Below, piece after piece: positions 1-60,853 of a stretch of DNA of 60,853 nucleotides. How positions within the stretch are numbered: position 1 is the first letter of the stretch; the number at the start of each line of letters is the position of its first letter. The stretch is taken from positions 10-60,862 of the forward strand of contig NZ_MQTZ01000011.1 of the NCBI RefSeq assembly GCF_001939115.1. The letters are read 5' to 3'. Both the position numbers and the translations under genes were made by a program. A model generated the notes under the pieces. That model was not told where the DNA came from. It was given only the letters and a program-made list of their open reading frames with translations, and did no database searches. This DNA comes from Leptolyngbya sp. 'hensonii' (GTDB lineage Bacteria; Cyanobacteriota; Cyanobacteriia; GCF-001939115).

Positions 1-273
1 GGGGGGCGGTGGATTTAATTCTGGTTGGTTGAACGGATGCCCGTCGATCGGAACACCGGGTTGAGGCGGTGGCCGGTTGGGATTGGGGAAGCGGTTGCGA
101 TCGGGTGGGGGCAGGGGCTGAACCTGCTGCTGGCGAGGGGGTTGAAACGGTCCCTGGGGTGGAGCGGGAAGACGGGGAGGGGTCAGTGCGGTCACCAGCG
201 CAATCACCAGAAGAATCCACTCCAGGTAGAGTAGCAACCGAATCGGACGGTTATGCCAGGGTGACCATTTCAT
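1..273 (-). CDS. N-terminus of a membrane-anchored protein, cut by the left edge
   Basis: An open frame runs from an ATG at 273 on the minus strand to base 1 without a stop (91 codons). It starts MKWSPWHNRPIRLLLYLEW, followed by one hydrophobic segment (about residues 12-30), and then a very proline-, glutamine- and arginine-rich stretch to the edge. A short cytoplasmic tail, one membrane span and a proline-rich extracytoplasmic linker fit the start of a cyanobacterial sensor kinase or other anchored envelope protein. The kinase idea is an inference from the look of the N-terminus, since no catalytic part is in the window. The gene is divergent from the Spy/CpxP-like gene at 611, an arrangement seen when a sensor and a periplasmic accessory protein share a control region. 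Confidence 0.55.
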   Translation of the reverse strand, partial: MKWSPWHNRPIRLLLYLEWILLVIALVTALTPPRLPAPPQGPFQPPRQQQVQPLPPPDRNRFPNPNRPPPQPGVPIDGHPFNQPELNPPPP

Positions 274-610
274 GGATGCTGTTTTTACCTGCTCTGTGGA
301 TCGGGTTGCCCCTGGTCAAAACATGACAAACCTTGCAGCTAACATCTGCACAAATCAGAGGCTTGGATCAAAGGCTCAATTTAAATTCCAGTTTAGGGAG
401 TTATCCCCTGAAAAACGAGGGTCTAATTGCCTGAATCCTCTGGTCCTTTGGGACTAAGTGGCATCGTTCTCTGGGACCAGAAAGGGTAGGGGGGAAAGCA
501 GTCCTTCCGACTCAGTTAAGTTGGTCACAGCGATCCAGGTGAGGACAGGGGGGTCGCCCATAGGATGGGCATATCTCGCAAATCAAGCTTGTTATTCCCT
601 GGAGCATCAG
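274..610. other. Divergent intergenic region with a small hairpin
   Basis: This stretch separates the left-edge membrane protein (minus) from the Spy/CpxP-like gene (plus) and must hold both promoters. No convincing -35/-10 pair or coding frame was recognised. A perfect inverted repeat, GCCCAT-AGG-ATGGGC at 556-570, lies about 40 bases before the ATG at 611 and would sit in the plus-strand leader. Confidence 0.4.
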
Positions 611-1087
611 ATGAAACCCTTTTCCCTTCCTCTCTGGATGCCAGCTCTGCTGACCCTGCCGATCGCTAGCACTGTTGCCCTCGCCAACCCCTGCATGCCC
701 CCGGATAACCCTGGCAATCCCCCTGGAAATTTGCCCCCATCAGGAGGGAATCCATTACCCCCACCCTTGCAGCGCCTGAATCTGACTGCCGAGCAGCAGA
801 AAAAGATCCAAACCATCCTATCGGAGGAGCGCTCAGGAGCCGAAAGCCTGATGCAACAGTTGCGTCAGGCTGACGAAAAGATGAGATCGCTGCTGGCTGC
901 CAATGCCAGTGCGGATGAGCTGCGGAAGCAGAATCGAGAAGTCCAGCGGTTGCGCCAAGCCATGGATGAGCGTCGCTTTGAGGTCATGCTCAAGATGCGG
1001 GAGGTGCTGACACCAGAGCAGCGGGCCAAGCTGGCTGCCGATCGTCCCCCTGGCCCGCCCCAGCCCCCAGCCCCTCCGGCTCCATAG
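611..1087 (+). CDS. Spy/CpxP-like periplasmic protein (LTxxQ family)
   Basis: This protein of 158 residues has a signal peptide (about residues 1-25, ending near TVALA), a Pro/Gly-rich spacer, and then a helical domain with two LTxxQ-type motifs, LTAEQQKK and LTPEQRAK, that mark the Spy/CpxP family. The tail is again Pro-rich. Family members are periplasmic chaperones or stress sensors, often tied to envelope or metal stress two-component systems. The ATG at 611 is chosen because it directly precedes the signal peptide; the frame is open upstream but shows no protein-like sequence. The left-edge gene is divergent and may be the partner sensor (inference). A metal-binding role is not supported, because there is no His or Cys cluster. 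Confidence 0.75.
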   Translation: MKPFSLPLWMPALLTLPIASTVALANPCMPPDNPGNPPGNLPPSGGNPLPPPLQRLNLTAEQQKKIQTILSEERSGAESLMQQLRQADEKMRSLLAANASADELRKQNREVQRLRQAMDERRFEVMLKMREVLTPEQRAKLAADRPPGPPQPPAPPAP

Positions 1088-1218
1088 GACAAGCCTTGCA
1101 GATCAACATGTGACGGTGCTCCCTGTGTAAGACCAATTCCTGACTGGCGCAGACCCGATCTCCATTGGGCAGAGATCGGTCGCGCCCCTATCCCGAAACC
1201 CTGATCAAGGAATAACTC

Positions 1219-1500
1219 ATGAGAACACTTCTAGGACCGAATCAAACTGCCGTGACCGTTTTTAGTTCTCTGCAAGTCAAGGAAGATGGCTTTGCCTTCG
1301 ATCCGACCACAGGAGACAGTTACCTGTTGAATCCTACCGGACAGGAAGTCTTGCGCCTTTTGCAACAGGGCCACAGCCCCCACAAAATTGCGATAACTCT
1401 GGTGCAGACGCTTGGTGTGGCCCAGGGAATCGCTGAGCGCGATGTTACAGATTTTGTCCAACAGCTCACCCTCTTAGGGGTCATTGGAGTTAACCGATGA
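1219..1500 (+). CDS. PqqD-like peptide-binding protein
   Basis: A protein of 93 residues with the PqqD/RRE-like pattern: an N-terminal beta stretch (VKEDGFAFDPTTGDSYLLN), the conserved NPTGQEVLRLL turn-helix, then GHSPHKIAITL and a final Asp-Val-x-x-Phe-x-x-x-Leu helix. PqqD domains bind precursor or carrier peptides and hand them to modifying enzymes in RiPP-type pathways. Here no radical SAM enzyme or protease adjoins it. Its stop overlaps the ATG of the ATP-grasp gene (ATGA at 1497-1500), so the two are translationally coupled and the likely client is that ligase. No precursor peptide of obvious type was seen upstream (1088-1218). It is the first gene of the four-gene operon ending at 6068. 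Confidence 0.75.
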   Translation: MRTLLGPNQTAVTVFSSLQVKEDGFAFDPTTGDSYLLNPTGQEVLRLLQQGHSPHKIAITLVQTLGVAQGIAERDVTDFVQQLTLLGVIGVNR

Positions 1501-2534
1501 AACCCCTGACGATCGCCGTGACTGGTATTAACGCTGTGGATAATCCCGGTCCCGGGACCGGAGTTGCCCGCAGCCTGCGGGAAGCCCAATTGCCCATGCA
1601 AATCCTGGGATTGGCCTACGATGTGATGGAACCGGGTCTGTACATGGATTGGCTCTTCGATCGCCGCTTCATCATGCCCTATCCCTCGGCTGAACCTGAT
1701 CTATTGCTAGAACGGTTGGAGCAGATTCAACAGCAGGTCGGCCTCGACTGTGTGATTCCCAACTTTGATCTGGAACTACCCCTCTATATTCGCTGTGGTG
1801 AAGCGCTGCAGGCTATGGGCATCCACACCTATCTGCCCACCAAGGAACAGTTTTCCCTGCGGCATAAGGCTCGCCTTGTGGAAGCGGTGGCTGCTTTTGG
1901 GGGACATACCCCCCGGACCTTCACCGCCAGTTCGATCGGAGAACTGCGGGATGCAGCGGTGGAACTGGGGTTTCCCCTGATGATCAAGGGGCCATACTAC
2001 CAAGCTTATCGGGTGACAAACCAGGCAGAATTGCTACGCCATTTCCATGCCCTGGCGGCGGAATGGGGCTATCCCATCATCCTGCAGCAGATTGTCATCG
2101 GGACGGAACTGAACCTGGTGGGCGTGGGCGATGGGGCCGGTGGCCATCTGGGTCTGGTTGCCATTAAGAAGATGGGCACGACCGATCTGGGCAAGATCTG
2201 GAGCGGGGTGACGATCGACCATCCCGGCTTGCTGGCCACGGCTGAAGCCTTTCTGCGCCATACCCGCTGGCGAGGCCCCTTTGAACTGGAGTGCATTGCC
2301 GATCGGGACGGACGCATCGACCTGATTGAGATTAATCCCCGCTTCCCCGCCTGGACTTACTTTGCGACAGGGGTGGGGGTAAACCTGCCCGCCCGACTGG
2401 TGGGGGCTGCCTTGGGCCTGCCCCTGCCCCCCATCCCATCCTATGAAGCTGGGAAGTTTCTCATGCGCTACACCTACGAAATTGTGACGGATACGGCTCC
2501 TCTACAAACCCTCGTGACTCTGGGAGAGAGATAA
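1497..2534 (+). CDS. ATP-grasp ligase of unknown substrate (CarB/biotin-carboxylase-like)
   Basis: A protein of 345 residues. It opens with a nucleotide-binding-like N-terminus (TGINAVDNPGPGTGVARSL), then a preATP-grasp lobe, and an ATP-grasp core containing GFPLMIKGPYY (ATP-binding lysine strand) and LIEINPRFPAW, whose Glu and Asn are the usual Mg-ATP ligands. ATP-grasp enzymes activate a carboxylate as an acyl phosphate and join it to an amine or thiol. It lacks the tandem domains of carbamoyl-phosphate synthase and the BC-C domain of biotin carboxylase, so it is a stand-alone ligase. It overlaps the PqqD-like gene by 4 bases and sits one base before the PLP decarboxylase, which suggests that a carboxylate is ligated to an amine made by the next gene (inference). 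Confidence 0.8.
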   Translation: MKPLTIAVTGINAVDNPGPGTGVARSLREAQLPMQILGLAYDVMEPGLYMDWLFDRRFIMPYPSAEPDLLLERLEQIQQQVGLDCVIPNFDLELPLYIRCGEALQAMGIHTYLPTKEQFSLRHKARLVEAVAAFGGHTPRTFTASSIGELRDAAVELGFPLMIKGPYYQAYRVTNQAELLRHFHALAAEWGYPIILQQIVIGTELNLVGVGDGAGGHLGLVAIKKMGTTDLGKIWSGVTIDHPGLLATAEAFLRHTRWRGPFELECIADRDGRIDLIEINPRFPAWTYFATGVGVNLPARLVGAALGLPLPPIPSYEAGKFLMRYTYEIVTDTAPLQTLVTLGER

Positions 2535-2535
2535 G

Positions 2536-3909
2536 ATGCAAGCTTACGCCAAGCCAGTCATTCACAAGTTACACAGTGGCACGATGAACAAGTTCGCAGG
2601 GGCTGCTCCCCGGCAGCGTCGTGTCCGATCGGAAATTGCAGGGGTGCCGGTAGAGGAGCTGGTGCAGCGGTTTGGGTCGCCCCTGTTTGTTTACTCGGAA
2701 CGAACCCTGCGGCGACAGTTCCGCACGATTCGTAACGCCTTTGCCACCCGCTATCCCGAAGTTACCTTCGGCTGGTCCTACAAAACCAACTACCTGAAAG
2801 CCATCTGTGCCATTCTGCATCAGGAGGGGGCGATGGCTGAACTGGTTTCTAAGATGGAGTACGACAAGGCGAAGGTCCTGGGGGTTCCTGGCCAGCAAAT
2901 CATCTGGAATGGTCCCCATAAGCCCTTTGATGCCCTGGAAGCAGCGGTGCGGGATGGGGTGACGATCAACATCGATCACCTGGATGAGGTGGAGGATCTA
3001 GAGGCGATCGCAACCCGTCTGGGGCGGCCTCTCGAGGTGGGCATGCGCCTGAATCTGGATTCAGGCATTCAGCCTTGTTGGTCCCGCTTTGGTTTTAACC
3101 TGGAGTCGGGTCAGGCTATGGATGTGGTGCAGCGGTTAGTGGATGGGGGTAAATTGCGGCTGGTGGGGCTGCATTGCCACATTGGCACCTTCATCATGGA
3201 CCCCCAGGCTTATGCCCAGCAGGTAGAGAAGATGGTGCAGTTTGGCTATGACGTGGAAGCCCGTTGGGGCTGGCGGATGAATTATCTTGATATTGGTGGG
3301 GGCTTTCCCTCCCGCAGTCGCCTCAAGGGGGTCTACCATGCGGCGGATGTGGTGCTGCCCTCGATCGACGACTATGCCGATGCCATCTGTGATACCCTCT
3401 GGCGGACCCTGAAACCGGGTCACCGGCCCCGCCTGATCATTGAATCGGGCCGGGCGGTGATCGATGAGGCCGGGTCCTTGATTACCAGTATCTGTGGTAC
3501 GAAACGATTACCCAATGGCACACCGGCTTATGTCATGGATGCGGGTGTGAATCTCCTGTTTACGGCCTTTTGGTATCGCTTTGATATCGCTATGGCCCGC
3601 GCCATTCCCGGTCCCTGTGAGATTTCGGTCCTCTATGGTCCCCTCTGCATGAATATCGATGTGGTGGATGAGGGAATTTCCCTGCCGCCGCTTTCTCGGG
3701 GCGATCGGCTAGTGGTTTCAACGGTCGGGGCTTACAACAATACCCAGTGGCTCCAGTTCATTGAGTATCGGCCCAATGTGGTGCTGGTGACAGAGGCGGG
3801 TGAGGTGGAGCTGATCCGATCGGCAGAAGACCTGAGCGATCTGGATCGACGGGAGCATCTTCCCTCCCATCTGGCCACCCGATCGGGGATGGAGAGTCAG
3901 CCATGCTAG
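2536..3909 (+). CDS. PLP-dependent fold-III decarboxylase, LysA-like but divergent
   Basis: A protein of 457 residues, alanine-racemase fold type III decarboxylase. Lys83 in the SYKTN motif takes the place of the PLP lysine of LysA; HCHIGTF, DIGGGFPS and IIESGR follow the LysA order (PLP phosphate and substrate sites). The C-terminal motif of meso-diaminopimelate decarboxylases (CESGD) is here CMNID, and the GAY motif is followed by NNTQW. So the catalytic Cys and Asp survive while the residues that read the D-centre of diaminopimelate have changed. It is probably a decarboxylase for another amino acid rather than the housekeeping lysA. The ATG at 2536 lies one base after the ATP-grasp stop; Met17 (2584) is a possible alternative. 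It overlaps the next gene by 7 bases. Confidence 0.8.
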   Translation: MQAYAKPVIHKLHSGTMNKFAGAAPRQRRVRSEIAGVPVEELVQRFGSPLFVYSERTLRRQFRTIRNAFATRYPEVTFGWSYKTNYLKAICAILHQEGAMAELVSKMEYDKAKVLGVPGQQIIWNGPHKPFDALEAAVRDGVTINIDHLDEVEDLEAIATRLGRPLEVGMRLNLDSGIQPCWSRFGFNLESGQAMDVVQRLVDGGKLRLVGLHCHIGTFIMDPQAYAQQVEKMVQFGYDVEARWGWRMNYLDIGGGFPSRSRLKGVYHAADVVLPSIDDYADAICDTLWRTLKPGHRPRLIIESGRAVIDEAGSLITSICGTKRLPNGTPAYVMDAGVNLLFTAFWYRFDIAMARAIPGPCEISVLYGPLCMNIDVVDEGISLPPLSRGDRLVVSTVGAYNNTQWLQFIEYRPNVVLVTEAGEVELIRSAEDLSDLDRREHLPSHLATRSGMESQPC

Positions 3910-6068
3910 ATCTGCCGATCGGCGCGTCCTCCTCAGCTCACCCGCTCTCAGGGGCACAGAGGGGGGTGCCCCCCTCGAAACAGCGATCGGTTCGATCGAT
4001 CCTCCACCCCATTGTCCAACCCCTGGGAGCGTTGCTCCAGGCGGTTTGTGCAGCCACCTCCGAAATTCTCTTCCTGCGTGGGATTCTGCCTGGTGCGCTG
4101 CTCCTCTCGGCCATGCTGCTGCAGCCCTCTGTTCTGGCTATGGGGTTGGTTGGAGTCTTTGCTGCGGTTGCCTTTGCCCGCATCACCCAATTGGGGCAGA
4201 CCTATCTGGGGCAGGGGCCATTCTTATTTAATCCCCTGCTGGCCGGACTCGGGGTCGGCTATTTGTTCCAACTCAGTCCGGCGGCCCTGTTCCTGGCTGC
4301 TGGGGCTGGGGTGCTGGCCTTTCTGCTAACCTGGGTCCTGTCCCATGTGCTCCGGACCTTCTTCTACCTGCCGGTGCTGAGCCTGCCTTTTGTGGTGGTG
4401 AGTTGGGTCGTGCATCTGGCTGCCTATCGCTATGCCGGTCTCAAAGCTGCCGTAGTGCCGGTCTATGCCTATACCATCGGTTTGCCTCTCCCGATCGAAG
4501 GCTTTCTTCGCACCCTGGGGTTGATTTTCTTCCTGCCCAATGTTTGGGTGGGTATTGTGGTGGTGGCTCTCCTCCTAGTCAATTCCCGCATCCAGTTTCT
4601 CCTGGTGTTGCTGGGCTATGCCCTGGGAACGACTGTGCGTGGGATTCTCACCGGCACCTTTGCCTATGTCTACTATGATCCGGCAGCCCTGAACTTCATG
4701 CTGGTCGCCCTGGCGATCGGTGGCTTCTATCTCCTGCCCTCACCCCGCAGTTATCTTCTAGCCGGAATCAGCGTCGCTCTGGCTGCCATCGTCGGGGAGG
4801 CCATTAGCGTCTTTTGGGCAGCGGTGGCCCTGCCGGTGCATGCCCTACCCTACAATTTGGTGACGCTGTTGTTGCTGTATCTGCTGGGGTTGGCGGGGTC
4901 TCGCTCCCTGGCCCGTTATCCTCAGGCGTCTCCAGAAAAAACCCTGGACCATGAACTGACTATCCAGCGCCGGTATCAAGGGACGGGCCGCACCCTGATG
5001 GTGCCCTTCACCGGACGGTGGGTGACCTGGCAGGGCTTTGAGGGAGCCTGGACCCATCAGGGGCTGTGGCGCTATGCTTGTGATTTCCTGATTCGGGATG
5101 ATCAAGGGCAGACCCACCGGGATGTTGGATTGCAACTGACGGACTACTATGCCTTCCAGAAGCCGGTGCTGTCCCCGATACGAGGTTGGGTGGTGCGGGT
5201 AGTGAATGACCTGCCGGACTGCGCGATCGGAACGGTGGATCAGGCCCACAATTGGGGCAATGCGGTGGTGCTCTACGATGAACGCGGGTTCTATGTGGAA
5301 ATTTCCCACTTTGCCCAGCACAGTATTGTGGTCAAGGCTGCCGATCGGGTGGAGCCGGGGACCCTATTGGGGCGCTGTGGTAACTCTGGTTATTCTCCCC
5401 AACCCCATATTCATATCCAGGTGCAGCTCCAACCCGATATTGGAGCGGCCACGGTTCCGTTCAGCTTTGTTAATCTCCTGGTGGATGGCCAGTTCCAGAC
5501 AGAATCGATTCCTGCAGTGGAGTCGGTGCTGGAGCCAGTGCGACCTGATCTGGTGCTGGCCCAGGCTATGACGTTCCCGATCGACAGTCGTCTCTCCTTC
5601 TGCAAGATGCGTCGGGGCCAGGTGGTCGGGCGGTTGGAGGTGGTGGTCAAGATGGCGGTGGATGGCTCCTTTTATCTGGATTCCGGTAAAGCCAAACTGT
5701 TCTTTGGGCGGGACGATACCGTTTTGATGTTCCATCGCATGGAGGGAGAGGATCCCTGGTTGCGGCTCCTCTGGCTGGCTGTTCCCCGCCTGCCCCTCAT
5801 CCGGCAGGTGGGCCATGCCTGGCAGGACTATCTGCCCATCAGTACCGTGAGCGGTGGTTTCCCCTGTCTTCTGTATCAGTTCGCCAGCGCCTTCTGGCCC
5901 CAACTGGCCTCTGTTTCGTATCAGGGGTATTGGGAAACGAATGAGACCCTGACGGGCAGATTGCAATTGCCTGGGACTCGACAGACCCTGTCCACGTCTG
6001 TGATCTTTGCGTCTACTGGGGAATGGTTGAAGGTGGGGGTGGGCGATCTCGCCCTGATGTTGATTTAA
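3903..6068 (+). CDS. Urea-transporter-like membrane domain fused to an M23 peptidase domain
   Basis: A protein of 721 residues. After a basic tail, residues of about 45-345 form some ten hydrophobic segments in the style of the urea transporter (UT) family, with the GQGPFLFNPLLAGLGVGY stretch typical of that fold. A second part (about 370-560) is an M23/LytM-like module: RYACDF supplies the Asp, GWVVRVVND and GNAVVLY the beta core, and PHIHIQVQ the HxH metal motif. The first metal His is not in the usual HxxxD spacing, so activity is uncertain. The last 150 residues are beta-rich and unrecognised. The ATG overlaps the decarboxylase stop. A channel for a small amide or amine coupled to a wall- or peptide-cleaving domain is implied by the domains, not proven. 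Confidence 0.75.
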   Translation: MLDLPIGASSSAHPLSGAQRGVPPSKQRSVRSILHPIVQPLGALLQAVCAATSEILFLRGILPGALLLSAMLLQPSVLAMGLVGVFAAVAFARITQLGQTYLGQGPFLFNPLLAGLGVGYLFQLSPAALFLAAGAGVLAFLLTWVLSHVLRTFFYLPVLSLPFVVVSWVVHLAAYRYAGLKAAVVPVYAYTIGLPLPIEGFLRTLGLIFFLPNVWVGIVVVALLLVNSRIQFLLVLLGYALGTTVRGILTGTFAYVYYDPAALNFMLVALAIGGFYLLPSPRSYLLAGISVALAAIVGEAISVFWAAVALPVHALPYNLVTLLLLYLLGLAGSRSLARYPQASPEKTLDHELTIQRRYQGTGRTLMVPFTGRWVTWQGFEGAWTHQGLWRYACDFLIRDDQGQTHRDVGLQLTDYYAFQKPVLSPIRGWVVRVVNDLPDCAIGTVDQAHNWGNAVVLYDERGFYVEISHFAQHSIVVKAADRVEPGTLLGRCGNSGYSPQPHIHIQVQLQPDIGAATVPFSFVNLLVDGQFQTESIPAVESVLEPVRPDLVLAQAMTFPIDSRLSFCKMRRGQVVGRLEVVVKMAVDGSFYLDSGKAKLFFGRDDTVLMFHRMEGEDPWLRLLWLAVPRLPLIRQVGHAWQDYLPISTVSGGFPCLLYQFASAFWPQLASVSYQGYWETNETLTGRLQLPGTRQTLSTSVIFASTGEWLKVGVGDLALMLI

Positions 6069-6071
6069 CAG

Positions 6072-6095
6072 GCCGTTGCCTGGACAGGCAACGGC
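6072..6095. terminator. Hairpin between convergent genes
   Basis: A perfect 10-bp inverted repeat (GCCGTTGCCT, loop GGAC, AGGCAACGGC) fills the 28-base gap between the convergent UT-M23 gene and the REC-kinase gene. No clear T-run follows on either strand, so it may work as a two-way terminator without a strong U-tract. Confidence 0.6.
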
Positions 6096-6096
6096 T

Positions 6097-7173
6097 CTAC
6101 AATTCCACAATAAAAACCGATCCTCGGGGTTGATTGTCTTCAACGAAAATGCTACCGCCATGGGCTTCGATCGCCATTTTGCAAAACGCCAGTCCCAAAC
6201 CAGTTTGGGGAGCTCCCCTGATAATGCTGCCAATATCAAACTTGTCAAAGATCTGTTGGCGGAGCTCTTTACTGACGCCTGGTCCCAAATCTGCGACAGA
6301 AATTCTGGTCTGTTTATCAACCGGGTAGTCAATTTTGAGGGTTACCTGACTGCCGGAAGGGGAGAACTTGATGGCGTTGGAGAGTAAATTATCAAAAATC
6401 CGTCTAAAAATAGGGCTGTCAATGAATACAGTGTGCTCAACCTTGGGCAGGTCGTTAATCAGTTGGATATTTTTTTGAGCCGCGATCGCCTCAAAATCTT
6501 CAAGGGCCATGCTGGCAATGATCCGCAGATCTGCTGGCAGCAAATTTAGATCCATTTTGCCAGATTCCAATTTGGCCATGATCAGTAGGCTGTCAATTAA
6601 AGACTGCAACTGCTGCCCGGCAATTCCAATCTGTTGTATTTTCCGGAGCGGTTTTTCATCCAGTCCCAGCAGTTTCAGAAACTCACAGGATAGGGTGATG
6701 CTGGAAAGAGGATTTCGCAGGTCATGCACAATCATATTGACCAGATCTTCGCGCACCTGCATGAGGGTTTTTAAGGCATCATACTGTTGCTTGATCCGCA
6801 GCATGGAACGAACCCTGGCCCGTAATTCAACCCCGTTCACCGGTTTGCTCACAAAGTCATCGGCACCAGAATCGAGGCATTGGGCCAGGTCTTCCTTGGT
6901 GTTCAGGGCCGTGACCATGATGACGGGAATGTGTTGCAATTGCGGTTGAGCTTTAATGTGTCGGCAGACCTCAAAGCCATTGAGTCCTGGCATCATGACA
7001 TCCAGCAAAATAACATCGGGCTGGTGCTGTTCCAGATAGGCTAAGGCCTCGCTCCCATTGGGGACGTAACTCAATTGGTAGGACTCTTTAAACAGAAGAA
7101 TCTCGATAACGTCAAAGTTACCTGGTTCGTCATCCACAATCAGTAAAGAAATGGGCGGATTTTCTGGACTCAT
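6097..7173 (-). CDS. Response regulator-histidine kinase hybrid (REC-HisKA-HATPase)
   Basis: A protein of 358 residues. The N-terminal receiver domain (about 8-125) has the acidic pair in LLIVDDEPGN, the phospho-Asp in VILLDVMMPG and Lys in FVSKPVNG. HisKA follows with an intact H-box (MIVHDLRNPLSSI, about residue 150), then HATPase_c with NLLSNAIKFSP, DLGPG and TGLGLAF boxes, all complete. With no transmembrane or sensor domain, it is a cytoplasmic kinase whose input is phosphorylation of its own receiver. This layout is common in cyanobacterial phosphorelays. An Rcp1-like regulator lies 279 bases upstream on the same strand and could feed the same relay (inference). Confidence 0.9.
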   Translation of the reverse strand: MSPENPPISLLIVDDEPGNFDVIEILLFKESYQLSYVPNGSEALAYLEQHQPDVILLDVMMPGLNGFEVCRHIKAQPQLQHIPVIMVTALNTKEDLAQCLDSGADDFVSKPVNGVELRARVRSMLRIKQQYDALKTLMQVREDLVNMIVHDLRNPLSSITLSCEFLKLLGLDEKPLRKIQQIGIAGQQLQSLIDSLLIMAKLESGKMDLNLLPADLRIIASMALEDFEAIAAQKNIQLINDLPKVEHTVFIDSPIFRRIFDNLLSNAIKFSPSGSQVTLKIDYPVDKQTRISVADLGPGVSKELRQQIFDKFDIGSIIRGAPQTGLGLAFCKMAIEAHGGSIFVEDNQPRGSVFIVEL

Positions 7174-7452
7174 GATTGCAGGGGTGATTTACACTATCCA
7201 AACAAGGATTTCAAATGACGGAGATCACCAGAGGCGTCACTGCCTTGCTGCATTCATTTTTCCCACTCCAGTGCTATTCCTAGCACAGCTATCAACTGAA
7301 CGCGGGGCAGCAACACCAGAAAAGAACAATGAGGTGTCCAGATTCAGAATGCAATTTTTCTCCTGACTTCTGCCTCCCTTCCATCGCCCCCTGTCCCAGC
7401 TTAAATCAGCAGGGGCTAATCCTGTAAAAAAAATTGCTGGAAAAATAAAATA

Positions 7453-7902
7453 CTAGGAGAGGGAGGCGGCTGTCGGGAGGAGAGTTGTTTCAAACCAGTA
7501 GTGAAAAAGATCGCGGATGGTCCGTTTTAGCTCTTGAGCTCCCATGGGCTTGAGGACATAACTGTTGGCACCGTAGTGATAACAGATTTCCACATCCTTG
7601 GGATTGGAAGAGGTTGTCAAAACGATAATCGGAATGGTTTTAAGCTGATCCTCTTGTTTAATTTGATGAATGATGTCCCGGCCATCCGTACCGGGCAGGT
7701 TCAGATCCATCAGGATCAGGGCTGGGGGAGGTGCGTTCTTGAGGGTTGTATAGGAACCTGTACGGTATAAATAGTCCAGGGCTTCATCCCCGTCTATGAA
7801 TCTTCGAACTTCAATATCCAGCGAAAACTGACGCATGATCCGCGCTAAGGCAGCGAAATCCTCGTCGCTATCCTCAATGGCTACAATTGTTTTGCTGCTC
7901 AT
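7453..7902 (-). CDS. Rcp1-like single-domain response regulator
   Basis: A protein of 149 residues made of one receiver domain. The acidic pocket is in EDSDED, the phospho-Asp in LILMDLNLPGTDG, the switch Thr/Ser in VLTTSSNP and the conserved Lys in VLKPMG. The phrase YLYRTGSYTT and the spacing match the Rcp1 class, whose members take phosphate from phytochrome-type and related kinases in cyanobacteria. No output domain is present, so it passes phosphate or acts by protein contact. No phytochrome gene is adjacent; the REC-kinase downstream is the nearest possible partner. The 279 bases between them hold no gene and only AT-rich sequence. Confidence 0.85.
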   Translation of the reverse strand: MSSKTIVAIEDSDEDFAALARIMRQFSLDIEVRRFIDGDEALDYLYRTGSYTTLKNAPPPALILMDLNLPGTDGRDIIHQIKQEDQLKTIPIIVLTTSSNPKDVEICYHYGANSYVLKPMGAQELKRTIRDLFHYWFETTLLPTAASLS

Positions 7903-8038
7903 TAGGGTGGGTTGAATAAAAATTGGCTCCCGAGACTTGATTTTACAGCTATTCCATTGGTATGGAGAGGGAGTAGAGATGGTCCCTGGCTCGGAGATCT
8001 GTCCATCCCACCCCCTTAAAACTTGCCGTTTTGCCGGG

Positions 8039-9529
<1,491 letters not shown>

Positions 9530-9682
9530 TCAGGTTCTAAGGGACTATCTCAGCCTGATTTCAGGTCAGGCACCCCTAGCTTGGCTATTGATCCTACCAT
9601 TGAGCTATCGGGAAGCACTGAATATTCAGGAAGTCTTACAGAAATCGTCGTCAAGTTCCCTGGCTTTAGTTGTGGACCTGCG

Positions 9683-10207
9683 TCAAACAATTTGCTTCAG
9701 GTACTCCTGATCCGTCATCAGGTGGCGGTTGTTTTCGATTCGATCGAGAAAGACTAGCCCTTCCAGGTGATCATATTCATGCTGGAAAATGCGGGCGATA
9801 AACTCTGTGAATTGTTGGCGGTGAAAGTGTCCCTGACGATCGGTGTACTCCACCTCGATCGCCCGGTATCGGGGCACCAGGCCCCGCAGTCCCGGTACAC
9901 TCAGACACCCTTCCCAACCTGATACCACCTCATCGGAGTGGGCTACCAGGTGGGGATTGAGCAGCGCGGTTGGCTCCATCTCTGGTGCCTGGGGATAGCG
10001 GGCATTAGGATGGGAAGCCACAATCAGCAATTGGTAGGGTTGACTTACCTGGGGAGCGGCCAGGCCAACCCCATGCTTCTGGGTTAGGGTGATCAGCAGG
10101 TTATCAATCAGGGTTTGAATGGTTAGATCGTGAATGTCCTCGATTGGCTGAGCGGGTTGGCGCAGAATCGGGTCACCCAATTGGGCAATGTTTAGGATAG
10201 GGCTCAT
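9683..10207 (-). CDS. def: Peptide deformylase
   Basis: A protein of 174 residues that removes the formyl group from the N-terminal methionine of new proteins. The three family motifs are present in order: GVGLAAPQ, EGCLSVPG (metal Cys) and QHEYDHLEG (HExxH-type metal ligands and catalytic Glu). The length is typical of type 1 enzymes. The ATG at 10207 starts MSPILNIAQLGDPILR, the usual deformylase N-terminus. The gene lies 65 bases downstream of the HtrA-type protease on the same strand; the gap holds a strong palindrome, so they may be separate transcripts. Confidence 0.96.
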   Translation of the reverse strand: MSPILNIAQLGDPILRQPAQPIEDIHDLTIQTLIDNLLITLTQKHGVGLAAPQVSQPYQLLIVASHPNARYPQAPEMEPTALLNPHLVAHSDEVVSGWEGCLSVPGLRGLVPRYRAIEVEYTDRQGHFHRQQFTEFIARIFQHEYDHLEGLVFLDRIENNRHLMTDQEYLKQIV

Positions 10208-10230
10208 GGGATTGGGTTTTGGTGGCGTTT

Positions 10231-10264
10231 GCTATAGAGACGTTGGAGGTAACGTCTCTATAGC
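10231..10264. repeat. Perfect palindromic element (14-bp arms)
   Basis: GCTATAGAGACGTT, a 6-base loop GGAGGT, and the exact complement AACGTCTCTATAGC. The core TAGAGACGTT...AACGTCTCTA resembles a small palindrome that I recall as dispersed in many cyanobacterial intergenic regions. It lies between the HtrA-type gene and def and could terminate the former. Confidence 0.8.
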
Positions 10265-10272
10265 GATGGGGG

Positions 10273-11490
10273 TTAATTGTCGGCGGTGCGCACTGGGAAC
10301 GCCCCAGGTTGCAAGGTGAGCGCCACCGATCGCCCGTTACGCCGCACCTCGATCGAGAGATTGCCTCCCACAGAGCTGTCTTCTACAGCTCGCTGCACCT
10401 GATCTGCTGTTTTGACGATCTGGTTATCGATCCGGACAATCACATCACCAGTCCGCAAGCCTCCTTTGGCTGCGGGTGAATTTCGGATCACTCTCACCAC
10501 CAGGATCCCCTGATCGTCCTGAACCTCAAAGTTACTATTGGGGTCACTATTAATGTTGCGCTTGAGTTCTGGTGTCAGAGTTGCCATCTGAATCCCCAGG
10601 TAAGGGTGATCAACCCGGCCTTTGGTAATTAACTGATCGGCAATCCGGCGAGCGGTGTTGATCGGAATCGCGAAGCCCAGGCCCTGAGCGCCCCCAATAA
10701 TGGCTGTATTCATCCCGATGACCTCTCCACGCTGATTCAACAGGGGACCACCGGAATTGCCGGGGTTAATCGCGGCATCAGTCTGAATGAAGCCAACTCG
10801 CTTGTCAGGAACCCCTACCTGAGAGGGGGTACGACCTGTGGCGCTAATGATCCCGGCGGTGACGGTATTATCCAGACCCAGGGGATTCCCGATCGCGATC
10901 GCCCACTCTCCTGGCCTCAACTGATCGGAGTTCCCTAGGGAGACTGTGGGTAGGTTGCTGGCCTGAATCTTAACCACAGCCACATCTGTGACGGGATCAG
11001 TGCCCAGCACCTTGCCCTGGAAGTTTCGTCCATCCTTTAAGGTGACGGTGACGGTATCGGCCCCATCGACCACATGGGCATTTGTGAGAATCATCCCGTC
11101 TGTCGTGGTAATAAATCCAGAGCCAGTGCCACGTTCGACCCGAGTGGCGGGAGGCATCTGGAACTCCGAACCGAAGAACTGTCGGAAAAAGGGATCGTTA
11201 AAGGGCTCTGGAATTCGATTCTTGACGGTACGGGCTGAATCAATTCGGACGACTGCGGGTCCTGTTCGTTCTACTGCAGTTGCAATAAAGTTGGCACCAG
11301 ATTCGTCAGCCGGTAAGCGGATCTGGGCAATGACAGGGTCCGTCTGGACGGGCTTGGCTTCGGCTGGGATCAACCAGCGGCTGCCTGCAAACATCATCCC
11401 TGCACCTAGCATCATTGACAGGAGATAGGTGGAGGGCGTTTTCCAGGGCTTCCAACCCTGGCGAGAAGAGGTGTGATGATGCATGGTCAT
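10273..11490 (-). CDS. HtrA/Deg-family serine protease (Hho type)
   Basis: A protein of 405 residues with an N-terminal hydrophobic anchor or signal (about 20-45), a trypsin-like S1C domain with His in LTNAHVV (about residue 137), Asp in TDVAVVKI (about 168) and Ser in NPGNSGGPL (about 246), and a single PDZ domain (about 300-395). One PDZ domain and the length fit the cyanobacterial HhoA/HhoB/HtrA group, which degrades damaged proteins in the periplasm or thylakoid lumen. The three paralogues cannot be told apart here. ATG 11490 and ATG 11484 are both possible starts. It is divergent from dnaA across a 0.6-kb gap. Confidence 0.93.
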   Translation of the reverse strand: MTMHHHTSSRQGWKPWKTPSTYLLSMMLGAGMMFAGSRWLIPAEAKPVQTDPVIAQIRLPADESGANFIATAVERTGPAVVRIDSARTVKNRIPEPFNDPFFRQFFGSEFQMPPATRVERGTGSGFITTTDGMILTNAHVVDGADTVTVTLKDGRNFQGKVLGTDPVTDVAVVKIQASNLPTVSLGNSDQLRPGEWAIAIGNPLGLDNTVTAGIISATGRTPSQVGVPDKRVGFIQTDAAINPGNSGGPLLNQRGEVIGMNTAIIGGAQGLGFAIPINTARRIADQLITKGRVDHPYLGIQMATLTPELKRNINSDPNSNFEVQDDQGILVVRVIRNSPAAKGGLRTGDVIVRIDNQIVKTADQVQRAVEDSSVGGNLSIEVRRNGRSVALTLQPGAFPVRTADN

Positions 11491-12088
11491 GGTTTCAGTT
11501 TTTCCCTATAAATAATCCAAAAGTGATGGGTAACCCGATGGGAAGAGGAATACCTTAATATTAAATTTCTTGCCAAATGAGCTGCGACTCGATAGGCTTT
11601 TGCATCTGAGCATAATGTTGCCGTCAGGGTTTGATATCCAGAGCTTGAAAATCAGCCTTGGGAGGTGGAATAGTCTTCCAGGCTTATTGGTATGGGTTCA
11701 TGCCTCAATCTCTGTGCCCATCCTCAGTTTACGGAGTCATTATGACGTGGTCATGGCATCCCTGTTTCAGGATTATGAATACCCGGATTCGTCCCACTGA
11801 TCTGACTAATAAGACTGAAAAGCGATCGTTTTGCTCCCATGGGTAGCTTTTTTGGCCAAATGGGCTGCAGTCCTTTTGTTTCAGCCCAATTAGAGATATA
11901 ACTCTATTGATGGTAGTTCAAGAGTGAATATTTGCCTCCAGCCTCTAGATGTAGAGCTAAGGGGGCTCACTTGTGCTCTCTGTTTTTGGAAATCTTTGTC
12001 CTGAAGAATTTCTGGACAATGGGTTCCTCTATGATCCGGCTCAGCAGTGCGCGGTTAATAATCCTTCCTTGAACAGTTGAGGTTAGCT
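11491..12088. other. Long divergent intergenic region upstream of dnaA
   Basis: The region lies between the HtrA-type gene (minus) and dnaA (plus). Short open frames here show no protein-like sequence. It is AT-richer than its surroundings and ends in a GAGG ribosome site for dnaA. I found no cluster of DnaA boxes, so it does not look like an obvious oriC. One box-like 9-mer (TGTGGAAAT) overlaps the dnaA start codon. Confidence 0.4.
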
Positions 12089-13459
12089 GTGGAAATCGCT
12101 ATCGACAGTCTATGGGACCAGGTCTTGGAGCGTTTGCAGCTTACGCTGACTCGACCAACCTTTGAAGCCTGGATCAAGACTGCCAGTGCCGAGCAATTAG
12201 AAGATAATTGCCTGGTCATTCGTACCCCGAATCCGTTTGCACGTAACCGGATCCAGAGATACTACATCAAAGATATTGCAAAAGCCGTAGAAGAAATTCT
12301 GGGTCATCCGATCGATATTCATATCACGGTGGTTCAGGGAGATGAGACGGCTGTGATGGATGCCTCCTCAGAGGCATTGTGGCCTCTGCCTCCTGAAGCG
12401 CCGCCTGTGGAACCAGGGGCAACGAATCATCGCCCGCGCCTGAGTGATCTGAATCCCAAGTATGTGTTCTCCCGGTTTGTGGTGGGTCCCAATAGCCGGA
12501 TGGCCCATGCAGCGGCTCTGGCTGTGGCAGAATCCCCCGGTCGCGAGTTTAATCCCCTGTTCCTCTGTGGGGGTGTGGGATTAGGTAAGACTCACCTGAT
12601 GCAGGCGATCGGCCACTACCGCCTGGAGATGGATCCCGATGCTCGGATTTTCTATGTATCTACCGAGCAATTTACCAATGACTTGATCTCGGCGATTCGA
12701 CGGGATAGCATGCAGAGTTTTCGGGAGCATTACCGGGCTGTGGATGTTCTACTGGTCGATGATATCCAGTTCATTGAAGGGAAAGAATATACGCAGGAAG
12801 AATTTTTTCATACCTTCAATACCCTGCATGAAGCGGGTAAACAGGTTGTCCTAGCCTCCGATCGCCCGCCCAATCTCATCCCCCGTCTGCAAGAGCGCTT
12901 GTGTTCTCGCTTTTCCATGGGGTTGATTGCGGATATTCAGGCTCCGGACCTGGAAACCCGAATGGCCATTCTGCAGAAAAAAGCAGAATACGAAAATATC
13001 CGTTTGCCCCGAGATGTGATTGAGTATGTCGCCTCCAGCTACACTTCCAACATTCGGGAACTGGAGGGTGCCCTGATCCGAGCCGTTGCCTATATTTCCA
13101 TCTCCGGCTTGCCGATGACGGTGGAGAATATTTCCCATGTGCTGAATCCCCCCGCTGATCGGATCGAAGCCTCCCCGGAAGCGGTCATCCGGGCTGTTGC
13201 AGATGCCTTTGATGTTTCAGTGGAAGAACTCAAGGGCCATTCCCGTCGCCGTGAAATCAGTCAAGCTCGCCAAATTGGGATGTATCTGATGCGCCAGCAC
13301 ACAGATTTGAGCTTGCCTAAAATTGGCGAAATGTTTGGGGGGAAGGATCACACAACGGTTATGTATAGCTGTGAAAAAGTGGCTCAATTGCGGGAAACGG
13401 ATGCCAGCCTGTCGCAGACGTTGCGCCAGCTGGGCGATCGTCTCAGCCATACCAGTTAG
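12089..13459 (+). CDS. dnaA: Chromosomal replication initiator DnaA
   Basis: A protein of 456 residues. Domain I starts [17 protein letters not shown] and includes [11 protein letters not shown]; domain III is the AAA+ module with Walker [10 protein letters not shown] (about residue 160), Walker [13 protein letters not shown] and an arginine-finger region; domain IV ends with the DnaA-box reader, [14 protein letters not shown]. DnaA melts the origin and controls its own gene in many bacteria. The GTG at 12089 is preferred over the upstream TTG at 12077 because it matches the usual cyanobacterial N-terminus and follows TTGAGG at a good distance. dnaN is not adjacent; coaD follows 170 bases downstream. 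Confidence 0.97.
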
Positions 13460-13629
13460 GCTCACTTTCCCGTATGATGCATGATAGAGATATCGTACCT
13501 ACACCCTATCTCTATGCTGGGAATCTGTTTATGGGCGGTGAGACATCTCTGGCCAGAGAAATCAGGTTTAGTGGATTGATTCCCTGTTTAAACATCCTGT
13601 CCCCTATCCATGAAGGTGATCCTCCTCCA

Positions 13630-14205
13630 GTGATTGCGATCTATCCCGGCAGTTTTGATCCCATTACCTTTGGCCACCTCGATATTATCGAGCGGGGCTC
13701 CCGGCTATTTGAGCGTGTGATTGTCGTGGTGTTATGTAATCCTGTCAAGAGTCCCCTTTTTACGGTTTCCCAGCGGCTGGAGCAAATTCGCTTTTCCACG
13801 GCGCATTTGAATAATATTGAAGTGGACAGCTTCGATGGACTGGCCGTGACCTATGCCCGGTTACGCAATGCTCAGGTGCTTTTGAGAGGTCTGCGGGTTC
13901 TGTCTGATTTTGAACGAGAACTGCAGATGGCCCATACGAATAAAACGCTCTCGGATCAAATTGAGACGATTTTTCTGTCTACCTCTACCGAGTATGGCTT
14001 CCTCAGTAGTAGCCTGGTTAAGGAAATTGCCAGGTTTAATGGCCCTGTTGATCATCTTGTGCCAAAACATGTTGCTTTGGATATCCACCAATGTTACGCC
14101 AAAACTCAACTAGCAGCAGCCCCAACCTCAACGGATCTGCAAACCACGCCGGATCTGCTCCCAACGGAACCTCGTCTGGAGAACCTGCGAGAACAGGGGG
14201 TGTAG
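13630..14205 (+). CDS. coaD: Phosphopantetheine adenylyltransferase CoaD
   Basis: A protein of 191 residues that transfers AMP from ATP to 4'-phosphopantetheine, the penultimate step of coenzyme A synthesis. The family opening [18 protein letters not shown] (TxGH nucleotidyl-transferase site) and the later block [16 protein letters not shown] are clear. The GTG at 13630 begins [11 protein letters not shown], the normal N-terminus; the frame is open back to 13474, but that part has no resemblance to the family. The last 30 or so residues go beyond the usual 160-residue enzyme. This tail is Thr/Pro-rich, and its DNA is shared with the start of the next gene in another frame. Confidence 0.95.
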
Positions 14206-14813
14206 ATGTTCAACGGGAACTCAATCGCCTGGAAGAGATTGTTCTGGATAGTCCCCGCATTCCCCTGAGTCGGCGCACGATGGTCGATGAAGAGCAGTTG
14301 CTGGATCAGCTTGACTTGATTCGTATGAATCTGCCGACCGCCTTCCAGGAAGCGGAGGAGATTATCCGTCATAAGGAAGAAATTTTTCGCCAAGCTGAGC
14401 ACTATGCTCAGGAAATTATTCAGACTGCTGAGCGGCGAGCTGCCCAGATTCTAGATGAAATTGGGATCATTCGGCAGGCTGAGCAAGAGGCCAGGCAGAT
14501 TCGCCAGAAAGTACAGCAGGAATGTGAGGCGGCTCAGCAGCAGACGATCGCGGAAATGGAGCGGTTACAGCGACAGGCGCAACAGGAGATTCAAGAATTA
14601 CAGCGACGGGCGATCGCGGAGGCAGAGGATATTCAGCAGGGGGCAGATGCTTATGCAGATGCAATGCTGCGAGACCTGGAGCAACGCCTGGGTGAAATGC
14701 TGCGGATTACCCGCAATGGACGGCAACAACTCCAACCAGAAGTTCCGGGGCACCGATCGCGAGATTCGCACCAAAATGCGCCTGCAACCCGATCGGCTCC
14801 TCGCAAAAACTAG
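14091..14813 (+). CDS. Coiled-coil protein, DivIVA/ATP-synthase-b-like, unknown role
   Basis: A protein of 240 residues. A low-complexity Ser/Asn/Pro N-terminus (1-35) is followed by [17 protein letters not shown] and a long Gln/Glu/Arg-rich coiled coil (about 80-205). Similar coiled-coil proteins follow coaD in other cyanobacteria as far as I recall; the function is not known, and DivIVA-like names come only from the coiled coil. The ATG at 14091 overlaps the coaD end by 115 bases in a different frame; no good in-frame start was found between the end of coaD and the conserved block, so the overlap seems real. There is no signal peptide or membrane span. Confidence 0.75.
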
Positions 14814-14858
14814 GGCAAGTCAGGCTCGATCCAAGCTTCAGCAGCGATAGCCTTAGGC

Positions 14859-14885
14859 GTGGAGGTTTTCTCCACATGAATTTTT
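14859..14885 (+). terminator. Intrinsic terminator after the coaD operon
   Basis: GTGGAG, loop GTTTT, CTCCAC and then ATGAATTTTT: a short stem followed by a run of five T, placed 46 bases after the coiled-coil gene. The stem is only 6 bp, so strength is uncertain. Confidence 0.5.
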
Positions 14886-15271
14886 CCGGGCTGGGTCAGG
14901 CCCTGTAATCTGGGCTCAAGAGATTGTGTTGCGAGTTGTTATAGATTCAGTATCCGTAAATGGGCTACGGAAAGTCACTCATGTAACTAAATAGTTGTTG
15001 TTTTCAGTAATTTTAAGGGGTAAAACCCCTCAAGGTACTCTACCCTCTTCTCACTCTTCCGTATCTCTACTACGCTGTCTTAAGAAATCGATACAGCTTT
15101 GAACTTGCAAATCAGCTCTGAAAGGTTTAGCCCCAAGAAAAGATTTGTACCGGTTCCTGTTGGCCTGTGGCGAAAACCATTGGGTTTTTTCCTGGCAGTA
15201 TTTCGAGGGGACTGGATAGTTTTCCTAAGGCACATGGGTTTATTCCTTGATTCGATCAGAAGGAGTATGAA
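14886..15271. other. Intergenic region with a second hairpin
   Basis: Nearly 400 bases without a recognised gene. It holds a hairpin AGGGGT-AAA-ACCCCT at 15016-15030 and, at its end, the AAGGAG ribosome site for the GTG start at 15272. No clear promoter boxes were identified. Confidence 0.4.
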
Positions 15272-15901
15272 GTGAGACGACGACTGTGGTTGCTCGGTAC
15301 GGGGCTTCTCAGTTCCCTCATTCTGGGAGTGACAGCACCCTGGGTGAAAGCCCGCGAATCCGTCTTGCCGGACCAGGATGTTTTGCAAATTACGTTACAA
15401 ACAAACTGGCAAGGATCCTCTTTTCCTGTCGAAAACTTTCAATCCTATACGTCGTTGTTTGGGTATCGCCGCTCTATAGAGCGATCGATGCCAGAGTTTC
15501 ATGCTGGTCTGGATATGGCTGCTCCTGCAGGGAGCTATGTCCGCAGTTGGATGGCAGGACGGGTGATCTCAGTCTCTGATGCCTCTGCCTGTGGCACCTC
15601 CGTCAGGATTGAGTCAGGCAATTGGATTCATATCTATTGCCACTTGCAGGGAAGGGTCGAGATTTCTCCCCAGGGCCGATATGTGCTCGATCGCGAGGGT
15701 GGCCTCCAGATTTGGGAAGGGCAACCGGTCAAAGCGGGGACGCGCATTGGTCGGGTTGGGATGACGGGCCGAACCACAGGGCCTCATCTTCACTGGGGGC
15801 TGCAGTATAACCGGCAGTGGGCGAATCCAGCCCTAGTGCTGCAGAGCATGTATGACCAGCAACAGGTCAGCTACCAGCCTGCCTCCAGGCCGTCCTATTG
15901 A
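15272..15901 (+). CDS. Secreted M23 (LytM-type) peptidase
   Basis: A protein of 209 residues with a signal peptide (about 1-28) and an M23 domain. The metal site is complete: His77 and Asp81 in FHAGLDM and the HxH pair His172/His174 in GPHLHWG. Such enzymes cut peptide cross-links in peptidoglycan. The GTG at 15272 follows AAGGAGTATGAA; an ATG five bases earlier is out of frame and stops at once. The next gene, 16 bases downstream, is a diverged copy of this one, as the shared SFPVENF, GSYVRSW and GRVG blocks show, so the two arose by tandem duplication. Confidence 0.85.
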   Translation: MRRRLWLLGTGLLSSLILGVTAPWVKARESVLPDQDVLQITLQTNWQGSSFPVENFQSYTSLFGYRRSIERSMPEFHAGLDMAAPAGSYVRSWMAGRVISVSDASACGTSVRIESGNWIHIYCHLQGRVEISPQGRYVLDREGGLQIWEGQPVKAGTRIGRVGMTGRTTGPHLHWGLQYNRQWANPALVLQSMYDQQQVSYQPASRPSY

Positions 15902-15917
15902 TGATCAGGAGTGACCC

Positions 15918-17030
15918 ATGCCTCATGCCCTGTCCACTCCTGGCACCCAGCCTCTGAAATCACAGTTCCGTCTTTACGGCTTGGGTGTTGGCCTACTGTC
16001 CTTCTGTCTGGTCGGGGGCTACCCGATTCTGGCTAGAACCCAGACGGTTGCCAGCAACAGTGACCTGAACCAGGTCATGACCCAAGTGGAAAGTAATCGC
16101 AGTTGGTCAGAAGCCTCCTTTCCGGTGGAAAATTTTCGCGGGTATTCGTCCTATTACGGAGACTCCCGGCTGGTCAATGGCATATCCGACTTCAACCGGG
16201 GGATTGATATTGTCACCCAGGAGGGGAGCTATGTCCGGAGTTGGTTGGGGGGGCGGGTTGAGCGTCTGGCTGTGGACCCGGTTTGTGGGGTCACGATCGT
16301 CATTCAGTCTGGCCCCTGGCGGCACTCCTACTGTAATCTCCGGGGAACTATCCAACCCGATGCAACGGGTGTCCCGGCCTTGGTAGATTCCACCGGCCAG
16401 GTGATGCTGCGGGTGGGACAGGTGGTTCAGGTGGGTAGCCGAATTGGTCGGGTTGGGGTGATATCTCAGATGGGCCAGGCCCTGCTGCATTGGGAAATTC
16501 AGTATGGCGATCGCTGGATTGACCCGGCGGATATTCTGACCATGATGTATGCCCAGCAGCAAACCCAGGTCGCAGCGATCCAACCCCTGCGTCAGGATGC
16601 AGCTCCAGCCTCCAGGATTGTGATTGCTCTGCGCAGGGCCATCATTGGCCAGGAGAGTGCTGGCAATTTTCGGGCGGTCAATCCTCACTCTGGGGCATTG
16701 GGATATGGCCAGGTGATGCCCTTTAATGTGCGGGCCTGGTCGATTGAAGCCCTGGGCTATCCGCTCACGCCGCAGCAATTTATCAATAGTCCACAGTTGC
16801 AACTGCAAATTATTGATTACAAATTGGGGCAGTACTGGCAGAGTTCCCTGCGGTTAAGCGGTGGGGATGAGGAAATTGCGGTTCGCATGGTGGCTGCTCA
16901 GTGGTACTCCGGAGATCCCAGGCTGTACAACGGCACCAGGGTCCAACGCTATAACGGCGGGCGCTATCCATCGATTCAGGCTTATACTCTAGCGGTGCTG
17001 TCCCGCTATAAGACTTTCCGGAACAATTGA
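15918..17030 (+). CDS. Degenerate M23 domain fused to a lytic transglycosylase (SLT) domain
   Basis: A protein of 370 residues with a signal peptide or anchor (about 20-42), an M23-like domain (about 70-215) and a C-terminal SLT domain (about 235-365). Aligned with its neighbour, the first metal His is Asn93 (FNRGIDI) and the first His of HxH is Leu189 (ALLHWE); Asp97 and His191 remain. Zinc hydrolysis is therefore unlikely. The SLT part keeps the catalytic Glu (Glu246 in GQESAGNF) and the GALGYGQVMP block, so it should cleave glycan strands. The dead M23 domain may serve as a binding or regulatory module, as in EnvC- and NlpD-type activators (inference). Confidence 0.8.
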   Translation: MPHALSTPGTQPLKSQFRLYGLGVGLLSFCLVGGYPILARTQTVASNSDLNQVMTQVESNRSWSEASFPVENFRGYSSYYGDSRLVNGISDFNRGIDIVTQEGSYVRSWLGGRVERLAVDPVCGVTIVIQSGPWRHSYCNLRGTIQPDATGVPALVDSTGQVMLRVGQVVQVGSRIGRVGVISQMGQALLHWEIQYGDRWIDPADILTMMYAQQQTQVAAIQPLRQDAAPASRIVIALRRAIIGQESAGNFRAVNPHSGALGYGQVMPFNVRAWSIEALGYPLTPQQFINSPQLQLQIIDYKLGQYWQSSLRLSGGDEEIAVRMVAAQWYSGDPRLYNGTRVQRYNGGRYPSIQAYTLAVLSRYKTFRNN

Positions 17031-17207
17031 TAGGGGCCTTCTCCATCGATTCAGTCTCAGAGGTTCGCCTTGAGCTACCTGGACTCCAGCTTCTTTGACC
17101 AGGCTTAGATCTGGTGGTTCACGCATCATTTACGAACCTTCGCGCTGTCCCCTGTAATGCCTTTGGCTAGGCACAAAATCAAAACTCAGTTTGAATGGGT
17201 GTAGCTT

Positions 17208-18491
17208 ATGGAATTCTGGACCTATCTTCAGTCATCTGTGGCCAGAGAGCCTGTGTCTTCCGAACCTCTGACGGGAGAGCCGGTGGATCTGCCCCAGAAA
17301 AAGACCTCGGGTCTGGCCTGGTTTTGCCTGATGGCAGTGACCTTGCCGTTAATGGTGCTGAGTCAGGCCATGCCCGCGATCGCCGCACTGACCCGAGGTA
17401 GTCGGGGAACCCAGGTAAGCGCTTTGCAGAGCCGCTTACGGGAAGCGGGCTTTTTTCGTGGTCCCATTACTGGCTTTTATGGGCCTAAGACGGAGCAGGC
17501 TGTGCGGCAATTCCAGGCCAGCCAGGGGTTAATTGCGGATGGCATTGTCGGTAGCCGTACTCTGGCGGCACTGAGAGGTCAGTCCGTGGTGCGGGGACAG
17601 CAGGCATATAGCCTTAAAACGGTTGAGTTGCAGCGTCTTTTACGGCAGCGAGGGTTTTATTCCGGGCCAGTCGATGGCCTGTATGGTTCCAGGACAAGGG
17701 CTGCTGTGAAAGCGGCTCAGCAATCCCTTGGGGTAGTTGCCGATGGAATTCCGGGTCCGATGACGGTAGCTGCCCTGCAGCGTCAGCCCAGGTCTAAAGC
17801 GGTTGCGGGGCAAAGCCCCAAAACGGTTGAATTACAACAACTGCTTGCTGAGCGTGGATTTTATACCGGGCCGGTGAACGGTATCTATGGTCCCCGAACG
17901 CGATCGGCGGTTCGAAGGGCTCAGCAATCTCTGGGGCTGCCTGCGGATGGGGTCGCAGGCCCCAGAACAATGGCAGCACTGCAAAGTCCACGCAATGTCA
18001 GAGTTGAACGCTCAGCCTTGAACCTGGTTGAATTGCAGCAGTTGCTCACTAGTAAAGGCTTTTATGCCGGCCCCATTGATGGGGTTTACGGCCCAGGGAC
18101 AAGGACTGCGGTCAGAGCGGCTCAGCAGGCTTATGGCCTCATCGTCGATGGGATTCCAGGGCCTACAACCCTGGCTGCCCTGAGGAGTGGGGCTGTTGTC
18201 GCCCGACCTCGTCCCCCGATTGTCCCTGCCTCCAAGCCCGACATTCTACCGGTTCCGGCTCCGCCCCCCCGGCGAAATCGGGCTTCCCTGTCCCAGAACA
18301 GGCAGATGGCATCCAGATCCCTGGAATTGCAAACGTTACTGGCCCAGAAGGGGTATTACCAGGGGCCAATCGATGGCATCTATGGCACTCAGACCCGGAT
18401 GGCAGTGCAAAAAATCCAGGCTGAGCAGGGGTTGATTCCGGATGGCATTGTTGGACCTATGACCCTGGTTGCTCTGGCAGAAATCTCTTAA
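17208..18491 (+). CDS. Membrane-anchored protein with five peptidoglycan-binding repeats
   Basis: A protein of 427 residues: a 34-residue polar N-terminus, a hydrophobic segment (about 35-60), then five PG_binding_1 domains at roughly 61-125, 138-195, 203-262, 272-335 and 370-425. Each shows the pattern ELQxLLxxxGFYxGPxDGxYGxxT, AVxxxQxxxGLxxDGxxGPxT and LxAL, with Pro-rich spacing before the last. No catalytic domain is attached, so it is probably a wall-binding scaffold or adaptor. It follows two peptidoglycan hydrolases on the same strand with a 177-base gap. ATG 17208 is the only reasonable start. Repeats 2-4 are the most alike, which suggests internal duplication. Confidence 0.85.
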   Translation: MEFWTYLQSSVAREPVSSEPLTGEPVDLPQKKTSGLAWFCLMAVTLPLMVLSQAMPAIAALTRGSRGTQVSALQSRLREAGFFRGPITGFYGPKTEQAVRQFQASQGLIADGIVGSRTLAALRGQSVVRGQQAYSLKTVELQRLLRQRGFYSGPVDGLYGSRTRAAVKAAQQSLGVVADGIPGPMTVAALQRQPRSKAVAGQSPKTVELQQLLAERGFYTGPVNGIYGPRTRSAVRRAQQSLGLPADGVAGPRTMAALQSPRNVRVERSALNLVELQQLLTSKGFYAGPIDGVYGPGTRTAVRAAQQAYGLIVDGIPGPTTLAALRSGAVVARPRPPIVPASKPDILPVPAPPPRRNRASLSQNRQMASRSLELQTLLAQKGYYQGPIDGIYGTQTRMAVQKIQAEQGLIPDGIVGPMTLVALAEIS

Positions 18492-18518
18492 TGTTTGGAG
18501 AAGACCCACTTGCGCTCT

Positions 18519-18980
18519 TTAGGGTTCAATCCGTTCGACATTGCCCGCTTTGACCCAGCCTTCCCGGCTGCTACCCTCGACCTGAACCCTTTGCCACTCC
18601 CCATCCTGGCTTTGCTCCAGGACAATAACTTTTTCTTTGTAAGCAATGCCACCAATGCGATCGGATGCTGCACTCGGTTCATTCCGCAGGATCAGACCCA
18701 CCTGTTGAGTCACTCTGGCCTTATAGGTTCCCGGCTGTAGAGTGGGTGAGGGGGAAAGGGTGGGGGTAGGCGTTGTCTCAGACTGGATGGTTGGGGAAAC
18801 GATAGGTTTCTTCGTTGCTGCCGGGGCTGCGATCGGTTTGTCGTTGGGGAAGATGGGCTTCGGGGGTGGAGCCGTTAATTTGACAATCAGATAGCGAGCT
18901 GTAACCACCCCAGCACCAGCAAGGAGGGCTGCAGCCAGCAGGATACCAATAACGAAATTAAATAGACCAGACCAGCTCAT
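18519..18980 (-). CDS. Membrane-anchored bacterial SH3-domain protein
   Basis: A protein of 153 residues with one N-terminal membrane span (about 5-35), a Pro/Thr/Ser-rich linker, and a C-terminal SH3b domain (about 85-150; ARVTQQVGLILRNEPS to GWVKAGNVERIEP). SH3b domains bind peptides, often of the cell wall. It begins 4 bases after the ycf46 stop on the same strand, so the two are co-transcribed. It is convergent with the peptidoglycan-binding repeat gene across 27 bases. The function is unknown. Confidence 0.75.
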   Translation of the reverse strand: MSWSGLFNFVIGILLAAALLAGAGVVTARYLIVKLTAPPPKPIFPNDKPIAAPAATKKPIVSPTIQSETTPTPTLSPSPTLQPGTYKARVTQQVGLILRNEPSAASDRIGGIAYKEKVIVLEQSQDGEWQRVQVEGSSREGWVKAGNVERIEP

Positions 18981-18984
18981 AAGC

Positions 18985-20496
18985 TTAACGTTGATGCGGG
19001 ACTCGGTTAGTTAGTCCTCCCTGTCTGGAGGCCAGACGGGCTTTGCCTGCGGCTGCCCAATCTTGGAGAAATTGAATTTGGTCTCGGGCAGTTTGCGCCA
19101 AAGGAACGACTTGGCTGACTGCCTCTAAAATGTCATCCGTGGTAAAGTCTCGATTCTGGCTGAAACCGATATGCATGGCTTCAATCAGGGCTTGTTCAAT
19201 CTCCGCGCCTGAAAAATCAGGTGTTTCATAGGCCAGTCGATCTAGATCATAGCTGGTTAAGTTATGGGAGCGCAGGCGAGACAGGTGGACGGCAAAAATA
19301 GCTCGCCGCTCTTCCTGGGTGGGTAATCCAACGAAAAAGATTTCATCGAAGCGACCCTTGCGCAGCATTTCTGCTGGGAGAGATTGGACATTGTTGGCGG
19401 TTGCCACCACAAAAACAGGAGAGGTCTTCTCCGCTAACCAGGTGATGAACGTGCCAAATACTCGGCTGCTGGTCCCGGCATCTCCTTTGCCATCAAAACC
19501 GGAAAATGCCTTGTCAATTTCATCGATCCAGAGCACACAGGGAGCCAGGGCTTCTGCTAGTTGAATCATCTGTCGGGTACGGGATTCTGATTCACCGACC
19601 AGCCCCCCGAATAACCGCCCAACATCCAGCCGCAACAGGGGCAGGTGCCAGTGGTGGGCGATCGCTTTAGCAGTGAGGGATTTTCCTGTGCCCTGGATAC
19701 CAGCCAGTAACAGTCCGCGCGGATGGGGGAGGCCATACTGACGGGCTCGATCCGAAAAAGCGCCCCCTCGTCGGAGCAACCACTCTTTCAGATTATCCAG
19801 ACCCCCAATATCAGAGATTCTCTGAGTGGTGGGATAAAAATCCAGAATTTGGGTCTGGCGAATCGTCTGTCGTTTCTCCTCCAGGATCAGGTCTACGTCT
19901 TCGGGGCGAAGTTCTCCGTGGGTTGCGATCGCCCTTGCCAGTACCCGACGGATGCGTTCAGCCGATAGCCCCTGGCAGGAGCGGATCAGCTCATCCAGGA
20001 TGCGTCCCTCCAGAGTATGACCGGTTGCAGCCAGGATTTGCTCGATTTCAGTCTTGATTTCGGGAACGGCAGGGAGGGGAAATTCTAAAATCGTGATCGC
20101 TTCACTCAGGTCATCTGGGACGGAAATCTGAGGCGAGATCAGGACAATATTTTTGGGTTGGGCTTTGAGTAGGCGGGAGAGATTTCTGAGTTTACGGGAA
20201 ACAGCCACATCTTCTAGAAAGCGATGAAAGTCTCTCAGGATGAAGATCGAGGGAGCTGACGGAGGCAGTTTTTCCACCAGTTCCAGAGCCTGGAGCGGAT
20301 TGCGTTTTCCAAAACCGGCATCGTTGGGATTGCCTTGATACCCATCCACAAAATCCCAGATGTAAATAGCGCGGTTCCCCTGCTGCTGGGCGCATTGAGA
20401 AATCACCGCCTCCACCCGTTCTTCCTCCCTAGTGGGGATATAGAGGAGCGGGTAGCGGGCTCGCAGCAGTAATGTAAACTCGTCATGAAAACCCAT
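18985..20496 (-). CDS. ycf46: AAA+ ATPase Ycf46
   Basis: A protein of 503 residues. The start [20 protein letters not shown] and the whole architecture match Ycf46, a AAA+ protein of cyanobacteria and some plastids. The N-terminal half (about 1-230) is a degenerate ATPase-like part; the C-terminal AAA module has Walker [14 protein letters not shown] (about residue 268), Walker [13 protein letters not shown] and the sensor block VVATANNV. The Synechocystis homologue has been linked to inorganic-carbon uptake regulation; the molecular role is unclear. The SH3-domain gene follows after 4 bases. Confidence 0.9.
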
Positions 20497-20604
20497 AGCA
20501 CGTACAGTAACGGATTTTGCTGCACCTGGATATTAAATTTCGATGCAGTCTCAATGGGACGGGAGACCTGCCTCAGACTGCCTCAACGTTACAGTCAATT
20601 TTGC

Positions 20605-21120
20605 TTAGTTCTGGCGGGGCAGTTGGTTTTTTAAAACTTCCAGAGAGGCCCAGCGCCGATCGACGGTTGGCCGGGGTAGTTTTGCGACTTTCTGGTTGAC
20701 CTCAATCCCAGAACAATCATGGCTACATAACTGCTTCTGGGGGATTTCCAGGCACAGTTGTTGATAAAGCCAGTCTGTTGGTTGGAAATAGCCCTGAGGG
20801 GATAGGGACTCGACTAGATCCTCGAGGGCTATTTCAAGGTCTGTGGCATTCGGCTCTGTAGGACTGTCCTCATTCAACCAGATTAGTTCAGTAGGCTCGA
20901 TTTCCAGACGATAATTGTAGTGCTTCAAGCAACGATGACAGGTCAGGGTCAGGATTGTCTCTGCTTTGGCAAAGACATCCAAATAGTTGCCTTGGTGCTT
21001 AACCTGTAAATAACCTTTGACCGGCGTTAGGGTTTCCAGATCAGGAAGAGACTCGTCGAAGGAGACTGTTGCAGTGCGTTCAGGGAGCCTGGTGAGCTGA
21101 GGAATGTAGATCGCATCCAT
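20605..21120 (-). CDS. YceD/DUF177 family protein
   Basis: A protein of 171 residues from the ATG at 21120 (MDAIYIPQLTRLPERT); a TTG seven codons earlier is less likely. The DUF177 features are the CHRCLKHY cysteine pair, an acidic middle (EIALEDLVESLSPQGYF) and a second pair in LCSHDCSG, which together look like a zinc knuckle. In other bacteria yceD lies next to rpmF and has been tied to 23S rRNA or ribosome biogenesis; in cyanobacteria it lies in the rnpA-yidC cluster, as here. It is 82 bases downstream of the R3H gene. Confidence 0.85.
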   Translation of the reverse strand: MDAIYIPQLTRLPERTATVSFDESLPDLETLTPVKGYLQVKHQGNYLDVFAKAETILTLTCHRCLKHYNYRLEIEPTELIWLNEDSPTEPNATDLEIALEDLVESLSPQGYFQPTDWLYQQLCLEIPQKQLCSHDCSGIEVNQKVAKLPRPTVDRRWASLEVLKNQLPRQN

Positions 21121-21202
21121 ATCTAAACCCCCATGTTTCAAAGGTTATGCATTGGCAGACAAATCAGGCATTGTCCAGAAACCCATGTGCCTTGAGGGTC
21201 TC

Positions 21203-21763
21203 TCAAGGTTCAATGGCTGGATCTTGAGGCCGACGGACTACCAGTCGTCGGTCTGGTTCTCGACCCCGACTATAGGTTTCCAGATCGGGATAGGATTGCA
21301 GAAACATGTGAACCTGTCTCCGTTCAGCTGAGGACAAGGACTTGAGTTCATACTCATGGCCTGTCTGTCGAACTTGGTCGGCAGCCTGTTGGGCCATGGT
21401 TTGTAACTCTTCTTGCCGACGGGCGCGGTAGCCATTCAGCTCGATCGTATAAGCGTGCTGCTGTTCCGCTGGCTGACCCATGTTGAGGGTCGTATTCACG
21501 AGATATTGCATGGCATCCAGAACCGAGCCTTCTGGTCCTGTCAGGATAGTAATCTGCTCAGGTGTTAAGCTGGCCTGATTAATCGTGAGCCAGGAACTGC
21601 TAGAGGGTTGATGGAGCTCAGATGCAGGATGTTGCTCCTCATTTTTGTTGCCCGTGAGCCCATCCACCCGCTCCTCAAGGGTGACCCCTACGGGTAAAGC
21701 CATCAACCGTAAGAGTGTCTCAAGCCATACCTGACCTTCTGAATTAGCATGCTCTGAAGACAA
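21203..21763 (-). CDS. R3H-domain RNA-binding protein (KhpB/Jag-like)
   Basis: A protein of 186 residues. An N-terminal part of about 60 residues with no clear domain is followed by a KH-like segment (ITILTGPEGSVLDAMQYLVN) and a C-terminal R3H domain (LKSLSSAERRQVHMFLQSYP). This is the Jag/KhpB layout without the Jag-N domain. The homologue in Gram-positive bacteria binds RNA and affects cell division. The apparent start is TTG at 21763, with an AGGGTGATC purine tract upstream. It follows yidC by 23 bases, the usual yidC-jag pairing. Confidence 0.82.
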   Translation of the reverse strand: MSSEHANSEGQVWLETLLRLMALPVGVTLEERVDGLTGNKNEEQHPASELHQPSSSSWLTINQASLTPEQITILTGPEGSVLDAMQYLVNTTLNMGQPAEQQHAYTIELNGYRARRQEELQTMAQQAADQVRQTGHEYELKSLSSAERRQVHMFLQSYPDLETYSRGREPDRRLVVRRPQDPAIEP

Positions 21764-21786
21764 GTTTGATCACCCTTTTTCCTAAT

Positions 21787-22935
21787 CTAGGATTTCTTCT
21801 TTGCAGTGCCTGGCTCAAAGGGAAGAGAAGTCCTACCTTTGCCTGACTCACCCTGTTTTAGGGCTTCCGATTCTTCAACGATTTTCTGCAAGTTTTCCGG
21901 TAAGGGTTCCCGAAGGAGGAGGAAGGTCTGCAGAGTTTGGAAAATATTGGCAATCACCATGTACATCAGCACCCCTGCTGGCAGTGGGAAGAACAGGAAC
22001 ATGCCTGAGAAAATGACAGGCGTGATTTTATTGACAGCAGCCTGTTGCTGATTCTCCGTATTGGCTCCCTGACCTGAGAGAATCTGGTTGACGTAGAGAC
22101 TAAGACCAAAAAAGATGATCATCCCCACCACGTCCCAGTGGATAGTTCCATCCGGATCAAAGGCACCGACCCGACCCAGGGCATCAATAAACAGAAACCC
22201 TTTATCCGCAGCTAACCCTGGCACAGTCCCCTGAACAGTGACTTCTCCCGGCTGGAGAGCCTCAAAAGTTCCGTCTTGATTGACCTTGAGCCGTTCTTCC
22301 CCTTTAGTGACTTTCCAGCGGGGCATTAAGGTTGTCTCTGGGTGCTCTTTTAAAAGGGTTTCCAGAGGCTTGCCTTCTATCGTCTGGAATTCCAGATGAG
22401 TTTTCTCACCCACCACCAGGCGATTGCCACCAGGAAGGACAGCAGAAACCGGGGCATGCACACCATCAGCAACGTAAATGTTCTGGGGCGGAGTCGCAAA
22501 GGCTTGAGGTTGAATCAGCTCAATTTGCTCCCTGGGAAAAATCTGTACGGTCAGAGAGTAATTGACATCTGAAAAAGGCGAACCCCGCAGGGTTGCGAAC
22601 AGGGCAAACAGTACTGGCATTTGAAGCAACAAGGGAAAGCACCCAGAAAGAGGATTGCCATACTCCTTGTAAACCTGGGACATTTCCTCCTGCTGTTTGG
22701 TCGGATTGTCCTTATACCGTTCCTGGATTTCCTTGATCCGCTTTTGCATGACTGGCTGAGCCACACGCATGCGCCGCATACTACGAATGGAGCCAGCACT
22801 CAAGGGAAAAAGGGCAAAGCGAATAACGAGCGTCAGAGCCACGATCGCCAGACCATAGCTGGGCACAATCCCATAGAAAAAATCCAGGATTGGCAGCATG
22901 ACATTGTTGGAGAGAAATCCTATACCAAAGTCCAT
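21787..22935 (-). CDS. yidC: Membrane protein insertase YidC/Oxa1
   Basis: A protein of 382 residues that inserts proteins, including photosystem subunits, into plasma and thylakoid membranes. Family signs: [20 protein letters not shown] (first core span), the basic cytoplasmic coiled region [36 protein letters not shown], and late spans around residues 280-345. The arginine of the hydrophilic groove is in [10 protein letters not shown] long loop (about 125-260) separates the second and third core spans and looks like a lumenal insert found in cyanobacterial forms. It belongs to the rpmH-rnpA-PH-yidC-khpB cluster. Confidence 0.95.
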
Positions 22936-23014
22936 TCGTTTTTTGTCAACCCGTGTGCTCTAGATTTTCTGAATCCAAGTCTATATTAGTTGGCGTGAAA
23001 GTGCCGTCTGAACT

Positions 23015-23416
23015 TTAACGTCCTGTAGAGCCGACGGGACCACTAACCTGCTGTGCCTCTGACGTTAGTTTGCTGTTGATATAGTTGTAGATGTCGCGGA
23101 AGCGCGGGATCGCTCTTATCTCCAGACGGCTACCATCCTTCAGCGTAACAACCATATCTCCCCAGGTTCCAAAACCACGAGGCACAGTCACTACTTTGGC
23201 AATTTCCGAGTAGATCACATCCGTCCGGTTACGGCTCATCCAGCCCCCTGTGGTCGAAATCCGACGATTTGTAATCCGATATCGGGACCAAAGCGCCCGA
23301 ATCACGGCACCGATCGTCAGAGGTAGGCAAATAACGGTAAACCCTAACAGGATGTTAATGATTAAGTCACCAATGTGAGGACCACCCTCGTAATAAACGT
23401 CTTCACGAATGCCCAT
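23015..23416 (-). CDS. Small PH-domain membrane protein
   Basis: A protein of 133 residues from the ATG at 23416 ([18 protein letters not shown]). There is a pair of hydrophobic helices (about 15-45), then a bacterial PH-like domain ([16 protein letters not shown] to [14 protein letters not shown]). In cyanobacteria this gene is placed between rnpA and yidC. The start overlaps the rnpA stop by 14 bases, so translation is coupled. The function is not established; a link to membrane-protein biogenesis is suggested only by the company it keeps. Confidence 0.82.
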
Positions 23417-23765
23417 CAAGAACCTCTGCATCTGCCAACAACTGCTTTAATTCTCGCAGAAATTGATGATATTCGCACTCAACCGCTGTAGGACGAACTA
23501 CAATCACCAGCAACCAGCCTGCCTGAATCTCAGGCAGGAGTTGTTGAATTGCAGCACGAATCCGACGCTTAATTCGATTGCGAACTACCGCACGCTTGCT
23601 GACTTTCTGACTGATAGAAATGCCAATCTGCGTGAATTGAGGGGGGTTGGAGGAGAGAGATAAGCCTCTCAAAGCCAGGGACAAGCCATTGCGGCGGATG
23701 CCTTGCTGATAAACCCGATCAAAATCTCGCCGTTGCCTGAGGCGATGGGCCTTCGGCAAAGCCAT
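23403..23765 (-). CDS. rnpA: Ribonuclease P protein component
   Basis: A protein of 120 residues that partners the RNase P RNA in trimming tRNA 5' ends. The N-terminus [19 protein letters not shown] and the basic signature [13 protein letters not shown] are diagnostic. The ATG at 23765 is preferred to an upstream in-frame start at 23783 because it gives the normal N-terminus and lies 7 bases after the rpmH stop. Its 3' end overlaps the PH-domain gene. Confidence 0.96.
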
Positions 23766-23772
23766 GATAGCT

Positions 23773-23913
23773 TCAGGCAACAACCAAGCGGAGCCGTCCC
23801 TTAGCCCGTCGGGCTTTCAGAACTCTCTGCCCGTTTTTAGTTCGCATCCGGGCGCGAAAACCAGAAACTCTTTTCCGCTTACGGCTTGTACCGTGCAGGG
23901 TACGCTTAGTCAT
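23773..23913 (-). CDS. rpmH: Ribosomal protein bL34
   Basis: A small frame of 46 residues, [20 protein letters not shown] and onward, ending GRLRLVVA. Its many Lys and Arg residues and the [21 protein letters not shown] block are those of bL34. It runs from the ATG at 23913 to a TGA at 23773 and sits 7 bases before rnpA, the near-universal rpmH-rnpA order. The DUF2808 gene lies 81 bases upstream on the same strand. Confidence 0.97.
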
Positions 23914-23994
23914 AATTCTAAAACTCCGGGGTTAACCAACCCACGATCTCAAAAAGCACGATTCATCATCGTACCATTCTCTGAGCTAAATAAT

Positions 23995-24513
23995 CTACTG
24001 AACGGTAATGACCCAGGTGCCGATGTAACGCAGCAAAGGAACATCCCCAGGCGTCAGGATCTGGCAGTTGAAGTAATACATGCCACCAAAGGCTGGATTT
24101 TTTACGTTCGAGAGGATGATTTCAACCCCAAAGCCAGCTGGGATAGGTTCCTTGGGAGTAATTTCCAGGAAATGATTTTCTTCGTCCCATTTGACAGAGT
24201 CGAGCGGAACAGACTTGTCTCGAGAAATAATCTCAACGTCATTCACATCAAACTTGCCATCAAAGTAGTCCGGATAAGAGATGGAAAATTTGGAGACGGC
24301 CAGCTTCATCTTCTTGCCTGAAATTCTCAAGCGGTAGCGATCCCAGGCATCTGATTTGCCACCGAAATCCAGTCTGTAGTTCAGTTGATTCTCACCTTTA
24401 ACATTCCCGAACAGAGTCAGCCCCGGAAGACCTTGGGCCATGCTGATAGCAGGCAAACCAGAGAGCAGACAGCCTGCAATGGCCAAAGTTGGAAGAATAC
24501 GTTGCTTCAGCAT
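23995..24513 (-). CDS. Secreted DUF2808 protein
   Basis: A protein of 172 residues from the ATG at 24513, with a signal peptide (about 1-27, ending near ISMAQG). The mature part has the DUF2808 look: LSNVKNPAFGGMYYFNCQI and an all-beta pattern, with ISYPDYFDGKFD in the middle. This family is mostly cyanobacterial and extracytoplasmic, with no known activity. Two further ATGs upstream (24537, 24534) would put extra residues ahead of the signal peptide and are less likely. It lies upstream of rpmH but need not be co-transcribed. Confidence 0.8.
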   Translation of the reverse strand: MLKQRILPTLAIAGCLLSGLPAISMAQGLPGLTLFGNVKGENQLNYRLDFGGKSDAWDRYRLRISGKKMKLAVSKFSISYPDYFDGKFDVNDVEIISRDKSVPLDSVKWDEENHFLEITPKEPIPAGFGVEIILSNVKNPAFGGMYYFNCQILTPGDVPLLRYIGTWVITVQ

Positions 24514-25237
24514 AGTTGTGGAGAGTATAAACATCACAGCAAAAAACAGTAAATGGAAAGCTACTTGCGGTACAGGCGACCTGCAGACTGGGCCAGTTGA
24601 TAGTCCAGGCCAGAATCAGAGACGCTCAGATTTTAAAAAGGTGCCTGGTCAGGGGCAAATCCGGTAGAACAAAGATTTAGTTTATCTTAACAATCCTACC
24701 ACAGAGCCTCTGGGTTTGTGGTAGGGGCCGGATCCATGCGGAGATAGGTAGTCTTTTCATCCAGTTGTTTCTAAAAATATCTAATTACAAAGAAGATTTA
24801 AGTTTCCAAGATTTGTATTTTTTCCGTTGCTGAACTTCCTCAACAATTCTTTATTGGGTGATTTTATCTACTCGTTATTTCAAAGGGTTTTGTAATCCGT
24901 CTGACAGGCTATTTCTGCTTGTAGCCTGTTCGAGAACAGGGTAACTAAAGGCTTAAAGTTGAGGCTGTGAAGGTCATGAACAATATTTCAGTAAGTTAAA
25001 ACAAGTTGAAGACGAGTTGGGCTTTTGGGGGATCAGCATAAGATTGTGAAGCTTGATTCGAAATGAGTCGAATTTTATGGGTATTTTGTGAATTAAGACT
25101 CTATAAATCACCAGAAGTTTGTGCTTCTACTGAAAAATTGTTAGATCTTGATCATTCAGTCAATTGCTCTTTTCTGCACCCAAGTAAAACTTCAGTCATG
25201 ACTCAAAATCGTTGAACATTTTGCACCAGGAGAATTC
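24514..25237. other. AT-rich intergenic region upstream of pntA
   Basis: About 720 bases with no protein-like frame longer than a few dozen codons. It carries an inverted repeat, CCTACCACA...TGTGGTAGG at 24695-24725, with a 13-base loop and no T-run. The part from 24750 to 25200 is clearly AT-richer than the genes around it. No known small RNA (6S, Yfr1, tmRNA, SRP) was recognised. The last bases hold AGGAG, the ribosome site for the ATG at 25238. Confidence 0.45.
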
Positions 25238-26413
25238 ATGAAACTAGCAGTCGTTAAAGAAATTGAGGTTGGTGAGCGGCGTGTGGCATTAATTCCAGAT
25301 GCTGTCTCTCGCCTGACTAAGCAAGGCATAGAAGTTTGGGTTGAAGCAGGAGCTGGCGAACGATCCTGGTTTGCCGACAGCCTTTATGAGTCAGCGGGGG
25401 CCAAGATCGTGGCAGATGCGGCGATGATTTGGGGTGAGGCAGATGTGGTGCTGAAGGTTGGCCCACTCCAGGAGCGGGAGGATGGCTGTCATGAAGTTGA
25501 TCTGATGCATGCAGGCCAAACCCTGATCAGTTTTCTGGACCCCCTCGGCAACCCGTCATTGATCCAGCGCTTGAGCGATCGCCAGGTCACGGCTTTTGCC
25601 CTGGAGTTGATCCCACGAACCAGCCGCGCTCAGAGCATGGACGCTCTGTCTTCCCAGGCTTCCCTCGCTGGTTACAAATCGGTGTTGATTGCAGCTGCTG
25701 TGCTGCCGAAGTTTTTCCCCATGTTGACCACTGCTGCGGGCACCATTCCTCCGGCCAAGGTGTTTGTGATTGGAGCGGGTGTGGCTGGCTTGCAGGCGAT
25801 CGCAACGGCCCGTCGATTAGGGGCTGTCGTGGAAGCCTTTGATATTCGCCCAGCCGTAAAGGAAGAAGTGCAAAGTCTGGGGGCTCGATTTGTCGAGGTC
25901 CAGTTGGAGGAGGATACCGTGGCTTCAGGGGGCTATGCCCGAGAAGTTTCTGAGGTGGCCAAGCAGCGGACTCAGGCGGCCATTGCTGAACATGTTTCTC
26001 AGGCAGATGTGGTGATTACAACGGCCCAGGTGCCAGGTAAGCGGGCTCCCCTGCTGGTGACGGAGGAAATGGTAGCTCGGATGAAGCCGGGTTCTGTAGT
26101 GGTAGACCTCGCAGCTGAGCAAGGTGGGAACTGTGCCTGTACTGCCCCCGGTAAGGATGTAGTCCATCATGGGGTGACCATTGTCGGTCCAATCAATTTG
26201 CCCGCTTCCATGCCTGTGCATGCCAGTCAGATGTATGCCAAAAACCTGCTCTCCCTGGTTCAGTTGATGGTGAAGGATGGGGCTCTGAATCTGAACTTTG
26301 CTGATGACATTATTGACGGAGCCTGTGTGACCCATGCTGGCCAGATCCACAATCAGCGGGTTCGGGATGCTCTAGAGGCAGAAGCCAGAGGTCGATCGGA
26401 AGTCAGAGGGTAG
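25238..26413 (+). CDS. pntA: NAD(P) transhydrogenase subunit alpha part 1
   Basis: A protein of 391 residues, the NAD(H)-binding domain I of proton-translocating transhydrogenase, which exchanges hydride between NADH and NADP+ using the proton gradient. It starts MKLAVVKEIEVGERRVALIP, related to alanine dehydrogenase, and holds the Rossmann motif VIGAGVAGLQAIATARRLGA (about residues 176-195), the RQD-loop region and GKRAPLLV. As in other cyanobacteria, the alpha subunit is split, with the membrane part in the next gene. AGGAG precedes the ATG. A 110-base gap separates it from pntA2. Confidence 0.95.
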   Translation: MKLAVVKEIEVGERRVALIPDAVSRLTKQGIEVWVEAGAGERSWFADSLYESAGAKIVADAAMIWGEADVVLKVGPLQEREDGCHEVDLMHAGQTLISFLDPLGNPSLIQRLSDRQVTAFALELIPRTSRAQSMDALSSQASLAGYKSVLIAAAVLPKFFPMLTTAAGTIPPAKVFVIGAGVAGLQAIATARRLGAVVEAFDIRPAVKEEVQSLGARFVEVQLEEDTVASGGYAREVSEVAKQRTQAAIAEHVSQADVVITTAQVPGKRAPLLVTEEMVARMKPGSVVVDLAAEQGGNCACTAPGKDVVHHGVTIVGPINLPASMPVHASQMYAKNLLSLVQLMVKDGALNLNFADDIIDGACVTHAGQIHNQRVRDALEAEARGRSEVRG

Positions 26414-26523
26414 GTCACGCCTGTAGGGGCAGTCCCCTAACAATCCAGGTCCAGGCCAATGGTTGGGACCGAATCCATACAGGGCGAAAGGGTTCCCTGT
26501 GTTGCAAATAAGGAGATGGAGCC

Positions 26524-26817
26524 ATGTCCCATGAAATTGTGACTGCTTTGGTTGTGTTTGTATTGGCCTCGTTTGTGGGCTTTGAAGTGATTAACAAAGT
26601 TCCTCCTACCCTGCATACCCCTTTAATGTCTGGTTCCAACGCCATTTCTGGCATTGCCGTGATCGGGGCTTTGCTGGTGTCGGGAAGTCGGGCGTGGAAC
26701 GTCACGGTGATTCTCGGGTTAATTGCTGTGGTTCTGGCCATGGTTAACGTGGTCGGAGGCTTTCTGGTCACCGATCGCATGCTGCAGATGTTCAAGAAGA
26801 AAGAGGTGAAGGCATGA
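26524..26817 (+). CDS. NAD(P) transhydrogenase subunit alpha part 2 (membrane)
   Basis: A protein of 97 residues with three hydrophobic segments and the family blocks VLASFVGFEVINKVPPTLHT, PLMSGSNAISGI and VVGGFLVTDRML. It is the membrane part (domain II) of the split alpha subunit, often called PntA2 or PntAB. GGAG stands just before the ATG at 26524. Its stop overlaps the pntB start (ATGA at 26814-26817), so the two are translationally coupled. Confidence 0.94.
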   Translation: MSHEIVTALVVFVLASFVGFEVINKVPPTLHTPLMSGSNAISGIAVIGALLVSGSRAWNVTVILGLIAVVLAMVNVVGGFLVTDRMLQMFKKKEVKA

Positions 26818-28223
26818 ATGAGTTTTTGCCCACAGGAATTCAACTCAGCTATCTGGCTGCAGCGTCCCTTTTTATTGTGGGGCTGAAGCAACTGGGATCG
26901 CCTGCCACAGCTCGCCAAGGTAATCTTCTGGCTGCGATTGGGATGTTGATTGCGATCGTGGCTACCCTGCTGGATCAGGCTGTCCTGAACTACGAAATGA
27001 TCCTGGTGGGGATTGTGATTGGCTCCTTGCTGGGGGTCATCATGGCCCAAAAGGTTGAAATGACTGCGATGCCCCAAATGGTGGGTCTGCTGAATGGTTT
27101 GGGTGGTGGGGCTTCCACCTTGATTGCGATGGCAGAATTCTGGCGGCTACAGAACAGCGCAGAAGCAGTGCCTGTGGATAGTAGCATCACGATTATTCTC
27201 AGTGTCTTGATTGGCGGCATTACCCTTACCGGTAGCCTGATTGCCTTTGCCAAATTGCAGGAGCTGATGACCGGTGCGGCGATTACCTTTCCCTCTCAAA
27301 GGGCTCTGGCTGTAGCCCTGGTTGTGGTGTTTCTGGTAGGCAGCGTCTGCCTGCTGATTACCCCCAAAGACTCAGTGATCTTCCTCAGTCTGGTGGGAAT
27401 TTCCCTGATCCTGGGTGTGCTGTTTGTGATTCCGATCGGCGGGGCCGATATGCCTGTTGTCATCTCCCTGCTGAACTCCTTTTCTGGTCTGGCAGCCAGT
27501 GCGGCTGGATTCGTGCTGATGAATGACATGCTGATTATTGCTGGGGCTCTGGTGGGGGCTTCAGGGATTATCCTGACCCAGATCATGTGTAAGGCCATGA
27601 ACCGTTCCCTGGCCAATGTCCTCTTCAGTGCGTTCAGTAGCAAAGGTGGAGCTGGCAGGGGCGCTACTGCTACAGGAGTCGTTACCGAGAAGACGGTCCA
27701 TACGGTTGGAGCGGAAGAAGGGGCCATGATGCTTGGCTATGCCCGTTCCGTGGTGATTATTCCTGGTTACGGGATGGCGGTTGCCCAGGCGCAGCATTCG
27801 GTGCGGGAGCTGGGTGATCAGCTAGAACGCTTGGGGGTGGATGTCAAGTATGCCATTCATCCGGTAGCAGGTCGGATGCCGGGACACATGAATATCCTTC
27901 TGGCGGAAGCCAATGTGCCCTATCCCCAGTTCTACGATATGGACGACATTAACCCAGAATTTGAGCGGACCGATGTGGCCCTGGTGATTGGAGCAAATGA
28001 CGTGGTCAATCCGGCTGCAAGACACGATACCAATAGCCCCATTTATGGGATGCCGATTCTGGAGGTGGATAAGGCCCGCCACACGATCGTGATCAAGCGC
28101 AGCATGAATGCAGGGTTCTCCGGTGTGGATAATGAATTGTTTTACAAAGATAAAACCCTGATGCTGTTTGGCAGTGCCCGGGATGTGGTGAATCAGCTGG
28201 TGACAGAAGTGAAGCAGCTATAA
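26814..28223 (+). CDS. pntB: NAD(P) transhydrogenase subunit beta
   Basis: A protein of 469 residues. The first 270 or so form eight or more membrane spans (domain II), and the rest is the NADP(H)-binding domain III with VVIIPGYGMAVAQAQH, the conserved YAIHPVAGRMPGHMNVLL-like block (here ...HMNILL) and VALVIGANDVVNPAA. The length and motif order are normal. With the two alpha genes it makes a complete transhydrogenase, which in cyanobacteria sits in the thylakoid membrane and supports NADPH balance in weak light or mixotrophy. Confidence 0.96.
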   Translation: MNEFLPTGIQLSYLAAASLFIVGLKQLGSPATARQGNLLAAIGMLIAIVATLLDQAVLNYEMILVGIVIGSLLGVIMAQKVEMTAMPQMVGLLNGLGGGASTLIAMAEFWRLQNSAEAVPVDSSITIILSVLIGGITLTGSLIAFAKLQELMTGAAITFPSQRALAVALVVVFLVGSVCLLITPKDSVIFLSLVGISLILGVLFVIPIGGADMPVVISLLNSFSGLAASAAGFVLMNDMLIIAGALVGASGIILTQIMCKAMNRSLANVLFSAFSSKGGAGRGATATGVVTEKTVHTVGAEEGAMMLGYARSVVIIPGYGMAVAQAQHSVRELGDQLERLGVDVKYAIHPVAGRMPGHMNILLAEANVPYPQFYDMDDINPEFERTDVALVIGANDVVNPAARHDTNSPIYGMPILEVDKARHTIVIKRSMNAGFSGVDNELFYKDKTLMLFGSARDVVNQLVTEVKQL

Positions 28224-28276
28224 CGTTCAGTCCGCTATGATTGAAGAGCCCAGCTTCTGTATAACAGGCTAGCACT

Positions 28277-28960
28277 GTGACCAGGGGACATTTATCCCAA
28301 GTGAAAGCAGTCAAAGAATCCAGTCGTCCTAAACCACGGCTGGATTCTCTGTCGATCGGCATTGTTCTCTTCACCCTATTCCTGCTGGTCAAGGGGGCAG
28401 GGTTAATCTTTAGCTCCAAGCAGTTCGATCCATTGCCGCCCCTGGTCATGGTGGGTGGTGATCCCTATGTCCGGGCCTTGATGCGAACCATTTCTGCGAG
28501 TGAAGCGAATGGTTCGGATCCTTACGCCCTCTTGTATGGCGGGAGCCATGTGGAGAGTTTGAAGCAGCATCCTGATCGGTGTGTGACGATCGTGCGGGGA
28601 CCGAACATGGGCCGTTGTACAACGGCTGCCGGGCGGTATCAGTTCCTGACCTCCACCTGGCTGGAAAAGGCCCGCCGATATCATCCGCTGGCGAGATCCG
28701 GCAATCTATCGGCCTACAGTTTTGAGCCAGAGTATCAGGATCGGGTGGTCTATGCCTGGCTAACAGATGGTCGGGCCTGGGACGCAGATATTCCTACCCT
28801 TTTGCGGGAGGGGCATCTTGATCAGGTTCTGGAGCTGCTTTCGCCAACCTGGACGAGCCTGGGGCATGGAATAGAAAGTAATGTGATGACCCCCCATCTG
28901 CAGGAGATTTACCAGCAGGTTCTGACTGAGGAGCGGGCCAAGGTTGACCTGTTGCATTAG
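28277..28960 (+). CDS. Membrane-anchored lysozyme-like glycosidase (lambda endolysin/GH104-like)
   Basis: A protein of 227 residues with one membrane span (about 28-45) and an extracytoplasmic domain. ISASEANGSDPYALLYGG and TAAGRYQFLTSTW follow the pattern of lambda-type endolysins (catalytic Glu, then the tyrosine-glycine loop and AAGRYQ block). Such enzymes cleave the glycan backbone of peptidoglycan. The start is GTG at 28277. It lies 53 bases after pntB, perhaps by read-through, but there is no functional tie to the transhydrogenase. No holin or phage gene is nearby, so it is likely a cellular wall enzyme. Confidence 0.75.
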   Translation: MTRGHLSQVKAVKESSRPKPRLDSLSIGIVLFTLFLLVKGAGLIFSSKQFDPLPPLVMVGGDPYVRALMRTISASEANGSDPYALLYGGSHVESLKQHPDRCVTIVRGPNMGRCTTAAGRYQFLTSTWLEKARRYHPLARSGNLSAYSFEPEYQDRVVYAWLTDGRAWDADIPTLLREGHLDQVLELLSPTWTSLGHGIESNVMTPHLQEIYQQVLTEERAKVDLLH

Positions 28961-29157
28961 GGGAGCTTCTGCTTGTCCTGTTCCGTACTCTTTTATCGAC
29001 AGCAGATCACAGGTGCAGATGGTCTGTTCTTTCTGATTGTTGGAAAACTATACGAAAGATTGGCAAATTGTTGAGAGAGCGGGTAGATCTGGAAGTGTGC
29101 TATTCACAGTGTTCTCCCAGTGCCTTGGTCAGTCGTGCCCCCTCCTCACCATTTGTC

Positions 29158-30885
29158 ATGAATTTATCGTCTCTCCCCGATCCCTCTCTTTACGAAATTG
29201 CGCTTCAGGCTCAAGCGGCATCAACCCCTTTGCAGATCAGTCCGGCAACCTTTAAGTCGGTGATCAGCACGACGATCGACCTGCTTTTGGAGCAACAAAT
29301 CCAGGCAGTCCTTTGGGTGAAGTTGCCTCGTACGGAAGCCTGGTACGGTGATATTAAGCGCTATTGCAGTTCGGGTCTTTCGGCTCAGCCGATTCATGTT
29401 TTGCACTACCAGAAAGAAGAAGGGATTGAAGATCTCGTACCAGAGCCTCCACAGGAGTCAGGGATTGAGGATGGAGAGAAAGGATCTACCCTATCTACGC
29501 CTCCGAAGCCGAAGCAGGATCCATTGATCAATGGGGGTGGAATAGCCGGGAATTCCCTAGAGAGTTGGCTGAATCCTCAGAACACTTTGATTGGATCAGT
29601 TGAGTCTGGCCCTGAGATCATTCCTATTCCTTTAACCAGTAGTAGTCAGCTCAGGCGTGAATATTTTCTGTTGGTGATATCTGAGCGATTTTGTAGTCTG
29701 CTTTTGGGGCATCGTCCTCGATCAATGCAACTAACTCGACCAGATATCAATTTGGGTCAGGCTGCTGCCATTGCACCCAGGAGTTCCTCGACTGGATTGG
29801 CACAAAATTCATCTTTTGAGGAAGAGGTTCCAGAGCGGAAACAGCCCCTTCTGGCTATTTATTCCTTTCAAGGGCCGATCCTGGCCCAGGTGTTGCAAAG
29901 AATCCGACAGGTGATGCTCCCGGAGGTTCCTGACCCTGATGTGGATTTGCTGGTCAGTGATACCGGTATTGTTCAGGATGCAGAAGGGGGGCAGATTCAT
30001 TGGAATACTTTCCAAGCGATTTGTGCGGCCCATCAACCAGATCCCAACCTCCTGAACGCGATCGCCTCGAAGCAAGTGCAGCATTACGAAGAACTCTGGA
30101 ATCGAACAACGCTGTATCGCCGACAGGCAGAAGCCATGGAGGGCCTCCAACTGCAAAATGAAGCGTTGGCCAGTGCGATTCGTTTGAAAGATGAGTTTCT
30201 CAGTAACGTGGGCCAGGAACTGCGCACCCCCCTGACCAACATGAAGACAGCCCTGACCTTGCTCAATTCGCCCCAATTGAAGCCTGCCCAGCGACAGCGG
30301 TATATGCAACTGTTGAGTACGGAATGCGATCGCCAGGGCTCTCTGATCTCCAGTCTGCAAGATCTGGTGCAACTGGAGCATGCTGGAGATAACATGTCCA
30401 TGCAGGCTCTCCACTTGAACGATATTTTGCCGGGAGTGGTCAGTACCTATCAGCCTCTGGCCCAGGAGAAGGGGGTCATGCTGGCCTATACGATTCCTGA
30501 AAGTTTGCCGCCCGTATCCTGCCTCAGTACCTGGGTGAAACAAATTGCCATCAATCTGATTCACAATGGCATTAAGTTCACCCCCACAGGAGGACAGGTC
30601 TGGGTTCGGGCCAAGCAACAGGGGGATTATCTGCAACTGGAATTCCGGGATACCGGTATTGGTATCCCCCTGCCTGAAATTCCCAAGATCTTCGATCGGT
30701 TCTACCGGGTGCGTCAGGTCGAAGATTACGGGGGAGCGGGTCTGGGACTGACGATCGTGCAGCAAATTTTGTTGCGTTGCGGTGGGTCGATTTCGGTCAA
30801 GAGTAAACCGGGTGAAGGCTCAACATTTAATGTGCTGCTACCAATCTATAAGAATGCTGGCGAAAGCACAGGGCCATTGCTTTAA
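29158..30885 (+). CDS. Histidine-kinase-like protein lacking the phosphoacceptor His (DICT-like sensor)
   Basis: A protein of 575 residues from the ATG at 29158 (MNLSSLPDPSLYEIALQA); the frame is open further upstream without family-like sequence. The N-terminal 300 or so residues resemble a cyanobacterial DICT-type sensory region with a variable acidic insert (about 95-165). A HisKA helix pair follows, but its H-box reads FLSNVGQELRTPL: the His is Gln353. The HATPase_c domain is complete (NLIHNGIKFTP, RDTGIGIP, GGAGLGLTIV). It should bind ATP but cannot phosphorylate itself at the normal site. It is convergent, across 24 bases, with a related protein that has the opposite defect. Confidence 0.8.
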   Translation: MNLSSLPDPSLYEIALQAQAASTPLQISPATFKSVISTTIDLLLEQQIQAVLWVKLPRTEAWYGDIKRYCSSGLSAQPIHVLHYQKEEGIEDLVPEPPQESGIEDGEKGSTLSTPPKPKQDPLINGGGIAGNSLESWLNPQNTLIGSVESGPEIIPIPLTSSSQLRREYFLLVISERFCSLLLGHRPRSMQLTRPDINLGQAAAIAPRSSSTGLAQNSSFEEEVPERKQPLLAIYSFQGPILAQVLQRIRQVMLPEVPDPDVDLLVSDTGIVQDAEGGQIHWNTFQAICAAHQPDPNLLNAIASKQVQHYEELWNRTTLYRRQAEAMEGLQLQNEALASAIRLKDEFLSNVGQELRTPLTNMKTALTLLNSPQLKPAQRQRYMQLLSTECDRQGSLISSLQDLVQLEHAGDNMSMQALHLNDILPGVVSTYQPLAQEKGVMLAYTIPESLPPVSCLSTWVKQIAINLIHNGIKFTPTGGQVWVRAKQQGDYLQLEFRDTGIGIPLPEIPKIFDRFYRVRQVEDYGGAGLGLTIVQQILLRCGGSISVKSKPGEGSTFNVLLPIYKNAGESTGPLL

Positions 30886-30909
30886 CAACCGAGCCCACAA
30901 GGTTAGGGG

Positions 30910-32454
30910 TTAAACGGTTCGAATATCCGAACTGCGCATCTCCAGGCTGGTGCGCTCCAGGGGTAGGAAGATGGTTAATACTTCCCCCTGTTGAGGCCGC
31001 TGGCGCACAATCAGTTTTCCCCCTAAAGCCTGAAATAAATTTTTGGTTACGGCCATACTGAGGCTAACACTGCCAGTCTCCGGTTGGAAAGCCAGCAATT
31101 GACCCAGGGCTTTGAGGGAAGGTCGGGAATGACTCCCAGCACTCTGGGAGGACTGCAACTGTAGCTTCAGTTGGTCACCGGCTGCTGTGACTTCTACCTG
31201 GATATGACTTCCGGCAGGTAAATTGCGAGTGAACCGTTCCATTAATCCCGTGAGGGCTTGATCCAGAATCGTGGGATCGCTGACGACCGTTGGCATTTGC
31301 TGAGGTAAGAGGACTTCCAGAGTAAGGTTGCGCTGACTGGCCTGTTGCTTCCAGCGGGGAATTCCCTGTTGAAAGACCTGATCCAGGGGGGTGGCAGCCA
31401 GGGGCATGGTATGGGATCGGGACGTAGCCGTTTCCAATTCAGCGGCCTTGAAGATCAAATCAAACCGATCGATCTGTTCACTGCATTGCCGATCAATCAT
31501 CTCCAGACGCTGAATGGCTACTGCCGAGAGATCTTGACGTTTCAGCAGCGATCGAGTCAGGGTCCGAATGGTGGTCAGTGGGGTTCGGATTTCGTGGGCG
31601 ATCGCCCGCAAAAGCTCCACATCTGGCGCAGGAGAACACAGGGCAGGGGCAGAGTGATCGGCATAGGATTCCGTTTGCTGCCGCTTACTGTCTTCTTTGA
31701 CCAGGGTCTTCCGGGGGTCTATCCGTTCCGCCAAGTCTGGTAAATGCCCCAGCAACAGCCGACTGAAGCGGGTGACGAGACGGTAATCAGGGGCGGTGGG
31801 GGTGAACTGCCCGACCAATTCATCGAGCCGATCGATCTGGTGGGGGACGGTGACGAGAACCCTGGGGCGCAACACATTCCAGGCAAAGAGGAGAGTGGCC
31901 GGGTCGAAGGAGAAATGGAACCTGGTCTGGCCGGTGTGATCCTGCCCCAAAACCAGAAGAATACTGAGCTGGTGGGTCAACAGCAGGCAAAATTGTTCAT
32001 CAGCCAGAGGATCCAGGGGCAGTAAAGGCAAGGTGCAAGAGGCATGCTGGACGGCAGGGCCTTGCTTTTCCCCACCGGGTGGTAGTTGAAACGGTAGCCA
32101 GCCCAGGGGACCCAAGGACGATGTTGTAAAAACCCAGGTGGATAGCTTGCTGATCAGGACTGGATCGCTGAGGGGGGAGGAAGGGGAAGCCAGAACTACA
32201 CCCTCTATCGGGTGAGAACCGGATTGGGTTGATTGGAAGAGCAGAGCGTTCAGGGCAGCAATGGCACCAAACCACTGTTGCTCAGCCCTGATTGGGTTTT
32301 GGGTGGTAGTAAAAGCAGGGCGAGGAATCTCAGATCGAATCGACCCTGGGGCAGGCTCTGTTGAATTGTGGAGCCCATCTGCCAGCCCACCGCCTAATTC
32401 AGCATCGCTGAGGGCGATCACTTCACTTAACGTAGGCAGCATCCACTTATCCAA
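30910..32454 (-). CDS. Histidine-kinase-like protein with intact His but degenerate ATPase domain
   Basis: A protein of 514 residues. A sensor-like N-terminus (about 1-265) shares features with the neighbouring kinase-like protein (FCLLLTHQLSILLVLGQD beside YFLLVISERFCSLLLGH). The H-box is intact: AIAHEIRTPLTTIRTL, His287. The HATPase region is degenerate: the N-box Asn residues are gone (LTGLMERFTRN), no DxGxG is present, and the GxGxG lid reads GSVSLSMAV, while the end KLIVRQRPQQGEVLTIFLP is kept. So it may receive but not donate ATP phosphate. TTG at 32454 is preferred because AAGGAGGTGA stands 5 bases before it; ATG 32442 and 32499 are alternatives. Confidence 0.78.
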   Translation of the reverse strand: MDKWMLPTLSEVIALSDAELGGGLADGLHNSTEPAPGSIRSEIPRPAFTTTQNPIRAEQQWFGAIAALNALLFQSTQSGSHPIEGVVLASPSSPLSDPVLISKLSTWVFTTSSLGPLGWLPFQLPPGGEKQGPAVQHASCTLPLLPLDPLADEQFCLLLTHQLSILLVLGQDHTGQTRFHFSFDPATLLFAWNVLRPRVLVTVPHQIDRLDELVGQFTPTAPDYRLVTRFSRLLLGHLPDLAERIDPRKTLVKEDSKRQQTESYADHSAPALCSPAPDVELLRAIAHEIRTPLTTIRTLTRSLLKRQDLSAVAIQRLEMIDRQCSEQIDRFDLIFKAAELETATSRSHTMPLAATPLDQVFQQGIPRWKQQASQRNLTLEVLLPQQMPTVVSDPTILDQALTGLMERFTRNLPAGSHIQVEVTAAGDQLKLQLQSSQSAGSHSRPSLKALGQLLAFQPETGSVSLSMAVTKNLFQALGGKLIVRQRPQQGEVLTIFLPLERTSLEMRSSDIRTV

Positions 32455-32459
32455 CCGTC

Positions 32460-32469
32460 TCACCTCCTT
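32460..32469 (-). promoter_or_regulatory. Strong ribosome-binding site deciding a TTG start
   Basis: On the minus strand AAGGAGGTGA, a near-perfect anti-Shine-Dalgarno match, ends 5 bases before TTG 32454. The nearest ATG (32442) would be 17 bases away, which is too far, and the upstream ATG (32499) lies before the site. Confidence 0.65.
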
Positions 32470-32696
32470 ACCCAAGTGTGAAGCCCTGGAATCCTGCATA
32501 GTTGGGATTAAAGGCCATCCCAGAGATCCCCCGATCAGGGTGGGTCAAAAACCACGATGATGTCGTTGATCAACGCTTCTTAATACCAGAGTATCCGCAC
32601 CTCACTCTAAGATCTATCTATGAGAACCGAACTCTCCAGTCGCAATCTCCGCCGCTGACTGTTGCAGAATGGAAATACACTACCTCCAGAGATACC

Positions 32697-34097
32697 ATGT
32701 CTAGCGTATTGGTTGATGCTCAGAATCTGCTGTCAGATTTGCTTGCCCGTTACCAGTCCCGGGTGGATTATCTGGCGATTCGCCTGGAAGAGTCAGAAGG
32801 AACCGATATTCTGCTGCGTGGTAATAAAGTAGAAACTTTGAGTGAGGGGATCTCGATCGGGGGACAGGTGCGAGCCTGTTACAAGGGGGGGTGGGGATTT
32901 GCCAGCTTTAATCGAATTGGAGGCCTGCAGGATCGAATCGAGGAGGCGATCGCGGCAGCTCATTTGGTTGGAGACGAAGAAACTATCCTGGCCCCGATAG
33001 ATGCGGTGCAGGCCAGATACATGCTTCCTCTCAGTGGCACTGATCCGCGACGGGTACCCCTGGCTCGCAAAAAGGAACTCTGTGATTACTATGCTGGCCT
33101 GCTGCGGGAGGTTGATCCCCGGATTGCCACCACGTCTGTTCGGTACGGGGATAGCACCCAGCGAGTGATTCTGGCGACTTCCGATGGCACCCTGCTGGAG
33201 CAAGCCTGGGCTGATATGGAGATGCGGTTTGCGGCGACGGCCCGAAATGGGGAAACAGTGCAGACCGGGCGGGAAACGATCGGATCCCGCAGTGCGTACG
33301 AAGATCTGGAAGGGCTGGACCATCAAGTTCGCAGTGCAGCTCAGCGAGCTGTCGATGCCCTGGTGCTCCAACCGGTTAAAGGGAATACTTACACGGTGGT
33401 CATCGATCCGATTCTCTCCGGCTTATTTGTCCATGAAGCCTTTGGTCATCTTTCTGAGGCGGACATGGCCTATGAGAACCCTGATCTTCTGGAGGTGATG
33501 ACGATCGGGCGGCGTTTTGGTCCTTCTGAGTTACAAATCTTTGATGGGGCAGCGCTCCCGGGCCATCGCGGCAGCTACTTCTACGATGATGAGGGTGCTC
33601 CAGCAACCACCACGCAACTGATCAAAGACGGCATTCTAGTCGGACGGCTCCATTCCCGTGAAACGGCGGGGAAATTAGGCGAAGCTACCACGGGAAATGC
33701 CCGTTGCCTGAGCTATCACTATCCCCCGATCGTCCGGATGACCAACACCTGGATTGAACGGGGCACAACCCCCGTTGCCGATCTTTTCCGGGACATTAAG
33801 GAAGGTGTCTACGCCCGTAATTGGTTGGGGGGCATGACGAATGGGGAAATGTTCACCTTTACGGCAGGGGAAGCCTGGATGATTCGAAATGGTGAAATGG
33901 CTGAGCCGGTGAGAGATGTGACCCTATCGGGTAATGTGTTTAGTACCCTGGCCGACATTGAAGCGATCGGGGATGATTTTTTCTGGGATGAGTCAGGAGG
34001 CTGCGGCAAGGGAGGTCAGAGTGGCCTGGCGGTTGGTTGTGGCGGACCCAGCCTGCGAATTCGCAATGTTGTCGTTGGTGGAGAGGCAATGGACTAA
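32697..34097 (+). CDS. tldD: Metalloprotease TldD
   Basis: A protein of 466 residues. TldD pairs with TldE in a zinc protease that trims peptides such as microcin and PQQ-type precursors and the CcdA antitoxin. The metal motif HEAFGH (about residue 245) and blocks such as GSYFYDDEGAPA, TGNARCLSYHYPPI and GGCGKGGQSGLAVGCGGP are those of TldD. The ATG at 32697 begins MSSVLVDAQNLLSDLL, the usual start; the open frame back to 32502 is not family-like. The tldE gene is not adjacent. It is divergent from the degenerate kinase. Confidence 0.93.
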   Translation: MSSVLVDAQNLLSDLLARYQSRVDYLAIRLEESEGTDILLRGNKVETLSEGISIGGQVRACYKGGWGFASFNRIGGLQDRIEEAIAAAHLVGDEETILAPIDAVQARYMLPLSGTDPRRVPLARKKELCDYYAGLLREVDPRIATTSVRYGDSTQRVILATSDGTLLEQAWADMEMRFAATARNGETVQTGRETIGSRSAYEDLEGLDHQVRSAAQRAVDALVLQPVKGNTYTVVIDPILSGLFVHEAFGHLSEADMAYENPDLLEVMTIGRRFGPSELQIFDGAALPGHRGSYFYDDEGAPATTTQLIKDGILVGRLHSRETAGKLGEATTGNARCLSYHYPPIVRMTNTWIERGTTPVADLFRDIKEGVYARNWLGGMTNGEMFTFTAGEAWMIRNGEMAEPVRDVTLSGNVFSTLADIEAIGDDFFWDESGGCGKGGQSGLAVGCGGPSLRIRNVVVGGEAMD

Positions 34098-34165
34098 GGG
34101 TTTGTCATGGGCCATTCCCCACCCCGGCCCTGTGGCTTCCCCTCCCTAGAGGGAATTAACTTAAT

Positions 34166-34187
34166 CACCAATGGCTAATGACCAATC
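34166..34187. repeat. Short heptamer-like tandem repeat
   Basis: CACCAATGGCTAATGACCAAT just upstream of der is two imperfect rounds of the ACCAATG/CTAATGA heptamers common in cyanobacterial spacers. Only a short stretch is present. Confidence 0.35.
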
Positions 34188-34228
34188 ACATTAGTATAGA
34201 GAGTGAATACCTGCATTTCTAACGCCCC

Positions 34229-35593
34229 ATGTCTCTGCCTGTTGTTGCAATTATTGGCCGACCGAACGTCGGCAAGTCCACGATCGTTAACCGTCTGACT
34301 GAGACCAGTCATGCCATTGTCTATGACGAGCCTGGGATGACCCGCGATCGGACGTATCAACCGGCCTACTGGCGAGACCGGGAATTTATGGTAGTGGATA
34401 CTGGGGGATTGGTCTTTGATGACGATACGGAATTTTTGCCCCTGATTCGACAGCAGGCTCTGGCGGCCCTGGCGGAATCCATTGCAGCAGTGTTTGTGGT
34501 CGATGGGCAGGAAGGGCCTACAGGTGCAGATGAGACCATTGCAGATTGGTTGCGCCAGCAGCCTGTCCCTGTGATTCTGGCGGTTAATAAGTGTGAATCT
34601 GTGGATCAAGGGGTGACTCAGGCGGCGCAATTCTGGGAATTGGGGCTAGGAGAGCCTTTTCCTGTATCCGGAATTCATGGGAACGGAACAGGGGAACTCC
34701 TGGATCAGCTCGTTACTTACCTGCCGCCGATTGAGGCCATGTCTGAGACGTCAGAAATCAAAGTGGCGATCGTCGGTCGTCCTAACGTGGGCAAGTCTAG
34801 CCTGCTGAATGCCTTTGTGGGGGAAAACCGAGCCATCGTCAGCCCCATTTCTGGTACGACGCGGGATGCGATCGATACCGTGGTGCAGCGGCAGGAGAAA
34901 ACCTACCGTCTGATTGACACGGCTGGGATTCGGAAAAAGAAAATGGTGGAATATGGACCAGAATTTCTGGGGATCAATCGCGCTTTTAAGGCAATCCGGC
35001 GATCGGATGTGGTGCTGCTGGTGATCGATGCCCTGGATGGGGTGACGGAACAGGATCAGAAACTGGCAGGTCGAATCACAGAGGATGGGCGAGCCTGTGT
35101 TGTGGTCGTCAATAAGTGGGATGCAGTGGCTAAAGATTCCCACACAATTTACGACTATGAGAAGCTGGTGCGGGAGCGACTGGGCTTTGTCGAATGGGCT
35201 GAAACTATTTTTGTCAGTGCTCAGACAGGCCAGCGGGTAGAAAAAATTCTCGATCTGGTGGATACGGCTGCCGAGCAACATCAACGTCGGGTGACGACGG
35301 CGGTGATCAATGAAGTTCTGGAAGAGGCTGTGGGCTGGCATTCACCGCCCACCACTCGGCAGGGACGGCAAGGTAAGATTTACTATGGCACTCAGGTGAC
35401 TAGTCAACCCCCTACCCTGGCTCTGTTTGTCAATGACTCTAAACTGTTCAATGACAACTACCGTCGTTATATTGAGCGCCAGGTGCGGCAAAGCCTGGGT
35501 TTTACAGGTACGCCTGTCCGCTTACTCTGGCGGAGTAAGAAGCTGAGAGAGATGGAGCGCGGGGCAAATCGGGCTACTAAGGTGAAGGGATGA
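34229..35593 (+). CDS. der: Ribosome-assembly GTPase Der (EngA)
   Basis: A protein of 454 residues with two tandem GTPase domains, each with full motifs: GRPNVGKST / DTGG / NKCE in the first and GRPNVGKSS / DTAGIRKK / NKWDAV in the second (second P-loop at about residue 178), and a C-terminal KH-like domain (about 355-440). Der is required for 50S subunit maturation. The length is typical. The ATG at 34229 precedes [12 protein letters not shown], the normal start. ecfT follows 53 bases downstream. Confidence 0.97.
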
Positions 35594-35646
35594 ATTTTCC
35601 AGGAGGCAAGTTCAACCTTGAAACATTCAAATTGCGAATTTAAAGC

Positions 35647-36564
35647 ATGGATCTGTTACGTTCTCTCCCGATCGGTCTTTATCTGGAACAACCTGTCACC
35701 TGGTTGCACCATCTGGATCCCAGAGTAAAACTGGCCTGGCTCATGAGTTTTTTGGCGGTTCCCCTACTGGCCAGTCCGCCCTACCGCGTCTTTCTGGTGG
35801 GTTTCCTGATTCTGCTGACTCTGGCAGCCCTGATTCCCTTACGGGTTTGGCGACAACAGATGGGCTGGTTGCTATTCCTTTCAGTCTTCGTCTTCCTACT
35901 GACCGCAGTGGCTCCTGATGGTTTGCAAACGAATCATCAGCCTCGCCTGCCCATCGATGATCTGGCGGTGGTTCCAGCTTCTGGGACGACTACGGCCCCA
36001 CCTGCTGCCTATAGCCCTGCTACTTATAACTATGTCTTGGTGAAGCAAGGGCCAATTACTGTGACCCGGCGATCGCTGGACCTCAGTATTCGGGTTAGCA
36101 CCCTTCTATTCACCCTGATCTACAGTACGAACCTGTACCTGTTGACTACGGCTCCAGAGGAAATTACGGCTGGGCTGGAGGATCTGATGCAGCCGCTGCG
36201 TCGCTTCAAGTTGCCGGTGACCGAGATTGCCTTGACCCTGACCTTATCGCTGCGCTTTATTCCTCTGGTGTTGGAGGAGATTCAGAACCTGGCCCGTTCT
36301 GTTCAAACGCGGGCCATAAACTGGAAAAAACTGGGGTTGCGCCGCTCGGCACAAGTCTGGCTGGTGGTGATCGAACGGTTGCTGGAAAATCTCCTCTTAC
36401 GGGCTGAGCAGATTGCCAGTGCCATGGAGGTGCGGGGGTTTACATCTCCCGATCGACACAAGGTGGAGTGGCATCAACTGCAATTGCAGCGCGCGGATTG
36501 GTTAGCGCTGACTGGGCTCATTTTGCTCTGGGGCAGTCGTTTTGCCTGGGGTGGGGGCGGATAG
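35647..36564 (+). CDS. Energy-coupling factor transporter membrane subunit EcfT
   Basis: A protein of 305 residues of the CbiQ/EcfT family. PVTWLHHLDPRVKLAW at the start and the two coupling-helix motifs with Ala-Arg-Gly-type signatures (VQTRAINWKK and MEVRGFTSPDR) are clear; at least five membrane spans are seen. EcfT links ATPase subunits to a substrate-binding membrane protein for vitamin or metal uptake. No ATPase (EcfA) or S-component gene is in the window, so it must act with parts coded elsewhere. A 35-residue hydrophilic insert lies around residues 95-130. It is probably in the der operon. Confidence 0.88.
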   Translation: MDLLRSLPIGLYLEQPVTWLHHLDPRVKLAWLMSFLAVPLLASPPYRVFLVGFLILLTLAALIPLRVWRQQMGWLLFLSVFVFLLTAVAPDGLQTNHQPRLPIDDLAVVPASGTTTAPPAAYSPATYNYVLVKQGPITVTRRSLDLSIRVSTLLFTLIYSTNLYLLTTAPEEITAGLEDLMQPLRRFKLPVTEIALTLTLSLRFIPLVLEEIQNLARSVQTRAINWKKLGLRRSAQVWLVVIERLLENLLLRAEQIASAMEVRGFTSPDRHKVEWHQLQLQRADWLALTGLILLWGSRFAWGGGG

Positions 36565-36565
36565 C

Positions 36566-37231
36566 CTACGGCAGATAATTTAATTCATTCCGAATGATCT
36601 TTTCGATCTGCTCCATCGTGGTTACCTTGCGGGCACTGACCTGGCGGCTCAAGGCTTCATCCACCCTAAATGCCTGCCCACTCTGGTTGAAGTAAAACGT
36701 AGCCAGGGTAAAGGGCTCAGAACTGCCAGGACCTCCCGGACCAGCATGATATTCAGCCAGAAGAATGATATCTTCAAAGCCGTCAAAATCCAGTTCGGTA
36801 AAAGAGATGGCTTTGATCTCCAGAAAGGTCCAGGGCTTGCGATCGGCTTCTGTGGAAGGCAGGGTATAAATCACCTTACCTTCCCGAATCAGATTCAGGG
36901 TTAATTTACGTCCGCCGATCTCCCCATAATGACTGGCGACTGGGACAAACAGACAGGTGCCAAAATTTCGCAACGTGACTCGAAAGGCATGGTTTAGAAT
37001 CAAATCCTGGCCGGGGAGTGCCTGTTGGGCTGCTTTGATCTCCGGGGGCCGTAATGTTCGGATTTGGCCTGAGGTCGGTTGATCGCTGACCAGCCCAGCC
37101 CCAATTTGGACCGAGGACCAGGATTGCTGAGCGACTTCTGCCTGCACCAGCCTACTCCAGGGAGTCAGTAGCAGAGTGGTCAAGGAGATTACACTTAAAC
37201 CCATTCTCATCGTAACAATGCGCCCGATCAT
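36566..37231 (-). CDS. Secreted protein of unknown function
   Basis: A protein of up to 221 residues with a signal peptide ending near LVQAEV. The start may be ATG 37231, 37210 (MRMGLSVIS) or 37204; the last two give a more normal signal peptide. The mature part is beta-rich, with ELDFDGFEDIILLAEYHAGPGG near residue 150, which recalls the FDGFxDI pattern of FG-GAP/VCBS-like calcium repeats but only once. I do not recognise a family. It is convergent with ecfT, one base apart (36564/36566), so the two transcripts overlap. Confidence 0.65.
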   Translation of the reverse strand: MIGRIVTMRMGLSVISLTTLLLTPWSRLVQAEVAQQSWSSVQIGAGLVSDQPTSGQIRTLRPPEIKAAQQALPGQDLILNHAFRVTLRNFGTCLFVPVASHYGEIGGRKLTLNLIREGKVIYTLPSTEADRKPWTFLEIKAISFTELDFDGFEDIILLAEYHAGPGGPGSSEPFTLATFYFNQSGQAFRVDEALSRQVSARKVTTMEQIEKIIRNELNYLP

Positions 37232-37770
37232 GATAGTGAAGCCTCAGAACACAGGTAAATGGACGAGGAAGCACCCTTACTTGTTTCACGGCCTGCAGAC
37301 CGTCAGGGTTGTGCTGCCATCGTTAGAGGGACAGTAATCTGCCTAAATTCCTGGCTCTACATCCATAGATATTCAGAGAAAAGCTGATGATGTTTGCATG
37401 AAAGCCAGTCCGATCGATTCAGATCGTCTTTGAAACTTTGGATGAGGGCCGATCTTCCAGTAGAAATACAGTCACTTCACCCAGTGGAAATACGGTCACT
37501 TTACCCCCATGTCAACCGTTATCAGCGGCAGGTTCTCGTTAAGTTTAGATTATGTTTTCTGCGACGTGCTGCTTGACTGGAGATGCAGCCACAATACTCT
37601 CTGGTGGATAGGCTGATCCTCTAGAGCGCTTTTTTGACAGGCTCTTTTAAAAAAGAAAACTATTATTAAAAGTTTCCCATTATCCGAGAAATTTCACTGG
37701 CATAATGTGCCACTTTCCCATAAATTGATGAAATGTTGGAAGCACTTTGGTTTGTCCAATTAAAGCCTGA
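37232..37770. other. Intergenic region upstream of pipX
   Basis: About 540 bases. An in-frame stretch of about 60 codons (37394-37576) starts only with TTG and shows nothing recognisable, except for an 8-residue repeat caused by a DNA tandem repeat. No NtcA box (GTA-N8-TAC) was found by eye. The final 100 bases are AT-rich and probably hold the pipX promoter. Confidence 0.4.
37457..37504. repeat. Two-copy 24-bp tandem repeat
   Basis: CCAGTAGAAATACAGTCACT-TCAC is followed at once by CCAGTGGAAATACGGTCACT-TTAC; the 24-base units differ at three positions. It lies about 270 bases before pipX. The purpose is unknown; a regulator-binding pair is possible. Confidence 0.7.
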
Positions 37771-38037
37771 ATGAGCACAGAAACTTATCTGAATCACCCT
37801 ACTTTTGGATTGCTTTTCAGGGTCTGTTCGATCGAGGAAAATCGAGAGCTTTTCGCGACACTGTATGCCCAGCGTCTCTTCTTTTTAGTGATTACGGCAG
37901 AGACAGGGGTTAAGTTTGAGCCCACAAGCCGAACGGATGCCCGCATCCTGGTAGAAAATCGTTTACGCCTGTTGCGCCGTATGGGTGCCCCTGAATATAA
38001 CCAGCTCCTGGTTACCCACAAGCAAACCTTTCAGTAA
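37771..38037 (+). CDS. pipX: NtcA co-activator PipX
   Basis: A protein of 88 residues. PipX binds either the nitrogen regulator NtcA (as co-activator) or PII, depending on 2-oxoglutarate and ADP/ATP. The sequence MSTETYLNHPTFGLLFRVC, then YAQRLFFLVI and the C-terminal helices ending RRMGAPEYNQLL, is typical in length and content. pipY follows 54 bases downstream, the conserved cyanobacterial pair. Confidence 0.95.
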   Translation: MSTETYLNHPTFGLLFRVCSIEENRELFATLYAQRLFFLVITAETGVKFEPTSRTDARILVENRLRLLRRMGAPEYNQLLVTHKQTFQ

Positions 38038-38091
38038 TCTTCCACCCCCTGACTGCACTTAGACTTCAGCCGATCATCAGATATTGTCGTC

Positions 38092-38775
38092 ATGTCCGGA
38101 GAGACGATTGCATCTCGCATTGCCCATATTCGTCAGTCCCTGCCTGCTGCCACCCGCCTGATCGCAGTGACTAAGCAGGTCGGGGTCGATGCCATGCGAG
38201 AGGCTTACATGTCGGGTATTCGGGATTTTGGCGAGAGCCGAGTTCAAGAGGCAGAGATCAAGCAAGAACAACTGCAAGACCTCCCGGACCTCACCTGGCA
38301 TTTTATTGGTCATCTGCAAAGTAATAAAGCTTCCAAAGCGCTGCATCTATTTCAGTGGATTCACTCTGTAGATAGTTTGTTCCTGGCGCAGCGCTTAAAT
38401 CGGATTGCCTCCACGATCAGTTGGACGCCTCAGGTTTGCCTGCAGGTGAAAGTCCTCCCCGATCCCAATAAATCGGGCTGGTCCGTCCCCGATTTACTCC
38501 AGGATCTGCCCCAATTAGCACAATGCTCCTACCTGGCCATGCGGGGATTGATGACGATTCCGCCCCTGGGTCTGTCAGAGGCAGAGATTCTTGCCGTTTT
38601 TCAGCAAACCCGCGATCTAGCCGCACAAATCAGGCAGGAACTGACCCAGTACCCTACTCCCTCGATGCCAATGGATCAGTTGTCGATGGGAATGTCAGGA
38701 GACTATCCGCTGGCAGTTCAGGCTGGGGCCACCATGATTCGCCTGGGCACGCGGCTCTTTGGCGATCGCCAGTAG
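38092..38775 (+). CDS. pipY: PLP homeostasis protein PipY (YggS/COG0325)
   Basis: A protein of 227 residues, a fold-III PLP-binding protein without known catalysis that buffers PLP and affects amino-acid balance. The PLP lysine is in IAVTKQVG; HFIGHLQSNK and LSMGMSGDYPLAV (phosphate site) are the family marks. The ATG at 38092 fits the usual length. In cyanobacteria it is co-transcribed with pipX, and the short gap here agrees. A 559-base spacer follows before sepF. Confidence 0.95.
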   Translation: MSGETIASRIAHIRQSLPAATRLIAVTKQVGVDAMREAYMSGIRDFGESRVQEAEIKQEQLQDLPDLTWHFIGHLQSNKASKALHLFQWIHSVDSLFLAQRLNRIASTISWTPQVCLQVKVLPDPNKSGWSVPDLLQDLPQLAQCSYLAMRGLMTIPPLGLSEAEILAVFQQTRDLAAQIRQELTQYPTPSMPMDQLSMGMSGDYPLAVQAGATMIRLGTRLFGDRQ

Positions 38776-39334
38776 GAAGAACAGTTGCACTATAAATACT
38801 TCTGTTCTACAATTAAAGATTGTTCACTTAAAAATCTATCTAACCCCTTGTTTAAATCCCTCGACCCGTGTACTATAACGGGATCTTATTGAGTTGGATT
38901 ATTGAGTTAGATTCCCTTTTCTGAGTAAAGTCAGCGCAAGAAGTCTATTTAGCCGTCTATCTGGCCACTTAAATCACTTTTCCTGATCATTAGAGATCGA
39001 TCTAGTTAAATCCTAAATCAAACTCTAAAAATCCGTAAAAATACGGTAGCCAGACCAATGCACTTAGTAATTCAATGCGGACAATTAATCTGAAAAGTTG
39101 ACAACTCAGGAAAACCAGATAGGAAGCCCATTCAAGCCATCTTGGTGGATTATTAATTTTTTCTTAAGTCCAACCGGGATGCTGAAAATGGGAGGCAATC
39201 TTTTCTGAGAGCTTGATTTATCGGGCTTTTTCGCTTTCGGATACCAGCTTGTGCTTTCCTCACAAATTTGCTAAGTTACCCACTGGCAAATTTTCCTTCA
39301 GACCCCCAATAGTGATAGCGATGGAGCGAGAACC
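38776..39334. other. AT-rich intergenic region upstream of sepF
   Basis: No gene was recognised in these 559 bases. There is a direct repeat, TTATTGAGTTGGATTATTGAGTTAGATT, in two 13-base units (at about 38886-38912), and a small hairpin CCGTAAAAATACGG at 39031-39044. A TTGACA at 39097-39102 could be a -35 box, but no good -10 stands at the right distance. The GTG start of sepF has a weak purine tract. Confidence 0.4.
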
Positions 39335-39925
39335 GTGAACAATATCTTTACTAGACTGAGAGACTTCGTTGGCTTAAACGAATCTGGCGATTACGACTAC
39401 GAGTACGACGAAATGGATGCAGGGCAGGAATATCAGAACCTGTACCAAGAAGAAAATCCCCAGCCTGTTGTTGAAGAGGACAGCCGCAGTCGGCGTCGCC
39501 TTCGCGATCGTGCCGCAGCTTCTTTCGCAACGGAAACCCCTTCCCCTTCTCCGATTAGCAATGTCATTGGCATGCCCGGGGCTGTGAATGGGATTTCTGA
39601 AGTAGTGGTGTTGGAACCTCGCTCCTTTGAAGAGATGCCCCAGGCGATTCAGGCCCTGCGGGAGCGGAAATCTGTGGTCTTGAATCTGAACATCATGGAT
39701 CCCGATCAGGCCCAGCGTGCTGTTGATTTCGTGGCTGGTGGAACCTATGCGATCGATGGTCATCAGGAGCGGATCGGTGAAAGCATTTTCCTGTTTACCC
39801 CTAGCTGTGTTCAGGTGACAACTCAAACCGGTGTGACCCATGAAGTCCCCCAACCTCAGGTGCGGATTCCCCGTCCCACCTCTCCTACTCCCGCTTGGAC
39901 CAATGATCAGGCCCGGATGGCCTAG
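39335..39925 (+). CDS. sepF: Cell division protein SepF (Cdv2)
   Basis: A protein of 196 residues. SepF tethers and bundles FtsZ at the membrane. The N-terminal amphipathic helix ([14 protein letters not shown]), an acidic, Tyr-rich linker (about 18-90) and the SepF core ([19 protein letters not shown] to [10 protein letters not shown]) are in order. The start is GTG at 39335, giving the conserved first residues. In cyanobacteria it is called Cdv2 or YlmF and lies before proC, as here (93-base gap). Confidence 0.94.
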
Positions 39926-40018
39926 GAATTGAAGCGCAAGACAGTTCCTTGGGGCTGTGAATTGCTGGCGGATGCATGTCATTGTCCATTTATTGCTGTT
40001 GGGTAAAGAAGGCTAGCC

Positions 40019-40828
40019 TTGTCTATTAAGCTGGGCATAATTGGAGGCGGGGTTATGGGGGAAGCCCTATTGTCCCGCCTTATTGCTAAGGACGTGTTTG
40101 CGCCAGGGGAGATTTTGGTGGGTGAGCCCCATCCGGAGCGGCGCAACTTTTTATCCCAGCAATATGGTGTTGAAGCCACAGCAGAGAACCCCCTCGTTGC
40201 AGCAAGGGCAGAGATCTTGTTGCTGGCGATTAAGCCGCAAGTTTTCATGGCGGTGACTCAAAATTTATTACAGAGGGACGGACAAGATTCCCTCTCTCTG
40301 GTGATATCCATTTTGGCTGGTGTTCCTTTGGCTAAACTGGAAGCTGCTTTTCCGGGAAAGCCGGTCATTCGAGCTATGCCCAATACCCCCGCCACTGTGG
40401 GAGAGGGGATGACGGCTCTGGCATCTGGTCCGATCGTTAGCTCGGAGCATCTGGCCCAGGCTCGCCAGATTTTTGCAGCCGTTGGGGAAGTGGTTGAGGT
40501 TCCAGAGTACCTCATGGATGCGGTGACTGGTCTCTCTGGTTCAGGCCCTGGCTATGTGGCGATCGTGATTGAAGCCCTGACGGATGGAGGGGTGGCAGCG
40601 GGGTTACCTCGACCGATCGCAGCCCAACTGGCGCTCCAAACCGTTCTGGGCACGGCCCGATTAATTCAGTCCTCCCAGCTTCATCCTGCAGAGTTAAAGG
40701 ATCGGGTGACCAGCCCCGGCGGTACAACGATTACTGGAATTGCGGTTCTGGAACAAGCAGGCTTCCGATCTGCCCTGATCGAGGCTGTACGGGCAGCCGC
40801 TGATCGATCGCGGGAGTTGGGCGGATAA
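40019..40828 (+). CDS. proC: Pyrroline-5-carboxylate reductase
   Basis: A protein of 269 residues that reduces pyrroline-5-carboxylate to proline with NAD(P)H. The Rossmann start LGIIGGGVMGEALL, the block AMPNTPATVGEGMTAL and the signature GLSGSGPGYVAIVIEAL followed by TSPGGTTITGI are diagnostic. The start is TTG at 40019 (MSIKLGIIGG), with AGAAGG upstream. ribBA follows after 64 bases. Confidence 0.96.
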   Translation: MSIKLGIIGGGVMGEALLSRLIAKDVFAPGEILVGEPHPERRNFLSQQYGVEATAENPLVAARAEILLLAIKPQVFMAVTQNLLQRDGQDSLSLVISILAGVPLAKLEAAFPGKPVIRAMPNTPATVGEGMTALASGPIVSSEHLAQARQIFAAVGEVVEVPEYLMDAVTGLSGSGPGYVAIVIEALTDGGVAAGLPRPIAAQLALQTVLGTARLIQSSQLHPAELKDRVTSPGGTTITGIAVLEQAGFRSALIEAVRAAADRSRELGG

Positions 40829-40892
40829 CCTATCTGGATGCAATTGATATAAGATCAGGGGCAGAAGGGTTTATAAAAGTTTATAAAAGTTT

Positions 40893-42581
40893 GTGATTGC
40901 CTCCTCAACAATTCCAGATGAGTTTCAGTTTGATACCATTGACGCTGCTCTGGCAGATCTGAAAGCGGGTCGAGCGATCGTGGTGGTTGATGATGAGAAC
41001 CGGGAGAACGAGGGTGATATTGTTTGCGCCGGTCAGTTTGCAACCCCTGATCTGATCAATTTCATGGCCGTCTACGCTAGGGGGCTGATTTGCTTGGCCA
41101 TGACGGGGGATCGTTTGGACGAGCTGGACTTGCCCCTGATGGTTACGAATAATACGGATAGCAATCAAACGGCGTTCACGGTCAGTATCGACGCCTCGCC
41201 CCATCTTGGGGTGTCCACGGGGATTTCTGCCGACGATCGAGCCAGAACAATCCAGGTGGCCATTAACCCCCTGACCCGGCCCCAGGATTTGCGGCGGCCC
41301 GGTCATATCTTTCCCTTGCGGTCCAGGGAAGGAGGGGTGCTGAAGCGGGCTGGCCATACCGAAGCGGCAGTTGATCTGGCCCGGTTGGCCGGATTGTATC
41401 CAGCAGGGGTGATCTGCGAAATTCAGAACCCGGATGGCTCGATGGCGCGCTTGCCGGAGCTGATTGACTACGCCCGATCGCATGGGCTCAAGATTATTAG
41501 CATTGCCGATCTGATCAGTTATCGCCTGCAGCATGAGCGATTTGTCTATCGGGAAACGGTAACGACCCTGCCCACAGAATTTGGTTATTTTCAAATTTAC
41601 GCTTACCGCAATGTTCTCGATGACTCAGAGCATGTGGCCCTGGTCAAAGGCGATCCGGCCACCTTTAAAGATCAATCGGTGATGGTGCGGATGCATTCGG
41701 AATGCCTGACTGGGGATGCTCTGGGTTCCCTGCGGTGTGACTGCCGGATGCAGTTACAGGCTGCTTTGAAGATGATTGAGAATGCAGGCCAGGGGGTATT
41801 GGTCTACCTGCGTCAGGAGGGCCGGGGCATTGGCCTGATTAACAAGCTGAAAGCCTATTCTCTGCAAGATATGGGGCTGGATACGGTGGAGGCCAATGAG
41901 CGACTGGGTTTTCCAGCCGATCTGCGAAATTATGGCGTGGGTGCCCAGATTTTGAATGATCTGGGGGTGCAGAAGATTTGCCTGATTACGAATAATCCCC
42001 GGAAAATTGCTGGCCTGGGGGGCTATGGCCTGGAAGTTGTGGATCGGGTGCCTCTGCTGATTGAGGCGACCTCTTATAATTCCAGCTACCTGGCGACCAA
42101 AGCGGAGAAAATGGGGCACATGATGCTGCAGACCTATCTGGTCACGATCGCGTTGCAGTGGCAGGATGAGCCTGGTTCAATCACAGAACGGTACAATCGC
42201 CTGGAAAAGCTACGCCATCTGGTCGCCAGCTACAACTTGCTGCTGCAGGAAGAAGTGCGACCGGTGGCGGTGGCCCTCTTTGGCAAGTCTGCTCTGATTT
42301 TCCATCTGGGCCTGGATCAGCCACTGGTGGGCGAGAATAACTGGTATAGCCAACCCAATCATCCTTACACTCAGGCAATTGGTGAGATTTTGGATACTCT
42401 GGCTGATTCCTTGGGGCTGAGCGGCCTGGAGTTTTTGATTTCTTCCGGGTCTGATCCCCTGACTGGCCTACAGATGAAACTGGATCGCCGATCGTGCGGC
42501 CTGGATCAATTGCCCTCGACCTTGATGTCTGAACTGGAAACTCAGACAATCTATAGTTTTAGCCAGGGGAGAGTAACCTGA
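40893..42581 (+). CDS. ribBA: Bifunctional riboflavin enzyme RibBA
   Basis: A protein of 562 residues. The N-terminal half is 3,4-dihydroxy-2-butanone-4-phosphate synthase ([16 protein letters not shown] acidic loop; [13 protein letters not shown]); the middle is GTP cyclohydrolase II ([17 protein letters not shown] zinc cysteines; [14 protein letters not shown]). The two activities supply both precursors of lumazine. A C-terminal extension of about 130 residues (beyond about 420) is typical of longer cyanobacterial RibBA and has no assigned role. The start is GTG at 40893; a tandem TTATAAAAGT repeat lies just before it. No FMN riboswitch was recognised. Confidence 0.95.
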
Positions 42582-42633
42582 CCAACAGTTTGGAGCTTTG
42601 CTGAATGCAAATATGAATTACCCTCATCCCCAA

Positions 42634-42655
42634 CCCTTCTCCCGCAGGAGAAGGG
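42634..42655. repeat. Dispersed hairpin repeat (9-bp arms)
   Basis: CCCTTCTCC-CGCA-GGAGAAGGG is a perfect stem-loop, set inside CCCTCATCCCCAA on its left and followed at about 42672-42691 by an imperfect second copy (CCTCTCC-TTTG-GGAGAAGG). It is a repeat family that I recall from many cyanobacteria, probably a small mobile or extragenic palindrome. Confidence 0.65.
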
Positions 42656-42862
42656 AGCTAAAACTCTTGTTCCCTCTCCTTTGGGAGAAGGCTGCATAAG
42701 GCGCAAGCACGAAAATCATCCTTCTATTCAGCAACGCCCAGTTTGGAGTATTGGGGATGGTCAATCGTAGTCCTCAGTACAAAAAAAATGTGGCCGGTTG
42801 GTTACTGTTCATTCCATCAGACTCTCTAGTTACCCGTATTTAGCGGGACATCACAACCCCAT

Positions 42863-42927
42863 AACCCGGTTTCTTGTCCTCCATGCTGCTCTCTGCAGCA
42901 GAGGGAGTTGAGGGACCGGGTTTCTTG
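42863..42927. repeat. Paired CCGGTTTCTTGT repeats
   Basis: AACCCGGTTTCTTG at 42863-42876 and ACCGGGTTTCTTG at 42915-42927 flank a CTGCTCTCTGCAGCAG palindrome. They are direct copies with one shifted G/C. Confidence 0.55.
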
Positions 42928-43057
42928 TAATAGCCTGTAAATTCGCTATCCTAACTCCATTAATAGCGTTGCGGAGGGATGAGTCCGTGCTCATGCCCGA
43001 TCGGTGTCCACTAGATTGGGCGCTGACTTGTTCGGTTTTTTCGTCAAAGGTAAGGGA

Positions 43058-44467
43058 ATGAATTTTTTGATCCAGAATGCTCTAGTGTTGCACGGAGAAG
43101 GGTATGCAGCGGTTGATGTGGAAATTAGAGCAGGGTGGATTCAGGCGATCCGTCCCGCCCATTCTCAGAATCAGGATGCTGGTCTTCCCACGGTGGATGG
43201 GCAGGATAAATTATTGCTGCCCGGTTTTGTCAATGGCCATACCCACTCGACGCAAATCTGGCAGCGGGGCCTGATTCCCCAATTGCCCCTGGAACTCTGG
43301 CTGGCGGATCTGGTGGATACCACGCCGATCGACCTAGAAGCTATCTATCTCGGGGCTTTGACGACAGCCGTTCAAACCCTTTTATCTGGCGGTACCTGCT
43401 TGATGGATCATCTCTATCTGGTTCTGGGGCAGGAACTGGAGACGATCGCAGCCGTTGTGCGGGCTTATCAGGAGGTGGGCATTCGGGCAGTGATTGCTCC
43501 CCTGCTGCAGGACGAACCCTGGGCCGCATCCATCCCGCAGGGATGGCAGAGGCTGCCCCATCAGCCAATGCCTCGATCGACATCAGAAACTTTGGCCATC
43601 CTGGAAGAAATTGTCACAACTTTTCATGATCCGGAGGGGACCATTCGCATTGGGGTTGGCCCAACCGGTTTCCATCGCTGTTCCGATGACTTGTTGCGGG
43701 GTTGTGCCGAATTGAGCGATCGCTACGACCTGTGTCGCCATATGCACCTGCTGGAAACCAGGGTCCAGAAAAGATTGGCCCAGGAAAAATATGGGGGCAG
43801 TGCGGTCAGACATCTCCAGCACCTCGGCTTTCTCGACTACCGCGCGTCTTTGGCGCATTGTGTCTGGCTAGACCCAGAAGATCTAGCCATCCTGGCCGAA
43901 ACCCGAGCAACGGTGGTTCACAATCCCCTCAGCAATTTGCGTTTGGGAAGTGGGATTGCCCCTATCCTGAAATGTCTGCAATCTGGCGTCAATGTTGCCC
44001 TGGGTTGTGATGGGGCTGCCAGCAATGATGGCCAGGATTTGCTAGAAACGCTGAAACTCTCCACCATCTTGCATAATGTCACAGAGATAGACTACCGACA
44101 ATGGATTACCCCTCGTCGGGTGGTGGAGATGGCGACCCTGGGGGGAGCCAGAGGGGTTAATTTGGCCGATCGTATCGGTTCCCTGGCAGTAGGTAAACAG
44201 GCGGATCTGGTCCTCTACGACTTGAAGCATCTGTCCCTGCTGCCCCGGACTGATCCAGTGGGTCTGCTGGTCCTGGGCCGACCCACGGCGGTGGTGAATG
44301 CGGTCTGGATTGGGGGCCAGCAAGTTGTGGCTGAGGGCCGCATCATCACGATCGAGGTTGAGGAATTGACCCAAACCCTGCACGATCGTAGCTGTCGAGC
44401 CGCTAAACCTCAATTTCAAACGATCGACCAGATTGAGACCTACTATCGGCAAATCATGTCAGATTAA
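43058..44467 (+). CDS. Amidohydrolase-family deaminase (TrzA/AtzA/SAH-deaminase-like)
   Basis: A protein of 469 residues of the metal-dependent amidohydrolase superfamily. Metal motif GFVNGHTHSTQ (HxH), then HMHLLET and LAHCVWLD (further His), and the catalytic/metal Asp in GCDGAASND. A composite beta domain from both ends closes the barrel (LLPGF near the start; VGKQADLVLYDL near the end). Family members deaminate purines, cytosine, 5'-deoxy-nucleosides or triazines; the substrate cannot be fixed from sequence. The ATG at 43058 (MNFLIQNALVLHGEG) is chosen over 43004 because it gives the usual start. Confidence 0.85.
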   Translation: MNFLIQNALVLHGEGYAAVDVEIRAGWIQAIRPAHSQNQDAGLPTVDGQDKLLLPGFVNGHTHSTQIWQRGLIPQLPLELWLADLVDTTPIDLEAIYLGALTTAVQTLLSGGTCLMDHLYLVLGQELETIAAVVRAYQEVGIRAVIAPLLQDEPWAASIPQGWQRLPHQPMPRSTSETLAILEEIVTTFHDPEGTIRIGVGPTGFHRCSDDLLRGCAELSDRYDLCRHMHLLETRVQKRLAQEKYGGSAVRHLQHLGFLDYRASLAHCVWLDPEDLAILAETRATVVHNPLSNLRLGSGIAPILKCLQSGVNVALGCDGAASNDGQDLLETLKLSTILHNVTEIDYRQWITPRRVVEMATLGGARGVNLADRIGSLAVGKQADLVLYDLKHLSLLPRTDPVGLLVLGRPTAVVNAVWIGGQQVVAEGRIITIEVEELTQTLHDRSCRAAKPQFQTIDQIETYYRQIMSD

Positions 44468-44508
44468 TGGTTCAGTATGGGCCTGCGCTCCATTTTGCAG
44501 GCGCAATT

Positions 44509-44538
44509 TTGAAATTCGAATCGCCTATCGTGTATGAT
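44509..44538 (+). promoter_or_regulatory. Probable sigma-70-type promoter
   Basis: TTGAAA (44509-44514), an 18-base spacer and TATGAT (44533-44538) lie 28 bases before the TTG start at 44566 of the EnvC-like gene. A TG two bases before the -10 adds support. Confidence 0.5.
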
Positions 44539-44565
44539 GCACGCGAAAGCATTCAGTCATAGCGC

Positions 44566-45762
44566 TTGAATCTGAAAACGAGGCTAACAACTTGTGTCAC
44601 GTTGCTTCTGAGCCTAGGGTTCACGGTGTTGTGCTGTCTCTGGGTGGGCTTACCGATGACTCTGGCGAATCCATCCCAGCCCTCTGCCCGCGACTTGCAA
44701 CAGCAACAGCAGCAGGTGAATCAGATCCGATCCACCGTGCAACAAGAACAGCGCCGTCTTCAGAATCTACAGCAACAGGCTGAAAGCAACTGGGGCCTGT
44801 TGCAACAGAACATCCAGATGACTCAGACCCAGTTGCAGGACTATACCTACCAACTAGAACTGGCGAAAAAATACCTGAAGGAGTTGCAACAAGATCTGAA
44901 GTTGGCTGTGCAGGGATACCGAAAACGGCAAGCTGCTACGGTAGCCCGACTGCAGTTTCTGCAGCGACAACAGCGTCGCCATGGTCTGGCGCTCCTACTG
45001 CAAAGTCGCAACCTGAATGAGTTTCTAGATCGGCGGCATCAACTGCGTCTGGTTTATCGGACTGATCAACAGCAGTTGCTGGAACTGAAGACAGAAGCCG
45101 ATCGGATCAACAGTCGTCGCCTAGAAATTGAGCGGCAGAAAAACCAGATTGCCCTGTTAACCCAGAAACTTTTGGCTCAAAAGTCTGGATTTGAGGCTCA
45201 GGCCAAGTCGCAGCAGTCTCTGGTGCAGCGCTTGCGCAGCGATCGGGCAGCCCTGGAGGCGGCTGAGCAACAATTGGCTCAGGATTCTGCTAGCCTGACG
45301 ACCCTGATCCGAAAACGGGTATCTGAGGAGCGGGCTCAGGGGCAGACTTCCCAGCCCAACATCATTGCCTATGGGACGGGAGGCCGCATGGGCTATCCCG
45401 TGGATGGCCCCATCAGTAGTTATTTTGGGTGGCGAGTGCATCCCATTCTGGGCTACGAAAAATTTCACGCTGGGCTGGATTTTGCCGTTGATTATGGGAC
45501 TACGGTCCATGCTGCGGGTGGCGGGATTGTGATCCTGGCAGACTGGTATGGGGGCTATGGCAACGCTGTCATCATTGACCACGGTAACGGGATTACTACC
45601 CTCTATGGCCACAATAGCGAGTTGTATGTCTCAGAAGGGCAGACCGTACAGCGAGGTCAGGCCATCTCTGCTGTAGGTTCTACTGGTTTTTCTACGGGGC
45701 CTCACCTGCATTTTGAAGTGCGACAGGACGGAGAACCTGTGGATCCAATGGCTTTTTTCTGA
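44566..45762 (+). CDS. EnvC-like coiled-coil M23 peptidase
   Basis: A protein of 398 residues with a signal peptide (about 1-35), a long Gln-rich coiled coil (about 40-250) and a C-terminal LytM/M23 domain (about 275-398). The metal site is complete: FHAGLDF and PHLHFEV (HxH), with ISSYFGWRVHPI at the start of the domain. This is the layout of EnvC and of secreted M23 enzymes; since the ligands are intact here, it may cleave peptidoglycan directly. TTG at 44566 is taken as start because it gives a clean signal peptide (MNLKTRLTTCVTLLLSL). A promoter precedes it. Confidence 0.88.
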   Translation: MNLKTRLTTCVTLLLSLGFTVLCCLWVGLPMTLANPSQPSARDLQQQQQQVNQIRSTVQQEQRRLQNLQQQAESNWGLLQQNIQMTQTQLQDYTYQLELAKKYLKELQQDLKLAVQGYRKRQAATVARLQFLQRQQRRHGLALLLQSRNLNEFLDRRHQLRLVYRTDQQQLLELKTEADRINSRRLEIERQKNQIALLTQKLLAQKSGFEAQAKSQQSLVQRLRSDRAALEAAEQQLAQDSASLTTLIRKRVSEERAQGQTSQPNIIAYGTGGRMGYPVDGPISSYFGWRVHPILGYEKFHAGLDFAVDYGTTVHAAGGGIVILADWYGGYGNAVIIDHGNGITTLYGHNSELYVSEGQTVQRGQAISAVGSTGFSTGPHLHFEVRQDGEPVDPMAFF

Positions 45763-45780
45763 GCCATTTCCCCTTGACAG

Positions 45781-45789
45781 TGATATGAT
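45781..45789 (+). promoter_or_regulatory. Extended -10 element for the tRNA gene
   Basis: TGATATGAT, an extended -10 (TGn plus TATGAT), ends 13 bases before the tRNA, so transcription would begin just ahead of its 5' end. A TTGACA at 45774-45779 is too close to be the matching -35. Confidence 0.4.
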
Positions 45790-45802
45790 GGTTGTGATTG
45801 TT

Positions 45803-45875
45803 GGGCGCGTGGCTCAGTGGATAGAGCATCAGGTTCCGGTCCTGAGGGTCGGGGGTTCGAATCCCTCCGCGCTCG
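45803..45875 (+). tRNA. tRNA-Arg (anticodon CCG)
   Basis: A 73-base cloverleaf: acceptor GGGCGCG pairing CGCGCTC, D arm GCTC...GAGC, anticodon stem TCAGG/CCTGA with loop TTCCGGT (anticodon CCG, reads CGG), variable loop GGGTC, T arm GGGGG-TTCGAAT-CCCTC, discriminator G. There is no encoded CCA. It is not near any integrase or att-like repeat. Confidence 0.96.
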
Positions 45876-45887
45876 TTTTATAAGAGA

Positions 45888-48296
45888 CTAAACACCCGCT
45901 GGAGTGGGTGGTGTGGGTAATTTAGGATAGGCAATCCGCTGGTGGTTGAACTGCTGCCAGACCTGGACAAAAACCTCGGCGATCTGGGAAAGATCTTCCC
46001 GAGTCAGACCTGCATCTACCAGTTGGCCATCCTGCCAGCGGGAGCGCAGAATTTTGTTAATCATAATGCGGGCCTCGTCGGTGCAGACATCTTTCAGGGA
46101 GCGGAGGGCTGCTTCGCAGGAATCAGCCAGCATCACAATCCCGGTTTCGCGAGACTGGGGAGTGGGGCCAGCGTAGCGGAAATCTGACTCCTTTACCAGG
46201 CAGTCAGGATCCTGCCGCGATCGCTCCTGAGCCTGATGATAGAAGTAGACAATCTGCATCGTGCCCTGATGCTCTGGAATGAATGCCGTAATCGCCTTGG
46301 GTAACCGGAACTTACGGGCCATCACCAGCCCTTCCGTAACATGTTTGCGGATGATCTCAGCACTCTGCCAGGGGTCGTTGATTTCGTCGTGCTTATTCGG
46401 GCCTCCCATCTGATTCTCGATAAAGGCCAGGGGATCGTGCATTTTACCAATGTCATGGTAGAGGCAGCCTGTTCGTACCAGTTCGACATCACAACCCAGA
46501 CGACGGGCGGCGGCTTCAGCCAGGGTGGCGACAAACAGGGTGTGCTGGAAGGTTCCCGGTGCTTCAGAAGCGAGACGCTTGAGCAGGGGGCGGTTGGGGT
46601 TCGCTAGTTCGGCCAGCCGAATTGGAGTCACCAGATCAAACAGATGTTCCAGATAAGGGCTGCACCCCAGGGCGACCACACTCCAGGTGATGCCGATTAG
46701 CCCCTGCATAGCAGCCAGACCCAGCACTACATACCAGGCTGGCCCGATCACCATATTCAGCAACAGGTAAACGGTGCCCTGGGTGATGCCGACCACCAGC
46801 CCGAGGAGGGCAAATTCCTCCCGCGATCGGAGGCGACCCGCAACCAGAGCCCCCACCAGTCCGCCAACTACCGTGGCAATCAAGTAGGTGCTGCCAATAT
46901 CCATCCCGACAGCCAGGGTAACGGAGAGTAGACCGACGATCGCCAACCCCAGAGCGGAGCCGTAGAAACTACCACTGAGCAGGCCCACCAGGGGCAGGCT
47001 GGTAGCTGGTAACCCAACCATCGCTGGTAGGGGGGCCGTCAGGCTGAGCAACAGCAGCAAAACCTGATCTCGCCGCCGGAGACCGGGTTGATAGCGCCGT
47101 TTAATCAACCAGAAAATGCCCACGCTGCCACTAACCAGCCCCCCAAAGCCAATCAGGCCGGGCCAGTTAATTTCCCTGCGACTGAGGCCGAAATGGTCCA
47201 GCAGAACGAAATCAGCCTGGGTGATTTTTTCACCGCTATAGACAATGACCTCCCCCTGCTTAATATTGACCAGCACGGTTTCCACGGCTTGAGCTGCCTG
47301 CTCAGCTCGTTCTCGGGTCCGTTCCCGATCCGTGACCAAATTGGGCCGCAGAATGTGAGTTAAACCCTGAATGGCTAGAAGTTGAGCAGATTCCGGGACT
47401 GCTTTACTAACATCATCTTTGACCAACTGCTGTAGGATGTCCTCTGGCAATCCTGGTGGAATGCCCTGGCTCAAAATCCGTTCTGTGATTGCCTGCATGG
47501 CGTTTTGCGTTTTGACCCAGGTTTCATCAGACCAGTCCAGAAAGGAGGGGTCATAGAAATTATCAGGTTTGACCAGGGTGGTATCGGAGAAACCCTGGAG
47601 GGCACGGGCATAGCTAGCCTGAGCTCGGGCGATCGTGGCCAGAAGCTGGGCAAAGCTTTCAGGAGAGGTGGTTTGTTGATAGGCCTCAAGTTCTTCCAGA
47701 GCCAGATTCTGGTTGGCACTGCTGGGAGCGAGGGAAGACCTGAGGGGAAAGGCCTGACTCGGAGAGGGGCGGCTGGTAAAAGTGCTGACAAGAGACTGCC
47801 ATTCCTGGTCATTCAACCGTCGCAGGTAAGATTGGGTGGCTCTGGACAGCATCCCAGGTTGTGTAAAGGGAAAAACACCGGCTGTGTCTCGGAGTGCTTG
47901 CCCCCGATCGAGAAACTTTTGCAGGTCTTGGTGGATCTGTTGATTGACGGTTTGATCCAACATCAACACTGGCACAGAGCCTGTACGGGCCTGTTTCCGT
48001 TGTTCATCTGTTGTTTTATTGTCTGGAATGCTGACGGTTTTAGGAGCCCGGATGGTTTGAGGGGCCTGTTTACCGACATCTAGTTTGGGTTCATTGTAGA
48101 AGTGATAACCAATAACGCTGGTCAGGGACACGATCGCGGTCACGGCCAGGATGGGGCCACGGTACCGATCGGTCAGGTGTGCCCGCTTGTCCGCTGCGGG
48201 TTGCCCTTGTCGGGAAGCGCTAGCTTGCCACCAGTGTTCGTGCCAACTTGTAGCTTGATGCTGAACGGTCCCGATCAATCGGCGGAGTGTTTTCAT
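45888..48296 (-). CDS. PgpH-like 7TM-HD phosphodiesterase (c-di-AMP)
   Basis: A protein of 802 residues. One N-terminal span (about 48-66), a large extracytoplasmic 7TMR-HDED domain (about 75-390), a block of seven membrane spans (about 395-585), then a cytoplasmic HD domain with GCLYHDIGKMHDP (HD pair) and later metal-binding His residues. PgpH enzymes hydrolyse cyclic di-AMP, a messenger for osmotic and day/night responses in cyanobacteria. The length and order are normal. It ends 12 bases from the tRNA on the opposite strand. Confidence 0.9.
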   Translation of the reverse strand: MKTLRRLIGTVQHQATSWHEHWWQASASRQGQPAADKRAHLTDRYRGPILAVTAIVSLTSVIGYHFYNEPKLDVGKQAPQTIRAPKTVSIPDNKTTDEQRKQARTGSVPVLMLDQTVNQQIHQDLQKFLDRGQALRDTAGVFPFTQPGMLSRATQSYLRRLNDQEWQSLVSTFTSRPSPSQAFPLRSSLAPSSANQNLALEELEAYQQTTSPESFAQLLATIARAQASYARALQGFSDTTLVKPDNFYDPSFLDWSDETWVKTQNAMQAITERILSQGIPPGLPEDILQQLVKDDVSKAVPESAQLLAIQGLTHILRPNLVTDRERTRERAEQAAQAVETVLVNIKQGEVIVYSGEKITQADFVLLDHFGLSRREINWPGLIGFGGLVSGSVGIFWLIKRRYQPGLRRRDQVLLLLLSLTAPLPAMVGLPATSLPLVGLLSGSFYGSALGLAIVGLLSVTLAVGMDIGSTYLIATVVGGLVGALVAGRLRSREEFALLGLVVGITQGTVYLLLNMVIGPAWYVVLGLAAMQGLIGITWSVVALGCSPYLEHLFDLVTPIRLAELANPNRPLLKRLASEAPGTFQHTLFVATLAEAAARRLGCDVELVRTGCLYHDIGKMHDPLAFIENQMGGPNKHDEINDPWQSAEIIRKHVTEGLVMARKFRLPKAITAFIPEHQGTMQIVYFYHQAQERSRQDPDCLVKESDFRYAGPTPQSRETGIVMLADSCEAALRSLKDVCTDEARIMINKILRSRWQDGQLVDAGLTREDLSQIAEVFVQVWQQFNHQRIAYPKLPTPPTPAGV

Positions 48297-48457
48297 AAAG
48301 GCATGCTGTCAACGACGATCGCGCAATGTTTCAGGACCATCCCCCGCTGCCAGTGCTGGATGCTTGACGGGGGATGGGGGGAAGGGGACTGTTGCGGGAG
48401 AAACAGGCTCAATCATTGACGTCCAGATCAATTGCAGGAAGGAATGGAGAAATCAAA

Positions 48458-49393
48458 CTAACGAGGTCGAATCACTCCCGGTGCCGCAGTTGCAGTTTGG
48501 TCAGCTCGGTGGATGAAGGGAGCGAGAGGATATTGACCGGACCAGACCGCCAGGAGTTGGGCGGCCAACTGATCAGCGTGGGACTCTAACCGGAATGGAT
48601 GGGACAGGGTCGATAAGGGTGATGGAATCGGTTCCATGCGGGAATTCAGGGCATGGGACCAGTTACTTGGGAGACATACAGAACCATTATAGGCACCTGC
48701 CACGGCCCCGGTAATCGTACATAGGTTAGACTGATAAATTGAAATTTGTGCCGTTTGGCATAGAGCCAGTCGGTAGTCTTGAGGGGTTCTGAGGAAACTG
48801 TAGAAGATAGGAATCATGGCTGTTACCTCAGGGGATCTGCTCCCCATGGCCACGATCGCCGTTTCTATCCCAGCGGCCTGGGTCAGCAATCTTTGCACGA
48901 GGCCAAGCTGTTCCAGGACAGTCGTTGCGGCTAAATCAGTCTCCCGTAACCGGTTGATCAGTCTTGGAATCAGGTCAGTCAGGGACATCTGTCTGCGGAG
49001 AAACCAGGCGATCGTCTGGCTCAAGATCAGGATTGCAGCCCGGCATTCCAGGGAAAAAACTTGGACCTGCCACAACTGCTCCAGCTTGCGGTAGAGCAGC
49101 CGATCATCTTCATGAAAAAACAGGGCGATGGGGATGGCCAGCGCCAAAGGGGGCATGGCCTGATCGGGGAGGGTGAGCCGTTGCCAGTCGGCCAGATCCA
49201 GATCCCCCCGATCACACAGGCTCTCTACCCCGGTCAGCAAGACGGCAGTGAGTGGGAGAACTAGGGGGCGATCGAAAACCAGTCCCCTTGAAGGACAGCC
49301 TGATGGAGGATGGGGCCAAGTCTGGGCTATGAACTCGCCGACGATCGCTCCCCATAGCGCACCCTGGAATTGGTTCAGGAGGGAATATCCCAC
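48458..49393 (-). CDS. Degenerate ADP-ribosylglycohydrolase-like protein
   Basis: A protein of 311 residues, GTG start at 49393 (MGYSLLNQFQGALWGAIVGE). The N-terminal FQGALWGAIVGE and C-terminal TITGAVAGAYNG blocks match ADP-ribosylglycohydrolase ends (GALxGxAxGD and GDTDTxGAIAGA). However, the metal-binding Asp residues are missing: no DDT after the first block, and SNLCTITG stands where GGDTDTIG would be. It is probably an inactive relative kept for another role; similar degenerate forms occur in cyanobacteria as I recall. It is 161 bases upstream of the pgpH-like gene on the same strand. Confidence 0.6.
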   Translation of the reverse strand: MGYSLLNQFQGALWGAIVGEFIAQTWPHPPSGCPSRGLVFDRPLVLPLTAVLLTGVESLCDRGDLDLADWQRLTLPDQAMPPLALAIPIALFFHEDDRLLYRKLEQLWQVQVFSLECRAAILILSQTIAWFLRRQMSLTDLIPRLINRLRETDLAATTVLEQLGLVQRLLTQAAGIETAIVAMGSRSPEVTAMIPIFYSFLRTPQDYRLALCQTAQISIYQSNLCTITGAVAGAYNGSVCLPSNWSHALNSRMEPIPSPLSTLSHPFRLESHADQLAAQLLAVWSGQYPLAPFIHRADQTATAAPGVIRPR

Positions 49394-49531
49394 AAATCAT
49401 CCTCAGAAATGGGACTTGAATCAAGCTAGGTTGAGGGGAAGCGTTGTCTGCAACAATCCTCTAGCCAGAGTGCTTACCCAGGTCGGCATGCCTGGAACGA
49501 TGCTCCATGACTTTCTAGTGTTCCGTCAAGA

Positions 49532-49563
49532 AAATTTTGACGGGTCGAAGACCCGCAAAATTT
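49532..49563 (-). terminator. Hairpin with T-rich tail after the M14-family gene
   Basis: AAATTTTGACGGGTC, loop GAA, GACCCGCAAAATTT: a 14-bp stem with one bulge. Read on the minus strand, it is followed by TTTTCTTG and lies 57 bases after the stop of the M14-type gene, so it should end that transcript. The same stem type is a common cyanobacterial repeat. Confidence 0.6.
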
Positions 49564-49619
49564 AACCCCAATCAACAACCTGGATTTTGGCTGCCCGTCC
49601 ATCATTGATGGACTGACCA

Positions 49620-50825
49620 CTAGATTGGGATCAGGGATAAAATGTACTCTCCTTCATTGACAGCCTGATTGGTAGAAACATCGTAAACAATACCGGATTG
49701 TTCCGCATAGATGTTAATCAGGGTCGGCAGTTTTTCATCCTTGTTAAAGCTGAGAACCTGATAGAGGTGTTCTCCAGGATGAATGGTGGTCCCCAGGGGT
49801 GCTCTGGCTTGAACCATGCCTCCAACGGTTGCATAGTACTTTTTAACCTGAGTCTTGGTGGCGGTGATCATGGGGTGAGAAGGGTGCGACACCTGTTGCG
49901 GGAGATCCAGAACACCTTTGGCCATCAGATAGTTCTGAATGCCCCTGATGCCCCGACTCACGGATTCGGGATTCAACTGCATGCCGGAGCCTAATTCCAA
50001 GGTCCAGGCTTCAATATCGAAGCAGATGTTGCGCCCCAGATCGCGAAAGCAATCTTCCAGAGCCAGCCAGGGTTTGATAAAGGCTTCATCGAAGGCGTCC
50101 CCATCGTACTCATCCAGGAGGATGCCATAGTCGAATTGGAATAACCTGGCGTTTTCTTGCCGATTTTGAAAGTAATACAGGTAGTCAACCGCCTGGTTGG
50201 TAGAAGTATGCAGGTCGATGACGTAATCGGCATCAAAGCAAAGGGACTGCAGTTTATAGCGATAACTGTCTGAGAAAGGAACGCCAGAGGGAGCCTGAAT
50301 CTCGTCTAACAATTTATGGAAGGCGATGCGAATCTGGGCTAAGTAATTATGCCGAATGGTTGGCAGATCCAGATTGGCTTGGGATTTGGCAAACGTCATC
50401 AAATCCGGATGTTCTTTCTCATAGTCCCAAAAAATTCGATTCCAATCCTGACCGTCATAAATATTGAACCGACCAGAGGAATAGTGATGCATCCGCTGAT
50501 TGGCGCTGAGAGGATTACAGACCGGAACCAACCAGACTTGCCCAACGAGCTGGGTTGAGTCTAGCGTCATCAGGAACTGAATCAGTTGGTGAATAACGGC
50601 ATTGCCTGCAATCTCAGCCCCATGGAGATTGGCCTGCAGGTACACTTTCTTTCCAGGTCGTGCCCCTGTGAATTGATAAACCTGCAAAGCCAGCCGATCG
50701 CCAGAAGCGAGTTGCAGTAAAGGAATGGTAGAGATTTTTGGGATTAACTTGCTCACCTTATCGGACTGCACCCTGATCAGTATTATTTCGGAACTATACG
50801 ACACAAAGGTGGAATTTTGGTGCAT
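49620..50825 (-). CDS. M14-family deacylase (AstE/aspartoacylase-like)
   Basis: A protein of 401 residues. The zinc motif NLHGAEIAGN (HxxE) is followed by the third ligand in VIDLHTS, and the C-terminal beta domain (from about 310) ends in GEYILSLIPI, typical of succinylglutamate desuccinylase/aspartoacylase-like carboxypeptidases. They split an amide bond to an acidic amino acid. The substrate is unknown. The first 20 or so residues are not family-like, so a downstream GTG (50756) may be the true start. The GIY-YIG gene is 20 bases upstream on the same strand. Confidence 0.85.
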   Translation of the reverse strand: MHQNSTFVSYSSEIILIRVQSDKVSKLIPKISTIPLLQLASGDRLALQVYQFTGARPGKKVYLQANLHGAEIAGNAVIHQLIQFLMTLDSTQLVGQVWLVPVCNPLSANQRMHHYSSGRFNIYDGQDWNRIFWDYEKEHPDLMTFAKSQANLDLPTIRHNYLAQIRIAFHKLLDEIQAPSGVPFSDSYRYKLQSLCFDADYVIDLHTSTNQAVDYLYYFQNRQENARLFQFDYGILLDEYDGDAFDEAFIKPWLALEDCFRDLGRNICFDIEAWTLELGSGMQLNPESVSRGIRGIQNYLMAKGVLDLPQQVSHPSHPMITATKTQVKKYYATVGGMVQARAPLGTTIHPGEHLYQVLSFNKDEKLPTLINIYAEQSGIVYDVSTNQAVNEGEYILSLIPI

Positions 50826-50845
50826 CCAGTGATAATTAATCGTGA

Positions 50846-51385
50846 TTATTTCAGATCTAGCAAACCCATCTCCTTCAATTTGGGATTAAAGCGAATCTGA
50901 AGCTGCAGACCTCGATCGCGTAAATCCGCCAGAATCTTTTCTTCCACCCGACGGGCCACCTGCTTCAGGAGTTTCATCTGGGTGATCTCATCGCCTCTGG
51001 CATAGGCAGCCTGTTCCTCTGGAGTCATGGTGATTTTGGCATCGATCGGTTGGGTCCAACCGGTTTGGTCGGGTTCATTGCCGGGAGGAGTGACCCCATT
51101 CTCCCTAATCCAGGCTTCCCGAATTTCCTCCAGGATGGTGCGGTTCGGTCGTTCGATCGTCTGGGCCTTTAACCAGTAACAGTTCTGGGGCTGGCGCACC
51201 AGATGTTGTTGCAGGCTGAGATAAATGTCCCGGGAATAGCCGATAAATTGCAGCACGTTGTCTTGGTCAAAGATGGCATAAACACCGACTTGACCCTGGA
51301 GTTGCTCTGGGAGTTGTCCTTCTGGGGTGATGTAAGGGATTGCTTCCAGGTTGGTCAGTGGCGACAGGGATGGGGAAGGGGGCAT
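50846..51385 (-). CDS. GIY-YIG domain protein
   Basis: A protein of 179 residues. A GIY-YIG-like core lies at about 33-105: VGVYAIFD...LQFIGYS is the two-strand motif (GVY and FIGYS in place of GIY and YIG), and an Arg and Glu follow (SRDIY, EEIREAW). The C-terminal half is charged and helical. Similar stand-alone proteins occur across cyanobacteria; whether it cuts DNA is unknown. It forms a probable operon with the M14-type gene (20-base gap) and the secreted gene (12-base gap). Confidence 0.75.
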   Translation of the reverse strand: MPPSPSLSPLTNLEAIPYITPEGQLPEQLQGQVGVYAIFDQDNVLQFIGYSRDIYLSLQQHLVRQPQNCYWLKAQTIERPNRTILEEIREAWIRENGVTPPGNEPDQTGWTQPIDAKITMTPEEQAAYARGDEITQMKLLKQVARRVEEKILADLRDRGLQLQIRFNPKLKEMGLLDLK

Positions 51386-51397
51386 AGTCGATCCTAT

Positions 51398-51886
51398 CTA
51401 TTTAATCTTCCTCAGTTTCCCATTTTCGTATTGCCAGATTTGGGTGGGGAGAGAACCCGTGCCTCGATTGGGAGGGCCGCCAGGAAATGTGACGAATAGC
51501 TTAGGGCCTTGCTGTTTCAGGAGTGGGTCCGCCCCACCACAGAAATCGAGGGGTGGGGAGAGGGTGTAGGTACTATCGGCCCGTATGCCTAAAAAGTAAA
51601 GGGGACCGCCATTGCAGGCATTGCCTCTGGGAATTTCCTGGTACACCAGCACTTCCTCCAGGTTGCCAAGATGGCGAAAACGACCGATCACGATCGGGGC
51701 GTAGGCGTTCTGGCAGTTCAGGCGGTTGATCACCTTGTTCTCCAGGAGCACCTGACAACGGCCAGCAGCGTCTGGAGCCAGAATTTTGAACTTGCCCCCG
51801 ATCGTTTCCAGTTCAACCGTGATTTTTTGGGCCAGAGCACTGGGTGTGATCAATCCGATCAAAAGCCAGGGAATAATTCTTTGCAT
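51398..51886 (-). CDS. Small secreted protein of unknown function
   Basis: A protein of 162 residues from the ATG at 51886 (MQRIIPWLLIGLITPSALA, a clean signal peptide); an ATG three codons earlier is possible. The mature part holds four or more Cys residues, including CQVLLEN, LNCQNAY, NACNGGP and FCGG, which suggests disulfides in the periplasm. I do not recognise a family. It is divergent from the large light-sensor kinase across about 70 bases, so their promoters overlap. Confidence 0.65.
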   Translation of the reverse strand: MQRIIPWLLIGLITPSALAQKITVELETIGGKFKILAPDAAGRCQVLLENKVINRLNCQNAYAPIVIGRFRHLGNLEEVLVYQEIPRGNACNGGPLYFLGIRADSTYTLSPPLDFCGGADPLLKQQGPKLFVTFPGGPPNRGTGSLPTQIWQYENGKLRKIK

Positions 51887-51958
51887 AGCCACCATTGTAG
51901 AAACGAAGTTGAAACCGCTACAAAAATAATTAATCCCCACCATAGGTGCCAGCGTCAA

Positions 51959-54900
51959 ATGTTTACAGGTGTTTCAGAGGTGAGACAGGCTATTAACCGC
52001 AACGTACTGATTGTCTCTCCCGATACACCTCTGATCCAGGTGATTGAACGGATGAATCAGCGGCGATCCCTGATGCCAGACGAACCTCAGTCCTGGGCGA
52101 TCGCGGATAGCCCCAAAGCAGAAAGCTGCAGCCAGCCTACCTGTGCCTTGGTGATGGCATCGGCCCAGTTGTTGGGCATTTTCACCAGTCAGGATGTTAT
52201 TCAGGCCGTGGCCTCAAAATGTAACCTGGAGGAAACGACCATTTCAGAGGTGATGACTACTCCGGTTGTGACCTTGAACTTGGCAGATTTGAAAGATGCC
52301 TCGGTAGTGCTGGATGTGATGCGCCAGTACCAGATTCACCATTTGCCGATTCTGGATGAGCAACAGCAACTGCTGGGAGTCGCCACGTGCAAGAGTTTGT
52401 TATGTGCAGGCCAAAACCCGGAAGTTGCCTTGCACAGGAGTGAGGAACAGCGTTCTCTGGCCCTGGATATGACCCAACTGGGGACGTGGGACTGGGATAT
52501 GACGACAGGGAGCTTAACCTGGACGGACAACACATTTCGATTATTAGGTTTTGCGCCTGGAGAAGTGGAGCCCACACAAGCCGTTTGGCGTCAGCGGGTC
52601 CACCCTGAGGATCTGGAGGGCATTGAGCAGGCGACCCTGCGTGATCTGGAGGGCCAGGGTCCGGGTGAGGTTGAATACCGGGTAGTGCATCCTGATGGCA
52701 GTCTGCACTGGCTGCTGGGCAAGGGCAAGGTGGTCCATGATCAGGATGGAAAGCCAGTGCGGATGCTGGGCATCCTGATGGACATCAGCGATCGCAAAGC
52801 GGCTAAAGAGCAGTTGCGGCAACAACAACAATTGACGGAGCAGATTGCGGAGTCTACGGCAGCCATCCTTTACATCTATGACCTGGTGGAAAACTGCAAT
52901 GTGTATGCCAATTCCCAGATTGAGGCAGTTTTAGGATATTCCCCGGATGAGGTTCAGGCTCTGGGCAATGCCCTCTTTTCGACCCTGGTGCATCCAGAGG
53001 ATTTTCCCACCCAAATGGTTAATTATCAGCACTGTTTCACCCTGAAAGATGGGGAAATTCTGGAGACAGCCTACCGGATGCGGCACAAGCAGGGGGAGTA
53101 TCGCTGGCTGCTCAGTCGCGATCGCGTCCTCAACCGCATGCCAGACGGTTCTCCCCGGCAAATTCTGGGCGTCGCTACAGACATCACCCTCCTGAAAGAA
53201 ACCCAGGTGGCTCTGCAACACCAGGCCGATCGGGAACGGCTGATGGCGACGATCTCTCAGCGGATTCGCCAGTCATTAAATCTGGAAATGATTCTGGCAA
53301 CTACAGTGGGGGAGGTGCGGCAACTACTCCGAACCGATCGGGTGATTCTCTACCGGTTTGATCCGGATTGGAGTGGGATTGTGGTGGCTGAATCGGTGGC
53401 AGAAGCCTGGTCCCCGATCCTGAACTTGAAGATTACCGATACCTACTTTGTCGCAACCCAAGGCCAGAGCTATCAGCAGGGCACCATCAGGGCGATCGAT
53501 GATGTTCAGGTCGCTGGGTTGGACCCCTGCCATCTGGCGCTGATGGAACAGCTTCAGGTGCGAGCGAAACTGATTGTGCCTGTGCTGCAGGGACGCTGTG
53601 TCTGGGGATTGCTCATCGCCCATCATTGTGCCGCTCCCCGCTCTTGGCATCCCTGGGAGAAGGAACTCCTGTCCCAACTGGCGACCCAGGTGGGGATTGC
53701 GATTCAACAGGCCAATCTCTATCGTCAGGCCCAGCATGAACTGGCCGAGCGCAGACAGACAGAACAGGCACTACGCTTATCCCAGGCCCGGTTCGCTGGG
53801 ATTCTGGATGTGGCTAGTGATGCCATTATTTCCATCGATAGCAACCAGCGTGTGACCCTATATAACCAAGGGGCCGAAAAGATGTTTGGCTATCCGGCCG
53901 ATGAGGTGCTGGGCCAACCTCTTGATCTGTTGCTCCCCAAACGTTTTGTGGGCATGCACCGCCACCATGTCAGAGACTTTGCCCAGGGAGAGGCTCCGGC
54001 CCGCCGGATGGGAGAACGCCAGGAAATCTTTGCTCGTCGTCAGGATGGGCGTGAATTCCCCGCTGAGGCTTCCATTTCCAGGTTAACCCTGGCCGGAGAA
54101 ACGATTCTGACGGTGATTCTGCGGGATGTCAGCGATCGCAAGCGGGCTGAAGCGAAACTCCGCGAACAACAGGCCCAACTGGACCTGGTGGTACAGGCGT
54201 CAAATGTGGGGTTCTATCTTTCCGATCTGCAAACAAATACGTCCTATGTGTCGCCTGCTTACAAGGCCCAGCTTGGTTATGCTGCTGAAGAAGAATCGGG
54301 TAGCCCTGCCGATTGGAATAGCCGTCTCCATCCCGAAGATCGAGACCGGGCGATCGCAGCCTACCAGGCGTTTAAGCGCCAGGAGGCCCCTTACAACATT
54401 GACTTTCGCTTGCGCCACCGGGATGGCAGTTATCGCTGGATTTATAGCAATGCCCAACTCATTCTGGATGATAGAGGATGTCCAGCCAAAATTGTGGGGA
54501 CCCACATCGACATCACCGATCGCAAACAGGCTGAAGCAGCCCTACAACAATTAAACCGGGATCTGGAGTGGCGGGTCCAGGAGCGGACTGAAGCCCTGCA
54601 GCAACAGGCAGACCAGGAACAATTACTCCGATTTGTGGCCCAGCGGATTCACCAATCCCTCGATTTAGAGGAAATTTTGATCACGGTGTTGACAGAAATC
54701 CGCCATACCCTGCAAGCCGATCGAGTCGCTATCTACCGGTTTAACCCCGATTGGAGCGGTACTTTTGTGGCGGAATCGGTCGATACAAATTGGGTTCCCT
54801 TAGTCGGACCTGATATCCAGACGGTTTGGCCAGATACCTACCTGCAAGAAACCCAGGGAGGGCGCTACCGGCAGGGTGAAACTTTTGCAGTCAACGACAT

Positions 54901-56251
54901 CTATACCATTGGGCATAGCCCTTGTCATGTGGACATTTTGGAGCAATTCCAGATCAGGGCCTATGCGATCGCGCCGATTCTGGTGCAGGACCACCTCTGG
55001 GGTCTGCTGGCTGCCTATCACAATGCAGCTCCGCACCAGTGGCAGGCTCGGGAAATCAACCTGTTGTTGCAGATTAGCCTCCAGACCGAGATCGCGATTC
55101 AGCAATCCGACCTGTTTCAGCAGGTGCAAATGAATTTGGCCGTCAAAGGGCTCCTGGTGGAGATTGCGGAGACTATCAACCGGTCTGTCCAGTTTGACCA
55201 GGCCCTGACAGATATCCTGAAGCGCATCCAACAATTCCTTGGCTGCGATCGGGCGATCGTCTACCGTTTGCTCCCGGATGGCAGGGGTGTGATTGAGGAA
55301 GAGGCGACATCGCAGCCAGAACTTTCCCTATTGGGGCAAATCATTGACGACCCCTGCCTTAGCCGGGACTATGCAAAACGCTACGAGCAGGGCTACATCA
55401 CGCTGCTCAACGATCGAGAAACGGCTGACTTGCGGCCCTGTTACCTTGAATTCCTGGCTCAACTCCAGATTCGGGCCAATCTGGTTGTCCCGATTTTGCA
55501 GGCGGAAACCCTCTGGGGCTTACTGATCCTGCATCAATGTCATACCCCTCGCCAGTGGCAATTGTTTGAGATTGATCTGCTGCAGCAGGTCGGGTTGCAA
55601 ATTGGGATTGCCGGTCAGAAGGCTGCCCTTTATGCTCAGTTAGAGAACGAACTCCACCAAAAAGAGGTCCTGATTCGGGAGGTGCATCATCGGGTAAAAA
55701 ACAATCTGCAGGTGATCTCCAGCTTGCTCTATCTGCAATCAGCCACGATCGAGAACCCGGATATCTTGCAACCTTTTATTGAGAGTCAGCATCGGATTGA
55801 TATCATGGCCATGATCCATGAACGGCTCTATCGGTCTGGTAACCTGGCGAACCTCAACTTTGCCAGTTATGTCCGTGATCTGGTGGAAGATGTGTTTCAG
55901 TCCTATCTCCCGATTGGGGCTAGCATTACCTGGCAGGTAAAAGTTGCTGAGCTAGAGTTGGAGCTGGATATCGCCATTCCCTGTGGGTTGATTATTAATG
56001 AATTAGTGTCCAATGCGATTAAATATGCCTTCCCCAACCGCCGCTCTGGTGAGATTGGTATTATCTTTGATTACGAAAATTCTCAGTATCAATTGATCAT
56101 TAGAGACAATGGAATTGGGTTTCCTCAGTTGGTGGACTTTCGCAATACAGAGTCTCTGGGGATGCAGGTGGTCTGTGCATTAACTCGACAACTGGGGGGA
56201 AGTATAGAATTGAATCGGGATGGCGGTACCGCCTTTGCGATCACGTTTTAA
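51959..56251 (+). CDS. CBS-PAS-PAS-GAF-PAS-PAS-GAF-GAF histidine kinase with cyanobacteriochrome-type GAF domains
   Basis: A protein of 1430 residues from the ATG at 51959; the open frame further upstream is the complement of the secreted gene. Order: CBS pair (about 10-150), PAS (160-280), PAS (290-410), GAF1 (430-590), PAS (610-730), PAS (740-857), GAF2 (890-1050), GAF3 (1064-1227), HisKA_2 with EVHHRVKNNLQ (His1243/1244) and HATPase (NELVSNAIKYAF, DNGIGF). Each GAF has the bilin-type Cys: Cys524 (GLDPCHL), Cys989 (GHSPCHVD) and Cys1161 (LRPCYLEF). GAF2 has WPDTYLQETQGGRYRQGE as in red/green cyanobacteriochromes; GAF3 has a second Cys (Cys1133, DDPCL) as in DXCF types. There is no membrane span, so it is cytoplasmic. 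Confidence 0.85.
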   Translation: MFTGVSEVRQAINRNVLIVSPDTPLIQVIERMNQRRSLMPDEPQSWAIADSPKAESCSQPTCALVMASAQLLGIFTSQDVIQAVASKCNLEETTISEVMTTPVVTLNLADLKDASVVLDVMRQYQIHHLPILDEQQQLLGVATCKSLLCAGQNPEVALHRSEEQRSLALDMTQLGTWDWDMTTGSLTWTDNTFRLLGFAPGEVEPTQAVWRQRVHPEDLEGIEQATLRDLEGQGPGEVEYRVVHPDGSLHWLLGKGKVVHDQDGKPVRMLGILMDISDRKAAKEQLRQQQQLTEQIAESTAAILYIYDLVENCNVYANSQIEAVLGYSPDEVQALGNALFSTLVHPEDFPTQMVNYQHCFTLKDGEILETAYRMRHKQGEYRWLLSRDRVLNRMPDGSPRQILGVATDITLLKETQVALQHQADRERLMATISQRIRQSLNLEMILATTVGEVRQLLRTDRVILYRFDPDWSGIVVAESVAEAWSPILNLKITDTYFVATQGQSYQQGTIRAIDDVQVAGLDPCHLALMEQLQVRAKLIVPVLQGRCVWGLLIAHHCAAPRSWHPWEKELLSQLATQVGIAIQQANLYRQAQHELAERRQTEQALRLSQARFAGILDVASDAIISIDSNQRVTLYNQGAEKMFGYPADEVLGQPLDLLLPKRFVGMHRHHVRDFAQGEAPARRMGERQEIFARRQDGREFPAEASISRLTLAGETILTVILRDVSDRKRAEAKLREQQAQLDLVVQASNVGFYLSDLQTNTSYVSPAYKAQLGYAAEEESGSPADWNSRLHPEDRDRAIAAYQAFKRQEAPYNIDFRLRHRDGSYRWIYSNAQLILDDRGCPAKIVGTHIDITDRKQAEAALQQLNRDLEWRVQERTEALQQQADQEQLLRFVAQRIHQSLDLEEILITVLTEIRHTLQADRVAIYRFNPDWSGTFVAESVDTNWVPLVGPDIQTVWPDTYLQETQGGRYRQGETFAVNDIYTIGHSPCHVDILEQFQIRAYAIAPILVQDHLWGLLAAYHNAAPHQWQAREINLLLQISLQTEIAIQQSDLFQQVQMNLAVKGLLVEIAETINRSVQFDQALTDILKRIQQFLGCDRAIVYRLLPDGRGVIEEEATSQPELSLLGQIIDDPCLSRDYAKRYEQGYITLLNDRETADLRPCYLEFLAQLQIRANLVVPILQAETLWGLLILHQCHTPRQWQLFEIDLLQQVGLQIGIAGQKAALYAQLENELHQKEVLIREVHHRVKNNLQVISSLLYLQSATIENPDILQPFIESQHRIDIMAMIHERLYRSGNLANLNFASYVRDLVEDVFQSYLPIGASITWQVKVAELELELDIAIPCGLIINELVSNAIKYAFPNRRSGEIGIIFDYENSQYQLIIRDNGIGFPQLVDFRNTESLGMQVVCALTRQLGGSIELNRDGGTAFAITF

Positions 56252-56290
56252 TCCCAGTCAAACGTAATCCCATCCAAACCAGTCTAAACC

Positions 56291-57445
56291 ATGAGTTCCA
56301 GCATCTTGATTGTAGAAGATGAGCAGCTTGTTGCACTCGACATTCAACGACGGTTAACTCAGTTGGGGCATCAGGTGGTTGCGATCACCGATCGGGGCGA
56401 AGCGGCTTTAGAAGCTGTTGCTCAATTTCATCCTGATCTAGTTTTGATGGATATTCATCTGCATGGGCATATGGATGGGATAGCTGCCGCCGCCCAGATC
56501 CGAGAACAATATCACCTTCCGGTTATCTTTCTCACGGCCCATGCTGATACAGCAACGGTCACTCAAGCGAAGGAAACTCAGCCCTTCGGATATTTAATCA
56601 AACCGGTGCAAACCAAGCATCTCAGTACGGCGATTGAAATTGCCCTGACGCGCCATCAGGCTGAAGTTCTGATGCAAAGGGCATTGGAGAAGGAACGAGA
56701 GTGGAGTGAGGCGCTACAGCGGGCTCTGGACAAAGAAAAAGAACTAAATGAGTTGAAATCTCAGTTTGTATCGATCGTTTCCCATGAATTCCGTAATCCC
56801 CTGAGTGTCATCCTGTTTGTTCTAAGTTTGCTGGAGCGTCACGACCAAGAATTTTCACCTGATCAGCAACGGAGTCACATTCGGCGAGCTAAGGCGGCCA
56901 CCCACAATTTAGTCCAATTGATTGAAGATATTCTCACCCTGAGTGAAACAGACGCCGTTCAGTTTCACTATCACCCGGTTCCGATCGATGTGCTCTGGTT
57001 TTGCCAGGAGTTAGTCAGTGAGTTCCAGGTCAATCTGGCGACCAACCACACCATTGTCTTGGAAGTTTGTAACTGTTCGGAAACGGATGTCCTGTTTTAT
57101 GACCTGGATGTGAAGCTACTCCGCCATATCCTGACTAATCTGCTGTCCAATGCCATCAAGTACTCTCCAGAGGGGGGCGAAATTCGATTCTCGTTGTCCT
57201 GTAAGCCGGATGCCGTCATCTTCCAAATTCAAGATCAGGGGATTGGGATTTCCTCCGAAGACCAGACTCATTTATTTGAGCCCTTTTGCCGAGGGTCTAA
57301 TGTACGGAAGATTTCTGGGACGGGTCTGGGTTTATTTATTGTGCAAAAGTGTGTTGCAGCCCATGGTGGGACGATTGCCGTCCACAGCGAAGTTGGGGTG
57401 GGCACAACTTTTACCGTGACTCTGGTGGGTCCAGTGCAATCATGA
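56291..57445 (+). CDS. REC-histidine kinase, likely partner of the light-sensor kinase
   Basis: A protein of 384 residues. Receiver domain (about 5-120) with ILIVEDEQLV, LVLMDIHLHG (phospho-Asp), FLTAHAD and YLIKPV; short coiled linker; HisKA with FVSIVSHEFRNPLSV; HATPase_c with NLLSNAIKYSP, QDQGIGI and GTGLGLFIV. All catalytic boxes are intact. It begins 39 bases after the CBS/PAS/GAF kinase, so the two form an operon, and its receiver is the natural first target of that kinase. No DNA-binding protein follows, so the final output is elsewhere. Confidence 0.92.
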   Translation: MSSSILIVEDEQLVALDIQRRLTQLGHQVVAITDRGEAALEAVAQFHPDLVLMDIHLHGHMDGIAAAAQIREQYHLPVIFLTAHADTATVTQAKETQPFGYLIKPVQTKHLSTAIEIALTRHQAEVLMQRALEKEREWSEALQRALDKEKELNELKSQFVSIVSHEFRNPLSVILFVLSLLERHDQEFSPDQQRSHIRRAKAATHNLVQLIEDILTLSETDAVQFHYHPVPIDVLWFCQELVSEFQVNLATNHTIVLEVCNCSETDVLFYDLDVKLLRHILTNLLSNAIKYSPEGGEIRFSLSCKPDAVIFQIQDQGIGISSEDQTHLFEPFCRGSNVRKISGTGLGLFIVQKCVAAHGGTIAVHSEVGVGTTFTVTLVGPVQS

Positions 57446-57471
57446 CGATCGGGACCAGGTAAAATCGGGGG

Positions 57472-59901
57472 ATGCAAAAAACACAGATGCTACCCTTAAT
57501 TCCTGAGTGTGCCTGGAGCCGATCGATCGGCCTCGGTTGGGTTAATCCCTACCAGGTGCGTTACCCCAGCAACCTAGATGATGGTCCCTGGCATGGAATG
57601 CCCCTGGGCGGGTTTGGAGCGGGGTGTATTGGTCGCTCCCACCGGGGAGACTTCAATCTCTGGCATGTGGACGGGGGCGAACACGTCTTTCAGACTCTCC
57701 CAGCCTGCCAGTTTGCGATCTTCGAACAAGGTGGGGGGGATCCGGCCCAGACCCTGGCCCTCTGCACCGCAGCTCCCACGGATGGCACCCTCTCCGCCTG
57801 GAATTGGTATCCCGCCAGTACGGACGATCGGGCCACTGGCACCTATCACGCCCTCTATCCCCGGAGCTGGTTTACTTACCAGCATGGGTTTCAGGCAGAG
57901 CTGACCTGTGAGCAGTTCTCGCCGATTCTGGCCGCTAATTACCAGGAAACTAGTTACCCGATCGCTGTTTTTGAATGGACGGCCCATAACCCCACCGATC
58001 GACCGCTCACCCTCAGCATCCTGCTCACCTGGCAGAACCTGGTCGGCTGGTTTACCAACACGCTGAAATCACCAGAGGTGCGGGTGCGGGATGATGGTAG
58101 CCCGGTTTACGAATATCAGCCCCAGATGGGCCAGAGCACGGACAGTGTGAACCTGCTGGTTGGGGATGAACAGCGGCTGGGCATTGTCATGGGCAAGGCG
58201 GATGCGGATCCCCTGGAGGTGGCGGAAGGGGAGGGCCAGTGGGCGATTGCCACCCTGCTGAATCCTACTTGGGAGGTTTTCTACCATACCCGCTGGAATC
58301 CGGCTGGGGATGGCTCGGATCTGTGGCAGACTTTCGCCCAGGATGGCTCCCTCCCCGATATAGACTCGGAACTTCCGGCCCAGGTGGGGGAACAGCTTGG
58401 GGCAGCGATCGCGATTCGCTTCACCCTGAAACCGGGGCAAACCCGCCAGATTCCCTTCATTCTCACCTGGGATCTGCCGGTGACGGAATTTGCCGAGGGA
58501 GTGCAATATTTCCGTCGCTACACGGACTTTTTCGGGCGCACGGGTCAGAATGCCTGGACGATTGCCCGCACGGCCCTGAAGCATTATCGGTCCTGGCAGG
58601 AAAAAATCCAGTCCTGGCAGGCTCCAGTGCTGCAACGGGACGACCTGCCCGACTGGTTCAAGCAGGCCCTGTTCAACGAACTGTATGACTTGACCGATGG
58701 GGGAGCCCTCTGGAGTGCTGCCGATGAGGAGGACCCGGTGGGTCAGTTTGCGGTCCTGGAGTGTATTGATTACCGCTGGTACGAGAGCCTGGATGTGCGG
58801 CTCTATGGCTCCTTTGGTCTGCTGCTCCTGTGGCCAGAACTGGAAAAAGCAGTGATACGGGCCTTCGCCCGAGCGATTCCCATGGCCGACGATCGCCGCC
58901 GCACGATCGGCTACTACTACACAATCGGAGCTGACAGTCCTCAGGCCCTCCGTAAAGTGGCTGGGGCCACCCCCCATGATCTAGGGGCTCCCAACGAACA
59001 TCCCTGGCAACAGACCAACTACACCAGCTATCAGGATTGCAACCTCTGGAAAGATCTGCCCTGTGATTTCGTCCTCCAGGTCTACCGGGACTTTCTCCTG
59101 ACTGGCAGTACGGATGTGGATTTTCTGGCGGAGTGCTGGCCTGCGATCGTTGAGACCCTGACGTATCTGAAGACCTTTGACCAGGACGGGGATGGGATTC
59201 CCGAAAATTCGGGAGCCCCCGACCAGACCTTCGACGACTGGAAACTGCGGGGTATCAGTGCCTATTGTGGGGGGCTGTGGTTGGCGGCGCTGGAAGCGGC
59301 GATCGCGATCGGAGAACGGCTGAGTCCCGATCGGGTGCCTGACCCAACCCCGATCTGCCAGTTTCGGGACTGGCTGGCCCAATCCCGTCCCCTCTACCAG
59401 GACACCCTCTGGAATGGCCAGTACTATCGCCTGGACAGTGCCAGCGGTTCCGATGTGGTGATGGCGGATCAACTCTGTGGCCAGTTCTATGCCCGCTTGT
59501 TGGGCCTGCCCGATATTGTGCCGATCGACTGTGCCCGCAAAGCGCTGGAAACCGTATACGATGCCTGCTTCCTCAAGTTTCAGCAGGGCACTTTAGGTGC
59601 GGCCAACGGGGTGCGTCCGGATGGGTCGCCAGAGAATCCCCAGGCGACCCATCCTCTGGAAGTCTGGACGGGCATCAACTTTGGGTTAGCGGCGTTTTTA
59701 GGGCAGATGGGCCTGTGGGATGAGGGATTCCGTCTGGCAGAGGCAGTGGTGCGCCAGATCTATGACCACGGGTTGCAGTTCCGCACCCCAGAAGCGATCA
59801 CCGCTGCCGGGACGTTTCGGGCCAGCCATTACCTGCGGGCCATGGCCATCTGGGCGGTTTATCACGTTCTCCTTTCCCAGGAGTCTGAGCCAGAACAGTA
59901 A
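57472..59901 (+). CDS. GH116 beta-glucosidase (GBA2-like glucosylceramidase)
   Basis: A protein of 809 residues in the GH116 family, which includes human non-lysosomal glucosylceramidase and bacterial beta-glucosidases and xylosidases. The N-terminal beta domain has GMPLGGFGAGCIGRSHRGDF; the (alpha/alpha)6 domain has the nucleophile Glu in RWYESLDVRLYGSF (about residue 440) and the acid/base Asp in FDDWKLRGISAYCGGLW (about residue 588). These positions and spacing match the bacterial GH116 enzymes. No signal peptide is seen. Glucosylglycerol, glucosides or glycolipids are possible substrates. The start at 57472 follows GGGG. Confidence 0.88.
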   Translation: MQKTQMLPLIPECAWSRSIGLGWVNPYQVRYPSNLDDGPWHGMPLGGFGAGCIGRSHRGDFNLWHVDGGEHVFQTLPACQFAIFEQGGGDPAQTLALCTAAPTDGTLSAWNWYPASTDDRATGTYHALYPRSWFTYQHGFQAELTCEQFSPILAANYQETSYPIAVFEWTAHNPTDRPLTLSILLTWQNLVGWFTNTLKSPEVRVRDDGSPVYEYQPQMGQSTDSVNLLVGDEQRLGIVMGKADADPLEVAEGEGQWAIATLLNPTWEVFYHTRWNPAGDGSDLWQTFAQDGSLPDIDSELPAQVGEQLGAAIAIRFTLKPGQTRQIPFILTWDLPVTEFAEGVQYFRRYTDFFGRTGQNAWTIARTALKHYRSWQEKIQSWQAPVLQRDDLPDWFKQALFNELYDLTDGGALWSAADEEDPVGQFAVLECIDYRWYESLDVRLYGSFGLLLLWPELEKAVIRAFARAIPMADDRRRTIGYYYTIGADSPQALRKVAGATPHDLGAPNEHPWQQTNYTSYQDCNLWKDLPCDFVLQVYRDFLLTGSTDVDFLAECWPAIVETLTYLKTFDQDGDGIPENSGAPDQTFDDWKLRGISAYCGGLWLAALEAAIAIGERLSPDRVPDPTPICQFRDWLAQSRPLYQDTLWNGQYYRLDSASGSDVVMADQLCGQFYARLLGLPDIVPIDCARKALETVYDACFLKFQQGTLGAANGVRPDGSPENPQATHPLEVWTGINFGLAAFLGQMGLWDEGFRLAEAVVRQIYDHGLQFRTPEAITAAGTFRASHYLRAMAIWAVYHVLLSQESEPEQ

Positions 59902-60028
59902 TTCGGCGATCGATTGTGATGATCCTGCGATCGAGGGGGCTGATCGGATGACAACCGATCGTAGTCCATATAGTATTTGATTGGACGAATGTGCCTTTTG
60001 TTACCTTGCTAAAGGGAAAGGAAAAAGC

Positions 60029-60817
60029 ATGATGAATCGAATTGTACTGTCTTTGTCGATCTTTTTTGGTCTGACCCTCACAGCCTCTGCCCTGCCACCA
60101 AACTACACCCTGTGGCTGAAGGCCAACTCGACCAAATGTCTTCAGAAAATGAATCCAAGCTGGGAGAATGGTAATCCGATTCATCTGTGGGACTGTGGTG
60201 TCGAACGCAACAATGAATCCTGGGTGTATGACGTGAAAACGGGGCAAATTCGCGCCAAGGCCAATCCTGCGAAGTGTCTGCAGAAAAAGGAACCGGGTTG
60301 GGAGAATGGCAATCCGATTCATCTATGGGATTGTGGCGTCGATCGGGATAACGAATCCTGGGTATATGACGTGAAAACGGGGCAGATTCGCGCCAAGGCC
60401 AATCCAAGTAAGTGTCTGCAGAAGAAGGAACCCGGCTGGGAGAATGGCAATCCGATTCATCTGTGGGATTGTGGCGTCGATCGGGATAACGAATCCTGGC
60501 AAAACACCATTTTTGCAGGAGCCAAAGCTGAGGTGGGGGGAACTTATCAGAATAGCATCACGGTTCTGAATCGGGCCAAGAACTATGCCCGCCAGGCAGC
60601 AGAAAAACGCAATGGGGGCTTACAGAACTACCGGGCTGAGGATAAGATGCATGGTCCTGCCGATCAAACAGGCGTGGTGGAAAACGACGATGGCTCAGTC
60701 ACGTTTACGTTTTATGGGGGCAAACCGACGGCTGAACCTACCATTGAAAGTGTGGTGACGGTGGAAATCAACGGTTGGCAAACTCGGATTGATTATAACG
60801 GACCAATTCGTCGCTAA
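60029..60817 (+). CDS. Secreted protein with a three-repeat ricin-type trefoil and an unknown C-terminal domain
   Basis: A protein of 262 residues from the ATG at 60029, preceded by AAGGGAAAGGAAA. There is a signal peptide (about 1-21), then three 46-residue units, each with KCLQK, GNPIHLWDCG and NESW, the pattern of ricin B-type beta-trefoils (QxW class). Units 2 and 3 differ at one of 35 shared residues; unit 1 differs from unit 2 at seven of 46. The last 105 residues (YQNSITVLNRAKNYARQA to TVEINGWQTRIDYNGPI) form a separate domain that I do not recognise. A sugar-binding secreted protein is likely; the GH116 gene is 127 bases upstream. Confidence 0.8.
   Translation: MMNRIVLSLSIFFGLTLTASALPPNYTLWLKANSTKCLQKMNPSWENGNPIHLWDCGVERNNESWVYDVKTGQIRAKANPAKCLQKKEPGWENGNPIHLWDCGVDRDNESWVYDVKTGQIRAKANPSKCLQKKEPGWENGNPIHLWDCGVDRDNESWQNTIFAGAKAEVGGTYQNSITVLNRAKNYARQAAEKRNGGLQNYRAEDKMHGPADQTGVVENDDGSVTFTFYGGKPTAEPTIESVVTVEINGWQTRIDYNGPIRR
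60119..60499 (+). repeat. Tandem 138-bp coding repeat, about 2.8 copies
   Basis: Units start at 60119, 60257 and 60395, each beginning AAGGCCAA. The second and third are nearly identical in DNA, not only in protein, which points to recent duplication or gene conversion. Confidence 0.9.
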
Positions 60818-60853
60818 GGATCGTGGATTTAATAACTCCGAAATTTTCAGCCC

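Follow-up and report, generated by a model that had tools for sequence, protein, structure and literature searches.

UT-M23 of the cyanobacterium Leptolyngbya sp. 'hensonii' joins a channel of the urea transporter (UT) fold to an M23/LytM-fold domain in a single chain. Its gene is always the last in an operon that also encodes a PqqD-like protein, an ATP-grasp ligase, and an FslC/LysA-like decarboxylase, in that order. The window is the whole 60,853-nucleotide stretch of contig NZ_MQTZ01000011.1 that was analysed. The reading we prefer, though tentatively, is that UT-M23 acts as a UT channel with cytoplasmic M23 and beta domains and completes a small conserved pathway by releasing and exporting its product. 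In the open-access full-text literature, no paper on the UT-M23 fusion or on the PqqD/ATP-grasp/decarboxylase/UT-M23 operon was found.

Domain architecture of UT-M23

The features of the operon and of UT-M23 are listed in Table 1. Pfam UT matched residues 46-327 (159.7 bits, cut-off 25; E 1.2e-46), spanning positions 2-290 of the 292 in the profile, and phmmer against the PDB returned Desulfovibrio dvUT (3k3f, 7e-18) for this half. Peptidase_M23 of Pfam was matched at residues 420-508 (35.7 bits, cut-off 28.7; E 1e-8), and the PDB relatives of this half in phmmer were TagE, ORF007, and lysostaphin. The full-length AlphaFold model, made with 11 orthologs, was poor (pLDDT 52); Foldseek nonetheless led from its UT half to dvUT (E 2e-8). 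When the M23 domain was modelled alone with 19 sequences, its core reached a pLDDT of about 88-95, and the N-terminal part, which includes H385, was of low confidence. The matches of this model in Foldseek were LytM-fold structures, with lysostaphin at 2.0 Å over 91 columns. Both folds named in the initial annotation of this gene are thus borne out.

A third domain (~530-716) had been overlooked at that stage, as had the surrounding operon. It is fairly confident in the full-length model (pLDDT about 75-90) and had zero Pfam matches even at E 0.1. The domain bears a weak resemblance to calycin/FABP-like barrels, and the CRABP/FABP-like matches (Foldseek E of 0.13, Z no higher than ~5) are too faint for a fold to be named. 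Invariant columns make up 46% of the UT region, 48% of the M23 region, and 22% of the C-terminal domain; judged from the alignment, the beta domain is the faster evolving of these regions.

Table 1. Features of the UT-M23 operon and protein, with positions in the window
Feature	Positions	Strand	Basis and remarks
Spy/LTXXQ-like (Metal_resist) protein, often adjoining the operon	458..1087	+	Profile match; four distinct loci
PqqD-like (RiPP recognition element) protein, 93 aa	1219..1500	+	Pfam, NCBIfam, PDB; stop overlaps ATP-grasp start
ATP-grasp ligase (carbamoyl-phosphate-synthase-like)	1497..2534	+	Profile matches, genomic co-occurrence
PLP decarboxylase, closest solved relative FslC	2536..3909	+	Overlaps UT-M23 start by 7 nt
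UT-M23 fusion gene	3903..6068	+	721 aa, ATG start, single frame
UT (urea-transporter) domain, residues 46-330	4038..4892	+	Pfam PF03253, PDB dvUT, Foldseek
Re-tuned pore positions E54, S160, L207, H313, A314, Y317	4062..4853	+	Mapping to dvUT; roles from PMC4357013
Basic linker, residues 331-362, predicted cytoplasmic	4893..4988	+	Charge distribution over orthologs
M23/LytM-fold domain, residues 363-524	4989..5474	+	Pfam, PDB, relatives, Foldseek
Predicted metal/active-site residues H385, D394, H469, H502, H504	5055..5414	+	Invariant in 11/11 orthologs
C-terminal beta-rich domain, residues 530-716	5490..6050	+	Predicted model; without Pfam match

Distribution in cyanobacteria

UT-M23 is rare and patchy in cyanobacteria. 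A scan of contigs, with search patterns that fit cyanobacterial orthologs only, yielded twelve loci, every one cyanobacterial. These include Scytonema, Iningainema, a Nostocales strain, Pantanalinema, Scytolyngbya, Leptolyngbya, and metagenome-assembled genomes. Ten loci other than the window carry the fusion in a single frame at 59-71% identity (one of the ten ends at a contig edge), which excludes a fusion made by chance or by sequencing. In an even sample of the phylum comprising 386 cyanobacterial genomes, a UT domain scored over the cut-off in 14, and the survey of UT domains for M23 tails that had been suggested at the outset found them in three of these genomes; the other 11 encode UT-EF-hand proteins. 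Decay of UT-M23 was also observed. The copy in one genome (G450) is broken by an IS1 transposase gene inside it, the M23 part is gone at a Brasilonema locus (L063) that has a frame change, and another locus (L064) holds a mere remnant. Among the matches listed, none was a UT-M23 fusion on a plasmid, where the M23 half alone was matched. The UT plus M23 architecture may be listed in domain databases, also outside of cyanobacteria.

The operon and its neighbors

The four genes of the operon overlap or almost abut within the window. Wherever upstream DNA and an undecayed operon are present, the gene order is kept, with the PqqD-like protein, the ligase, and the decarboxylase found in 10 loci in addition to the window. 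The PqqD-like protein matches Pfam PqqD (4e-10) and the NCBIfam lasso PqqD model (5e-12, under that model's cut-off), and its PDB relatives are TfuB1 and TbiB1. An ortholog of the ligase occurs in 3 of the 386 cyanobacterial genomes, and these are exactly the ones with UT-M23. The pairwise distances of the ligase, the decarboxylase, and UT-M23 correlate (r 0.87-0.94), a result that shared genome ancestry alone could yield. One Streptomyces plasmid protein combines an ATP-grasp domain and a decarboxylase in a single chain, which links the ligation and decarboxylation steps.

The nearest solved relative of the decarboxylase is the N-citrylornithine decarboxylase FslC, an enzyme that acts on an N-acylated amino acid; FslC scores 186 bits, and the best LysA scores 141. 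Like FslC, the enzyme has a CMxxD motif, whereas LysA has CExxD. It also fails the NCBIfam lysA cut-off (216 vs 297.9 bits), and a true, canonical LysA is encoded at a separate site of the genome (G000:C20). A role in lysine biosynthesis is ruled out by the missed cut-off, the separate LysA, and the kinship to FslC. Relatives of the decarboxylase on haloarchaeal plasmids lie in unrelated gene contexts.

Two-component genes are near the operon in most loci. A Spy/LTXXQ-like protein is nearby in four distinct loci, one of them in the window, and five loci have an OprB-type 'iron uptake' porin downstream. By their position, these neighbors hint at possible control of the operon by envelope or metal stress. 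The operon is without urea genes; urease and UrtA are encoded elsewhere in the genome, on other contigs.

Membrane side of the M23 domain

The ten transmembrane (TM) helices of the UT fold form two inverted halves (PMC10541013; PMC4357013), and the T5a-Pb loop is periplasmic (PMC4357013). Taken together, these features would place the end of T5b on the cytoplasmic side. The charges of UT-M23 point the same way. As means over 11 orthologs, the predicted inside segments have 17.1 K+R vs 5.6 D+E in 124 residues, and the predicted outside segments have 1.8 K+R vs 2.5 D+E in 64 residues. The most basic parts are the N-terminus (6.9 K+R) and the linker past the last TM helix (6.2 K+R). From the orientation of the UT fold and these positive charges, the M23 and beta domains are probably cytoplasmic, beside the three enzymes of the operon. 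The M23 half had been taken to be extracytoplasmic in the initial annotation, which is probably wrong for a ten-TM UT fold with positively charged termini (orientation from PMC4357013).

Two mild signs are contrary to a cytoplasmic location. C492 is found in all of the orthologs and C440 in nearly all, and this conserved pair would permit a disulfide outside of the cell. The other sign is the periplasmic habit of the known M23 enzymes; to our knowledge, no cytoplasmic M23 peptidase has been characterised.

Active site of the M23 domain

The Asp (RYACDF) and HxH (PHIHIQVQ) motifs are present as had been reported from the sequence. The classical HxxxD spacing is absent, and the domain has H-x8-D instead. 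This arrangement recurs in M23 proteins that are encoded on their own in Thermus, haloarchaea, Thermomicrobium, and Acaryochloris (30-39% identity), where the YAxD Asp follows a His at a distance of about 9-12 residues. The local motif is also alike, being THQGRMEYAYD in Acaryochloris and THQGLWRYACD in UT-M23. The long spacing in these other proteins marks it as a trait of the subfamily. The Thermus, Haladaptatus, and Acaryochloris members share H...YAxD(F/L), HxH, and the active-site motifs with UT-M23. They are stand-alone proteins, most with a few N-terminal membrane helices, whereas UT-M23 is a channel fusion whose M23 domain is predicted to be cytoplasmic.

The M23 domain likely has a complete H-D-H metal site together with H469 and H502, as judged from conservation. 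In the model of the domain, the region of H385, where the three ligands would have to meet at one metal, is of low confidence. Cutting is favored over binding alone, since all five active-site residues are invariant (11/11) and the spacing is common to the subfamily. The first His is kept, as H385. Its spacing had correctly been called unusual, but the suggestion drawn from it, that the domain may bind rather than cut, is not favored.

An altered pore

The Sm site of UT channels is formed by L84, T130, L247, and T294, which are identical in dvUT, UT-A2, and UT-B (PMC4357013). Six pore positions of dvUT map to changed residues in UT-M23: Q24 to E54, T130 to S160, E187 to L207, L293 to H313, T294 to A314, and F297 to Y317. 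UT-M23 is thus without the conserved Sm threonines T130 and T294 and the polar residues of So and Si, having S160, A314, L207, and H313. The six residues are fixed across the M23 clade, apart from a single Met at position 207. At dvUT positions 24, 187, 293, and 297, the eleven UT-EF-hand proteins of cyanobacteria have Q, Q, L, and F, and at 130 and 294 they have T or a different small residue. E54, L207, H313, and A314 are marks of the M23 clade that differ from all or most of these proteins. UT/SLC14 channels (dvUT, UT-B) and the UT-EF-hand proteins share with UT-M23 the UT fold, its two signature loops, the N-terminal position of the UT domain, and a C-terminal extra domain. UT-M23 is set apart from them by the six changed pore positions (E, S, L, H, A, Y), by its place in a biosynthetic operon, and by carrying an M23 and a beta domain rather than EF-hands.

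With an acid at its inner mouth, and lacking the Sm threonines and the polar residue on the outer side, the pore appears poorly tuned for urea. UT-M23 scores 82 bits against the NCBIfam urea-transporter equivalog, for which the cut-off is 275. Urea is an unlikely substrate on these residues, and an amine is at most a reasonable guess for what is passed. The initial identification as a urea transporter was sound for the fold and did not hold for a typical urea pore.

Proposed function and alternatives

The proposed mechanism starts from what was observed, namely the domains, the operon, the co-occurrence, the invariant active-site residues, and the altered pore residues. The ATP-grasp enzyme would ligate an amino acid, or a compound like it, onto a carrier or precursor that the PqqD-like protein presents, and the attached residue would then be decarboxylated by the FslC/LysA-like enzyme. 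By hydrolysing the amide bond, the M23 domain may liberate the product, a small amine or amide, which the re-tuned UT pore would let out of the cell. The cytoplasmic side, catalysis, the order of the steps, the product, and the direction of transport are the parts of this scheme that we infer. An earlier suggestion that the protein releases its cargo from a peptide would fit the operon.

The main gap is the absence of a visible precursor peptide, which makes the part assigned to the PqqD-like protein tentative. Among ORFs of 18-130 aa within 1.5 kb of the operon, none was convincingly conserved; a precursor could be encoded elsewhere. Lasso and PQQ RiPP systems (PqqD, TfuB1) have a small PqqD-fold protein in common with the operon. 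Neither a precursor peptide nor a cyclase or radical SAM enzyme was seen in the operon. In butirosin biosynthesis, the ATP-grasp ligase and LysA-like decarboxylase of the BtrI/BtrJ/BtrK set work on a tethered amino acid. The presence of the same two enzyme types in the UT-M23 operon is a likeness of working principle and not of membership. The operon is without an acyl carrier protein, its small gene is PqqD-like, and its decarboxylase is closer to FslC than to BtrK (mentioned in PMC2922099). Peptidase-containing ABC exporters (C39 PCATs) also have a cytoplasmic peptidase domain within an export protein. They share this logic alone, since UT-M23 has neither an ABC ATPase nor a C39 peptidase.

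The strongest alternative gives the M23 domain a sensor role in the cytoplasm, where it would respond to a ligand and gate the UT channel without cutting; we consider this possible but rather doubtful. All 11 of the other sampled cyanobacterial UT genes carry a C-terminal EF-hand tail in the same place, a location that suits a regulatory module, and those tails may gate with calcium. The degenerate LytM domains EnvC and SpoIIQ are known binders. Such domains have usually lost their active-site residues, whereas all five are invariant in UT-M23. A reversed direction of transport, in which UT-M23 would import a conjugate or small molecule from outside and the cytoplasmic M23 domain would trim it on entry to feed the ligase/decarboxylase pathway, is unlikely. 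UT channels are bidirectional, and the OprB-type porin downstream in five loci would suit uptake. The UT pore is narrow, however, at about 2-3 Å (PMC10541013). A conjugate big enough to need a peptidase would not fit through it.

A periplasmic M23 half whose target is peptidoglycan or a peptide of the periplasm is improbable as well. In its favor, the M23/LytM domains known so far are located outside the cytoplasm, relatives in Ensifer and at locus L003 look periplasmic by a TM charge pattern judged by eye, and the Spy-like protein and two-component genes are nearby. Against this, the even number of TM helices and the basic N-terminus and post-TM linker put the C-terminus of UT-M23 inside. A plain urea transporter whose tail is incidental would agree with the Pfam UT match over the cut-off and with urease in the genome. 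This is very improbable given the six changed pore positions, the missed NCBIfam equivalog, an operon without urea genes, and urease on another contig. Canonical urea transport was rejected as the likely function on the pore changes, the operon content, and the location of urease and UrtA elsewhere.

Release and export of a pathway product thus remains the preferred, tentative reading. It is a more speculative proposal, and a doubtful one, that the operon defines a new kind of unit, in which the metallopeptidase domain of a passive channel would, on the cytoplasmic side, free a small decarboxylated product from the carrier or peptide made by a dedicated RRE/ATP-grasp/decarboxylase operon and pass it through a re-tuned pore.

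Significance

UT channels are viewed as passive urea pores, and M23 domains are viewed as wall enzymes that work outside of the cell. Both families would be widened by a conserved fusion such as UT-M23, in which the pore is altered, the M23 domain is probably cytoplasmic, and the gene belongs to a biosynthetic operon of its own. The operon would also point to an undescribed cyanobacterial metabolite.

UT proteins in other genomes

Among the sampled cyanobacteria, all 11 of the other urea-transporter (UT) genes are fused to C-terminal EF-hands (loci L031-L041, L050 and L051). A literature search on this cyanobacterial UT-EF-hand fusion found no paper.

Several copies of the UT-M23 gene are altered. 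In another cyanobacterium (genome G450), an IS1-type transposase gene is inserted between the UT part and the M23 part. The Brasilonema copy is without the M23 part and has a frame change, and the Rhizonema gene is reduced to a remnant. These two truncated copies could be assembly faults rather than products of decay.

Coordinates of features in loci from other genomes
Feature	Source	Locus	Position
IS1-type transposase gene	G450	L095	3605-4291
Truncated UT-M23 copy	Brasilonema	L063	about 8900-9330
UT-M23 remnant	Rhizonema	L064	3843-4759
OprB-type porin gene		L055	10409-11956
ATP-grasp/decarboxylase fusion gene	Streptomyces zaomyceticus plasmid	L089	7995-10271

Operon neighbors and related proteins

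Two-component regulator genes lie upstream of the operon in most loci, and an OprB-type "iron uptake" porin gene lies downstream in five (L055 and four others). A single 758-aa protein of the S. zaomyceticus plasmid, annotated as "hypothetical", combines a LysA-like decarboxylase with an ATP-grasp domain, and the neighbors of its gene encode a fatty acid desaturase and an unknown 195-aa protein.

M23 proteins are also present in haloarchaea (Haladaptatus L066 and plasmid matches H2-H4 and H10), organisms that lack peptidoglycan. These proteins keep the active-site motif and look membrane-anchored.

Follow-up and report, generated by a model that had tools for sequence, protein, structure and literature searches.

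Adjacent cyanobacterial histidine kinase homologues with complementary losses: a candidate split HisKA kinase

Complementation between a histidine kinase lacking its His and one lacking its ATP site is a classic laboratory result. Split kinases also exist in nature, with ATP binding on one protein and the phosphorylated His on another, as described for CheA3 and CheA4 (PMC3591291). Two neighbouring genes of the cyanobacterium Leptolyngbya sp. 'hensonii' raise the question of whether the ordinary HisKA class contains such a division of labour. They lie in a stretch of 60,853 nucleotides (contig NZ_MQTZ01000011.1, positions 10 to 60,862 of the forward strand), which we call the window and of which a preliminary description had been made from the letters alone. 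That description proposed that the two products, here termed A and B, act as a heterodimer in which A supplies ATP and phosphorylates B. Here, we report the architecture, conservation, distribution and gene order of both families. The split-kinase idea as a whole is partly supported. Conservation shows the complementary defects to be old, and the genes are linked, but B has at least one A-independent role, which counts against an obligate pair. The literature that we searched, mainly open-licence, yielded no paper on this pair.

Two proteins with complementary losses

Protein A is encoded on the plus strand in a reading frame (29068–30885) that is open from a TTG at 29068; the ATG at 29158 gives the 575-residue protein considered here (Table 1). 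Its match to PF10069 lies above the cut-off, which identifies the N-terminal region as a DICT domain. The H-box region reads ...FLSNVGQELRTPLTNMK..., in which residue 353 (nt 30214–30216) is Gln, and A thus lacks the acceptor His of an ordinary class I (HisKA) kinase. The ATP boxes are complete (NLIHNGIKFT, DTGIGI and GAGLGL), with the key CA residues N470, D498, G500 and G502, GxGLGL at 526–531 and the F-box residues F512 and F515. Such a combination of a conserved non-His acceptor position with an intact CA domain is that of a DivL-type pseudokinase. A is unusual in its own genome (5.94 Mb), because the other histidine kinase cores in which the motif was found all carry His at this site (34 of 34 rows); the set holds one further row without the motif, and a kinase of family C (see below) at C14:2041 lies outside it.

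Protein B, on the minus strand, has an alternative start at a TTG at 32454, from which His302 of the full reading frame becomes His287. Its H-box region reads ...AIAHEIRTPLTTIR... and contains a perfect H-box, HE-x-R-T-P-L. A search of B for the N, G1 and G2 boxes, the ATP boxes of an ordinary class I kinase, found none, and the N-box Asn and the glycine boxes are missing from the 30 B relatives listed. In B relatives the former ATP region now holds a conserved FQPETG...TKNLFQALGGKL. The whole, a DHp with a conserved His followed by a CA fold without an ATP site, is the arrangement of Spo0B, ChpT and PhyT. At the N-terminus, the matches listed for the window's own B (E up to 1) do not include PF10069, and 6 of 39 B members have weak DICT matches at E up to 0.1 (best 0.016).

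These results bear out what the preliminary description had read from the letters: in A, Gln for the H-box His beside complete ATP boxes (HATPase_c, 96.2 bits); in B, a retained His (287, or 302 of the full frame) beside the loss of the N-box, DxGxG and GxGxG residues (HATPase_c, 20.6 bits, under the 26.4-bit cut-off); and a convergent arrangement, with the two stops 24 bases apart.

Table 1. Features of the A and B genes, in coordinates of the window
Feature	Position	Strand	Basis or remark
Protein A, DICT–DHp (HisKA, Gln for His)–intact HATPase_c	29158..30885	+	575 aa
A DICT sensory domain, residues 9–186	29182..29715	+	PF10069, 92.1 bits, cut-off 23.8
A DHp/HisKA, residues 344–408	30187..30381	+	PF00512, 41.4 bits
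A Gln353 codon, phospho-acceptor position	30214..30216	+	Q in 158/166 distinct relatives
A ATP-binding CA domain, residues 458–563	30529..30846	+	PF02518, 96.2 bits
Tail-to-tail gap between A and B stop codons, 24 bases	30886..30909	.	ORF ends
Protein B, degenerate DICT-like N-terminus–DHp with His–degenerate CA	30910..32499	-	529 aa
B CA-fold domain without N, G1 and G2 boxes, residues 365–514	30958..31407	-	Profile score, alignment, AlphaFold2, fold matches
B FQPETG motif, residues 471–476	31072..31089	-	Conserved at site of lost ATP region
B DHp helices, residues 292–357	31429..31626	-	PF00512, 32.8 bits; AlphaFold2 helices 292–319 and 326–357
B His302 codon	31594..31596	-	H in 191/192 distinct relatives, 1 gap
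B segment homologous to A 150–312 (DICT second half and linker), residues 149–254	31738..32055	-	hhalign E 3e-9

Homology and fold

A likeness between the sensor parts had also been noted, and profile comparison establishes it as homology: A 150–312 aligns with B 149–254 at E 3e-9, and the kinase parts of the two proteins are homologous as well (E 4.7e-24). With its kinase profile run against its own genome, B finds A nominally on top (71.1 bits; next, 70.7). A tree built from 71 kinase cores places A and B in separate clades (100/99 and 100/100) that are not sisters, with B on a long branch and A nearer the ordinary kinases. This placement does not support one duplicated kinase dividing its functions between its copies, and single-kinase duplication followed by complementary loss is accordingly not shown.

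The AlphaFold2 model of B shows the DHp and CA fold with confidence (mean pLDDT 78.7), and that of A is weaker (mean pLDDT 71.6). Among the matches listed, the solved structures nearest to B are RetS, DivL and GacS, tied at Z 16–17, with RetS and DivL at 16.7 each; ChpT and Spo0B are not among the 50 matches listed in either of two fold comparisons of B (one by Foldseek), an absence that excludes nothing. RetS is a regulator of GacS, in which that pair differs from A and B. Two different HisKA proteins touching through their kinase cores are nonetheless seen in Pseudomonas RetS–GacS (structure 7n0e). Paired mutual information over 122 A:B pairs puts 8 DHp-by-DHp pairs among the top 100 (1.5 expected), a signal at clade level only, as partner swaps among relatives give the same mean for that block (z -0.4).

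Conservation of the acceptor and ATP sites

Relatives of A and B came from searches of 59 and 388 genomes, from individual loci and from 80 named loci. At the acceptor position of A, 150 sequences from 149 genomes have Gln in 143, Leu in 4, His in 2 and Glu in 1; the 171 rows that include the named loci have 163, 4, 2 and 2, and the 166 distinct sequences left after removal of duplicates have 158, 4, 2 and 2, respectively. The N-box Asn, the Asp and both Gly of DxGxG, and GxGLGL are unchanged in all 150 sequences, both F-box Phe residues are present in 171 of 171 rows, and position +4 is Thr, the phosphatase-type residue, in 155 of 171. This invariance of ATP site and F-box argues for the use of ATP by A. 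On the side of B, 208 sequences reduce to 192 distinct ones, of which 191 have His and one a gap. In the HExxT motif, Glu at +1 stands in 204 and Thr at +4 in all of the 207 rows with a residue. The +1 Glu is lost only in three A-less genomes (G018, G035 and G049), which belong to one family and are too few to use.

Since the defects recur across both families, in 166 distinct sequences for A and 192 for B, they are neither chance nor sequencing error; for A, a recent mutation is likewise rejected, with Gln in 158 of 166. Close homologues of A with a normal His, named in the preliminary description as a sign of such an origin, are nearly absent (2 of 166, from genomes G024 and G374). Their congeners carry Gln, so that His in these two proteins resembles a rare reversion. 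A further family, family C, is a separate, fully degenerate GAF–HisKA family that also has Gln in the H-box and in which the ATP boxes are absent in 15 of 15 loci. Set against it, the ATP site of A seems kept by selection; by the same token, Gln by itself is no marker of an ATP donor.

Distribution of A and B

Of the 388 genomes surveyed from the class, 372 have a B match with an E value no higher than 1e-15. A was found in 171, by a match at E 1e-55 or better, and its absence means the lack of such a match, which remote relatives may escape. With the set narrowed to the 334 genomes whose completeness is 90% or more and contamination 5% or less, A occurs in 141 and B in 323; 140 of these 141 A genomes have both, the sole exception being an assembly of 1060 contigs (G287). 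A thus nearly requires B, and B does not require A. From these counts it follows that B cannot rely on A alone, works without it in about half the class and has at least one A-independent role. The survey for co-occurrence suggested in the preliminary description therefore answers differently for each partner: it holds for A in the 140 genomes, but not for B, in view of 372 against 171. In the named collection, all B homologues are cyanobacterial, bar one record labelled Gracilibacteria.

Minimal genomes sharpen this picture. Eight of them (1.6–1.9 Mb) retain 4–5 HisKA proteins, and B is among these in 8 of 8. Their 46 receiver matches lie in ORFs of 198–334 amino acids and none is in a HisKA ORF, so these eight genomes have no hybrid kinase. 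Five sensor kinases are reported for Prochlorococcus MED4 (PMC2663038), and B is probably one of them; a locus name for B in model strains was not found in the literature searched, mainly open-licence.

Gene order

A and B recur as neighbours in other genomes. A convergent, tail-to-tail B within 2 kb was found in 17 of 149 A genomes, a count that includes some loci taken with wider flanks because linkage had already been seen. A lies in the 6-kb flank of 22 of the 80 named B loci, convergently in 21; three of these 22 A sequences duplicate genomes of our G series. In 18 genomes, one contig of more than 4 Mb carries both genes; the two are within 5 kb of each other in 5 (0.04 expected) and more than 5 kb apart in the remaining 13. 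Linkage is far above chance and occurs in many families, which are related by descent, so that the counts are of non-independent events.

Where the flank is long enough to tell (165 genomes or named loci), murE directly precedes A in the same orientation in 94, at a median gap of 110 bases (identified by TIGR01085, 566 bits, in the example L275); the window does not have this arrangement. An ftsW/rodA-type gene followed by B and then psaD is found in some lineages (5 of 168 genomes or named loci; PF01098 in the two examples checked). These neighbours, murE near A and ftsW/rodA near B, hint weakly at cell-wall growth, and a cell-wall-linked role of A and B might perhaps be read from them for some lineages.

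A model of split phosphotransfer

Judged from sequence, the locus encodes an ATP-competent and a His-bearing protein separately, as the definition of a split kinase in the sense of CheA3/CheA4 demands. We tentatively favour, at somewhat less than an even chance, the reading that the two proteins make up a split HisKA kinase, in which A uses ATP and B bears the His and faces the response regulator, B being served by a different donor where A is missing. The proposal builds on the complementary residues and their conservation, the homology of the sensor parts, the linkage and the near-dependence of A on B. We infer contact, phosphotransfer, its direction and its output as follows. A signal would act on the DICT part of A, of B or of both, and the CA domain of A would dock on the DHp of B, in a heterodimer or by contact between two homodimers. 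Phosphate from the ATP of A would be placed on His302 of B, and phosphorylated B would hand it on to a response regulator. Free B may strip phosphate from the response regulator through HExxT, and in A-less genomes B would be loaded by another kinase or by a phosphorylated response regulator. That A and B form an obligate trans-phosphorylating pair, with B as a phylum-wide core acceptor loaded by A or another kinase and DICT sensing coupled to cell-wall growth, we consider rather unlikely.

Several observations count against a split kinase. About half the class has B without A, and genes that converge are not transcribed together and may stay adjacent for no functional reason. In the 94 cases out of 165 with murE upstream, A is not part of a kinase operon. 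His is found in two A proteins, and Gln occurs also in the ATP-less family C.

Comparison with known systems

CheA3/CheA4 of Rhodobacter sphaeroides resembles A/B in placing ATP use and acceptor His on two proteins, and its acceptor half can double as a phosphatase, as we propose for B (PMC3591291). As described there, however, these are CheA-type proteins that have lost whole domains, whereas A and B are full-length DHp–CA proteins with point-like losses, and B, the His half of A/B, also occurs where A is missing. The same source names HisKA proteins without HATPase but with HE/DxxN/T as possible bifunctional split halves; B matches this description by function, although its CA fold remains. 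Another cyanobacterial split histidine kinase, Hik36–Hik43 of Synechocystis PCC 6803, differs in consisting, according to PMC7656254, of a CheA/PilL divided into separate HPt and catalytic parts. DivL of Caulobacter shares with A a conserved non-His acceptor and a retained ATP-binding domain (PMC4211667); by that account it is an alphaproteobacterial protein with Tyr and PAS sensors, where A has Gln and DICT. ChpT, Spo0B and PhyT share with B a DHp with His and a CA-like domain without ATP binding (PMC5898713; see also PMC3433190). They are described as taking phosphate from a receiver, whereas B occurs even where there is no hybrid kinase, and has a DICT-like part.

Alternative explanations

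Because of the invariant ATP site and F-box of A, and the contrast with family C, we rank phosphorylation of B by A ahead of three other explanations. The one next in rank, which is quite possible, places A and B in the same pathway with no phosphorylation of B by A. A would then be a pseudokinase like DivL: its ATP binding would serve shape or allostery, and it would sense a response regulator or modulate a real kinase. B would be a phosphotransferase or phosphatase akin to ChpT, Spo0B or PhyT that receives phosphate from a phosphorylated receiver. Both parts have precedents: DivL, as described in PMC4211667, has a conserved Tyr for His, binds ATP, has no autokinase activity and acts upstream of ChpT, and PhyT, Spo0B and ChpT are presented in PMC5898713 as degenerate kinases that retain His. 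The places of RetS and DivL among the best structural matches listed for B (Z 16.7 each) fit as well, and the wider range of B than of A suits an A-independent role in phosphotransfer. Against a DivL-like A stands its kinase F-box, retained besides the ATP residues. In the minimal genomes, with B in 8 of 8 and 0 of 46 receivers in a HisKA ORF, a classical relay from hybrid kinase to HPt is impossible.

In CheZ-type and HisKA_3 phosphatases, catalytic amide residues position water. A might likewise be a dedicated phosphatase, with ATP or ADP as cofactor and its Gln positioning water at the phosphorylated Asp, and B a kinase-side or phosphotransfer partner acting on the same response regulator. 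The near-constancy of Gln (158 of 166) is not that of random loss, a single base change would turn either Gln codon into one for His, which is nevertheless found only twice, and the Thr at +4 is of the phosphatase type. On the other side, Leu, Glu or His occupies the site in 8 of 166 sequences, of which Leu or Glu should not allow an amide mechanism, and the invariant F-box and ATP site suit kinase chemistry better; we hold this explanation to be improbable. Least probable is that A and B are functionally unrelated, have separate partners and are adjacent in some lineages by ancestral accident. Half the class has B without A, most A genes are far from B (more than 5 kb in 13 of the 18 single-contig genomes) and murE is the commonest neighbour of A, all as expected of unrelated genes; such a view fits poorly with tail-to-tail linkage recurring in many families, with a B accompanying nearly every A and with homologous sensor parts.

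Implications

If A does phosphorylate B, the pair would show that the ordinary HisKA class has a natural split kinase, and one with phylum-wide conservation. A switch-like response would then be predicted, and theory for split kinases exists (PMC3591291). The model would also account for a near-universal cyanobacterial 'histidine kinase' that is by its sequence unable to bind ATP and is present even in minimal genomes. Should the idea of phosphotransfer between them fail, two directly testable gaps in the signalling repertoire of photosynthetic bacteria would still stand: B, a core pseudokinase, and A, a kinase that lacks His but has an invariant ATP site.

A third putative pseudokinase family

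A second Gln-for-His family, which we denote family C, combines GAF and HisKA domains with Gln in place of the phospho-acceptor His (QELRTPLTS), as seen at C14:2041, on another contig of the genome that contains the window, and at 15 further loci (L417, L418, L419, L420, L422, L423, L425, L428, L429, L431, L433, L436, L440, L442 and L443). A pattern search of these same sequences found no N, G1 or G2 box. Judged by sequence, family C is a third conserved family of putative pseudokinases, fully degenerate in its motifs. One genome (G021) has family C and lacks A, the Gln-bearing protein with intact ATP boxes.

Genomic context of A and B

The gene for B, the His-bearing protein that has lost its ATP boxes, is preceded by an ftsW/rodA-type gene in picocyanobacterial and some other genomes (L211, L212, L214, L227 and other B loci), and is followed by psaD in picocyanobacterial genomes. 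A record labelled Candidatus Gracilibacteria (L245; JAAUUT010000121.1) carries a B gene close to those of cyanobacteria, and its label is probably a binning or labelling error.

The window encodes several other ORFs of note. The 227-aa ORF beside A, which had no Pfam or NCBIfam matches, looks lysozyme- or transglycosylase-like when its sequence is inspected by eye. The end of the PAS-rich sensor resembles PhyK-type kinases.

Coordinates of neighbouring genes and other ORFs of note
Feature	Location	Strand
murE upstream of A (example)	L275:9122-10618	-
227-aa ORF between pntB and A	window 28277-28960	+
721-aa ORF, urea transporter domain fused to peptidase M23 domain	window 3903-6068	+
Short 358-aa protein, receiver N-terminal to HisKA and HATPase_c	window 6097-7173	-
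1526-aa PAS-rich sensor	window 51671-56251	+

Among 165 genomes or named loci whose flanking sequence extended far enough, 94 have murE directly 5′ of A on the same strand (median spacing, 110 bases), and the two genes likely form an operon; this arrangement is absent from the window. Two A proteins appear to have regained His at the Gln position (L010 in genome G024 and L168 in G374), and their congeners carry Gln. These two proteins provide natural tests of whether a His-bearing A becomes an autokinase.

Follow-up and report, generated by a model that had tools for sequence, protein, structure and literature searches.

Sensor array and kinase core

Which signals does the multi-sensor HisKA_2 histidine kinase encoded at positions 51959..56251 (+ strand) receive, and to which protein does it pass them on? 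The gene lies in a stretch of 60,853 nucleotides from Leptolyngbya sp. 'hensonii' (the window), and an earlier note on this DNA had proposed that one soluble kinase integrates several colours through three cyanobacteriochrome (CBCR) GAF domains of different classes. Our analysis makes it rather probable, on the strength of sequence comparison and structure modelling, that the protein is a multi-colour CBCR histidine kinase with three bilin-binding GAF domains that signals to the REC-kinase encoded downstream.

The reading frame has no internal stops and encodes 1430 residues, and its ATG start agrees with that of its closest relative, the ortholog in genome G137 (MTTGVPTLQQAIDRH versus MFTGVSEVRQAINRN). 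Pfam identified three GAF domains (5e-69), four PAS domains, two CBS domains, HisKA_2 (5e-26) and HATPase_c, arranged in the order CBS-CBS-PAS-PAS-GAF1-PAS-PAS-GAF2-GAF3-HisKA_2-HATPase_c. The first PAS pair is of PAS_3 type (about aa 161-416; 52439..53206, +; Pfam), and the second, which separates GAF1 from GAF2 (about aa 603-870; 53765..54568, +; Pfam and structure matches), has its nearest match in a PAS pair of a different protein from this genome (48%). No membrane helix was detected in the kinase, in which the highest Kyte-Doolittle mean over 19 residues is 1.56; together with the placement of the GAF domains in three separate lineages of the tree, this bears out the proposal of three CBCR GAF domains in one soluble kinase. 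The kinase core (55679..56245, +; Pfam, motif boxes and helix model) has the HRxxN box of HisKA_2, with the phospho-acceptor His1244 in HHRVKNN, and intact N and G boxes of the ATPase (NELVSNAIKY and DNGIGF). In the AlphaFold model of residues 1062-1430 (mean pLDDT 87), the kinase part matches the fold of the EL346 kinase and an unbroken helix (aa 1202-1262) leads from GAF3 through His1244.

Three bilin pockets of CBCR type

The four cysteines singled out in the earlier note were recovered, by translation and alignment, with exactly its numbering: Cys524 of GAF1 (LDPCHL; codon 53528..53530, +), Cys989 of GAF2 (HSPCHV; 54923..54925, +), and Cys1133 (DDPCLS, the second Cys, at the DXCF position; 55355..55357, +) and Cys1161 (LRPCYL; 55439..55441, +) of GAF3. 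In a profile alignment with solved CBCRs, Cys524, Cys989 and Cys1161 share the bilin-Cys column with PPHK, NpR6012g4, AnPixJg2, RcaE and miRFP670nano. Among the 106 GAF domains of the genome, which we surveyed for the canonical Cys, nearly all that score above 150 bits against the CBCR profile have the column Cys, and those below about 100 bits almost never do (one among those listed); since the column Cys is thus almost confined to domains that score as CBCRs, its placement is above chance, with the proviso that the three GAF domains of the kinase were themselves among the sequences used to build the profile, which favours their scores. At the 22 columns conserved in 85% or more of bilin-type rows, GAF1 deviates twice and GAF2 and GAF3 once each (median 1), so that, as judged from the alignment, the three bilin pockets are without signs of decay. 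All three GAF domains group with CBCRs in the phylogeny, and their top database matches are CBCRs as well. When the CBCR-like GAF domains of the genome were typed, we found no other protein in which two or more domains with the canonical Cys belong to a clear CBCR class. The genome encodes two PcyA as well as PebA and PebB, from which we infer that phycocyanobilin should be made.

GAF2 (54596..55144, +; alignment and tree) is an XRG (red/green-type) domain. Its Trp957-Pro-Asp959-Thr-Tyr-Leu aligns with the Trp of the WXDXXL motif that defines XRG CBCRs (PMC11284453), the beta2 Phe and helix Phe of red/green types are kept, and its nearest solved structure is NpR6012g4 (3e-67). IQ-TREE places it inside an XRG clade of 22 domains (support 100/100) that also includes NpR6012g4, AnPixJg2 and Slr1393g3. 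The red/green assignment, first made from the Trp-Pro-Asp and QETQGGRY signatures, both of which are present, is thus supported, and a red/green photocycle is expected for this domain from its sequence class. Compared with these three domains, GAF2 resides in a different host protein and has Pro rather than Glu after the Trp, and it falls apart from them in an XRG subclade of its own with domains from G137, G006, G033, G023, G141 and G281.

GAF3 (55142..55663, +; alignment, tree and model fit) has Asp1131-Pro-Cys1133 in the DXCF column, that is, an Asp-Xaa-Cys, and Leu1134 in place of the Phe that follows the second Cys in the motif. Several other natural domains of the genome also have Leu at this place, L071 and L132 among them with DPCL. 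The neighbours of GAF3 in the tree (100/97) come from G014 and G134; these domains carry DPCF and DQCF and likewise stand directly before a HisKA_2 core with a REC-kinase gene downstream. We therefore call GAF3 DXCF-like: it has Leu1134 but is nested with true DXCF domains, which upholds its assignment to the dual-Cys type. Its nearest solved structure by sequence is PPHK (6e-36), and its model fits AnPixJg2 (Z 25.4) and TePixJ in the blue state (Z 22.1). With TePixJ and other DXCF CBCRs it shares both Asp-Xaa-Cys and bilin Cys in the same columns; unlike TePixJ, it has Leu where the motif has Phe, its bilin Cys is followed by Tyr rather than His, and it lies outside the TePixJ subclade. These residues best predict a photocycle of dual-Cys type whose dark state absorbs at short wavelength, although the Leu and the Tyr make the chemistry of the second Cys less than certain.

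GAF1 (53213..53758, +; alignment, tree and structure matches) is a single-Cys domain of DXYF type, with DTYF at 494-497 and no Trp, just as had been read from the sequence before. The PPHK GAF is its nearest solved structure (2e-58, 50% identity) and accommodates its model (Z 25), and miRFP670nano, which was engineered from NpR3784 (PMC6336887; PMC11480761), is also among the best PDB matches. In the tree, GAF1 belongs to a DXYF clade (100/81) with the G137 domain and relatives in G098, G141 and G006, and its grouping with PPHK and miRFP670nano has a support of only 88/66. Domains of the NpR3784 type carry the DXXF motif and belong to the red/green class, with alternative Phe residues for tuning (PMC5578081; PMC5240096). 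GAF1 has this motif without Trp and lacks the alternative beta1 tuning Phe; indeed, all three tuning Phe are absent, the positions being held by Ile at beta1, Val at beta2 and Leu in the helix. We therefore file GAF1 only as a relative of the NpR3784 group and assign no colour to its photoproduct. A far-red class for GAF1 was considered and dropped: PDB 6OAP is PPHK, and the far-red sensor Anacy_2551g3 is 6UV8 (structure titles, PMC11480761).

Because the tuning Phe residues are lost, one could argue that only some of the GAF domains are photoactive, with GAF2 and GAF3 binding bilin and GAF1 being structural or photochemically inert (fluorescent-like). Inert red CBCR domains do exist, as exemplified by Npf2164g5 (PMC5578081), and in the GAF1 relative of G293 the bilin Cys is replaced by Tyr, suggesting that kinases of this kin can do without it. 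However, GAF1 keeps Cys524, His525 and Asp494, and its two changes at conserved positions are conservative. Moreover, the Ile/Val/Leu pattern recurs together with the Cys in three other proteins (L006 and L061 of the same genome and the G137 ortholog), which argues for a maintained type and leaves an inert GAF1 as an unlikely alternative to three photoactive domains.

A CBS pair with one degenerate motif

The CBS pair (aa 1-150; 51959..52408, +; Pfam and motif alignment) was called by Pfam at 3.5e-13. The earlier note had suggested that it binds adenylates, in which case AMP or ATP would gate the kinase according to energy charge. CBS1 supports this idea, with GIFTSQD at 73-79. CBS2, in contrast, has the degenerate GVATCKS at 140-146, so that GxxTxxD is intact in CBS1 only and the kinase retains just one ribose-Asp of two. 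The corresponding motifs of the G137 ortholog are GVFTAQE and GIVTPLS, and in other relatives too the ribose-Asp is replaced by Glu, Gln or Ser in both CBS domains. As the ribose-Asp is not present in both CBS domains and most relatives are degenerate at these positions, adenylate sensing is improbable as a conserved property, and this part of the proposal is not supported; we give it about the same low standing as to an inert GAF1.

A conserved gene for a probable partner

The gene that begins 39 bp 3' of the kinase gene (56291..57445, +; Pfam and conserved adjacency) encodes a hybrid kinase of the order REC (Asp54)-HisKA (His165)-HATPase_c. Matches to this protein at 1e-85 or better were found in 63 of 390 genomes, the kinase's own genome counted. 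From those matches, 40 gene regions were fetched with their flanks; in 38 of them a HisKA_2 kinase lies on the same strand directly upstream of the REC-kinase gene, with mostly under 50 bp between the kinase stop and the REC domain in the adjacent pairs. In the 39th, about 2 kb separate the two, and in the remaining one no HisKA_2 kinase was detected upstream. Distances among the HisKA_2 domains and among the REC domains co-vary (r = 0.86; 0 of 2000 permutations), a correlation to which shared species history contributes. The adjacency together with the co-variation makes the REC-kinase the likely phosphotransfer partner of the multi-sensor kinase, and among the clues to function that had not been noted before, the pairing of the two genes is the firmest.

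Another reading, in which the GAF domains serve mainly as a dimerisation and relay scaffold while the PAS and CBS domains provide the real inputs and light is minor, can appeal to PAS 603-731, the FixL-like first domain of the second PAS pair, which matches mainly heme PAS structures (FixL and DosP) and places His667 on the heme His200 of FixL, and to the other kinases that accompany this REC-kinase, which often lack any bilin-type GAF, but three intact bilin pockets are not expected without use and the distal Arg of FixL is Gln in the PAS alignment, making this the least probable of the alternatives.

Model and relation to known systems

In our model of a light-reading kinase, phycocyanobilin would be held covalently by each GAF domain at its canonical Cys. 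GAF2 would switch between red-absorbing and green-absorbing states; GAF3 would form a light-labile second thioether between Cys1133 and C10 of the bilin, giving a violet- or blue-absorbing dark state; and GAF1, as an NpR3784-type relative, would probably have a red-absorbing dark state and a photoproduct that is uncertain. Changes in the GAF and PAS domains may then travel through the connecting helices to GAF3 and along the one continuous helix to His1244 of HisKA_2, whereupon the kinase would phosphorylate (or dephosphorylate) Asp54 in the receiver of the REC-kinase encoded downstream, and the HisKA-HATPase of that protein could relay the signal onward.

Proteins of this kind are already known: NpF2164 and NpR1597 of Nostoc punctiforme each contain several CBCR GAF domains of different colour classes (PMC5240096, PMC5578081) and are precedents for multi-class CBCR proteins. 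Compared by colour classes, their sets (near-UV/blue, violet/orange, teal) differ from that of the window kinase. PPHK of Leptolyngbya sp. JSC-1 (PDB 6OAP/6OAQ/6OB8), a dual-sensor histidine kinase with a Pg at 562 nm (PMC11480761), is likewise a soluble multi-sensor kinase that combines a CBCR GAF with another input, and its GAF is the best PDB sequence match to both GAF1 and GAF3. The solved PPHK chain, however, matches with one CBCR GAF, whereas the window kinase has three of different lineages, and PPHK has the beta1 and helix Phe, both of which GAF1 lacks.

The architecture as a whole is unusual and was not found elsewhere: no full-length counterpart was present among the 390 sampled genomes of the class, for each of which the best two candidates were scored; a whole-protein search of genome contigs returned only unrelated multi-PAS proteins from other phyla; and literature searches on CBS-containing CBCR kinases and on HisKA_2, hybrid kinases and CBS yielded no CBCR counterpart among the papers listed. 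Its parts do occur. The G137 ortholog is a two-sensor kinase without GAF3, CBS-PAS-PAS-GAF1 (73%)-GAF2 (66%)-HisKA_2 (76%), followed by a REC-kinase (78% in REC). A compact kinase, CBS-...-DXCF-HisKA_2, accompanied by the REC-kinase is found in five regions (G053, G019, G120, G137 and G024), and the GAF1-GAF2 tandem recurs in G141, G281, G293 and G006 with a kinase core that, where seen, is of another type. The window kinase thus unites two sensor sets that are separate elsewhere, CBS-PAS-PAS-DXYF-XRG-HisKA_2 and DXCF-HisKA_2, and has two extra PAS domains between GAF1 and GAF2. We infer from this comparison that it may have arisen by the joining of such arrays.

More tentatively, we speculate that GAF1 represents a maintained CBCR sublineage of DXYF type, often inherited in tandem with an XRG domain, in which Ile, Val and Leu replace every trapped-twist Phe and the photoproduct is tuned in a new way, and that the kinase feeds three spectral inputs into a dedicated REC-kinase relay; we regard this as possible rather than probable. 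Cyanobacterial photobiology has yet to explain how a single kinase balances inputs of several colours. The three-sensor kinase described here, the two-sensor kinase of G137 and the single-sensor CBS-DXCF-HisKA_2 kinases, all with the same partner gene, form a natural series that would allow the contribution of each colour to be dissected.

Between GAF1 and GAF2 of the kinase lies a PAS domain (aa 603-731; window 53765-54151) whose PDB matches are mainly heme PAS structures, FixL and DosP, and in which His667 aligns with the heme ligand of FixL, whereas the distal Arg of FixL is replaced by Gln. The relative in genome G134 (L153/L225, G134:C1 about 2131934-2133658) has the domain order ...XRG-DXCF-HisKA_2; a single in-frame TGA lies within its XRG domain, the frame being broken into 732 + 430 aa, and a gap of about 2 kb separates its kinase from its REC-kinase gene. 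In genome G130, the HisKA_2 kinases L193 and L196 have a GAF of DACL type that falls within the green/red branch, the RcaE-like one, and may be a dual-Cys variant of it.

In a predicted 278-aa protein elsewhere in the window (59981-60817, + strand), the block KANP.KCLQKKEPGWENGNPIHLWDCGV.RDNESWVYDVKTGQIRA occurs three times in tandem, almost unchanged; these repeats are lectin-like, in ricin-B/beta-trefoil style.

In the organism's own genome, an XRG-like domain (L085, G000:C29:1836-2351) has a long insertion that bears a Cys, VQHDRCIVKTWQ..., and is likely an insert-Cys CBCR of the violet/UV type. On contig C17 of the same genome, a near-identical RcaE relative (L082, G000:C17:138199-138663) lies about 4 kb from a PcyA gene (L057, G000:C17:133563-134231) and about 14 kb from PebA/PebB (L054/L055, G000:C17:123212-124647), and the organism is therefore probably a phycoerythrin-making chromatic acclimator.
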